The notes under the pieces are model-generated. The model worked only from the letters and a program-made list of their open reading frames with translations. It did no database searches and had not been told where the DNA came from. A DNA stretch of 38,970 nt from NCBI GenBank assembly GCA_004293265.1, contig RDXZ01000028.1, positions 1-38,970 of the forward strand. The letters run 5' to 3'. Source of the stretch: Bacteroidota bacterium. Its GTDB lineage: Bacteria; Bacteroidota; Bacteroidia; Cytophagales; Microscillaceae. This document shows positions 1 to 38,970 of the stretch, piece by piece. Position numbers and translations under genes: made by a program. The first letter of the stretch is position 1; every line of letters starts with the position of its first letter.

Positions 1-1
1 A

Positions 2-67
2 ATTGCCGAATTACTTGATATTTCTATTGAACGTGTCAAAGAAGTAGTAGAAAAAAAAGGTTCTTAG
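2..67 (+). CDS. C-terminal end of an unidentified protein (partial)
   Basis: Only the last 21 codons are in the window; they read IAELLDISIERVKEVVEKKG plus a final serine and end at TAG (65-67). The pattern resembles the short helical tail often found at the end of Rpn/PD-(D/E)XK-type putative transposase-nucleases (IAxLxxISxExVxxV), but it is too short to prove this. It is followed 25 bp later by a strong terminator shared with the convergent adhesin gene. Confidence 0.5.
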   Translation: MAELLDISIERVKEVVEKKGS

Positions 68-92
68 AAAATTCATACAAAAAAAACATCGT

Positions 93-132
93 AAAAAAAA
101 AGTTATTCAATACCTTTGAATAACTTTTTTTT
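93..132. terminator. Bidirectional rho-independent terminator
   Basis: A GTTATTCAA stem (102-110) pairs with TTGAATAAC (116-124) around a 5-nt loop. An A-run lies before it and a T-run after it, so it has a U-tract in both directions. It sits between the convergent partial gene and the T9SS adhesin and probably ends both transcripts. Confidence 0.85.
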
Positions 133-150
133 GTTTTTTTGAATTTATTT

Positions 151-3100
151 TTAATTGATTTTGATGATTTTTTCAGCTACCATATTTTTACCATTTGAAA
201 TTTTAATGATATAATTTCCTTGTGATAAATGTGATAAATCGAATGAAAGTTTTTGATAACTTGTATTTCCTGTATTTTTTGTATCTGTAAATACATTTTT
301 TCCTTGCATATCCACAATAGAAATTTGATAGTTTTGATTTTCAGCCATATCAAATTCAACGTTAATATTTTCTTGGAATGGATTAGGATATACATTTTTG
401 ATTTGTATTTTATCCAACTTTTCAACATTAACCGCTATTATTTGTGAATATTTGAAAGAGTTATCATTGTCAATAATTTTCAAACGATAATAAGTAACAG
501 GACTAAATGGTTGATAATCAATCAATTCATAATTTTTTATTTGATTCATTCCACCTTTTGGCTCTAATGCGGTAAGGGTTTGAAAATCAAGTGCATTATT
601 ACTTTTTTCTATCTCAAAAGTCTTTGTATTGATTTCGTTCCAAGTTTTCCAATTCAAGGTCGTGGTTTGATTTTGATTTGATTTTCCTTCAAAACTCAAC
701 AAATCAGTAGGTAAAGGATTTCCAATATTTGAAATAGAACCAAAAGCCCAAGGACTAAAATTACTTTGTTGCGTATTTGTATAAATACTACCTTTTAAAA
801 TTGTGCCTGTAATAGTTGTCGGATTTCCGCCACGATTTTCCCAGCCTGTTCCATTCCAACGAGCTACTTTTAAATCATCATTAATAATTTCGTTGATACC
901 TGAATAAATATTATCCTCCCAAAATATCTCAACTTGCGCCGTAGTAGTTCCCCCCAAATTTCTATCTAATTGCCAATATTCTCTCGTACTCACACGCACC
1001 AATACAGGCGTAGGAGAAGAAGCAAAAGCATAATTTCCCCAACCATTTGCAAAATATTCCGCTGTAAAAAAGTCATTGTTAGTAATGGCTGATAAATTTC
1101 TGATAGCAATTCTTGCCCATTTTGTACCTTTGCCCGAAGGAAAAGTAAACGTCATACCTGCTTCTGTAGTAGCAAGTATTTTTCGCATCGGACCTACTAC
1201 ATAAGAATTATCATTGCCCGCTGATGCCATTGCACCCGCATTGGCTATCAAAAGATTAGTGGCTGTTGTATTTAATAATCCTTTTGTCATCGTCAAAAGT
1301 CCATTATAATTTGTTGCAACACTCAAATTCAAATTTCCTGTGGTCTTATTTAAAGTAAGATGATGCAAAGTTGGGCTTGTTGTTCCTGAAATATTTGAGT
1401 TGGTAGTTCCTACAAAAATTAGTGTTGAGTTAGTTTGAGCCACAACATTATTATTATTTATAAAATTCCCACTTAAATTTGTCAAACTACTTGTATTGAG
1501 TTGTAATCCTGCTTGATTAGTCAGATTTCCACTCAAATTTAAAGTATTTTGTAGTTGTCCTGTAGCCCCTGAAGTTTTATTGACTACCAAATTGACCAAA
1601 TTATTTACAAGTGTTGTTCCCGATGTAATTGTATTGGTAGCACCTGAAAAAGTTACCACAGAGCCTGTATTTGCTGTAAGAATATTATTATTAACCAAAT
1701 CTCCCCTCAAAAAAAACGAGCGAGTTGCTGTAGCATGTGTACCTAAATTGACTGTTCCATTGATTGTCAAACTTCCTGCAATGGTTGGAAAACGCAAATC
1801 ATTCGCAGTGTTTAAAGTAACATCAACAGGAACAATTACATTGTTTACAAAGGTAGCCGAAGCATTCCAATTCAAAATAGTATTCGCAGGTTTGATACTC
1901 AAATCCAAACTTTGTGTAGTTGTCCAAGCAGTTGCGCTTCCTTCTAAATTTGAGTTCAAATTCTGTGTAGCATTTCCATAAGGTCGCAAAGTACCTGCTC
2001 CTACCATTACATTAGAAGAATTATGTACTAAATCAGCTTGAAATCTAATCAAACCAATGTTATTAATATTACTTGTTCCAGAGTTAGTAATTGTTCCTGT
2101 GGCATTATAATTACCTGCCGCTTGATTGTTAAAAACTGATGTAGCCGACATAGCAGTCGTCCCTGTTACATTCACATTGACACTATTGGTAAAAGTTCCT
2201 GCACTATGTGCCAAATTTCTACCCACATTCATTGTTCCCGCAGTTGTATTAACCGCAGTTGCACTTGTACTACTATTAGTAAAATCTCTTGTAATATTCC
2301 AAACACTTGTATTGGTAATTTGGGCGGTGCTACTGTTGATAACATCATTAAAATTATTCCAAGTACCATTGTTAATGATTTGTGCGCTATTATTATTGAT
2401 AATATCCCCAGCAGTAGAAGGGCTTATGCCTGTTGTCCAATTTCCATTGTTGGTAATTAAAGCACCTCTTGCATTCGTAACACTTGCTATATTTGTAATC
2501 GTACCCGCATTTGTAATGAAACATGTGTTATTATCACTACCTTGTGTTCCATTGGTAATATTGTTTGCTAACATAGTTCCTGTCAAAGAATTTACAATGC
2601 TACTATTCCATTGATTGACAATATTTCTGTCATTCATAGTCGAACCAGTTGTTTGGATAAGTGTTGTAATATCAGTATAATTATATGTTCCTACATTCAA
2701 TACTGCATTATTAACAATAGATGCTTTTGGAGTGAGTGCATTGGTGCTACCATTGATAAGTCCATTATTTGAATTAGTCGAAGTGCGTGTTGCGACTAAC
2801 ATAGTTCCGTTATTAATCACAGCACCTTGTTCGTTATTAGAGAATGTATTGTCAGTTAAAAACCTACCTCCCGCATCTATAGTAATAGTACCCGAATTAC
2901 GTGTTTCTCCTACGGAAATTCCTGTTCCTGTACCTTGATTGGTTTGAGAATCTATTGTATTTGTTACACTTGCCGTACCTGCTGACCTTCTTTCCCTTAC
3001 TGCCAAAGTTGCTCCATTTCTTATCCTCAATGTAGGCAATGTATTAGCAATTGCTAAGTCGGTTGGTAAAAGAAAACGAGCCAAAGTTAAACTTCTGATA

Positions 3101-6100
3101 GCAGGCGGCATAGCATTCGAAGCAGCAGGTACAGAATTTCCTGCTCCTCTGTTATAAACTACGACCGCAGGAGAAGGATTAACCACATCAGGATTACTAA
3201 CATCTTTCACATTGGCAGGGTCTAAATCAGGATAACTTGGGCAATCTCCTAAAATAACTACATTGCTTCTAATCGTAGGAACTCTTGCTGGCGACCAGTT
3301 ATTTTTATTCATCCAAGATGTTCTTTCCTGCATAGTCCCTGTACTACTTCCTACCCAAGAAACAATCTGCCAATCAGGATTATCTTCAAAACTACCAATA
3401 CAAAAAAATTCATATAGTTCAGGAATAGGATTATTTAATAAACTATTAAATTGATAACCAGATGATATGGTTGAGGTGATTGTGCCTCGTGTATTCTTTG
3501 CTCCCGTAGTAGCCGCTAACGCAGTTACACCACCAGACACTTGATTTAAAGAGCTTGCTTCCCAACCAAGCTCTGTAAAAGGTGGTGTACCAAGACCAAA
3601 ATCAACTTGGAATCTTGCTATACCTAATCTGGTAATATCTGTTGAGGAAGATAAAGGTCCATTTAATCCACTTATTGAACCATTGTTAGTAGCTATTCCA
3701 TCTGTACTTGTATCGTTCCAATACAATGTAATAGCTACATAAGCATTACCGCCTAATTGTTGTATTCTCCAATATTCTCTATCGCTCACACTTGAAAATG
3801 TAGGAGTTCCAGGTACCATATCAGAATCAAAATCGTTTGTTCCAAAGTATTCTCCCCAATAACTACCTGCACTTGCAGGACTTGAAGTTGCTTTATTTAA
3901 CCTCATTCTGCCTATTCTATTATTTTTACCAATAGGAAATACTACTCCTGCTGTTATTTCTACTGCTGATGCATTTCTCTGCAAAAGTCCATCAATATAA
4001 CTATTATTAGAATTACCTCCTGTGTAGGTACAACCTGAAAACATAATCGTTCGCGTTTGTGCATTGTTAATAGCAGAATTGGCTGAGGAATTAGAGGTCA
4101 TTCTTCCCATCAACAAATCTACATTATTTGTAATGGTAATTATTTTTGAAGCAGCTAACGTGATTCCTACAGGTTGATTAGTACCCGTTGGAGGAACTGT
4201 ATTCATAATAAGATTATAAAAATTAGTCGCAAATGCCGTAGGAGTAGCAATAGGAACAGCCACTTGTGATGTTCCTGTAATGGTTACTTGGGCAGAACCT
4301 ATAAAAGCAACCGTTGAAGTCTTGGGAGTAAAAGTGCCATTATCAGTAATAGTAGCGGTTGTGTTATTGGCATAAGTAATTTGATTGTTTGTGCCTGCAT
4401 TGAGAATAAAAAAAGTATTAATATCAATCGTCAAATTTCCATACATTGTGATTGGCTTCATTATCGTCAATACTTTTGTATTTGTGCTTACTTGTATATT
4501 TGAAAATAACAAACCTGTAGTGATATTAACTCCCCCGCTAGTGCTTGTACCTGTGCCATCAATCGTAACATTTGTATTAGCAAAAGAAACATTAGAAAAT
4601 ACAAAAGAGAAAGTTCTGTTAGTTGCGACAACATTATTAAAAGCACCATTTTGTAAAAAACTACCTGTTAAACCAAAAGAAGTTGTGCCTTGATTATGAT
4701 TAATAATGCCTGTTGTTGTATTGGTAAAATTTCCACCATTTAATACATTAAAATTAGTAGTTCCAGCATTGACATTCAAAGTAATTGTATTATTGTTAAT
4801 AATATTGTTTGAAATATTAACAGTGGCAGTTCCCGTATTGGTTGTATTAAAAATTCCATTATTTGTAACCGCATTTGTAATATTCAACGTCATACTTGTT
4901 GCAATGTTCAAAGTAATCGTAGCAGGAATTACAAAAGGATTATTATTGATAGTAACCTGAGCCGTTGTACCTATTGATAAAGTTGTGTTCGTTGGTTTGT
5001 TTGTAATATTCAAAATATTAAAAGTGGTATTCGAAGAACCAAATATATTTTGCGTTAAATTCCCTTCAAAACTTACCGTACTTGGAACATTTGCCGTAAA
5101 AGTCGCATTGTTAGTAAAGTCCTTCAACAAAGTCATTACATTATTAGCAGTTGCTGTAAAAGTTCCTGCGCTATTGACAAAATTACCACTCACATTAATA
5201 GCCCCAATGCCTGTGGTAAATGTACCTCCATTAGATAAACTATTACTCACGTTAATAGTTGTATTATTGCCTGTAAAAGTTCCATTATTGGCAAAATCAT
5301 TACCTACATTCAAAGTCAAACCTGTGGTCATCAATAAAGTTGCTCCACTATTCACAGTCAAATTATTAGTAATTGTCCTTGATATATCCATTGTAACAGA
5401 CGCAGAAGCCGTTTTCGCAATCGTTAAATTATAAAATTGAACTGCACTCACATTCGTTCCTGTTACTAAAACTGTTGTGTTGGTTGTTCCTATATATCGC
5501 AAAGTACTTCCTACATTAGCAGAAAAAGACATTGTATTATTGATAATATTGCCTGTAAAACTTACCGTACTTACATTTCCTATAAAAATACCATTGTTGG
5601 TAAAATTACCTACCATCGACAAACTCCCACTCGAAAATACTGACAAAGTAACGCCTGCAGGAATAGTCATTGCATTGGTAATATTTACATTACAAGCATT
5701 GATATTCCAAGTTGATGCTGATTTTGAAAAATTTAAAGTCCCTAAATTAGCCGTTCCACTTCCTGAAAATGTCTGTGTATTTGTACCTATCAAAGCAGTC
5801 GTTCCATTATTGGTAATTGTTCCATTACAAATCACATCATTGGTAGGCGTAAAAGTTTGCCCTGTAGCAATCACAGTAGTTGCACCACTCGCATTGGTAA
5901 AAATTCCTGACACATTCAAATTCCCATTGGAAGTAAAAGTTCCGCCATTGTTATTTAATGTTGTGATATTAGAAACATTCGCAACGGTCAAAACATTTGT
6001 GTTGGTCAAATTAGTTGTGGTCAAACTGCTATTCACATTCATCGTTCCGCCGTTTATAATCGTAGGAATATTCAATGCAATCGCAGTAGTCATCGTTCCG

Positions 6101-6579
6101 TTATTAGTCAAAGAAGTGATAACACTAAAAACAGCCCCTGTATTTACGTTCAAAGTCCCGCCTGCATTGACTAAAAGCGTTGAGTTAGCAGTCAAAGTTC
6201 CATTATTTGTGAAAGTCCCTGTAATACCAAGTTCGTTTGTGATAGTAAGTGTTCCATTGTTTACAATTGTGCCTAAAACATCAGCAGTATTTGTAATGGT
6301 TAAAGTTGCTCCTGCATCTATCGTCAGGGTTGCTCCAACGTTTATCGTCAGGCTTGTAATTGTAATATTGCTTGCGGTAGGAATAGTAGGTTGTTGTGCT
6401 ACATTCGTAATGGTTACATTACTTGCGGCAGTTGGAAGTGCATTTGGACTCCAATTTGTAGCAGTGTTCCAATCTGTTGTTCCTGCGGCAACGTTCCAAG
6501 TTTGTGCTTTTAATTGTATCAATGAAAAAAGACAAATAAAAGATAAAAAAAGGTTTTTCTTTAAAAATAATAAGCTCAT
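151..6579 (-). CDS. Giant secreted adhesin-like protein with T9SS type A sorting domain
   Basis: About 2142 residues from the chosen start. The frame stays open 24 codons further upstream (to 6651), but the Met at 6579 begins a clean Sec signal peptide (MSLLFLKK, hydrophobic core, cleavage near LKAQ), so that start is preferred. After a first module containing TDWNTATNWSP come long Asn/Thr/Ile-rich strands full of NNGT and FTNNGTL repeats, which suggest a beta-helix. A module with FPIGK and REYW follows near residues 880-1000. A second NWSP module (near 1080), a second repeat tract and a second FPSGK/REYW module (near 1810-1930) repeat the plan. The end has LPTDLLSFEGK (near 1960) and a sorting domain with YPNPF and a final EKIIKIN. 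Family knowledge says such proteins are exported across the outer membrane by the T9SS and anchored or released. An adhesin role is inferred from the architecture; no enzymatic domain was recognised. Confidence 0.85.
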   Translation of the reverse strand: MSLLFLKKNLFLSFICLFSLIQLKAQTWNVAAGTTDWNTATNWSPNALPTAASNVTITNVAQQPTIPTASNITITSLTINVGATLTIDAGATLTITNTADVLGTIVNNGTLTITNELGITGTFTNNGTLTANSTLLVNAGGTLNVNTGAVFSVITSLTNNGTMTTAIALNIPTIINGGTMNVNSSLTTTNLTNTNVLTVANVSNITTLNNNGGTFTSNGNLNVSGIFTNASGATTVIATGQTFTPTNDVICNGTITNNGTTALIGTNTQTFSGSGTANLGTLNFSKSASTWNINACNVNITNAMTIPAGVTLSVFSSGSLSMVGNFTNNGIFIGNVSTVSFTGNIINNTMSFSANVGSTLRYIGTTNTTVLVTGTNVSAVQFYNLTIAKTASASVTMDISRTITNNLTVNSGATLLMTTGLTLNVGNDFANNGTFTGNNTTINVSNSLSNGGTFTTGIGAINVSGNFVNSAGTFTATANNVMTLLKDFTNNATFTANVPSTVSFEGNLTQNIFGSSNTTFNILNITNKPTNTTLSIGTTAQVTINNNPFVIPATITLNIATSMTLNITNAVTNNGIFNTTNTGTATVNISNNIINNNTITLNVNAGTTNFNVLNGGNFTNTTTGIINHNQGTTSFGLTGSFLQNGAFNNVVATNRTFSFVFSNVSFANTNVTIDGTGTSTSGGVNITTGLLFSNIQVSTNTKVLTIMKPITMYGNLTIDINTFFILNAGTNNQITYANNTTATITDNGTFTPKTSTVAFIGSAQVTITGTSQVAVPIATPTAFATNFYNLIMNTVPPTGTNQPVGITLAASKIITITNNVDLLMGRMTSNSSANSAINNAQTRTIMFSGCTYTGGNSNNSYIDGLLQRNASAVEITAGVVFPIGKNNRIGRMRLNKATSSPASAGSYWGEYFGTNDFDSDMVPGTPTFSSVSDREYWRIQQLGGNAYVAITLYWNDTSTDGIATNNGSISGLNGPLSSSTDITRLGIARFQVDFGLGTPPFTELGWEASSLNQVSGGVTALAATTGAKNTRGTITSTISSGYQFNSLLNNPIPELYEFFCIGSFEDNPDWQIVSWVGSSTGTMQERTSWMNKNNWSPARVPTIRSNVVILGDCPSYPDLDPANVKDVSNPDVVNPSPAVVVYNRGAGNSVPAASNAMPPAIRSLTLARFLLPTDLAIANTLPTLRIRNGATLAVRERRSAGTASVTNTIDSQTNQGTGTGISVGETRNSGTITIDAGGRFLTDNTFSNNEQGAVINNGTMLVATRTSTNSNNGLINGSTNALTPKASIVNNAVLNVGTYNYTDITTLIQTTGSTMNDRNIVNQWNSSIVNSLTGTMLANNITNGTQGSDNNTCFITNAGTITNIASVTNARGALITNNGNWTTGISPSTAGDIINNNSAQIINNGTWNNFNDVINSSTAQITNTSVWNITRDFTNSSTSATAVNTTAGTMNVGRNLAHSAGTFTNSVNVNVTGTTAMSATSVFNNQAAGNYNATGTITNSGTSNINNIGLIRFQADLVHNSSNVMVGAGTLRPYGNATQNLNSNLEGSATAWTTTQSLDLSIKPANTILNWNASATFVNNVIVPVDVTLNTANDLRFPTIAGSLTINGTVNLGTHATATRSFFLRGDLVNNNILTANTGSVVTFSGATNTITSGTTLVNNLVNLVVNKTSGATGQLQNTLNLSGNLTNQAGLQLNTSSLTNLSGNFINNNNVVAQTNSTLIFVGTTNSNISGTTSPTLHHLTLNKTTGNLNLSVATNYNGLLTMTKGLLNTTATNLLIANAGAMASAGNDNSYVVGPMRKILATTEAGMTFTFPSGKGTKWARIAIRNLSAITNNDFFTAEYFANGWGNYAFASSPTPVLVRVSTREYWQLDRNLGGTTTAQVEIFWEDNIYSGINEIINDDLKVARWNGTGWENRGGNPTTITGTILKGSIYTNTQQSNFSPWAFGSISNIGNPLPTDLLSFEGKSNQNQTTTLNWKTWNEINTKTFEIEKSNNALDFQTLTALEPKGGMNQIKNYELIDYQPFSPVTYYRLKIIDNDNSFKYSQIIAVNVEKLDKIQIKNVYPNPFQENINVEFDMAENQNYQISIVDMQGKNVFTDTKNTGNTSYQKLSFDLSHLSQGNYIIKISNGKNMVAEKIIKIN

Positions 6580-6910
6580 AATTTTTTGCGTTTGTGATAA
6601 AATTATATTAAAAGTTTGCGGGGAGAATGAATTTGTGAAGTAAATAAACATAATACATATAATATAGCTAAAACGATAAAAGGTAACTAATAGTTATCGT
6701 TATTTTCATTTTTTTTCTAATCTATGTAAGAAAAAATGTATAATTAAATCAAAAAAAATATTTTATGTCATTTTCATAAAAAAAGATTAATTTATTTAAC
6801 CAAAAAAATCTTTAAAAGAAATAAAAAATAAGTTTTTTTTGTATTTTTTTTGTATTTTTAAATTATTTTTCTTACTTTTGAAAAATTTTTAAAAAAGACG
6901 TACATTTAAA
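6580..6910. other. Divergent intergenic region between adhesin and htrA
   Basis: About 330 bp, strongly AT-rich. It holds the leader of the adhesin on the minus strand, an 8-bp inverted repeat (AACGATAA near 6672 and TTATCGTT near 6693) and the htrA promoter close to its right end. No convincing ORF was seen. Confidence 0.6.
6849..6880 (+). promoter_or_regulatory. Predicted Bacteroidota-type promoter of htrA
   Basis: TTTG at 6849-6852 and TACTTTTG at 6873-6880 are separated by 20 bp, matching the TTTG / TAnnTTTG consensus used by the Bacteroidota primary sigma factor. It lies 30 bp before the ATG. Confidence 0.65.
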
Positions 6911-8368
6911 ATGTCTGCAAAAAAACTATTCTTTTTATTATTATTATCTTCTATTTTGGGTGGAATACTTAGTTTATTAGGTTTTTGGTGGATACTCAAA
7001 CAACCTAAAACCACAACACGCAAACAGATTCAAACGGACAATGTTTTTGCTTCTCGTCAAGTAAATATCAAAGTTCCTGATAATATCAATTTTACAAATG
7101 CTTCTCAATCTGCCCTGCCTTCTGTGGTACATATCAAAGTAAAATATGCCAACAGAGTTGCTATGCGAAATGAAGAAGAATCTTACCAAGATTTTGAAAA
7201 CGATGCGCCAAGAAACCATCATTCATCTGGTTCGGGTGTTATCGTGTCTGAAGATGGTTATGTAGTTACCAATCGACATGTTATCAATGATGCGACTACT
7301 ATTGATGTAATTTTATTTGATAAAAGAAGTTATACTGCGGAATTGATTGGTGCAGACCCAAGTACAGATTTGGCTTTGCTAAAAATAGACGAAAATTCTC
7401 TACCTTTTCTAAAATATGGTAATTCTGACCAAGTGCAAATTGGTGAATGGGTAGTCGCCATAGGAAATCCTTTTGATTTGGTATCAACCGTTACGGCAGG
7501 CATCGTAAGTGCCAAAGGTAGAAGCATTAGTTTATTAGATGATAACTATTCTGTGGAGGCTTTTATTCAAACCGATGCCGCAGTCAATCCGGGAAATTCA
7601 GGGGGCGCACTCATCAATACCAAAGGCGAATTAGTAGGTATCAATACTGCAATAGCTACCCAAACGGGCTTTTTTGCAGGTTATTCGTTTGCAATACCTG
7701 TCAATTTAGTGCGTAAAATTAGTGATGATTTGATGAACTATGGAGAAAGCCAAAGAGCAGTTTTGGGAGTAAGTGGAAAAAGTGTAACCGCTATGATTGC
7801 CGAAAAAAATCATTTATCAGAAGTAAAAGGCGTTATTTTGATGGGCGTTACTAAAAATGGCGTGGCAGATGTAGCTGGTTTGAAAAAAAATGACGTAATT
7901 ATTATGGTAGATAGCAATAATATTAATAATTTAGCAGAACTACAAACCGAAATCGCTCTTAAAAGACCGGGCGATAAAATGAAAGTTACTTTTTGGCGTG
8001 ATAATAAAAAACAAAGTACAAAATTAACACTATTGGGTAAAAATGGCGAAAAAACTCCTAAAAAATCAAAAGTATATCAAAAAGATGTAACACAAGTTTT
8101 AGGGGCAAATATGAGAAAGATTACCGCAGAAGAAAAAAAACTTTTTGATATTGATAATGGTGTCAAAATTTTGATGATTGGCAAAGGCAAATTCAAAGAA
8201 TGTGGTTTTAGAAATGGATTTATTATCACAGAAATCAAAGGAAAACAGATGAAAAATGTGCAAGATATTCAAAAAATGTTGCAAGATGCCAAAGAAAAAA
8301 ATCAAAATGCAGTCATTAAAGGCATATATCCAAACGGAACTAAAAAAGAATGTACAATGGCTTGGTAA
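6911..8368 (+). CDS. HtrA/Deg-family periplasmic serine protease
   Basis: A 485-residue trypsin-like protease for periplasmic protein quality control. An N-terminal membrane anchor or uncleaved signal (residues about 5-28, very hydrophobic) is followed by the protease domain. The triad is visible as His123 in TNRHVI, Asp153 in DPSTDLALLKI, and Ser230 in NPGNSGGAL. A PDZ domain follows (about 285-375, with GVILMGVTKNGVADVAGLKKNDVI) and a second, more divergent PDZ-like part runs to the end. Length and order match DegP/DegQ/DegS-type enzymes of Bacteroidota. It is transcribed alone from a good promoter and is followed 93 bp later by the antiporter gene. The choice between DegP- and DegQ-like roles cannot be made from sequence alone. 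Confidence 0.95.
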   Translation: MSAKKLFFLLLLSSILGGILSLLGFWWILKQPKTTTRKQIQTDNVFASRQVNIKVPDNINFTNASQSALPSVVHIKVKYANRVAMRNEEESYQDFENDAPRNHHSSGSGVIVSEDGYVVTNRHVINDATTIDVILFDKRSYTAELIGADPSTDLALLKIDENSLPFLKYGNSDQVQIGEWVVAIGNPFDLVSTVTAGIVSAKGRSISLLDDNYSVEAFIQTDAAVNPGNSGGALINTKGELVGINTAIATQTGFFAGYSFAIPVNLVRKISDDLMNYGESQRAVLGVSGKSVTAMIAEKNHLSEVKGVILMGVTKNGVADVAGLKKNDVIIMVDSNNINNLAELQTEIALKRPGDKMKVTFWRDNKKQSTKLTLLGKNGEKTPKKSKVYQKDVTQVLGANMRKITAEEKKLFDIDNGVKILMIGKGKFKECGFRNGFIITEIKGKQMKNVQDIQKMLQDAKEKNQNAVIKGIYPNGTKKECTMAW

Positions 8369-8461
8369 AACATTAGGCTTATTATACAATTTATTACTTA
8401 TTATCTTATTAAATTTTAAAATATATTTCTAAACTTAAACCCTTTTATTCTCACTAAAAAA

Positions 8462-9493
8462 ATGGAAATTCTTATCAGTCTTGGCTTAATAGCAATCGGT
8501 GTAGTCTTAACCGTAATAGGCTCAAATATTTTAGTAGATGGTGCATCTGCTATCGCAAAAAAGTTTAATATCTCAGATTTAATCATAGGTCTGACGATTG
8601 TTGCTTTTGGTACTTCCTCACCTGAATTAGCTGTCAATATCATGTCTTCTATCAGTGGAAAAACAGACATAGCTATCGGAAACATCTTAGGAAGTAATAT
8701 CTTTAACGTTTTTATTATCTTAGGAATTGCCGCCGTTATTTATCCCGTACGCGTACAAAGTGCATCGGTTTGGATAGAAATTCCAATGAGTTTGTTAGCT
8801 GCTTTGATGGTAGGCGTAATGGCAAATGATATATTTTTTGATGGTGGATTTGGTAATAAATCTAACGCAGTTACAATGAATGTGATTACAAGAACAGACG
8901 CATTGACTTTGTTAGGCTTTTTTGTTGTTTTTATGTATTACACAGTATATGCATCAAGAAACACTCAAGAAGATTTAAAAGACGAACTATCAAAAGAAAC
9001 ACATGGAGAATTAGAAGGAAAAGCCTTGATGTCATCAGGAAAAGCTACTTTGTTTATCATAGGTGGTTTAGTTGCTTTGTATTTTGGTTCAGATTGGTTA
9101 GTACAAGGGGCTATTATTATTGCTAAATCAGCAGGTTTAAGTGATGCAATCATTGGATTAACTATTATTGCCGCAGGTACTTCTGTACCAGAGTTAGCTA
9201 CTTCAGCCACTGCCGCTTATAAGAAAAATTCAGACATAGCTATCGGAAACGTAGTTGGCTCTAATATATTTAATATCTTCTTTATCTTAGGAGTAAGTGG
9301 TTTAATCAATCCATTGCCTTTCAATAGTCCGACAGCTGCCGTAGATATATCAATGACAATCTTATCAAGTATTATGATGTTTACATTTACTTTGGCAGGA
9401 AAAGGTAGAATGATAAGTAAAGGAGAAGGTTCTGTACTTATCGGTATTTATATTGCTTATGTTGCTTATTTGATTTCAACAGTAGCCAAATAA
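8462..9493 (+). CDS. Calcium/sodium antiporter, CaCA family (YrbG-like)
   Basis: A 343-residue inner-membrane protein of about ten helices, built as two inverted halves typical of the cation/Ca2+ exchanger superfamily. The signature ion-binding motifs are GTSSPELAVN (residues 50-59) in the first half and GTSVPELATS (from about 238) in the second. Each is followed by an IAIGN(I/V)xGSNIFN motif. A hydrophilic loop with KDELSKETHGELEGK separates the halves. Length fits the bacterial YrbG group, which exchanges Na+ (or K+) for Ca2+. Whether it exports Ca2+ here is inferred. It is ended by a very strong hairpin terminator. Confidence 0.93.
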   Translation: MEILISLGLIAIGVVLTVIGSNILVDGASAIAKKFNISDLIIGLTIVAFGTSSPELAVNIMSSISGKTDIAIGNILGSNIFNVFIILGIAAVIYPVRVQSASVWIEIPMSLLAALMVGVMANDIFFDGGFGNKSNAVTMNVITRTDALTLLGFFVVFMYYTVYASRNTQEDLKDELSKETHGELEGKALMSSGKATLFIIGGLVALYFGSDWLVQGAIIIAKSAGLSDAIIGLTIIAAGTSVPELATSATAAYKKNSDIAIGNVVGSNIFNIFFILGVSGLINPLPFNSPTAAVDISMTILSSIMMFTFTLAGKGRMISKGEGSVLIGIYIAYVAYLISTVAK

Positions 9494-9510
9494 AATATAA
9501 CAATTATTCA

Positions 9511-9558
9511 TAAAAAAAGTACTTATAAAAAATATATTTTTTATAAGTACTTTTTTTA
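9511..9558. terminator. Strong bidirectional terminator after the antiporter gene
   Basis: Perfect 22-bp arms (taaaaaaagtacttataaaa followed by aa at 9511-9532, and the reverse complement at 9537-9558) around a 4-nt TATA loop. The AGTACTTATA core is flanked by A- and T-runs, so it can act on both strands. Confidence 0.85.
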
Positions 9559-9649
9559 TGTGCTTTTTATGAATTATACAATAAAAAATAAATACAAAAA
9601 ATTAAATTTTATATTTATAAATCTAAAAATATTTTATAAAAATTTAATA

Positions 9650-9874
9650 ACTAATCATATTAACCGAGCAACTAAGCATATTAACCGAGCAACTAATCAC
9701 ATTAACCGAGCAACTAAGCATATTAACTGAGCAACTAAGCATATTAACTGAGCAACTAAGGACATTAACCGAGCAACTAAGCACATTAACCGAGCAACTA
9801 AGTACATTAACCGAGCAACTAAGCATATTAACCGAGCGACTAAGGACATTAACTGAGCGACTAAGCATATTAAC
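9650..9874. repeat. 21-bp minisatellite, ten full copies
   Basis: Units with consensus ATTAACCGAGCAACTAAGCA plus a final T run head to tail from 9659 to 9868, with partial units at both ends. Variation is limited to a C/T in the CCGAG part, an A/G in GCAAC, and the last 3-4 bases (GCAT, GCAC, TCAC, GGAC, GTAC). The unit is seven codons long, so minus-strand frames stay open and give a MLSCSVN repeat. There is no ribosome-binding or compositional support for translation. It lies between convergent genes. Confidence 0.9.
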
Positions 9875-9894
9875 AAAAAAAATAAGGGTAATAA

Positions 9895-9939
9895 AAAACT
9901 AACCAATACTATTTATTTCATATAATATTGGTTAGTTTT
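9895..9939 (-). terminator. Terminator of the sigma-smpB-pyrF-rsgA operon
   Basis: Arms AAAACTAACCAATA (9895-9908) and TATTGGTTAGTTTT (9926-9939) form a 14-bp perfect stem. Read on the minus strand it is followed by a T-rich tract. It lies about 70 bp beyond the rsgA stop. Confidence 0.7.
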
Positions 9940-10011
9940 ATGGTATAAGCACTATAAAGCAAATAAATAAGCAAATAAATAACTTATTATAGAACAATGA
10001 TTAACAAAAAA

Positions 10012-10947
10012 CTATCGTCTATTGTCATCTCCTTGCAACATACTAAGATAACTTGCATAACGCGTAGGAGAAATCTCATATTTAGATACTTTTTCTAAGA
10101 TAGCACATTTAGGTTCGTTAAGATGAAGACAATTATGGTATTTACATTGTCCTAAAAGTTCTCTCATTTCAGGAAAATAATGAGCAATTTCTTCTTTTTT
10201 TAAGTCTATCAAACCTAATTCTTTGATACCCGGTGTATCTATCAAATAACTATTTTCTTCAAACTCAAACATAGTAGCAAACGTTGTAGTATGCACGCCT
10301 TTATCTGCGAAATCAGAAATTTCTGATGTTTTGAGGTCTAAATTAGGAGCGATTTGATTGACTAATGTTGATTTTCCTACGCCTGAATGTCCTGAAAGCA
10401 ATGTTTTTTTTCCTGCTAATAAGTCTTTTACTTCTTTGATTCCTTCGCCTGTCGTAGCGGCAGTAAAATAACATTTATATCCTAATCTTTCATAGATAAC
10501 TACCAAAGAATCTAAGTATTGTTTATCTTCCACAGACAACAAATCAACTTTATTAAATATAATTTTTGTATCGATTCTAAAACTTTCAGCCGTTACCAAA
10601 AACCTATCAATAAAACCTAACGAAGTTCTTGGGTGTGCTAAGGTAGCCAACAGAACAGCTTGGTCAATGTTAGCGGCGATAATATGTGCGTGTTGTGTTT
10701 TATGAACCGATTGACGAATAATATAGTTTTCTCTTGGTAAAATATCCGTAATATTTCCTAAATCTGGTTCGCCTTCTTCCCAAGTAAAATTGATATAATC
10801 ACCGACCGCAATTGGATTTGTAACTTTTAAACCTTTTAATTTTAGTTTTCCTCTCAAACGACATTTGATTATTTTTTTTGACTCTGTTTGCACTTCATAC
10901 CACGAACCTGTGGAACGCATTATCAAACCTTTATTTTGTATTTCCAT
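10012..10947 (-). CDS. rsgA: Ribosome small-subunit-dependent GTPase RsgA
   Basis: A 311-residue circularly permuted GTPase that helps late maturation of the 30S subunit. An N-terminal OB fold (about 1-80) precedes the permuted G motifs: G4 NKVD (132-135), then G1 GHSGVGKS (186-193), Thr-rich G2 (HTTTF, near 220) and G3 DTPG (237-240). The C-terminal zinc finger has Cys268, Cys273, His275 and Cys281, which is the family spacing. It is the last gene of the minus-strand operon, 18 bp after pyrF. The beginning MEIQNKGLIMRSTGSWYEV fits the family N-terminus, so this start is preferred. Confidence 0.97.
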   Translation of the reverse strand: MEIQNKGLIMRSTGSWYEVQTESKKIIKCRLRGKLKLKGLKVTNPIAVGDYINFTWEEGEPDLGNITDILPRENYIIRQSVHKTQHAHIIAANIDQAVLLATLAHPRTSLGFIDRFLVTAESFRIDTKIIFNKVDLLSVEDKQYLDSLVVIYERLGYKCYFTAATTGEGIKEVKDLLAGKKTLLSGHSGVGKSTLVNQIAPNLDLKTSEISDFADKGVHTTTFATMFEFEENSYLIDTPGIKELGLIDLKKEEIAHYFPEMRELLGQCKYHNCLHLNEPKCAILEKVSKYEISPTRYASYLSMLQGDDNRR

Positions 10948-10965
10948 TTTTATTTGTAGATTTTC

Positions 10966-11778
10966 TTATGGTGTGAGAATCCATTTTTCCATTTCTTTTT
11001 GCATTTTTTGTGCTTCTTTTTTGGCTTTTTCTGCAAAATCTTCTTGATTGGAAGCATATAAAATACTCCTTGAAGCATTGATAAACAAGCCTACGTTATC
11101 ATTGAGGGCGGCTTTACTGACTTCGTTCAAATCTCCCCCTTGCGCCCCTACTCCAGGCACTAAAAAAAAATGTTTGGGATATTTTTCACGAATTTGTTTT
11201 AATTCCAATGGATTTGTAGCACCAATCACGTACATCAAATTATTTTCATTGCCCCAATTTTGAGAAGTTTCTAATACTTTTTCAAATACTTTTTGTCCGT
11301 TTTCTAAGGTCAATTGTTGAAAATCTTTGCTTCCTTGATTAGAAGTCAAAGCCAATAAAATTACCCATTTATTTTTATATTTTAAAAACGGCATCACAGA
11401 ATCTTCGCCCATATAAGGCGCGACCGTAACAGCATCAAAATTAAAAGTTTCAAAAAAAGTTTGTGCATATTTATCAGATGTGTTTCCAATATCTCCTCTT
11501 TTGGCATCAGCAATTTTGAAATGAGTTTTAGGGATAAATTCAAGAGTTTTTTCTATTATTTCCCAACCTTTTGTGCCATAAGCTTCATAAAAAGCCGTAT
11601 TTATTTTATATGCTACACAAAAATCAGCCGTTGCGTCTATAATTGCCTTATTAAAATCTATAATAGCATTTGTATTTTTTTGTAAAAAAACGGGAATTTT
11701 ATTTTCGTCAGAATCTAATCCTACACAAAGATAAGATTTTTGTTTTTTAATAAAATTAATTAATGTAGCATAGGTCAT
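10966..11778 (-). CDS. pyrF: Orotidine 5'-phosphate decarboxylase
   Basis: A 270-residue enzyme that decarboxylates OMP to UMP in the last step of pyrimidine synthesis. It is of the longer, type 2 subfamily common in Bacteroidota. The catalytic DxKxxD motif is DAKRGD (Asp91, Lys93, Asp96). The start shows LCVGLDSDENKIP and the phosphate-binding end shows FLVPGVGAQGGD. It follows smpB by 29 bp and precedes rsgA by 18 bp, so it is probably co-transcribed. Confidence 0.97.
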   Translation of the reverse strand: MTYATLINFIKKQKSYLCVGLDSDENKIPVFLQKNTNAIIDFNKAIIDATADFCVAYKINTAFYEAYGTKGWEIIEKTLEFIPKTHFKIADAKRGDIGNTSDKYAQTFFETFNFDAVTVAPYMGEDSVMPFLKYKNKWVILLALTSNQGSKDFQQLTLENGQKVFEKVLETSQNWGNENNLMYVIGATNPLELKQIREKYPKHFFLVPGVGAQGGDLNEVSKAALNDNVGLFINASRSILYASNQEDFAEKAKKEAQKMQKEMEKWILTP

Positions 11779-11807
11779 TTTTTGATATTATTGATTGATA
11801 AGTTTTG

Positions 11808-12266
11808 TTAGTTGGCTCTATCCATTTCTCTTTTTTGGTCTTTTTCTTTCAATGTTTCTCGTTTGTCGTATAATTTTTTACCTTTTGCGACTGCGATTTC
11901 TAACTTTGCTAAGCCTTTGTCATTGATAAAAAGTCGTGTAGGAATGACAGTAATTCCAACTTCATCTGACCTTTTTTGTATTTTTTTGAGTTCTTTTTTT
12001 TTGAGTAATAATTTTCTTTCTCTGACTGCATTATGATTGTTATAAGTTCCATTTTCATAGAGAGAGATGTGCATTTGTTTTACCCACAGACCATCTTTGG
12101 CAAAATAACAAAAGGCATCTTGCAAATTTACTTTGCTTTGTCGGATAGATTTTATTTCTGTACCTGTCAAAACCATTCCTGCTATATATTTATCCTCAAA
12201 ATAATATTCAAAAGAGGCTTTTCTATTATTTATATTTACTTGTTTAGTAAATGTATCTTTTTTCAT
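11808..12266 (-). CDS. smpB: SsrA-binding protein SmpB
   Basis: A 152-residue partner of tmRNA in trans-translation, which frees stalled ribosomes. It shows the family features: [23 protein letters not shown] (an OB-type barrel), [29 protein letters not shown] and the basic tail starting [18 protein letters not shown]. Length is normal. It is 39 bp after the anti-sigma factor gene. The tmRNA gene itself was not found in the window. Confidence 0.97.
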
Positions 12267-12305
12267 TTTTTTATTTTTAAATTATTATTTTTTACGAGTA
12301 AAATA

Positions 12306-12575
12306 CTAACTCAAAACCATTTCTTTTATTTTACTTTGAATACATTTGATAATTTCAGAAGGACATTTTTTGTTTGATATTTGTTCTTTGAGCCTGTTTT
12401 TGAGTTGGCTATCGACTTCATAACAATATTTGCAATGTTCACAAGTTTCGATATGTAATTTTACTTGGTTTTTTTGTTGTTCAGTTGCCTCATTATCCAA
12501 AAAAAGTTCCAACATCTGCAAACACTCCTCACATTCGCAGTTTTGACATTCATTATTTTTATTAAATTGTTTCAT
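12306..12575 (-). CDS. Zinc-binding anti-sigma factor (ZAS family)
   Basis: An 89-residue soluble Cys-rich protein. It carries the ZAS signature HxxxCxxC as His41, Cys45 and Cys48, plus a further Cys51 and an N-terminal cluster at Cys10, 13, 15 and 18, one of which could be the fourth ligand. It lies 17 bp behind an ECF sigma gene, the usual arrangement for RsrA/ChrR-type regulators that release the sigma factor on oxidation or metal loss. Redox sensing is inferred from the Cys content. It has no membrane segment. Confidence 0.85.
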   Translation of the reverse strand: MKQFNKNNECQNCECEECLQMLELFLDNEATEQQKNQVKLHIETCEHCKYCYEVDSQLKNRLKEQISNKKCPSEIIKCIQSKIKEMVLS

Positions 12576-12592
12576 TTTTAGTATTTTAAAGC

Positions 12593-13189
12593 TTACCCAT
12601 AATATTTTTTTGCGTAATTTTTCAATTTTTCTTTGAGAATATTTCTTGCTCTATGCAATCTTGAACGCACCGTACCGATAGGAATATCCAAAATTTTAGA
12701 CATTTCTTCATACGTAAAGCCTTCAATATCACACAAAATAATCACAGTTCTAAAATCAATATCCAAAGAATTGAGAGCGTGGGCTACTTCATCACCAATC
12801 ATATCTTGCAAAACTTCGACTCTTAGGTCAGTAGTCATTTTAGTATCAGCCTCCTCGGAGTTATAAAATTGTTCTACTTCTTGGTAATCGACTGTGGCAG
12901 GATTTTTTAGTTTTCTTCGATATTCATTAATAAAGCTGTTTTTTAATATTCTAAACAACCAAGCTTTGGCATTAGTTCCAATTTGAAAAGAATTACTAAA
13001 ACGATAGGCTTTTAAAAACGTATCTTGCACCAAATCTTGTGCGTCAGATTCATTCAAAGTCAATCGAAAAGCAAAATTATAAGCAGTATCTAACAAAGGC
13101 AAAAAAAGTTGTGAAAACAATGCTTCTTTTTTTTTTTCGCTCATGGCATCGGTTTCTTCTATAAGGGTTTCTTCTTCTAAATTTTCCAT
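12593..13189 (-). CDS. ECF-type RNA polymerase sigma factor
   Basis: A 198-residue sigma-70-family factor. Region 2 is seen as DAQDLVQDTFLKAYR followed by AKAWLFRILKNSFINEYRR. Region 4 is seen as LDIDFRTVIILCDIEGFTYE and then PIGTVRSRLHRAR, the helix-turn-helix for the -35 element. Regions 1.1 and 3 are missing, as in the ECF group. It is the first gene of an operon with its likely anti-sigma factor, followed by smpB, pyrF and rsgA. By arrangement it is similar to SigR/SigH-type stress factors; its regulon is unknown. Confidence 0.93.
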   Translation of the reverse strand: MENLEEETLIEETDAMSEKKKEALFSQLFLPLLDTAYNFAFRLTLNESDAQDLVQDTFLKAYRFSNSFQIGTNAKAWLFRILKNSFINEYRRKLKNPATVDYQEVEQFYNSEEADTKMTTDLRVEVLQDMIGDEVAHALNSLDIDFRTVIILCDIEGFTYEEMSKILDIPIGTVRSRLHRARNILKEKLKNYAKKYYG

Positions 13190-13342
13190 AATTTTGTTAT
13201 CAATTAAATAGTTATAAGGTGTTTTTTGATTAGGTTTTAGTTTTTTATCAATTTAGTTTAAAAAATACAATAATTTTTAATAAGATTAGGAACGAATAAA
13301 AAGCCAAAAAAAATTTATCTGACAATTTTACACATTTATTTC

Positions 13343-13350
13343 CAAATTTA
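13343..13350 (-). promoter_or_regulatory. Possible -7 element for the sigma-factor operon
   Basis: On the minus strand this reads TAAATTTG, matching TAnnTTTG, about 155 bp before the sigma gene start. No TTTG at the -33 position was seen, so it is weak. The rest of the 290-bp gap (13190-13479) is AT-rich without an ORF. Confidence 0.3.
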
Positions 13351-13479
13351 CGAACTATTTGTATGTTTTTTTTGTTTTATATTACATTTAACTAAAAATT
13401 AACTATTTTTATATTTTATATGATTTGTTTTTAAGACATTTTGTCTTGTTTTTTTAAATAATTATTTTTTGTAAAAATA

Positions 13480-16032
13480 TTAAAATGGATAACCAATGCC
13501 TAAATTTAAAACCACTAAATTTTTTGTAAATGTATCAGCAAATCTAAAGTTCTCAATCACCCAACGCTGTTCAGAACTTCGTGCAGGGTCATATACTTTT
13601 AGCCCAAAATCAAAACGCAATAACAAAAAAGGAAAACTCATACGCAAGCCCATACCCGAACCTATTGCCATTTGTTCCAAAAATCTTGTAGGTTCAAACT
13701 TTGCCCCTACTCTATTTTGGTCGTCTTTGGTTGTCCAAATATTGCCTGCATCAACAAAAAAAGCCCATCTAAAAAAACTAAATAACGGCAATCTATACTC
13801 AATATTTCCCTCTAAAATAATTTCGCCGGGTTGTTCTATATAATTAAAAGTGCCGTCAGAATTAAGTGAAGGACTATATTCTCCTGGTCCGAGGCTTCGT
13901 GGTCGCCAAGCCCTGATGCTACTTCCCCCGCCTGCGAAAAAGAATTTTTCATAAGGTAATGTGTTTGAACCACCAAAACTATTTGCCATTCCTGCATTCA
14001 ATCTAAATGCTAATAAATGACTTTGTTTTTTCAGTGGCAAATTATAACTAAATGTTGTGTTAAATTTCCAATATTGAAAATATTGTAAACCAAATATTTT
14101 TCCATCGTTAGCAATACTACTATTTCGACTAATAAAATTAAAAACATTACCACCTGTTTCCGCCAAAACTCTAATCAAATGAGAAGGTTTATTTTCATTG
14201 CCTGTGTTGTTGTTAAAAGTATAAATAAAATAAATACTACTCACCAAAGCACGATTAAAACTTTGAATAATCGGTACGCCCTGCCTTTGCAAATCTTCTA
14301 ATAACCTTCTAAAATCATCTCTAATTTCTGTAGTATTGACCAAACTTAGTTCACTTAACGTAAAATTATAAGTAGAATTACGCATTTGACCGCGATAAGT
14401 GATGGCGGCAGTCAAATTTTGGCGTGTATATTCGGGGCGTTTCACAAAGTTATATCCTAAACTGATGCGCGTACTTGGGCTATAATTTTCGATATTGATA
14501 CGTGTTTTTTTAGGCAATAATTTTCTTAACAACAAAACTCTTGGAAAATTAAGCGAAGTATTTAAACCAATTTCTTGATTGGTATAAAGTTGTCTATCTT
14601 GTAAAAAACCTGTTTGTCCATCAATAGTGAATCGTAAATTCGTTTCAAATACTTCGCAACCTTTGAAAGTATTTCTATTTTTGAATGAAAAATTAACAAA
14701 CGGACCTGGCAAACCTTGCAATACATTAAAACCAAATTCGTTTTGAAATTGATGTTTATCCAAAGGTGTTAAAAAAATATTTGTTTTTAGTTTTCCACCT
14801 GTTGTATCTTCTCTCAAAGTAATAAATTTAAAAATATCCATCGAAGTCAAAAGCCTTTGCGTGTCCATTTCTTTCTTTACATTAAAAATTGTTTTTGGTA
14901 AAATCTTAATGCGTTGGTCGAGTACTCTGGGCGAATATTTTATTTTTTGATTTTTATCTACATAAACAATTCCTGTTCTTTTTGAAAAAGTAGTATCATT
15001 TGTGATAGTTTTTATTTTATTTTCGTGTAAAATTGTTACCAAAACTTCCTCAACTTCCCATTTTTTATGGTTTCCTTTTTCGGGTTCGTTTATAATAATA
15101 GTAATATAAGCATCACGTTTATTTTTTGCGGCACGTCCACTTAACAAACTATCGGTTTTAAATTTGTTGGTTCGGGCAAGTAAAGTAGTGTCTTTTAATT
15201 TTTTAAGTGTATCTATTTTAAAATTAAAATGTAGTGTATCGACTTTAAACTGCACAAATTGTTGGTTAAAAAATAGATAGCCGTTTTGCCTCAACACATC
15301 AACAATTCTTTTCCTTTCTGCATCAAATTTTTCACTATTATACATCGTATTTTCTTTGAGTTCTGAGTATTTTAAATTAGCAGTCAATACAGAATCGATG
15401 TGTTTATTTTTAGTAACAATATTTGTAATTCCAAAAAAAGTTGGTTTTTGCTCGTCTATTTTATAAATAATAGTGGCTCTTTTGTTTCTCAAATATTTGA
15501 TTTCTGCGGTAACTTTTCCTTGAAAAAAGCCGTTTTTATTCAAAAATTCCTGCATTTCTTGTGCGTTTGTTCTTGCCAAAGCGGTATCTAAAAAAACAGG
15601 CTTCTCCCCTACTACCCTCATCAACCAATTTCCTTCTACTTGTGCGATTTCTTGTTGTTTAATTTTTTTTTCTTTTTTATTTTCTAATTTTTTTGCTCTT
15701 TCTAATTTTTTATCCAATCTTGCGTCATTTATTTTTTTGTCATATTTTTCCTTGATTTTATCTATTTTTTTGTTATAAATTTGTGGATTAAATTTTTTAG
15801 ACGCAGATTGATAAATTGCCGCCCAAATAGGTTGCCCTAAAAAACGGCGGTTGGGTTTTGGTCGCATAAAATAATACAACCTATCATAAGAGGCTTTTTT
15901 GAAACCAACGATTTGCGGTTGTTTTAATAAATGTTGCTCCTCTGTCCAATTTTTTGTACTCAAACAACTTGAGAACAATAAAAGAAATATAATAAATAAA
16001 ATTTTGAAAGTAAGTGTATAATTTTGATTCAT
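13480..16032 (-). CDS. tamL: TamL-type Omp85 outer-membrane lipoprotein
   Basis: An 850-residue Omp85-superfamily protein. The N-terminus has a lipoprotein signal with lipobox LFSSC and acylated Cys23. Next come a Lys-rich helical stretch (about 85-130) and POTRA-like repeats (with GKVTAEIKYLRNKRATIIYKI split across one of them). The C-terminal beta-barrel belongs to the bacterial surface antigen family (RVGAKFEPTRFLEQMAIGSG, then GMGLRMSFPFLLLRFDFGLK) and ends in an aromatic residue (GIGYPF), as outer-membrane barrels do. In Bacteroidota such lipidated TamA homologues are called TamL and work with TamB in outer-membrane assembly. TamB is not adjacent here, so the assignment rests on the lipobox plus barrel. 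It is divergent from comEC. Confidence 0.85.
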   Translation of the reverse strand: MNQNYTLTFKILFIIFLLLFSSCLSTKNWTEEQHLLKQPQIVGFKKASYDRLYYFMRPKPNRRFLGQPIWAAIYQSASKKFNPQIYNKKIDKIKEKYDKKINDARLDKKLERAKKLENKKEKKIKQQEIAQVEGNWLMRVVGEKPVFLDTALARTNAQEMQEFLNKNGFFQGKVTAEIKYLRNKRATIIYKIDEQKPTFFGITNIVTKNKHIDSVLTANLKYSELKENTMYNSEKFDAERKRIVDVLRQNGYLFFNQQFVQFKVDTLHFNFKIDTLKKLKDTTLLARTNKFKTDSLLSGRAAKNKRDAYITIIINEPEKGNHKKWEVEEVLVTILHENKIKTITNDTTFSKRTGIVYVDKNQKIKYSPRVLDQRIKILPKTIFNVKKEMDTQRLLTSMDIFKFITLREDTTGGKLKTNIFLTPLDKHQFQNEFGFNVLQGLPGPFVNFSFKNRNTFKGCEVFETNLRFTIDGQTGFLQDRQLYTNQEIGLNTSLNFPRVLLLRKLLPKKTRINIENYSPSTRISLGYNFVKRPEYTRQNLTAAITYRGQMRNSTYNFTLSELSLVNTTEIRDDFRRLLEDLQRQGVPIIQSFNRALVSSIYFIYTFNNNTGNENKPSHLIRVLAETGGNVFNFISRNSSIANDGKIFGLQYFQYWKFNTTFSYNLPLKKQSHLLAFRLNAGMANSFGGSNTLPYEKFFFAGGGSSIRAWRPRSLGPGEYSPSLNSDGTFNYIEQPGEIILEGNIEYRLPLFSFFRWAFFVDAGNIWTTKDDQNRVGAKFEPTRFLEQMAIGSGMGLRMSFPFLLLRFDFGLKVYDPARSSEQRWVIENFRFADTFTKNLVVLNLGIGYPF

Positions 16033-16083
16033 TTTTTAGTTTGATGTGTATTTTCAAATCGATTTTATAAAGTATAATTAGTA

Positions 16084-16115
16084 CAAAAGTAATCTAATTT
16101 TTATAATTTTACAAA
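16084..16115 (-). promoter_or_regulatory. Predicted promoter of tamL
   Basis: Read on the minus strand, TTTG (16112-16115) and TACTTTTG (16084-16091) are 20 bp apart, a full match to the Bacteroidota consensus. It lies about 50 bp before the tamL start. Confidence 0.65.
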
Positions 16116-16143
16116 TATTGCTTTAAAATTCTCTTGCTTTGTA

Positions 16144-16178
16144 AACAAAAACATAAATTTATGGTTTATGTTTTTGTT
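16144..16178 (+). promoter_or_regulatory. 14-bp hairpin in the comEC leader
   Basis: AACAAAAACATAAA (16144-16157) and TTTATGTTTTTGTT (16165-16178) pair perfectly around a 7-nt loop, about 35 bp before the comEC start. It could be a weak attenuator or simply an AT palindrome. Confidence 0.35.
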
Positions 16179-16213
16179 AGTTTTAATAAAAGTAAAAACA
16201 AAAAATATCTAAA

Positions 16214-18346
16214 ATGAGTTGGTGGCGGGCATATCCATTTATAAGATTTACCTTTTTCTTTGTAATAGGAATTTGGTTAGAAAGCGTTTTTAATATTTTT
16301 AACGTTTTTCCTTTGATGTTTTTGCCTATTTTTGTTGGGTTAATAGTTCTTTTTTTGGGAGTATATTTCGTAAAATTTTCGCGTTTTTGGCAAATAAAAA
16401 GTATTTTGGTAGGAATATTAGCAAGTTGTATTTTGATAATTTTTGGAATAATCAAAACAAATTATTACACAGAAAAACATCAAAAAAATCATATTTATCA
16501 ACAAAAAGAGGAAATTATTGCCTATCAAGCCCTTATCAATCAAGAAGTAGAATCACGTAAAAAAACATATAAAACTACTGCAAGTATCACTTCTATTCTT
16601 ACTAAAAAAGGTTGGAAAAATGCAGAAGGTAAAGTTTTATTATACTTTAAAAAAGATACAAACACAAACAAAAAAAATGAATTAGAATATGGAAATATCA
16701 TTATCATCAAAGGTTCTCCACAACTTTTAACGCCTTCACTCAATCCAAATCAATTCGATTATAGTCAATATTTGGCTTATCAAAATATTTATCATCAACA
16801 ATTTGTCGATAAAAATCAATATCAAATTACCGAAAAAACAATTCCAAATTATATTTTTTATTATTCTCTACAATTTAGAAATTGGTGTAGCAATACTTTG
16901 AAAGGGTTTGTAAAATATGAAAGAGAGTCAGCCATTGCTGTTGCCTTGCTTTTGGGTGTACGTGAACAAATGGATAGCGAAATTTTAGAAGCATATTCAG
17001 CAACAGGTTTGATGCACGTGTTGGCGGTTTCGGGTATGCACGTAGGTTTAATCGTTTTTATTTTAGATTTACTATTTTTTAGTACTTGGAAAAAACATAA
17101 AAAAGATATTGTTCGTTATCAGTATGCAATCATTATGCTATTTCTGTTGTGGTTTTATGCGATTGTTACAGGGCTTACGTCTTCGGTTTTGCGTGCTGTG
17201 ATGATGTTTTCGTTTATGATTGTTGGCAACGCCATCAGCACAAAGCTATCGATGTATAACAATTTGGGCGTTTCTTGCTTTGTTTTGTTATGTTTTAATC
17301 CGTTTTTAATATTTTCTGCGGGTTTGCAACTTTCTTATATGGCGGTTTGGGGCATTGTATATTTTCAACCTAAGTTAGCAATTTATTATCAACCCAAAAC
17401 CTATTTGATGAGAAATATTTGGTTAATTATAACAGTTTCAATTACTGCACAATTAGCAACTTTTCCGTTAGGATTACTATATTTTCATCAATTTCCAAAC
17501 TATTTTTTGGTTTCAAATTTAATAATTATTCCTTTGAGTACGGGAGTTTTGTATATTGGATTGGCGACTTTGGCTTTTTCTTGGCTTCCTTTTGTGAATA
17601 TTTTTTTAGGTATTCTTTTATATTATGGGATTTGGTTGATGAATTTTTTAACTTTTTTATTGCAAAAATTGCCTTATGCTGTTACAGATGGCATTTTTAT
17701 CAATGTTTTTGAGTTGTTTTTAGTATATGGAATAATATTTAGTTTTGCTTTATTTATCAAATTTAAAAAATTATTATATTGGAAATATATTTCGTTTTTG
17801 GTATTTATTTTTGTTATTTCAAGAATATTTTATATTTATCAAACTCATACGCAAAATTTTATTTTGTTATATCATTTTAATAAAAACTCAAGTTTGCATC
17901 TTGCGGAATCTAAAAATCATTTTATTTGGGCAGATAGTAGTTTTGAAAAAGATAAGAAAAATTTTGATTTTGCTACCAAAACAAATTTGATAAAAGTTGG
18001 CTCAAAAAATCCTATTTTGAATGATTGGAAAGTGAAAAAGGAAAACTATCAATTTTTAGGAAAATACAGCGTTTTGTATTGGAACGAAAAATTTATATTG
18101 ATTTTGCATCAAAAATTAAAACAAAAAGAATGGAAAAATCTAAAAAATATCGAAGAACCCAACATAGTCATTATCAGAAAAAATGCTCTTTTTGAGTGGA
18201 ATCAAATACCTAATCATTGGCAAAAAACTACTTTTGTTTTTGACGGCTCAAATGGATTGAAAAGAATAAAAAAATTGGATAGCACAAAAACAACGCAAAA
18301 AGCATATTTTACGCATTTTAATGGCGCGTGGAAAATAGAAAAATAA
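16214..18346 (+). CDS. comEC: ComEC/Rec2-family DNA-uptake channel protein
   Basis: A 710-residue polytopic membrane protein expected to carry single-stranded DNA across the inner membrane during natural transformation. Three N-terminal helices (about 8-80) flank a DUF4131-like soluble region with GKVLLYFKK and YLAYQNIYHQQFV. The competence core follows, with the hallmark motif GLMHVLAVSGMHVGL and about eight more helices up to residue 545. The last 160 residues are Lys-rich and soluble, with no HxHxDH motif, so the metallo-beta-lactamase domain of Bacillus ComEC is absent or unrecognisable; this short form is usual in Bacteroidota. Start ATG is directly followed by the typical MSWWRAYPFIR. 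Confidence 0.9.
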   Translation: MSWWRAYPFIRFTFFFVIGIWLESVFNIFNVFPLMFLPIFVGLIVLFLGVYFVKFSRFWQIKSILVGILASCILIIFGIIKTNYYTEKHQKNHIYQQKEEIIAYQALINQEVESRKKTYKTTASITSILTKKGWKNAEGKVLLYFKKDTNTNKKNELEYGNIIIIKGSPQLLTPSLNPNQFDYSQYLAYQNIYHQQFVDKNQYQITEKTIPNYIFYYSLQFRNWCSNTLKGFVKYERESAIAVALLLGVREQMDSEILEAYSATGLMHVLAVSGMHVGLIVFILDLLFFSTWKKHKKDIVRYQYAIIMLFLLWFYAIVTGLTSSVLRAVMMFSFMIVGNAISTKLSMYNNLGVSCFVLLCFNPFLIFSAGLQLSYMAVWGIVYFQPKLAIYYQPKTYLMRNIWLIITVSITAQLATFPLGLLYFHQFPNYFLVSNLIIIPLSTGVLYIGLATLAFSWLPFVNIFLGILLYYGIWLMNFLTFLLQKLPYAVTDGIFINVFELFLVYGIIFSFALFIKFKKLLYWKYISFLVFIFVISRIFYIYQTHTQNFILLYHFNKNSSLHLAESKNHFIWADSSFEKDKKNFDFATKTNLIKVGSKNPILNDWKVKKENYQFLGKYSVLYWNEKFILILHQKLKQKEWKNLKNIEEPNIVIIRKNALFEWNQIPNHWQKTTFVFDGSNGLKRIKKLDSTKTTQKAYFTHFNGAWKIEK

Positions 18347-18368
18347 ATTTTCTCAACAATAAAAACAA

Positions 18369-18415
18369 AGAAAAACACGCTGATAAATCAAAAATTTAAA
18401 AGCGTGTTTTTTTTT
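18369..18415. terminator. Bidirectional terminator between comEC and the response regulator
   Basis: AAAAACACGCT (18371-18381) and AGCGTGTTTTT (18401-18411) form an 11-bp stem followed by a long T-run on the plus strand and flanked by A-rich sequence for the other strand. The two genes are convergent. Confidence 0.85.
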
Positions 18416-18419
18416 ATTT

Positions 18420-19124
18420 TTAGTTATTTTCAATCAATTTAAAACCAACGCCATGCACATTGGCTATCTCAAGATTGGTATCTGCTTTCAAATATTTTCT
18501 TAATCTTGACACAAAAACATCTAAACTTCGCCCCGTAAAATAATCATCATCACCCCAAAGTGTATTTAAAATCACATTTCTTTCTATGACATTATTTTTA
18601 TGGACACAAAAAAAACGTAATAGTTCTGCTTCTTTTTGTGTCATTTGTTCGTTATGATTATCGATAGTAGAAGTCAAAGTTTGGTTTTTAAAATCTAAAA
18701 TAAATTTTCCAATTTCAAACAATTCTTTGTGTGGAACGGGAGTAATTTCAGTTTTTTGTGTTCTTTTTAAAATATTTTCTACTTTCAACATCAAAACCTC
18801 AATGCTAAAAGGCTTAGTAATATAATCTTCTGCTCCCAATTTTAGTCCTTTAATTTGGTCTTCTTTGAGCGATTTGGCAGTTACAAAAATAAAAGGAATT
18901 TCTGTATTTTTTTTTCGTATTTCTTGGGCGGTAGTAAATCCATCTTTTTTGGGCATCATCACGTCCAAAATACATAAATCAAATGTTTTTCTACCAAAAG
19001 CCACCAAAGCCATTTCGCCATCAGGATATAATTCGACCTCATAACCTGCTAACTCCAAATTATCTTTGACAACGAAGCCCAAATTTGTGTCATCTTCTGC
19101 CAATAAAATTAAACCTTTTTTCAT
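18420..19124 (-). CDS. OmpR-family response regulator
   Basis: A 234-residue two-component regulator. The receiver domain (1-120) has the acidic pair Asp11/Asp12, phospho-acceptor Asp54 in CILDVMMPKKDG, Thr82 and Lys104 in YITKPF. The C-terminal winged helix (about 130-232) has TQKEAELLRFFCVHKNNVIE, then RNVILNTLWGDDDYFTGRSL, then DVFVSRLRKYL. It resembles RprY-type regulators of Bacteroidota, but no histidine kinase gene lies next to it in the window, so its partner must be elsewhere. The first codons after ATG (MKKGLILLAEDD) leave no room for another start. Confidence 0.93.
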   Translation of the reverse strand: MKKGLILLAEDDTNLGFVVKDNLELAGYEVELYPDGEMALVAFGRKTFDLCILDVMMPKKDGFTTAQEIRKKNTEIPFIFVTAKSLKEDQIKGLKLGAEDYITKPFSIEVLMLKVENILKRTQKTEITPVPHKELFEIGKFILDFKNQTLTSTIDNHNEQMTQKEAELLRFFCVHKNNVIERNVILNTLWGDDDYFTGRSLDVFVSRLRKYLKADTNLEIANVHGVGFKLIENN

Positions 19125-19301
19125 TTTTTTGTTTGTTTAGTTTGTTTAATACAAAATATTTAATTTTTTTATGAGTATATTGTAATTAATATGATTTTTT
19201 GGTGCAAAGTAAATAAAAATTTTATTTTAAAACGCTAATTATAGTATAAAAGTTTACAAATTATTAAAAATAAGGATTTTTTTATTCGTTTTAAACTCAT
19301 A

Positions 19302-19336
19302 TAACTTTCCAAAAGTTTAAAACTTTTGGAAAGTTA
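19302..19336. repeat. Perfect palindrome, REP-like
   Basis: TAACTTTCCAAAAGTTT (19302-19318), one A, then its exact reverse complement (19320-19336). Palindromes of this kind are often dispersed in Bacteroidota genomes. It has no T-run and lies upstream of both neighbours, so it is not a normal terminator. Confidence 0.7.
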
Positions 19337-19384
19337 GCATCTCTAAAAAGTTAGTATTTTTTTGTAAAATATTAAATTCAATTA

Positions 19385-19415
19385 TTGTTTTTTTGTATAA
19401 TTTTAACTAATTTTG
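19385..19415 (+). promoter_or_regulatory. Predicted recO promoter, which decides the start codon
   Basis: TAATTTTG at 19408-19415 matches TAnnTTTG, with TTG at 19385-19387 exactly 20 bp upstream. An in-frame ATG at 19385 would lie within the promoter, so the ATG at 19430 is the likely start. Confidence 0.55.
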
Positions 19416-19429
19416 CTAAAAAAATATTG

Positions 19430-20134
19430 ATGAAACAAAAAACACAAGGAATTGTCTTAAAATATTTTAAATATGGAGATACTTCGCTAATTATTAGAAT
19501 TTACACTAAAAATTTTGGTTTACAATCTTATTTATTGAACAATGTAAGAAGTCAAAAAAATAAAAATAATAAAATTGCACTTTTTCAACCACTTTCTTTG
19601 TTGGATTTGGTCGTTTATCAAAATAAATCAGACCAAAAACTACACCGTTTAGCAGAGGCAAATATTACTTATCCTTATCAATCTATTCCTTTTGATTTTA
19701 CAAAAACTTCTTTGGTTTGGTTGGTTGTTGAGGTTTTGGATATGTGTTTGAGAGAAGAAAATGAAAACGAAATTTTATTTTATTTTTTATCAAATGCCTT
19801 AGTAGAATTAGACAAAATCGATAGTGAAGTAGCCAATTTCCCAATTTTATTTTTATTACAACTAACTCAATTTTTAGGTTTTTTGCCCAACAATGGACTC
19901 GAAATCATTACCCAAATAGAAGATGTTTTTCAGTCTTATATGCCAGAAGAAACTAAAGAAAAATTATGTAATTATTTTGATTTTTTCTTAGCACAAAATC
20001 AATTTAATCCAATCATTAATATTACTATCACAGAAAGAAGAAAATTATTAGATATTATTTTAGATTTTTATCGTTTGCATATTCCTAATTTTAAAGAAAT
20101 AAAATCTTTGAGTTTGTTACGAGAATTGAATTAA
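19430..20134 (+). CDS. recO: DNA repair protein RecO
   Basis: A 234-residue protein that loads RecA with RecR in the RecFOR gap-repair pathway. The N-terminal OB fold begins MKQKTQGIVLKYFKYGDTSL and includes YTKNFGLQSYLLNNVR and LFQPLSLLDLVVY. The C-terminal helical part has ENEILFYFLSNALVELD and FLLQLTQFLGFLPNN. The zinc-binding Cys of some RecO proteins are missing, as is usual in Bacteroidota. The start at 19430 is preferred over 19385 because of the promoter position and family N-terminus. Its stop codon lies in the left inverted repeat of a MITE-like element shared with the convergent rvt gene. Confidence 0.9.
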   Translation: MKQKTQGIVLKYFKYGDTSLIIRIYTKNFGLQSYLLNNVRSQKNKNNKIALFQPLSLLDLVVYQNKSDQKLHRLAEANITYPYQSIPFDFTKTSLVWLVVEVLDMCLREENENEILFYFLSNALVELDKIDSEVANFPILFLLQLTQFLGFLPNNGLEIITQIEDVFQSYMPEETKEKLCNYFDFFLAQNQFNPIINITITERRKLLDIILDFYRLHIPNFKEIKSLSLLRELN

Positions 20135-20290
20135 TGTGAGTTCGAGGTGCTGATTGAGAAAAGTAAGTAATTTTTCAAAAAACAAGGTTAGACCTTATTT
20201 TTTGAAAAATATTTTAATGAAAAAAATATTTATTTATAAATAATTGAAAATCAATTTATTATAAATAAAAACTACCTCAAACTTACATTA
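20132..20290. mobile_element. MITE-like element, copy A (159 bp)
   Basis: The ends are imperfect inverted repeats: TAATGTGAGTTCGAGGTGCT at 20132-20151 and, read from the other side, TAATGTAAGTTTGAGGTAGT at 20271-20290, with 16 of 20 bases identical. Inside are a hairpin (ATTTTTCAAAAAACAAGGT near 20166-20184 with its near-complement ending near 20207) and a core at about 20230-20270. The core matches copy B (30237-30278) in reverse orientation over about 41 bases with one difference. It has no coding capacity. It supplies the stop codons of recO (TAA, 20132-20134) and of the rvt gene (20288-20290), and its hairpin could end both transcripts. Confidence 0.6.
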
Positions 20291-22681
20291 AAAAGGTAAA
20301 TCATCATGGTTATATCTATTGTGTTTTGTATTTCCATTACCTTCTTCTTGGTTTTTATAAATGGCTTGTAAAGGTATAAGTTCAGTAAGCAAAAATCTAA
20401 ATGTTCCAAATGTTTCTAACAATTCGTGTCCGTATGTATAAAGTAACCATTTCCAATACACACTTAAATTTTGTTGTGTAGAACCTTTGACCTCTCCTCC
20501 TCTACTTACAAAATCTTTCACAAGACTTTCCATTACCACCGTAGAAGTTGGTGGATTTGATTTAAAAATATGTGAATTTATATTGTAATAAAAATACCCC
20601 CAATTATTTTCTATTTCTCTTTCTGTTTTTCCAGTTTCATCAGGAATTTCGGGTAAAACAATATTACTTTGTTGTTTTTTGAATTGGGCAATATCACAAA
20701 TAGGCGAACGTAATGCCAAACCTCCTGCAGTAACAGGAAAGAAAAACCATATTTCGGGCAAGTGCATCACTGCTTGTTTCAGGTGTGGAAAATGTTGTAT
20801 AATTTGTTCTCTTAGATACTCAAAAATACCTTCATTTTTTCCAAAAAGATGAGCAAAAAATGTAGAAACTGTATTATTTACTGCCTCAAAATGTGTTTCG
20901 CCAAAAGGCATACCAGGCGCAAGTCCGCGTATAAAATATTTGATATTCGAATTATAAGCATTGATGATTTGAAAAATATTTTTTTTATCTTTCAATTGTT
21001 CAATCAGAATTTTTTGATGCTCGTTTACTTTTTTTGTTGTAATTTCCCATTTTCCGTTACTATTGAGTGATAAAAACTGCCATTGTGGTAGATTTGAAAA
21101 TTTTGTAAGATAATGTGATGATTGTTCAATATGATTGTTAATAGTTTCAGTATTATTTTTAATTTGAACTGCACCTGTTTTTTCAGGATTTACTTTTAAA
21201 TCACAAATTTTTAAAAACTCATTTGTTTTGTCCCAAATTATTTCTGCAATTTTTTCAGAAGGAGCAAGCAAATAAATATCATCTAATAATCGTAAAATTC
21301 TGCCTCCTTCTTGTGTAATCGCAGGTCTGAGCCATTCAAGCAACACATCAGCCAACACATGTGAAATCGTGCTACTTAAAAAAATACCACGCTTTGGCTT
21401 AATTTTTTGATTGTTTATTGTGTAATTTATCTCAAAATAAGTTCTAAAAAATTCTAACCATTCATTTTTTACACCCAACCATTCTAACATTTCTAATAAA
21501 ACTTCAGGTGAAAGCGTCAAAAAATAATCTTGAATATCAATATGTGTGATAAAAAGTTGTTCTTCCAGATTATTTTTATAACGTGTTTGAAAATAAACGA
21601 CTTCTTTGTGCAAAATACCCAAAATTCTGTCCATACTTGTTTCTTCTTCCACATCTGCATTACTGCTGTAACTTTCACCATTTTGATTGTATTCTACAGA
21701 ATATCTTTCAGGTAACATTTCTAAGAAAAATACATCTTCTTTTTCTCTGTATGTTTTTACATTGATGTTATAATCATAAGGTTTTATTTCAAAAATATGG
21801 TTTTGTATCAAATTTTTAAGATAGATTCCCCATTTCACTCCCAAAATTTCTAAAAATAATGTATCGAGTAAATTAGTTTGGTGAAAAGGTCGCCATTTTT
21901 TATGTGTCCAAATGCTTTTTACGGAACCATCTTTATTTTTCCATTGCCAATCCTTCAGATTATGTAGCATAATGGTCAAAGTTCCCACAATTTCGGTAAT
22001 CATAGCAGTGTCTCCTACTATTTGTTTTGCTTCTTTTTTAATATTTCTGTGTTGATACTGATGACTTATAATTGCCTTCAAGTGATTTTCTACTTCTTTA
22101 TTGGTAATAGGTGAAAAAAGTGGAGAAGCAAAACCATCTACATATTTAAAATCTGTTCGCAAAAAAGCATCTATGCCTTTCTCAATATTTTTAGGGTGAA
22201 TTGTGTATTTATCAAACCAATCTATTAATTTTACTATATCAGGGTTCGATTCTGTTTGCCAAATTGTAAGCCAATTTTGTTGTGCTTTTTCTTGACTTGC
22301 GGAGATTTCTTTTTCAAAAGATACAAATGTAGATTCTTCTAACAAAAGTCCAAACAAAAGTCCTGCCTCCAATCGTTGTTTTCCTTGTGAAATTTCTTTT
22401 TGTAAACGATTTACCCAATATTGCAAAAAACTATCGGAAGCAATTCCTGCATCTATTTTTGCCCAAACTACATCGAGATTATCTACTTCGGGATGAATTT
22501 TATGTTGTCCAAAACTAAGTGTAGAAAGTTCTTTGTATAATATTTTGAGTTTTTCACTCAAAGAAGAAACTTGTTTAATTTGTTCCTCCAAATTTTGATA
22601 ATGCGTATTAAGCCTTTGATAGTGTTTATTAAGTTCGTTCAACTTAATGCGTGAGATTGCTTGAAAACTTGAGTTTTTCAT
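20288..22681 (-). CDS. rvt: RVT-family reverse-transcriptase-related protein (bacterial rvt)
   Basis: A 797-residue protein. A coiled-coil-rich N-terminus (about 10-55) and a helical domain (60-300) precede the RT core. Motif A is HIDIQDYF with Asp382. The motif B region is KPKRGIFLSSTISHVLADVL (428-447). Motif C is RLLDDIYLL with Asp467-Asp468, so both metal-binding sites look intact. The region after motif C has LKVNPEKTGAVQI (495-507). The C-terminal part has a WQFLSLNSNGKWEI stretch (534-547), NAYNSNIKYFIRG, GMPFGETHFEAV and FFFPVTAGGLALRSP (646-660). These C-terminal features and the KRG...SHxLxDV / LxDD form match, from memory, the rvt cellular genes of fungi and a few bacteria. There is no maturase X domain or HNH endonuclease, and no retron or DGR parts nearby. 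It is convergent with recO; chrA follows upstream on the same strand. Family call is good; function is unknown. Confidence 0.75.
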   Translation of the reverse strand: MKNSSFQAISRIKLNELNKHYQRLNTHYQNLEEQIKQVSSLSEKLKILYKELSTLSFGQHKIHPEVDNLDVVWAKIDAGIASDSFLQYWVNRLQKEISQGKQRLEAGLLFGLLLEESTFVSFEKEISASQEKAQQNWLTIWQTESNPDIVKLIDWFDKYTIHPKNIEKGIDAFLRTDFKYVDGFASPLFSPITNKEVENHLKAIISHQYQHRNIKKEAKQIVGDTAMITEIVGTLTIMLHNLKDWQWKNKDGSVKSIWTHKKWRPFHQTNLLDTLFLEILGVKWGIYLKNLIQNHIFEIKPYDYNINVKTYREKEDVFFLEMLPERYSVEYNQNGESYSSNADVEEETSMDRILGILHKEVVYFQTRYKNNLEEQLFITHIDIQDYFLTLSPEVLLEMLEWLGVKNEWLEFFRTYFEINYTINNQKIKPKRGIFLSSTISHVLADVLLEWLRPAITQEGGRILRLLDDIYLLAPSEKIAEIIWDKTNEFLKICDLKVNPEKTGAVQIKNNTETINNHIEQSSHYLTKFSNLPQWQFLSLNSNGKWEITTKKVNEHQKILIEQLKDKKNIFQIINAYNSNIKYFIRGLAPGMPFGETHFEAVNNTVSTFFAHLFGKNEGIFEYLREQIIQHFPHLKQAVMHLPEIWFFFPVTAGGLALRSPICDIAQFKKQQSNIVLPEIPDETGKTEREIENNWGYFYYNINSHIFKSNPPTSTVVMESLVKDFVSRGGEVKGSTQQNLSVYWKWLLYTYGHELLETFGTFRFLLTELIPLQAIYKNQEEGNGNTKHNRYNHDDLPF

Positions 22682-22962
22682 AGTTGAATATTTATTTTTT
22701 AAAGAAATTAATTTATTTGTATAAAATTTTCATATTGTGCGCTAAAGTTGTTTAATAGTCCACACACTAAAAGTGTGTACTACAGCTGCTCAATAGAAAA
22801 ATCGTATAAATCTTAGTAGAACCAAATTATATAATGTAAAAAAACAATAAATGATTATAAAATATCCTTAATTCACGTAGGTCTATTGAAAAATATAATA
22901 AAATTTTCATCTCCAATCCAAAAAAAATAACTTACAATTTAGTTTTAGTCTTGGAAAAAAAA
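22682..22962. other. Region upstream of rvt with a REP-like hairpin
   Basis: A 281-bp gap without an ORF. ACACACT (22764-22770) and AGTGTGT (22774-22780) form a small hairpin inside TAGTCC...GTACTAC, similar in style to dispersed palindromes. The rvt leader and the region after chrA both lie here; no clear terminator was found. Confidence 0.45.
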
Positions 22963-24132
22963 TTAAAAAAATCCACTCAATAAAGCACCTAAAATCAATA
23001 AAGGAATTGGTATTTTGGTAAATTGTAACACTAAAAAAGTAACTAATGTTATCAAAATATATAAATAATTATCAATAATTGGCAACAACAATAAAAACGC
23101 ACCGCCTATCGCCAAACCTGATGCACTTGCATTGATACCCTCCAAAGAAGCTTTGACTGCTCTAATTTTTTTTAACTCGTCCCAAAAACGTATCACAAAA
23201 AAAATAATAAATGTACCGGGCAAAAAAACTCCTGCACACGCCATTATCGCCCCAAAAATTTGTCCAAAAATAGTATATTCTCGCATAGATAACACACCTA
23301 TAAATGCCACAAATGAAAAAACAGGTCCAGGAATAAATTGAGAAAGTCCAAAACCTGACAAAAATTCTTGTTCTGATAAATATTTTTTGACTTGCACAAA
23401 TTCTGTCAATAACACTGGAATCAACACTTGCCCACCACCATAAATAAAACTACCATTTCGATAAAAATTTTCAAACAAACGAATAGGCAACGCGCCTGTA
23501 ATATACCCCAAAATTGCGGCAAAAATCAAAACACTCCAAAATAAAAAGAAATTTGCCCACTGAATTTTTATCCTTTTTTCGTGATGCTTTTCTTGTTTTT
23601 TAAACTTTAAAGACGTTACCAAACCACCACCCACTACCACCAAAGGAAAAACCCAAGGAGAACGAAAAAATATAGAACAAAGCGTCGAAAAAATAACTAA
23701 AAAAATACCCGTTTTGGTATTCACTACTTTTGTGGTCAGGTTCAAAGCCGAATAACAAACCAAACCAATCATCACAGGTTGCACAAATCGCATAAATTCA
23801 AGAGAAATTTTCATCTCATCAAAATATACAAACAACAAACCAATCAAAGTCATCAAAAAACAACCGGGAAAACTCCAAACTAACAAAGTAAGATAAGCCA
23901 ATTTTGCACCTCCCAAACGAAAGCCCAAAGAAGTAACGATTTGGGTAGAAGTCGGTCCTGGTAAAATTTGACATAAAGCAATCAAATCTAAAAAATCTTT
24001 TTCGTTAATATAAGCTCTTTTTTCGACCAAAATACGCAAAAACATAGTAATATGTGCCTGTGGACCTCCCCAAGCCGTCATCGATAGTTGCCAAATATCT
24101 CTCAAAAAAATAATATATCTTAATTTTTTCAA
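22963..24132 (-). CDS. chrA: ChrA-family (CHR) transporter
   Basis: A 389-residue membrane protein with two homologous CHR domains, each of about five to six helices. The first half shows WGGPQAHITMFLR and PGPTSTQIVTSLGFRLGG (from residue 58). The second shows GGGQVLIPVLLTEFV and FIPGPVFSFVAFIG. These are the signatures of long-chain chromate ion transporters. Family members export chromate or related oxyanions, but substrate specificity varies. It lies 39 bp after the EVE-domain gene on the same strand, so they may be co-transcribed. No chrB regulator is present, so chromate resistance is only a possibility. Confidence 0.92.
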   Translation of the reverse strand: MKKLRYIIFLRDIWQLSMTAWGGPQAHITMFLRILVEKRAYINEKDFLDLIALCQILPGPTSTQIVTSLGFRLGGAKLAYLTLLVWSFPGCFLMTLIGLLFVYFDEMKISLEFMRFVQPVMIGLVCYSALNLTTKVVNTKTGIFLVIFSTLCSIFFRSPWVFPLVVVGGGLVTSLKFKKQEKHHEKRIKIQWANFFLFWSVLIFAAILGYITGALPIRLFENFYRNGSFIYGGGQVLIPVLLTEFVQVKKYLSEQEFLSGFGLSQFIPGPVFSFVAFIGVLSMREYTIFGQIFGAIMACAGVFLPGTFIIFFVIRFWDELKKIRAVKASLEGINASASGLAIGGAFLLLLPIIDNYLYILITLVTFLVLQFTKIPIPLLILGALLSGFF

Positions 24133-24171
24133 TGCTTTATAGGAAAAAAAATATTTTTACCACCATTTTTT

Positions 24172-24576
24172 TTATTGTCCCATACCAATAATACAATCAA
24201 ATTCGTCTTTTGTCAGCGGACAAACTGATAATCTTGATTGTTTTAATAAGGCAATTTGATTTAGTTTTTCTTCGTTTTTGATTTGTGATAAAGTAACAGG
24301 TTTGGGTAGTTTTTGATAAGTTTTTACATCAACACAAACCCAATCGCCTTTTTCTGCGGTTGTGTCAGGGTAATATTCGGTTACAATTTCGGCAATTCCT
24401 ACGACTTCTTTTCCTTTTACACTATGATAAAACAAACACAAATCTCCTTTTTGCATAGTTTTGAGGTTGTTTCGGGCTTGATAATTTCGTACTCCGTCCC
24501 AATGTCCGATTTTTTCATTTTCTAAATCGTCCCAACTATATGCGTCAGGTTCGGATTTTATTAACCAATATTTCAT
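24172..24576 (-). CDS. EVE-domain protein
   Basis: A 134-residue single-domain protein. It opens MKYWLIKSEPDAYSWDDL, followed by HWDGVRNYQARNNLKTM and KGDLCLFYHS, the aromatic-cage signature of the EVE fold related to PUA and YTH. Human THYN1 and bacterial homologues are thought to bind modified DNA or RNA bases, and EVE domains often occur with restriction systems. Here it is alone, next to a transporter gene, so a role in modified-base recognition is inferred from the family only. Confidence 0.92.
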   Translation of the reverse strand: MKYWLIKSEPDAYSWDDLENEKIGHWDGVRNYQARNNLKTMQKGDLCLFYHSVKGKEVVGIAEIVTEYYPDTTAEKGDWVCVDVKTYQKLPKPVTLSQIKNEEKLNQIALLKQSRLSVCPLTKDEFDCIIGMGQ

Positions 24577-24746
24577 TTTTTGTTTAAAGTTTAGATTTAA
24601 TTTTTTTTATTAAATTGTAATTATTAATTTTTTCATAAAGCATTGATTTTTAATATTTTATATTACTTATTTGTAATTATTTCTTGCAAAAGGTCTGGTA
24701 TTAGGCTGTTAAAAGCAAGTATTTTTTGTAAATCAAGTATTCCACC

Positions 24747-24769
24747 AACTGGTCTTGCTAAGACCAGTT
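24747..24769. repeat. REP-like palindrome (AACTGGTCTT type)
   Basis: AACTGGTCTT, GCT, AAGACCAGTT: 10-bp perfect arms and a 3-nt loop. It is followed by GCTACGACC, the half-site of another palindrome found at 25732. It sits at the 3' end of the small membrane protein gene and has no T-run, so it is part of the dispersed repeat set and not a standard terminator. Confidence 0.75.
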
Positions 24770-24790
24770 GGGCTACGACCACTCGGTATT

Positions 24791-25210
24791 TTAATTAAAA
24801 ATCTTTGTTTCACAATTTTTATATACACTATCAGGAATATCTGATCTGTTGTCCATATACTTACATTTTATTTTTTTACCATCTTTTTTTATTATCCAAC
24901 AACAATTTATATTTTTTATTTTTATTATTGTATCGCCCACTGAAGCGTATTCAACCGAACTATCTGATAATGAAAGATGCTCTATTTCGTCTTTAATTCT
25001 AATCTTAAAAGAAATTCCATGACGTCCCTTTTCTTTTATTTCAATAATACCAACATAACTTTCTTTTATTTTTTGAATTTCTATCCTTATATCCCGTATT
25101 TGCATTTGTCTTAAAATAAAAGGCATACCATAATAATTCATAAAAAAGAATATTATTCCAACAATAGCATTGATAGCAGTTTTTTTATTTATTATTTTTG
25201 AATTTTTCAT
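24791..25210 (-). CDS. Small membrane-anchored protein of unknown function
   Basis: A 139-residue protein. A Lys-rich start (MKNSKIINKKTAIN) leads into one membrane helix (about 12-32, AIVGIIFFFMNYYG), which could be a signal anchor. A soluble domain follows with ESYVGIIEIKEKGRHGISFK, EYASVGDTIIKIKN and CKYMDN. The GDTIIKI strand near the middle is seen in many short Bacteroidota proteins of unknown role that look like a small beta-barrel. Both sides are filled with REP-like palindromes, and the gene is less conserved-looking than its neighbours. I cannot name a function. Confidence 0.65.
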   Translation of the reverse strand: MKNSKIINKKTAINAIVGIIFFFMNYYGMPFILRQMQIRDIRIEIQKIKESYVGIIEIKEKGRHGISFKIRIKDEIEHLSLSDSSVEYASVGDTIIKIKNINCCWIIKKDGKKIKCKYMDNRSDIPDSVYKNCETKIFN

Positions 25211-25324
25211 AAAAATTAATTAATATAGTAATCGATAATAAGTTGAAGACCATTTTGCCCCCATAGATATATTTGGAATAGGTATAACAAGGGGACTCAT
25301 AGTTGCTGTAATACCTCACCAAGT

Positions 25325-25347
25325 GGTCTTAGCGTCACGCTAAGACC
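25325..25347. repeat. REP-like palindrome, copy 1
   Basis: GGTCTTAGCG, TCA, CGCTAAGACC with perfect 10-bp arms. Preceded by AAGT and followed by TATCAAA, as are the two other copies. Confidence 0.85.
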
Positions 25348-25355
25348 TATCAAAA

Positions 25356-25505
25356 TTATTTTGGTTTAGTAAAATTATTTGATTCCCACCATTCATCTGG
25401 GGGTATATCATCTTCATCATCAGCATAGTAATGGTCAGAAAATAAACCAATGCAAACAAAAAAAATAAATTCGATAAATATTACCCAAGTGGTCTTAGCG
25501 TCACG
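25356..25505 (-). pseudogene. Fragment of a small membrane protein, start removed by a repeat
   Basis: An open frame of about 49 codons that ends at TAA (25356-25358) but has no ATG, GTG or TTG; going upstream it runs straight into the REP copy 2, where a TAG stops it. The readable part has one hydrophobic helix (IFIEFIFFVCIGLF) and an acidic tail (YYADDEDDIPPDEWW, then ESNNFTKPK), which looks like real protein sequence. It is in the same orientation as the small protein gene at 24791. It is probably the 3' remnant of a gene whose front was lost where the repeat inserted. Confidence 0.35.
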
Positions 25506-25571
25506 CTAAGACCTATCAAACTTCAAGCCCAAGTGGTCTTAGCGTCACGCTAAGACCTATCAAACTTCAAG
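25484..25571. repeat. REP-like palindromes, copies 2 and 3, in a 44-bp tandem
   Basis: Two copies of the GGTCTTAGCG-TCA-CGCTAAGACC palindrome (25491-25513 and 25535-25557) are each inside a 44-bp unit that includes CCCAAGT before and TATCAAACTTCAAG after. The units are directly repeated and identical. Confidence 0.85.
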
Positions 25572-25706
25572 CGTTACGCTGAGCAATTACAAATACAAAC
25601 CTATTTTCCACCTATTCGATAACAAAAAAATATAATTATTTGTTCAAATGCAAGAGAAAATAACATTAGAAAAACCTGCAAAGATGATGTTATAAAGTGA
25701 ATATTC

Positions 25707-25782
25707 TCAAGCGTGACGCTTGAAATTTGTAGGTCGTAGCAAGATGCTACGACCAGTTGAGCAAGATGCTACGACCAGTTGA
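25707..25782. repeat. Mixed palindromes and a 22-bp tandem duplication
   Basis: TCAAGCGT-G-ACGCTTGA (25707-25723) and GGTCGTAGC-AAGAT-GCTACGACC (25732-25754) are adjacent palindromes. The stretch GCAAGATGCTACGACCAGTT plus GA occurs twice in direct tandem (25739-25760 and 25761-25782). Confidence 0.8.
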
Positions 25783-26179
25783 GGTTAATAACGATTTATT
25801 ACAACGATTTAGATTAAAAAATTACAAGAATTTTATATCATCTTTTCTATTACTATTTTATTAAACTAACCAAAATTAGTAAATGTTTGTCAAAACATAA
25901 AAAAAATTACTAAAAAAGTTAATTTTTTTGTAGCAATACAGACATATACTTTAAAAATCAATCAATTTTTGTAAATAAAATTTTATGTTATTTTCAATAT
26001 TTTTTTTGATATACAAAAAATTTATAAAGGCTGATATTTTATATAAACTTATTTTTTTGATTTTTTTTTGATTTTTTTTAATAAAAAATTTGCTAAGCAC
26101 ATAATTTTGGCTTAATTTTATGCGAAAATTACAAAATCAAAAAAAAATATTGCAATAAACTTCGCGAATATTAGTTATT

Positions 26180-27382
26180 ATGAATCAAAATATAAAAAAA
26201 CTTACTCAAATTAGCCAAAAAAATGAAAAAATTATTCTTGGTTTGATGTCAGGAACATCTTTAGATGGACTCGATTTGGCTTTGTGTAAAGTAAAAGGCT
26301 TTGGATTAGATACAAAAGTAGAAGTATTAAAATTTACTACTTATCCATATTCTGAATCTTTACAACATAAAATTAGAGAAGTTTTTGCCAAAGATGCCGT
26401 CAAATTACAACAAGTTTGCTTGTTACATTCGCGTATTGGCAATGTGCATGCAAGAATGATACTTTCTACTTTACAAACTTGGGGCGTTTCTCCTCAAGAT
26501 ATTGATATAATGGCAAGCCATGGACAAACCATTTATCACGCTCCCAAAAGATTACATCTCAAACCACACTTTACTAACTCGACTTTGCAATTGGGTGATG
26601 CAGACCACTTGGCTCACAAAACAGGCATTATAACCATTAGTGATTTTCGCCAAAAACATATCGCCGCAGGCGGAGAGGGCGCACCTTTGGCGGTTTATGG
26701 AGATTATTTGTTGTTTAGTAGTCATGATGAAAATCGTGTTTTGTTAAACGTTGGAGGCATTGCTAATTTTACATATTTGCCCGCAGGTTTTTTAGCCAGT
26801 GAAGTTTTTTCTACTGATACAGGAGCAGGCAATACATTGATTGATACGATTATGAGGCAATTTATGCCACCAAAACAATTTGATGAGGGTGGAAAAATCG
26901 CAGGTGAAAATAAAGTAAATCAAGCACTTTTACAAACACTTAAAAACCACCCTTTTTTCTTACAATCTGCCCCAAAAACAACAGGACAAGAATTATTTAA
27001 TCTTAATTTTGTTCAATCTGCACAGGCAAGTTCGGACACTTTAGATTTGTCTGTTGGGGACGTAATTGCTACGCTGACGCGTTTTTCAGCAGAAACAATC
27101 GCTGAAACAATTGCCAATGTGATGCCTGTAGGCACACATTGCAACGTATATGTGAGTGGTGGTGGAGCAAAAAATTTGACTTTGATGAATTGGTTAAAAG
27201 ATTTGATGCCACACTATCACTTACATCAATTTGATGAATTGGGTTATTCGGCTGATGCCAAAGAAGCCATTTTGTTTGCTGTCTTGGCTAATGAAACTTT
27301 ATCTAACGAGCCTTTGAATCTGGGGCGTGGAGATTTGAAAATTCCCGCAGTTTCTTTTGGTAAAATATCTTTTCCTATTTAA
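26180..27382 (+). CDS. anmK: Anhydro-N-acetylmuramic acid kinase
   Basis: A 400-residue enzyme that opens and phosphorylates 1,6-anhydro-MurNAc to MurNAc-6-phosphate during murein recycling. It is a member of the ASKHA (hexokinase/acetate kinase) fold. The family signature GLMSGTSLDGLDLALC spans residues 21-36. Others are ASHGQTIYHAP, QLGDADHLA, SDFRQKHIAAGGEGAPL, LLNVGGIANFTYL, STDTGAGNTLID and VSGGGAKNLTLM. Length is slightly above the E. coli enzyme. It is followed after 35 bp by a membrane protein gene, possibly in one transcript. Confidence 0.96.
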   Translation: MNQNIKKLTQISQKNEKIILGLMSGTSLDGLDLALCKVKGFGLDTKVEVLKFTTYPYSESLQHKIREVFAKDAVKLQQVCLLHSRIGNVHARMILSTLQTWGVSPQDIDIMASHGQTIYHAPKRLHLKPHFTNSTLQLGDADHLAHKTGIITISDFRQKHIAAGGEGAPLAVYGDYLLFSSHDENRVLLNVGGIANFTYLPAGFLASEVFSTDTGAGNTLIDTIMRQFMPPKQFDEGGKIAGENKVNQALLQTLKNHPFFLQSAPKTTGQELFNLNFVQSAQASSDTLDLSVGDVIATLTRFSAETIAETIANVMPVGTHCNVYVSGGGAKNLTLMNWLKDLMPHYHLHQFDELGYSADAKEAILFAVLANETLSNEPLNLGRGDLKIPAVSFGKISFPI

Positions 27383-27417
27383 ACTAAAACTAAAACTAAA
27401 ATTAAAAATTAAAAACA

Positions 27418-28086
27418 ATGGAAGTTTCGACATCACAAATAGAACTAATTAAAAAATATTTGCGACAACATTGGATTACAAACGAAGAATTTATCACAAA
27501 TACCACTCAAAAATTTGTAGATGAAATACAACAAATTGATGATAAAAACATAACCTTTGAAAATGCGTTACATCAAACTTTTCAAAAATTTGGTGGCACA
27601 GAAAAAGTATTGGCATTAGAAGAAAAATTTATCAATGCTGGTTTTAATGGCGGAATAAAAGATTATTTTAAATCTTTACAATCATTTTTTACACATCAAA
27701 ACAAAATATTGTTTTTAGTTTTGTCATTTACAACTTTATATTTTTGGTTTGGTTACATTCGAAATCCATTGTATTGGACTATATTTTTTATTGGAATAAT
27801 TGTAGTTGAGTTAGGTTTTATGATTTATTTGAATCTAAAAAACAAAAAAAACAAGGTCAATGATTTTAGAGCCAATGGAGTAATGTTTATCAATACGTTT
27901 TTTATTTCGTTTTTTATACATTATAATGCTCATTATAGCATTGAAAATGAAAATACTGAACAATGGTTTATTTTATTGAATACATTTTTGAATACTCTTT
28001 TTGTGCTGAATGTTTATATTGTGATTGATTTGATTTATAAATATAATTTTATCTCAAAAAAACAAAATACTTTAAATCAAATATAA
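27418..28086 (+). CDS. Four-helix membrane protein of unknown function
   Basis: A 222-residue protein. The first 80 residues are soluble and helical (IELIKKYLRQHWITNEEFIT, then FENALHQTFQKFGG), like the N-terminal stretch (ELI..YL...., later DHI) of a common Bacteroidota membrane protein family. Four hydrophobic helices follow at about 95-115, 120-143, 160-178 and 188-210. No catalytic motif is visible. It lies 35 bp after anmK. I cannot assign a function. Confidence 0.75.
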   Translation: MEVSTSQIELIKKYLRQHWITNEEFITNTTQKFVDEIQQIDDKNITFENALHQTFQKFGGTEKVLALEEKFINAGFNGGIKDYFKSLQSFFTHQNKILFLVLSFTTLYFWFGYIRNPLYWTIFFIGIIVVELGFMIYLNLKNKKNKVNDFRANGVMFINTFFISFFIHYNAHYSIENENTEQWFILLNTFLNTLFVLNVYIVIDLIYKYNFISKKQNTLNQI

Positions 28087-28155
28087 AATAAGTTTTAAAG
28101 TTATTCTATACTTGCAACTAATTTTTTATAATTTCATCAATTTATTTTATATTTT

Positions 28156-28905
28156 ATGAATAGAATATTGCTTTTTACATTTGTATTTGTGTTTTTTAAC
28201 GCTTTTACGGCTTTTTCACAAAAAATTGTTTATTATAACAAAGAACAAAAAGTTGTGAAAAAGAAAAAAAAATCTTATACTTATGGTGTTGTCACTGAAA
28301 AAAAAGATACTTTGAATAATCAACTTTTGTACGTTGAAAATCAGTATTTTTCAAAAAATGACCAAATTATACAAATTTTACATTATAAAGATAAAAAAAG
28401 AAAAATAAAACATGGTTTGTTCACTTCTTTTTATGAAAAGGATAAAATCAAAACTACAGGTTTTTATGAAAATAACAAAAAGAATGGTCAATGGAAAGAT
28501 TATTATGCAGGGCAAAGAATTTCGGCTCTAATTGATTATAATAATGATGAAAAAATAAGCGAAAGTAACGTCGATGAAAATGAAGTATTCACACCAAACG
28601 AAGTAGATAAACCAGCAGACTTTGTTGGTGGAACGAAACTTTTTTTTAAATTCTTGGGTAACAATACCATATATCCAAAAAAAGCAAGGAGAGAAGGTGC
28701 TGGAGGAACTGCCTATGTTGAGTTTATCGTTGATATAGATGGTTCTCTTATCGAAGTTAAAATAAAAAAAAGTAGTGGTAATCAATCACTTGATGAGGAA
28801 GCTATAAGAGTTTATAAACTTTCTCCCAAATGGCAACCAGCAAAACAAAGAAGTAAACCAGTAAAGCAAACAATGATATCACCAATAAAATTTAACCTTG
28901 GTTGA
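28156..28905 (+). CDS. Secreted protein with MORN-like repeats and a TonB C-terminal domain
   Basis: A 249-residue protein. A cleavable signal peptide (MNRILLFTFVFVFFNAFTAF, cut near SQ) is followed by a Lys-rich part and YwqK/MORN-like strands (HGLFTSFYEKDKIKTTGFYE, then NNKKNGQWKDYYAG). A TonB_C domain occupies about 150-249, with FLGNNTIYPKKARREGAGGT, AYVEFIVDIDGSLIEVKI and SLDEEAIRVYKLSPKWQPAK. True TonB proteins are anchored by an uncleaved N-terminal helix and a Pro-rich spacer; both are missing here, so energy transduction is doubtful and a periplasmic binding role is more likely. It follows the membrane protein by 69 bp. Confidence 0.85.
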   Translation: MNRILLFTFVFVFFNAFTAFSQKIVYYNKEQKVVKKKKKSYTYGVVTEKKDTLNNQLLYVENQYFSKNDQIIQILHYKDKKRKIKHGLFTSFYEKDKIKTTGFYENNKKNGQWKDYYAGQRISALIDYNNDEKISESNVDENEVFTPNEVDKPADFVGGTKLFFKFLGNNTIYPKKARREGAGGTAYVEFIVDIDGSLIEVKIKKSSGNQSLDEEAIRVYKLSPKWQPAKQRSKPVKQTMISPIKFNLG

Positions 28906-29056
28906 TACAAGATTTTAATAAAAATAGCTTAAATTTATTTCTTTTCGGTTTATAAATTACTATTCTTGTTTAAGCACAAAAATTAGAAATTAATCATTTT
29001 TTAGGACAAATATACGTAAACCATCATCTAAAAAAAATTACAAGAAAATAAAAAAA

Positions 29057-29112
29057 TACTTTTCAAAAATTTAGATTTTGTTATAGAACAAAGTCTAAAT
29101 TTTTGAAAAGTA
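29057..29112. repeat. Long near-perfect hairpin (26-bp stem)
   Basis: TACTTTTCAAAAATTTAGA (29057-29075) pairs perfectly with TCTAAATTTTTGAAAAGTA (29094-29112). Inside, after one T-G pair, TTTGTT pairs with AACAAA around a 4-nt loop. No T-run follows, so it is not a textbook terminator, though it could stop transcription of the preceding gene. Confidence 0.75.
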
Positions 29113-29223
29113 CCATTTAGAATATTTATTTTATTTGTTAAAATAAATTGATTAAAAAAAATACTTTAGATTTGTAAATTATGATGCAAAGATAAATTAC
29201 ATTTTTTTTATAAAATGAATAGT

Positions 29224-29267
29224 TACACGAAAGCACCTGTTTTTTACACGAAAGCACTTGTTTTCTT
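29224..29267. repeat. Tandem pair of 22-bp repeats upstream of PNP
   Basis: TACACGAAAGCACCTGTTTT-TT and TACACGAAAGCACTTGTTTT-CT follow each other directly, about 75 bp before the predicted promoter -33 element. The more GC-rich core ACGAAAGCAC stands out from the AT-rich background; it could be a protein binding site. Confidence 0.55.
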
Positions 29268-29318
29268 CATAAACGAAATACAAATTATTTATTCCCTCTT
29301 TTTATCTCCTCTCAAAAA

Positions 29319-29350
29319 TTTGTAAAAATGAATTAATATGATTATTTTTG
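29319..29350 (+). promoter_or_regulatory. Predicted promoter of the nucleoside phosphorylase gene
   Basis: TTTG at 29319-29322 and TATTTTTG at 29343-29350 are 20 bp apart, a full consensus match. It lies 36 bp before the ATG. Confidence 0.65.
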
Positions 29351-29386
29351 CAACCAAAATAACATATTTTTATTTTTATTTTTCCA

Positions 29387-30202
29387 ATGACAATTACACA
29401 AATACAAGAAGCAACGACTTATTTGCAGTCAAAAACTTCTTTTCAACCCGAAATAGGCGTTATTTTAGGTACAGGTTTAGGTGGATTTATTCAAGATATT
29501 GACATAAAATACACCATTGATTATAAAGATATTCCTCATTTTCCAGTTTCTACCGTAGAATCGCATAGTGGAAAACTAATTTTTGGTTATGTATCTAATA
29601 AACCAATTGTGGCAATGCAAGGTCGTTTTCATTTTTATGAAGGATATAATATGCAACAAGTTACTTTTCCTGTGCGCGTAATGAAATTTTTAGGAATCAA
29701 AAATTTATTGGTTTCCAATGCCGCAGGTGGACTTAACGAAACGTATCAAATCAGTGATTTAATGATTTTAAAAGATCATATTAATTTATTACCTGATAAT
29801 CCTTTGATTGGTAAAAACTTAGATGATTTAGGTCCACGTTTTCCTGATATGTTGGAAGCTTATGACAAAAATCTAAGAAAAATAGCAAATGAAATTGCCA
29901 AAAAACATCACTTACGTACACACGAAGGAGTTTATACAGCGGTTTCTGGTCCGAATTTAGAAACGCCTGCCGAGTATAAATTTTTAAGAATTATTGGTGG
30001 AGATGCAGTAGGAATGTCCACTGTTCCTGAGGTAATTGTGGCAAGACAAATGAATTTGCCTGTTTTTGCTATTTCTGTTATCACTGATTTGTGTTTTGAA
30101 GGGCATTTAAAATCTGTTACTTTGGAAGAGGTAATAGCGGCGGCACATAGAGCAGAACCAAATTTAAGAACTTTGATGTGTGAATTAATCAGTCAAATTT
30201 AA
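29387..30202 (+). CDS. punA: Purine nucleoside phosphorylase (trimeric type)
   Basis: A 271-residue enzyme that splits purine nucleosides with phosphate to the free base and ribose-1-phosphate. Phosphate and ribose site motifs are GTGLGGF (28-34), VESHSGKLIFG with His60, GRFHFYEGY (79-87) and LVSNAAGGLN (108-117). The base site has GPNLETPAEY (188-197) and GGDAVGMSTVPEVIVAR (204-220). In the later ISVITDLCFEG the usual Asn of mammalian enzymes appears as Asp, which is common in bacterial members and may widen base acceptance; this last point is inference. It stands alone with its own promoter and is followed by MITE-like copy B. Confidence 0.95.
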   Translation: MTITQIQEATTYLQSKTSFQPEIGVILGTGLGGFIQDIDIKYTIDYKDIPHFPVSTVESHSGKLIFGYVSNKPIVAMQGRFHFYEGYNMQQVTFPVRVMKFLGIKNLLVSNAAGGLNETYQISDLMILKDHINLLPDNPLIGKNLDDLGPRFPDMLEAYDKNLRKIANEIAKKHHLRTHEGVYTAVSGPNLETPAEYKFLRIIGGDAVGMSTVPEVIVARQMNLPVFAISVITDLCFEGHLKSVTLEEVIAAAHRAEPNLRTLMCELISQI

Positions 30203-30219
30203 GTTTTTTGTTTTTAATA

Positions 30220-30408
30220 TGTGAGTGCAGGATAACTTTTATTTATAATCAATTGATTTTCAATTATTTATAAATAAAAGTTATTTTCATTCAAATATTT
30301 TGAATGATGATTTAAAATAATAGTCAGACCTTCGTAAGCTACAATATAAACTATTATTTCAAATTCAAAAATTACACATCTCTAAACCATTGTTATCTAA
30401 AACTCACA
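30220..30408. mobile_element. MITE-like element, copy B (189 bp)
   Basis: The ends are TGTGAGTGCAGGATAAC (30220-30236) and, from the other side, TGTGAGTTTTAGATAAC (30392-30408), 13 of 17 bases identical. The core at 30237-30278 (TTTTATTTATAAT, C, AATTGATTTTCAATT, then ATTTATAAATAAA) matches copy A at 20230-20270 on the opposite strand with a single difference. A second hairpin (ATTTAAAATAATAGT near 30310, ACTATTATTTCAAAT near 30349) mirrors the two-hairpin plan of copy A. It has no ORF. It starts 17 bp after the nucleoside phosphorylase stop. Confidence 0.6.
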
Positions 30409-30581
30409 TTATTATTAACAACATCAACAGAAAACATCTCAAAACCCAATATCCTATGTTTTAATGAGAGAGTGATGCGTTTTTTTGGTTTTATATTTGA
30501 GATACAAAACACTATCTCTCGCAATGCTCAAAAACTTGCGGGAGGTTTGTTAAAAAATAAAATTTTAAAACATCTAAAAAA
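30409..30581. other. Leader of the first leucine-rich-repeat gene
   Basis: A 173-bp stretch with an imperfect inverted repeat (GAGAGAGTG near 30464 and CACTATCTCTC near 30508) and no ORF. No convincing TTTG/TAnnTTTG promoter was found. Confidence 0.4.
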
Positions 30582-31334
30582 ATGAAAAAAATACTCTTTA
30601 TTATTTTATTCTTGCTTATACATATAGGCGTATATGCACAAGAGGCAAAAAACTTGCAACAATTAAACAATAAAACAAAGATTTTAAATTTGTCTGAAAA
30701 TTTTGAGGAGTTGTGCCAAAAAATAAATGCTACTTCCTACAAAGAAGCAACCAAAAATCTATTGAAAGAAATACCTATGGAGGTCTTTCAATATACACAA
30801 TTAGAGGAATTTATAATTGAAAATACTTTTATTCGTATATTGCCCAAAGAGATTAAACAACTCAAAAACCTAAAAAACCTATCTTTGATGAATAATCGCC
30901 TACAATCTTTGCCCAAAGAAATAGGAGAATTGTCAAAATTGACACATTTATCAATTGGTTTTAGAGAATTTTTTGGGGAAAATGGCAATAAAATAACAAA
31001 AATACCCAAAGAAATTGGAAAACTTACCAACCTTGTTTATTTGTCAATGGGTATGAATAACATAAAATATTTGCCCAAAGAAATTAAAAATCTCCAAAAA
31101 CTTGAATGTTTGAAGATAAATCATAACCAAATAAAAATATTTCCCAAAGAAATAAAATATCTAAAAAAACTCATTGAACTTGATTTATCAAACAATAAAA
31201 TAAAATACATACCCAAAGAAATTGGCGAATTGAAAAACCTTAAATATTTGAAGTTATACGGAAATAGACTTTCAAAAGAGGAGAAAATAAAAATAAAAAA
31301 ATTACTCAGTGCTGATTGTGAAGTAACTTTTTAA
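30582..31334 (+). CDS. Secreted leucine-rich-repeat protein
   Basis: A 250-residue protein with a Sec signal peptide (MKKILFIILFLLIHIGVYAQ). About seven LRRs of 23 residues of the Shoc2/plant PIRL-like type run from residue 65, with core LPKEIxxLxNLxxLxLxxN; one repeat is longer (FREFFGENGNKITKIPKEIG). The end, LSKEEKIKIKKLLSADCEVTF in two parts, is shared with the next gene, so the two are paralogues. LRR solenoids bind proteins; the partner is unknown. The gene lies 62 bp before the larger paralogue. Confidence 0.88.
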   Translation: MKKILFIILFLLIHIGVYAQEAKNLQQLNNKTKILNLSENFEELCQKINATSYKEATKNLLKEIPMEVFQYTQLEEFIIENTFIRILPKEIKQLKNLKNLSLMNNRLQSLPKEIGELSKLTHLSIGFREFFGENGNKITKIPKEIGKLTNLVYLSMGMNNIKYLPKEIKNLQKLECLKINHNQIKIFPKEIKYLKKLIELDLSNNKIKYIPKEIGELKNLKYLKLYGNRLSKEEKIKIKKLLSADCEVTF

Positions 31335-31396
31335 AACCTTTTTACATAAAAACTTGTAAAAAATCAAAAAAATAAACTTTTAAAATCCTAAAAAAC

Positions 31397-33109
31397 ATGA
31401 AAAAAATACTTTTTTCACTCTTGTTTTCGCTTATGTGTATATGTGTATATGCACAAGAAAAGTTATTAAAAAGCACCGCACTTGCCAATCAAAAAATATA
31501 TACCAATTTAGAAAATGCACTCAAAGAGCCTTTGAAAGTGTATAAGTTGAACTTGAAGTATCAAGAAATTACCTCTTTACCCAAAGAAATTGGAGAATTA
31601 AAAAATTTACAAGAATTTGATTGTAGTTTTAATCAACTTACATCTTTACCTCAAGAAATTGGAGAATTAAAAAATTTAGAATATTTTAATTGTAATGATA
31701 ACAAACTTACATCTTTGCCCAAAGAAATCGGAGAATGGAAAAATTTGCAAAAATTTGATTGTAGTTTTAATCGATTTACTTCTTTACCCAAAGAAATCGG
31801 AGAATGGAACAATCTACAAGAATTTAATTTTAGTTCTAATCAGTTTACTTCCTTACCCAAAGAAATTGGAGAACTGAAAAGTTTAAAAGAATTTAATTTT
31901 AGTTCTAATCGACTTACTTCCTTACCCAAAGAAATCGGAGAACTGAAAAATTTACAAAGGTTTGATTGTAGTTCCAATCAACTTACTTCTTTACCCCAAG
32001 AAATTGGAGAATTTAAAAAATTGGAATACTTAGGTTGTTACGCTAATCAACTCACTTCTTTACCCAAACAAATAGGAGAATTAGAAAATTTGAAAACTTT
32101 TTCTTGTGGTATTAATAAATCATATTTTATAGGAACAAATCAGCTTACTTCTTTACCCAAAGAAATTGGAAAACTAAAGAATTTGAAATATTTTAATTGT
32201 AGTAATAATCAACTTACTTCCTTGCCCCAAGAAATTAGAGAATTAAAAAATTTACAAGAATTTCGCTGTAACGATAACCAACTCACTTCTTTACCCAAAG
32301 AAATTGGAGAATGGAAAAATTTAGAATATTTTGATTGTAATCACAACAAACTTACTTCTTTGCCCAAAGAAATTGGAGGATTGAAAAATTTGAAAGCGTT
32401 TTATTGTCAGAGAAATCAACTTACTTCTTTGCCTCAAGAAATTGAAGAATGGAAAAATTTGAAAATATTTTGGTGCAGCCAAAATCAGTTTACTTCTTTG
32501 CCCAAAGAAATTGGAGAATTAAAAGATTTGCAGTATTTTGATTGTTCTATTAATCAACTTACTTCTCTACCCAAAGAAATTGGAGAACTGAAAAATTTAA
32601 AAACAGTTTTTTGTAATAGAAATAAACTTACCATTTTACCCAAAGAAATTGGAGAACTGAAAAATTTGGAATATTTTAATTGTAGTAACAATAAACTTAC
32701 TTCTCTCCCTAAAAAAATTAAAGAATGGAAACATTTGAAATGGTTTTATTGTAGTGATAATCAACTTACCTCTTTGCCCAAAGAAATGGGAGAATGGAAA
32801 AATCTACAAGAATTTGATTGCGGTGGCAATCAAATTACTTTTTTGCCAAAAAAAGAAATTGGACAATGGAAGAATTTAAAAATATTTGCGTGTAGTAATA
32901 ACCAACTTACTACTCTGCCCCAAGAAATTGGAGAACTCAAAAATTTGCAGGAGTTTGATTGTAGTCATAATAGGCTTACATCTTTACCCCAAGAAATTGG
33001 AGAACTCAAAAATTTGCAAGAGTTTGATTGCAGTAAAAATAATTTTTCTGAGGCAGAAAAATCAAAAATAAAAAAACTGCTTCCAATTAATTGTAAAATA
33101 GGATTTTAA
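31397..33109 (+). CDS. Large secreted leucine-rich-repeat protein (21 repeats)
   Basis: A 570-residue protein with signal peptide (MKKILFSLLFSLMCICVYAQ). A short N-terminal cap is followed by 21 LRRs, almost all of 23 residues with consensus LTSLPKEIGELKNLQEF-DCSxNQ. Repeat 8 has eight extra residues (SYFIGTNQ at its end) and repeat 19 one extra Lys. Most repeats carry Phe and Cys where classic LRRs have Leu (EFDCS instead of xLxLS), so a ladder of Cys lines one side of the solenoid. The C-terminal cap FSEAEKSKIKKLLPINCKIG resembles that of the preceding paralogue. The DNA repeats of 69 bp are very similar, so copy number may vary between strains. Function unknown; surface or periplasmic binding is likely. 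Confidence 0.9.
   Translation: MKKILFSLLFSLMCICVYAQEKLLKSTALANQKIYTNLENALKEPLKVYKLNLKYQEITSLPKEIGELKNLQEFDCSFNQLTSLPQEIGELKNLEYFNCNDNKLTSLPKEIGEWKNLQKFDCSFNRFTSLPKEIGEWNNLQEFNFSSNQFTSLPKEIGELKSLKEFNFSSNRLTSLPKEIGELKNLQRFDCSSNQLTSLPQEIGEFKKLEYLGCYANQLTSLPKQIGELENLKTFSCGINKSYFIGTNQLTSLPKEIGKLKNLKYFNCSNNQLTSLPQEIRELKNLQEFRCNDNQLTSLPKEIGEWKNLEYFDCNHNKLTSLPKEIGGLKNLKAFYCQRNQLTSLPQEIEEWKNLKIFWCSQNQFTSLPKEIGELKDLQYFDCSINQLTSLPKEIGELKNLKTVFCNRNKLTILPKEIGELKNLEYFNCSNNKLTSLPKKIKEWKHLKWFYCSDNQLTSLPKEMGEWKNLQEFDCGGNQITFLPKKEIGQWKNLKIFACSNNQLTTLPQEIGELKNLQEFDCSHNRLTSLPQEIGELKNLQEFDCSKNNFSEAEKSKIKKLLPINCKIGF
31561..33040 (+). repeat. 69-bp coding tandem repeats of the LRR gene
   Basis: Each repeat contains TTACCCAAAGAAATTGGAGA or a close form followed by AAAAATTTA. 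The 21 copies differ mainly by silent and conservative changes, as expected for duplication or gene conversion within the array. Confidence 0.8.
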
Positions 33110-33122
33110 AATACTTAAAAAA

Positions 33123-33250
33123 ATGAAAAAAATCACTTTTATCTTTTATGTTGGTGTGTGTTGTGAGTATAGCACACGTATAGATGTGAAAAAATCTATG
33201 ACAAAGAAGCCTTTTTAATGACGAAAAAATCTCATTTCCATATATTTTAA
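33123..33250 (+). pseudogene. Possible remnant of a third signal-peptide gene
   Basis: The spacing and start ATGAAAAAAATC copy the starts of the two LRR genes. Read in frame it gives MKKITFIFYVGVCCEYSTR and soon stops at TAA (33217-33219). One frame over, LLSFMLVCVVSIAHV looks like a signal-peptide core, and a third frame gives YRCEKIYDKEAFLMTKK. This pattern fits a gene decayed by frameshifts. The remains are short, so the call is tentative. Confidence 0.3.
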
Positions 33251-33322
33251 GATAATCTTTAAGAAAAAAAATTTGACACTCTGACCTTTTGAATAAAAAT
33301 TTAAAGAGATTTGTTTTCAAAG

Positions 33323-33373
33323 AATTTCAATTTTTTAGGATAATAGTTAAAAATTATCCTAAGAATTGAAATT
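33323..33373. repeat. Imperfect 20-bp inverted repeat before queD
   Basis: AATTTCAATTTTTTAGGATA with TAT... arms: 33323-33344 pairs with 33353-33373 (ATTATCCTAAGAATTGAAAT) with one base bulged. It lies between the LRR cluster and queD and may be a terminator for the former or a dispersed repeat. Confidence 0.55.
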
Positions 33374-33417
33374 ACACAAAAAATGATATATTCTTTTTTT
33401 TTTCAAAAATTTATCAC

Positions 33418-33425
33418 TAAATTTG
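33418..33425 (+). promoter_or_regulatory. Predicted -7 element of queD
   Basis: TAAATTTG followed by C fits the TAnnTTTG consensus, 73 bp before the queD start. No TTTG was seen 20 bp upstream, so the promoter is only partly supported. Confidence 0.4.
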
Positions 33426-33498
33426 CACCTCAAAAAACAAAAGTAGTATTTTTTTACCATTCCTACTTTTTATTTTATTTACCTAAAAAACAAAAAAG

Positions 33499-33927
33499 AT
33501 GGTTTACGTTTCAAGAAAAGAATATTTTAATGCCGCTCACAAACTATATAACGAGCATTGGACAAAAGAACAAAACGATGAAGTCTTCGGACCTTGTGCT
33601 AACGAACATTGGCATGGACATAATTTTGAACTCATTGTTACTATCAAAGGCACAACCATTCCCGAAGTGGGCTGGGTAATGGATATGAAAAAGTTGGGAA
33701 AACTTATCAGGGAAAATATTACAGATAAATTAGACCACAGAAATCTCAATATTGATGTTGATTTTTTGAGAAATACACAACCTACTTGTGAAAATGTGGT
33801 TATCAAATGTTGGGAAATATTGTTTCCTTTGATTCCCATTCATTCAGAAAATAGAGCAACTTTATACTCCATTCAACTGCACGAAACACACAAAAATTTT
33901 GTCGAATATCGTGGAGAAAATGGATAA
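33499..33927 (+). CDS. queD: 6-carboxytetrahydropterin synthase (QueD/PTPS family)
   Basis: A 142-residue enzyme that converts dihydroneopterin triphosphate to 6-carboxytetrahydropterin in queuosine synthesis. Zinc ligands are His14 (FNAAHKL), His39 and His41 (HWHGHNF). Cys33 (FGPCANEH) is the likely nucleophile, and LDHRNLN (78-84) and the Glu near the end (LHETHKN) complete the site. Length fits QueD more than eukaryotic PTPS. A start in another frame upstream gives no family match, so ATG at 33499 is used. Other queuosine genes are not in the window; a folate-related PTPS role is an alternative. Confidence 0.93.
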   Translation: MVYVSRKEYFNAAHKLYNEHWTKEQNDEVFGPCANEHWHGHNFELIVTIKGTTIPEVGWVMDMKKLGKLIRENITDKLDHRNLNIDVDFLRNTQPTCENVVIKCWEILFPLIPIHSENRATLYSIQLHETHKNFVEYRGENG

Positions 33928-33967
33928 TTAACTTATATTTTTGTCAATAGTTGTTAATATAAGTTAA
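33928..33967. terminator. Perfect 12-bp hairpin after queD
   Basis: TTAACTTATATT (33928-33939) and AATATAAGTTAA (33956-33967) pair exactly, beginning one base after the queD stop. It has no T-run, so its strength as a terminator is uncertain. Confidence 0.5.
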
Positions 33968-33991
33968 AGAAAACTTAATAATGTAATTTTT

Positions 33992-34023
33992 TTTGTTTTT
34001 GTGAAACAAATTAGTTACATTTG
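33992..34023 (+). promoter_or_regulatory. Predicted promoter of the small T9SS protein
   Basis: TTTG at 33992-33995 and TACATTTG at 34016-34023 are 20 bp apart, a full consensus match. It lies 38 bp before the ATG. Confidence 0.7.
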
Positions 34024-34061
34024 CAGTAGTATATATAAAATATATAATTTTTTTTAATCTT

Positions 34062-34490
34062 ATGAAAAATATAATCAAATTTGTTTTACTAATTTGGGTT
34101 GTGCTACAAAGCACATACACTTATGCTTATACGATATATCCACCAACACAAAATAAAAATTGTTTATCAAATATTTTATTAGAAGACAACCATAATGTGT
34201 TATGGCAAGAAGATATTTTGTATGAAGAGGCTGGAATTAAGGTAAATAAAATTTATCCTAATCCTGCAAGTGAATTTGCTTATATTGATTATCAAATCAA
34301 TGAATCAATCAAAGCAAAAATTACAGTACGTAATTTGTTGGGCAGAGTTGTAGCAGAATACGATTTATCAAAACAAGAAAATCAAATTAAAATGAATGTC
34401 AGTGATTTTGAATCAGGTGTTTATTTTTATACCTTATCTGTAGATGGTAAGTCAATTAAAGCAAAAAAGTTAATAGTTGAACATAAATAG
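34062..34490 (+). CDS. Minimal secreted protein with T9SS type A sorting domain
   Basis: A 142-residue protein. A signal peptide (MKNIIKFVLLIWVVLQSTYT) is followed by only about 40 residues of low-complexity sequence, then a complete type A sorting domain (from IKVNKIYPNPASEFAYIDY to KAKKLIVEHK), including KITVRNLLGRVV and FESGVYFYTLSVDGKSI. There is almost no cargo between them, which is unusual because these domains normally tag large proteins. It has its own good promoter and a terminator, so it is probably an expressed unit and not a broken gene end. Confidence 0.88.
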   Translation: MKNIIKFVLLIWVVLQSTYTYAYTIYPPTQNKNCLSNILLEDNHNVLWQEDILYEEAGIKVNKIYPNPASEFAYIDYQINESIKAKITVRNLLGRVVAEYDLSKQENQIKMNVSDFESGVYFYTLSVDGKSIKAKKLIVEHK

Positions 34491-34538
34491 CCATTTTTGA
34501 TAATAATTTTTAGTGATTATTAACAAGTTTTTATCCAT

Positions 34539-34567
34539 AAATGCGTAGTTTTTACGCATTTTTTGTT
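34539..34567 (+). terminator. Rho-independent terminator after the small T9SS gene
   Basis: AAATGCGTA (34539-34547) pairs with TACGCATTT (34553-34561), followed by a T-rich tract. The ribosome-binding area of the next gene follows at once. Confidence 0.8.
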
Positions 34568-34587
34568 TTATCAAATCCAAAAAAACA

Positions 34588-34986
34588 ATGAAAAAAAATA
34601 TTATTTTATTTGATGGCGTTTGTAATCTTTGCAATGGTGCTGTAAAATTTATCATTCAACAAGATAGGAAAAAAAAGTTTCAATTTGCTTCTTTACAATC
34701 TAAAACAGGACAAAAATACCTCGAACAATTTAATTTATCAACTAAAAATTTTGATTCGTTTATATTAATAGAAAATGAAAAATGCTATCTTAAATCAACT
34801 GCGGCATTGAAAGTATGTCAAAAATTAAGTGGATTTTGGCTTTTTTTGTATGTATTTATTATCATTCCGCCATTTATTCGTAATTTTTTGTATGATATAG
34901 TGGCTAAAAATCGGTATCGTTTTTTTGGAAAAAACGAATCTTGTTTGATGCCCACCCAAGAATTAAAAGAACGTTTTTTGAGTTAA
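34588..34986 (+). CDS. DCC-family thiol-disulfide oxidoreductase-like protein (DUF393)
   Basis: A 132-residue protein with the family opening ILFDGVCNLCNGAVKFIIQQ, where Cys12 and Cys15 form the CxxC pair; Asp9 completes the DxxCxxC pattern. Later motifs are FASLQSKTGQKYL, CYLKSTAALKVCQKL and RNFLYDIVAKNRYRFFGKNE. The fold is thioredoxin-like. The true substrate of this family is not known. It follows the T9SS gene behind a terminator and is ended by its own terminator. Confidence 0.93.
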   Translation: MKKNIILFDGVCNLCNGAVKFIIQQDRKKKFQFASLQSKTGQKYLEQFNLSTKNFDSFILIENEKCYLKSTAALKVCQKLSGFWLFLYVFIIIPPFIRNFLYDIVAKNRYRFFGKNESCLMPTQELKERFLS

Positions 34987-35006
34987 AAAGAATTATTTTT
35001 TCAAAC

Positions 35007-35049
35007 AAAAAACAACCAAAAATTATTAGATAAATTTTGGTTGTTTTTT
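35007..35049. terminator. Bidirectional terminator between DCC and nuclease-inhibitor genes
   Basis: AAAAAACAACCAAAA (35007-35021) pairs with TTTTGGTTGTTTTTT (35035-35049), with T-runs after it on both strands. The flanking genes are convergent. Confidence 0.85.
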
Positions 35050-35124
35050 TATTTTTTTTAAGCAATAAAATTTCGTTTGTAAAACAAAAATTATTTTTTT
35101 ATCTTTATTTGAATAAATGTAAAA

Positions 35125-35535
35125 CTATGTTTCAACTACAAAAGTTTGCAAACCTGCATATTGATTTTGTGCATTTTTTCCGATGATATATACATCAATT
35201 TCAATTTCTCCCGTCCTCAATACATTAATTTCGGTCAAAGTTTCAGTTAATTTTTTTTGTAAATCTTTGAATTGATTAGCAGTGGCGATAGTATCTTCGT
35301 CATCTCCTTTGTGTATTTTTACTAAAGGTGAAAAAAACTTTTCTAAAGTAATCATTTCTACTTTTATATCTTTTTCTTTTTCAAGATGAGTTAAAATAGT
35401 AGGAATACTAAGTGGTTTTTCAGTTGATAAATTAGCCCAAACAAACGGCACAAGTTCTGCGTCAGTTTCACTCATTACGTACAAATCAGTGATATAAGGC
35501 GTAATTATTTCGATAAAATCAGTATTTTGATTCAT
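35125..35535 (-). CDS. Nuclease A inhibitor-like protein (NuiA family)
   Basis: A 136-residue cytosolic protein. It resembles NuiA, the inhibitor of the sugar-non-specific nuclease NucA of Anabaena: LYVMSETDAELVPFVWANL at the start, EKFFSPLVKIHKGDD in the middle, and FKDLQKKLTETLTEINVLRT with GEIEIDVYIIG and GLQTFVVET at the end. The terminal VVET is typical. No nuclease gene is nearby, so the target is unknown. It lies 39 bp upstream of the speE stop and in the same direction, so it might be the last gene of a speE transcript. Confidence 0.85.
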   Translation of the reverse strand: MNQNTDFIEIITPYITDLYVMSETDAELVPFVWANLSTEKPLSIPTILTHLEKEKDIKVEMITLEKFFSPLVKIHKGDDEDTIATANQFKDLQKKLTETLTEINVLRTGEIEIDVYIIGKNAQNQYAGLQTFVVET

Positions 35536-35574
35536 TTTATTTTTGATAAATGTGATTAAATTTAGTGATAAAAA

Positions 35575-36426
35575 CTATAAAACTCGACGCATAAAAGTTG
35601 GCAAAGCAAAGCAACCTGAATATACTTCGTGGTTAAAATATTCTAAATTTTTCTCCATTTTTTTCATTTCTTCGAAGCGCGGAGCAGTTTTTTCTGTGTA
35701 TTTTTTTGATGCCAAAGCAAAACTCCACGTACCACTCGGATAAAAAGGAATAGCCGTCAAATACAAAGTACTATACAGAAAAACTGCTTTCAATACGTCA
35801 AAAAGTTCTTTTTGTGTTTTTTTGAAGTAATAAGGGCTTTCGGCTTGTGCCGCCAAAATCCCATCAGGTTTTAATGCTTCATAAGCTTTTTGATAAAATG
35901 CTTTTGAAAAAAGTCCTTCTGCGGGTCCGACAGGATCAGTAGAATCAACCAAAATAACATCAAATTCGTTTTGATGATTTTCTATATATTTTACTCCGTC
36001 ATCAACCAACAAAGTCAATCTTGGATTGTTAAATTCGGAAGCAATTGTGGGAAAATACTCTTTTGATTTTTCGATAACCAAGCCGTCAATCTCCACCATG
36101 ACACATTCTTTGACAGAGTTATGTTTCAAAACTTCTCTGGCTGCACCGCCATCTCCTCCTCCAATAATCAAAACTCTTTCAGGATTGGGGTGTGCGAACA
36201 AAGGTACGTGTGCTATCATCTCGTGATAGGCGTGTTCGTTGGCTTCTGTGAGCATCACGCAGCCATCTAAAACCATCATATTTCCAAAATAAGGGGTTTC
36301 ATAAATTTCTAATTTTTGAAAATCACTTTGTCCTTCAAAAAGTTTTTTTCCAACTTTCATTGAAATTCTTGCACCTACTTCAAAAATTGTTTCATCAAGG
36401 TTTTCGTTTAACCAAGTTGTTTCCAT
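35575..36426 (-). CDS. speE: Spermidine synthase (polyamine aminopropyltransferase)
   Basis: A 283-residue enzyme that moves an aminopropyl group from decarboxylated SAM to putrescine. The nucleotide site is seen as LIIGGGDGGAAREVLKH (87-102) and the ribose-binding acidic residue as Asp114 in MVEIDG. The catalytic loop is DSTDPVGPAEGLF with Asp161 and Asp164. The N-terminal strand domain shows FQKLEIYETPYFGNMMVLDG and the C-terminus AIPFYPSGTWSFALASK. No speD is in the window. It may be co-transcribed with the NuiA-like gene. Confidence 0.96.
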   Translation of the reverse strand: METTWLNENLDETIFEVGARISMKVGKKLFEGQSDFQKLEIYETPYFGNMMVLDGCVMLTEANEHAYHEMIAHVPLFAHPNPERVLIIGGGDGGAAREVLKHNSVKECVMVEIDGLVIEKSKEYFPTIASEFNNPRLTLLVDDGVKYIENHQNEFDVILVDSTDPVGPAEGLFSKAFYQKAYEALKPDGILAAQAESPYYFKKTQKELFDVLKAVFLYSTLYLTAIPFYPSGTWSFALASKKYTEKTAPRFEEMKKMEKNLEYFNHEVYSGCFALPTFMRRVL

Positions 36427-36455
36427 TTTTATTATATATTTTAAAATTTATGTTG

Positions 36456-36463
36456 CAAAGGTA
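36456..36463 (-). promoter_or_regulatory. Predicted -7 element of speE
   Basis: On the minus strand TACCTTTG followed by C, 30 bp before the ATG, matches TAnnTTTG. A -33 TTTG at the right distance was not found. Confidence 0.45.
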
Positions 36464-36554
36464 TATAAAATGTTTGAAAATGGTATTATTTTTTATATTT
36501 TTTTGAAAATGTAATACAATTTATTTTTACAATTGAAAGAAAATATATTTGGTT

Positions 36555-37976
36555 TTATGTGAATTTTACGCCTAAAAAAACGACATCATCAGTTTGTGTT
36601 GTTTGTTGTTTCCAATTTTGAAAATTATTTTTGAGGATATTTTTTTGTTCTTTAAAAGGCTTAGATTGAATTTCTGTTATCCAATTTTTTAGCAAAGGAG
36701 TACCGATTTTTTGTTCGTCTTTGGCATCAAATTGGTCAGTCATTCCATCAGAAAAAACGTATAAAATATCATTTTTTTCGATATTTATATAGTGTGTTTC
36801 AAAATTTTTATCTTGATAAATTTCACTTCCGACAGGAATTTTTGAGCCTTTAAATGTTTTTAATTCTCCATTTCTCATCAACCAAACAGGGCGTTGGGCA
36901 GCTGCAAAAGCAACTTCTTTTTTTTGTTTATCAAAAATCAATAAAGCAATATCCATTCCGTCTCGTAAATTTGTTTTACCATCTTCGGATAATAATTTTA
37001 GTACTTTTTTATCCAAAATATTCAAAATTTCTGCGGGATTTTGTGTTTTATTTTCTCCAATAATTTGCGTCAAAAAACTCATACCTAATACAGACATCAT
37101 CGCCCCTGGAACGCCATGCCCTGTGCAATCTCCGACTGCCCAAAAAATAAAATTTTCTTCTTCACCCAACCAATAAAAATCTCCTGATACAATATCTTTG
37201 GGTAGATAATATACAAAACTCTCAGGAAATGCTTGCAAAAGTTGATTTTCCGTAGGCAAAATAGCCGTCTGAATACGCCCTGCATAATCTATACTCTCTG
37301 TAAGAAGTGAGTTAATAGCTGCAATAGCGGTGCTTTTTGTTTCAATTTCTATATTTTTTTGTGCTAAATTTTTAGATTGTTCTTCTATTGTTTTGATATA
37401 TTTTTGATTTTCAGATTTAAAAAGATACCCAATAATAATAAAAATAACAAGTGAAATAATTGTATTAATAATAACAATAAATGGACTATTCAAATCTTTT
37501 TCATACCAACCAAAATAAAGTAATATTTTTGTCATAATAAAAAAAAGTAAAGCTATTAGAATCATAAAAATTAGCGTTTTTTTATTATTAAACACAAAAA
37601 AAGCAATTAAAAAAACGCTAAAAAATGAATACATTAGTTCTGCATTGTTTGTTTTATAAGCAATATACATAAAATAAACACAAATAAAACTAAAATTAAA
37701 TAAAACAGAAAGTTCGTATTTTTTTTTATAATTGAGCCACAAACAAACTCCTATTACTGCACATAAAATTAGATTTGTGATTGTAAGTGGAAAAATATCT
37801 TTTAAATATGTTTTAAAATCAAATATTATGAAAAAAATATGATAGGTAAGAAACATAGAAATAGAAAACAATATTATCAAATACGCAGTGTTCATAATAC
37901 GAACTTTGATAATCTGTGTTTGTGGAAGATTTTCATCTATGCCTAAATTAAGAATAAATTTGATAATAGAATACAT
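36555..37976 (-). CDS. Membrane-bound SpoIIE/PP2C-type serine phosphatase
   Basis: A 473-residue protein. Six or seven membrane helices cover about residues 28-200 (MNTAYLIILFSISMFLTYHI onward), followed by a coiled coil (about 200-235). The SpoIIE-like PPM phosphatase domain runs to the end, with SGDFYWLGE (first metal Asp), WAVGDCTGHGVPGAMMSVLG (near residue 285), LRDGMDIALLIFD, ILYVFSDGMTDQFD and the final QTDDVVFLGVKF. Family members dephosphorylate anti-sigma antagonists or act in other signalling. The membrane part is not a known sensor domain, so its signal is unknown. No partner-switching genes are adjacent. Confidence 0.92.
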   Translation of the reverse strand: MYSIIKFILNLGIDENLPQTQIIKVRIMNTAYLIILFSISMFLTYHIFFIIFDFKTYLKDIFPLTITNLILCAVIGVCLWLNYKKKYELSVLFNFSFICVYFMYIAYKTNNAELMYSFFSVFLIAFFVFNNKKTLIFMILIALLFFIMTKILLYFGWYEKDLNSPFIVIINTIISLVIFIIIGYLFKSENQKYIKTIEEQSKNLAQKNIEIETKSTAIAAINSLLTESIDYAGRIQTAILPTENQLLQAFPESFVYYLPKDIVSGDFYWLGEEENFIFWAVGDCTGHGVPGAMMSVLGMSFLTQIIGENKTQNPAEILNILDKKVLKLLSEDGKTNLRDGMDIALLIFDKQKKEVAFAAAQRPVWLMRNGELKTFKGSKIPVGSEIYQDKNFETHYINIEKNDILYVFSDGMTDQFDAKDEQKIGTPLLKNWITEIQSKPFKEQKNILKNNFQNWKQQTTQTDDVVFLGVKFT

Positions 37977-38128
37977 AATGAACTATAAAATATAAAAATA
38001 CAAAGTATAAAATACAAAATAAAAATACTTACAAAAATAGGTCATTTTTTGAAAAAAAAGGAATTTTTATTCGTATTTTTTTATTTTAGGTAGAATAATT
38101 TAAAAAAAATATTTATCAAAAAAGTACC

Positions 38129-38959
38129 TTATTTTTCAGTTTGAATAATGTTTTTTAAAGCAGATTTTACCATAAAATCTACGCCAATATCGTTTTCTGT
38201 GTATATTTTATAAAACCAATTTTCTTTTTTATTCATTTTTTTCATAATTTCTTTGATAGAATGTCCTTTTTGGTAAAAATAAATTGCTTTTTGTTGAAAT
38301 TCTTGCAAATATTCTAACTTATAACGTAAATATTTTTTTCCATCAGTCGTTTTTGGGTGATGACAACAAAACAAAACATCAAAATCATATTCTAATATTT
38401 TAGTAATACTTTCTATCATTGTTTGCATATCTTCGTCATTGTTTCTCATTACTTGCAAATTACCAATATACAAATCACCACTAAACAACCAACCTTTTTT
38501 ACGTTCTAAAAAACAATAATGGTCTGTGCAATGCCCTGGCGTATAAATAGGTTCAAAACAAAATTTTTCTGTTTCAAATTGTTGAGGATAAGGTAAAGGA
38601 GATTTTACTAATTTTATTTTTCCTAAATTATACCATTGATAAAACCTAATTCGGTAAGGAAAACCTTGTGTAATGTAAGGAATTGACAAATAATTCGCAT
38701 ATACAGGTGCGTGATGCAAGTCTGCTAATGTTTGTGCGTTGCCTGAATGGTCTTCGTGATGATGCGTCAAAATAATTTTATTAATTTGTTTATTTTCTAA
38801 GGCTTTCACGATATGTTTTTTCATTCGGTGTTGCCCTGTATCAAACAAAAGTCCATCAACATAAAAACAATAGACGTTTAATAAAGGTTTTCCAAACAAA
38901 GAAAAACCTGTTTCTATCATCTCAACTTCTTGAAATTTTTTTTGGGTTATGATTGACAT
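38129..38959 (-). CDS. MBL-fold metallohydrolase
   Basis: A 276-residue metallo-beta-lactamase-fold protein. The metal motif THHHEDHSGNA gives His66, His68, Asp70 and His71; further ligands are His in TPGHCTDHYCF and Asp in LFSGDLYIG. The last 80 residues have a helical extension with YQKGHSIKEIMKKMNKKENW, as in LACTB2/MBLAC2-like hydrolases. Many such proteins act on thioesters, RNA or lactones; the substrate is not evident. The gene is complete, starting 11 bp before the window end. Confidence 0.9.
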   Translation of the reverse strand: MSIITQKKFQEVEMIETGFSLFGKPLLNVYCFYVDGLLFDTGQHRMKKHIVKALENKQINKIILTHHHEDHSGNAQTLADLHHAPVYANYLSIPYITQGFPYRIRFYQWYNLGKIKLVKSPLPYPQQFETEKFCFEPIYTPGHCTDHYCFLERKKGWLFSGDLYIGNLQVMRNNDEDMQTMIESITKILEYDFDVLFCCHHPKTTDGKKYLRYKLEYLQEFQQKAIYFYQKGHSIKEIMKKMNKKENWFYKIYTENDIGVDFMVKSALKNIIQTEK

Positions 38960-38970
38960 TTTTTAAAATA

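Follow-up and report, generated by a model that had tools for sequence, protein, structure and literature searches.

Reverse transcriptases (RTs) of the rvt group are marked by a conserved C-terminal domain with tyrosines near the C terminus, and in eukaryotes their genes occupy conserved genomic positions. HaRVT of Herpetosiphon reportedly has an N-terminal coiled-coil as well as conserved tyrosines near its C terminus, as Yushenova and Arkhipova are said to have described in 2018. The rvt group, whose biological role is unsettled, is the sole group of RTs that has been reported in bacteria as well as in eukaryotes (PMC5718144). An insertion before motif 3, called loop 2a, has been described for its members (PMC5718144). 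The RVT protein of N. crassa shows terminal transferase activity, and its level rises upon inhibition of translation (PMC3520738). More generally, rvt proteins polymerize without a template and aid bacteria, fungi, and rotifers against stress, intact catalytic residues being required (PMC10680173).

The gene described here was found in a window of 38,970 nucleotides, i.e., the whole stretch of DNA that was analyzed, which represents one entire contig (C250) of a 4.03-Mb Cytophagales genome in 265 contigs with a completeness of 91.6%. As put forward in an initial annotation of this DNA, the window contains an open reading frame (ORF) for a 797-residue protein with an intact RT site (Table 1). 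The ORF starts with ATG, has no internal stop codon, and lies on the minus strand, which the annotation had not specified. The catalytic aspartates D382, D467, and D468 are unchanged in an alignment of five family members, comprising the window protein and four homologues. The gene is an intact, stand-alone, sound new member of UG37, a catalogued but unstudied RT family.

Table 1. Coordinates of the RT gene and associated features in the window
Feature	Position	Strand	Basis
rvt/UG37-type reverse transcriptase gene, complete, 797 aa	20288..22681	-	ORF; RT_UG37 E 2.1e-144; RVT_1 E 1.7e-10
N-terminal coiled-coil segment, residues 13-41	22559..22645	-	Heptad score, predicted helix, weak coiled-coil family matches
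Fingers motif KWRP (residues 262-265) to motif 3 (D382); candidate loop 2a	21536..21898	-	Spacing, alignment
Catalytic Asp382, RT motif 3/A	21536..21538	-	Invariant, five homologues
Catalytic Asp467-Asp468, RT motif 5/C, RLLDDI	21278..21283	-	Invariant, five homologues
FLSLNSNGKWEI, residues 536-547, RT motif 7 position	21041..21076	-	After motif-6 N498-E500-K501; beta hairpin in weak model
C-terminal region beyond motif 7, ~250 residues, predicted helical; holds WFFFPVTAGGLALRSP and YWKWLLYTYG	20288..21040	-	Family-wide conservation
Terminator-like inverted repeat, 19 nt, separating the convergent recO and RT genes	20170..20210	.	Arms 95% complementary

Assignment to UG37 was obtained by scanning the protein with the PADLOC profiles. 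The curated RT_UG37 profile was the top match by far and covered nearly the full length of the protein, with UG26 a distant second (E = 1.3e-12); the homologues likewise matched RT_UG37 over their full length and far ahead of other RT families. RT_UG37 (PDLC03776), which is one of the UG/Abi groups, comprises 778 positions and thus has a length similar to that of the window protein, with a C-terminal region common to both. The window protein differs from the profile by a variable insertion, as residues about 295 to 331 fell outside the match in the genome search. Profiles for group II RTs, retron RTs, and other DRTs aligned mostly with the palm. Pfam RVT_1 aligned with residues 363 to 506 only, and a search of PHROGs yielded a generic RT match only. 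Sequence matches in the PDB were to group II, RT-Cas1, DRT9, R2, and related enzymes and did not extend beyond the palm. No description of the function of a UG37 RT was found in the literature searched.

In an RT tree of 31 real sequences, the five members grouped together as a clade (100/96) with a long branch, adjoining UG19 (96/87); with just 133 palm columns, this deep placement is tentative. UG19 is the nearest other family in this tree and the second-best profile for the Bernardetia homologue. Unlike RT_UG37, however, the RT_UG19 profile is shorter (562 positions), and its match begins at the palm and ends before the YWKWLLYTYG region. The Abi RTs AbiK, AbiA, and Abi-P2 are also nonmobile, and their untemplated, protein-primed DNA synthesis (PMC12632851) offers a model for the chemistry, whereas the Abi families gave no significant profile match to the window protein in the PADLOC scan. 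By profile and tree, the protein falls outside the group II, retron, DGR, and characterized DRT enzymes; the initial annotation had likewise described its quoted blocks as uncharacteristic of group II, retron, DGR, or known defense RTs. Its best profile nevertheless lies within the UG/DRT families, which is literally the outcome that the annotation had equated with a refutation of rvt identity. We think that this equation was wrong: the two names, UG37 and bacterial rvt, probably stand for a single clade.

The domain layout of the protein was examined by alignment and modeling. Approximately 260 residues precede the fingers motif, starting with a probable coiled-coil. The heptad score of residues 13 to 41 was reached by 1 of 200 shuffles of the window protein, a helix was predicted at residues 14 to 37 in the AlphaFold model (pLDDT of 67 to 79 for the block), and weak matches to coiled-coil families were obtained; by this score, the same segment was not significant in the four homologues. 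The distance between R264 of the fingers motif and D382 of motif 3 is 118 residues, and it ranges from 118 to 124 among the five family members, as opposed to mostly 62 to 64 in other Bacteroidia RTs, with three at 74 to 75. As motifs 3 and 5 of the family are separated by the usual 85 residues, some 55 to 60 residues are therefore inserted before motif 3. This surplus, which is also seen relative to most group II and RT-Cas1 enzymes, corresponds in position to loop 2a of rvt (PMC5718144), although the sequence alignment is ambiguous as to its location before or after motif 2.

Beyond motif 7, Y742, Y748, and Y750 in YWKWLLYTYG, together with many other C-terminal columns, are invariant in the five sequences. 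No Pfam or NCBIfam domain was detected in this C-terminal region. The initial annotation had quoted three blocks as characteristic of rvt, all of which are present in the 797-residue protein. Two of them belong to the conserved C-terminal part and are themselves conserved in part (YN and TAGG-AL--P), whereas the third, FLSLNSNGKWEI, corresponds to ordinary RT motif 7 and is not restricted to rvt. The AlphaFold models, built from three sequences, were poor (mean pLDDT of 47 and 46), and the helical prediction for the C-terminal region is one of low confidence. A Foldseek search with the first of these models returned generic RTs only, with LINE-1 on top and TM scores below 0.5. With models of this quality, the insertion before motif 3 and the fold of the conserved C-terminal domain are putative as structural features.

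This architecture fits the published description of rvt (PMC5718144, PMC3520738, PMC10680173), in that the window gene has a candidate insertion before motif 3, is present in a single copy, and belongs to a patchily distributed family. As judged from their descriptions, N. crassa RVT and HaRVT also share with the window protein an intact RT site, extra N- and C-terminal regions, and conserved tyrosines near the C terminus, with a probable coiled-coil in the window protein. For comparisons at the sequence level, we used an unauthenticated fungal rvt-like fragment; it was written out with the window protein in view and serves as a lead only. In the stretch that begins with motif 3 and ends with the C-terminal GG-L-P block, the fragment showed 27 to 30% identity to each of the five members. 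Against RT_UG37 it scored 162 bits, compared with 196 and 225 for the same stretch of the window protein and of a Bernardetia homologue, respectively, and when added to the tree it was nested within the UG37 clade (100/97). When plasmids were searched with the fragment, the matches were confined to RT domains, of group II and other types.

Because of these results with the unauthenticated fragment and of the architectural agreement, we consider it likely that UG37 and bacterial rvt represent the same clade, rvt having been compared by description and through that fragment. The rvt identity proposed initially is thus partly supported and probably correct: the architecture agrees, the best profile is that of RT_UG37, and the link at the sequence level is the unauthenticated fragment. 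More tentatively, UG37 might form one clade with the rvt genes that fungi, plants, and rotifers carry, located within the UG/Abi radiation, with eukaryotic rvt as another domesticated offshoot of bacterial defense RTs, a proposal that could well prove wrong. If they do form one clade, the window gene would represent an accessible bacterial model for eukaryotic rvt. If UG37 is bacterial rvt, a "defense" database entry merges with a puzzle of eukaryotic cell biology into a single question, testable in genetically tractable bacteria, the contrasts being stress survival versus phage resistance and untemplated versus templated synthesis. In other respects, the window gene is a further representative of an already catalogued family.

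We analyzed the distribution of UG37 at E ≤ 1e-30. Of the 291 genomes of the order, 5 carry it, and these represent 3 of 115 genera. Two of the 15 genomes of its own family and 3 of the 11 genomes of the other carrying family harbor it; both other genomes of the genus are without a match, one of them being only 79% complete. In a sample of 395 genomes of the phylum, UG37 was present solely in the genome of the window, and a custom profile run on 395 genomes of the class yielded RT-domain matches and no other full-length match. A search of genome contigs revealed two loci, both in Cytophagales, in records labeled Bernardetia and Cytophagales bacterium. Over their whole length, the four homologues can be aligned with the window protein, at 33 to 45% identity. 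Between the two Bernardetia copies that share a locus, dN/dS was 0.07 to 0.10 with dS of 0.25 to 0.33, indicating that the gene is maintained by purifying selection in these two relatives. As the initial annotation had claimed for such genes, UG37 is present in a single copy in the genome of the window. The same genome contains two more RT genes (L061, G000:C21:16004-16636, and L063, G000:C76:2865-3269), neither of which matches UG37 at E 0.001. One of these other RTs, 462 residues long, contains a YADD motif, and its N terminus is charged and coiled-coil-like; the other is part of a 1101-residue open frame.

The RT gene is convergent with recO (19385-20134, plus strand), and the inverted repeat between them is probably a two-way terminator. 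A chromate transporter gene (22963-24132, minus strand) is located 281 bp upstream on the same strand as the RT gene, and further neighbors code for an EVE-domain protein and a response regulator. The location between recO and chrA had been noted correctly in the initial annotation, but the product of chrA, which was described there as a housekeeping gene, is an accessory transporter, and the gene order recO-RT-chrA is not conserved. The homologue loci are mostly unrelated, apart from two Bernardetia copies at the same locus. The neighbors of the RT gene differ among the genomes G061, G052, and G080/G146, and the surroundings of recO also differ in the sister species. The synteny comparison that had been suggested thus did not reveal a conserved position in related Cytophagales. 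In this respect the window gene differs from eukaryotic rvt genes, for which the trait was reported, so that it is not required of bacteria. Consistent with the initial description, no intron, integrase, or DGR component was found among the neighbors scanned, nor was a mobile-element or defense partner gene.

Patchy occurrence at variable loci suggests horizontal transfer of UG37. Along with the listing of UG37 as a DRT (phage defense) in PADLOC and its proximity in the tree to UG19, likewise a UG family, this observation would fit a defense RT family in its own right, Abi- or DRT-like, that has only the RT fold in common with fungal rvt and mediates abortive infection by protein-primed DNA synthesis. 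We regard this alternative as unlikely, since the neighbors scanned around the UG37 gene included no defense genes or mobile elements, searches of phages, plasmids, and viral contigs gave no UG37 relatives, the domain layout agrees with the rvt description, and the unauthenticated fungal fragment, used as a lead only, nests in UG37.

We favor a bacterial rvt branch. By analogy, this RT_UG37 member is probably a nonmobile, oligomeric, template-independent polymerase involved in a stress or phage response, with its chemistry and role extrapolated. The N-terminal coiled-coil would join the subunits, and the RT palm with D382, D467, and D468 would use Mn2+ or Mg2+ to polymerize nucleotides and would need no dedicated template, as suggested by rvt and Abi enzymes. 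The primer may be the hydroxyl of a protein or a 3′ end that is already there; Y742, Y748, and Y750 are candidate priming residues. The role of the enzyme would be conditional, under translational or antibiotic stress or during phage infection.

A template-independent and probably protein-primed polymerase is favored because of the rvt and Abi literature and because no adjacent conserved RNA was found. Several UG enzymes are known to be templated by a noncoding RNA (PMC12632851, PMC12483538), and an RNA encoded beside the RT gene, in the style of DRT2, DRT9, or DRT10, would imply the same mode here. This is very improbable, as the gaps upstream of the RT genes are just 107 to 281 bp long and unconserved, save for a stretch common to three closely related Bernardetia copies, the downstream gaps are conserved solely in the pair of copies that share a locus, and Rfam gave nothing around the RT gene at gathering scores; comparison of the flanks and Rfam thus revealed no conserved noncoding RNA of the DRT2/9/10 type. 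Least credible is a degenerate or immobilized group II intron-derived RT, as the NCBIfam group_II_RT_mat match to residues 374 to 586 (E = 4e-17) covers only the palm and adjoining region and reaches 62.5 bits versus a curated cutoff of 300, Rfam detected no intron RNA, and the tree sets the UG37 clade apart from RT-Cas1 and group II-like RTs.

Other features of these loci were recorded. Elsewhere in the window, a 2166-residue ORF (151-6651) has a C-terminal secretion sorting tail (Por_Secre_tail) as its sole Pfam match, and positions 31397-33109 code for a 570-residue protein with 16 leucine-rich-repeat matches. The recO gene of a related genome (L046, G061:C225:2142-2864) contains one in-frame TAA within the match, which may reflect read-through at the edge, an assembly error, or a broken gene. 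Upstream of the RT gene, the three Bernardetia copies (L056, L057, and L058) share a block of approximately 60 bp with CACATC(A/T)GTTGAGGTCTGC and, after it, a TAnnTTTG-like promoter element; L057 has this block despite being at a different locus.
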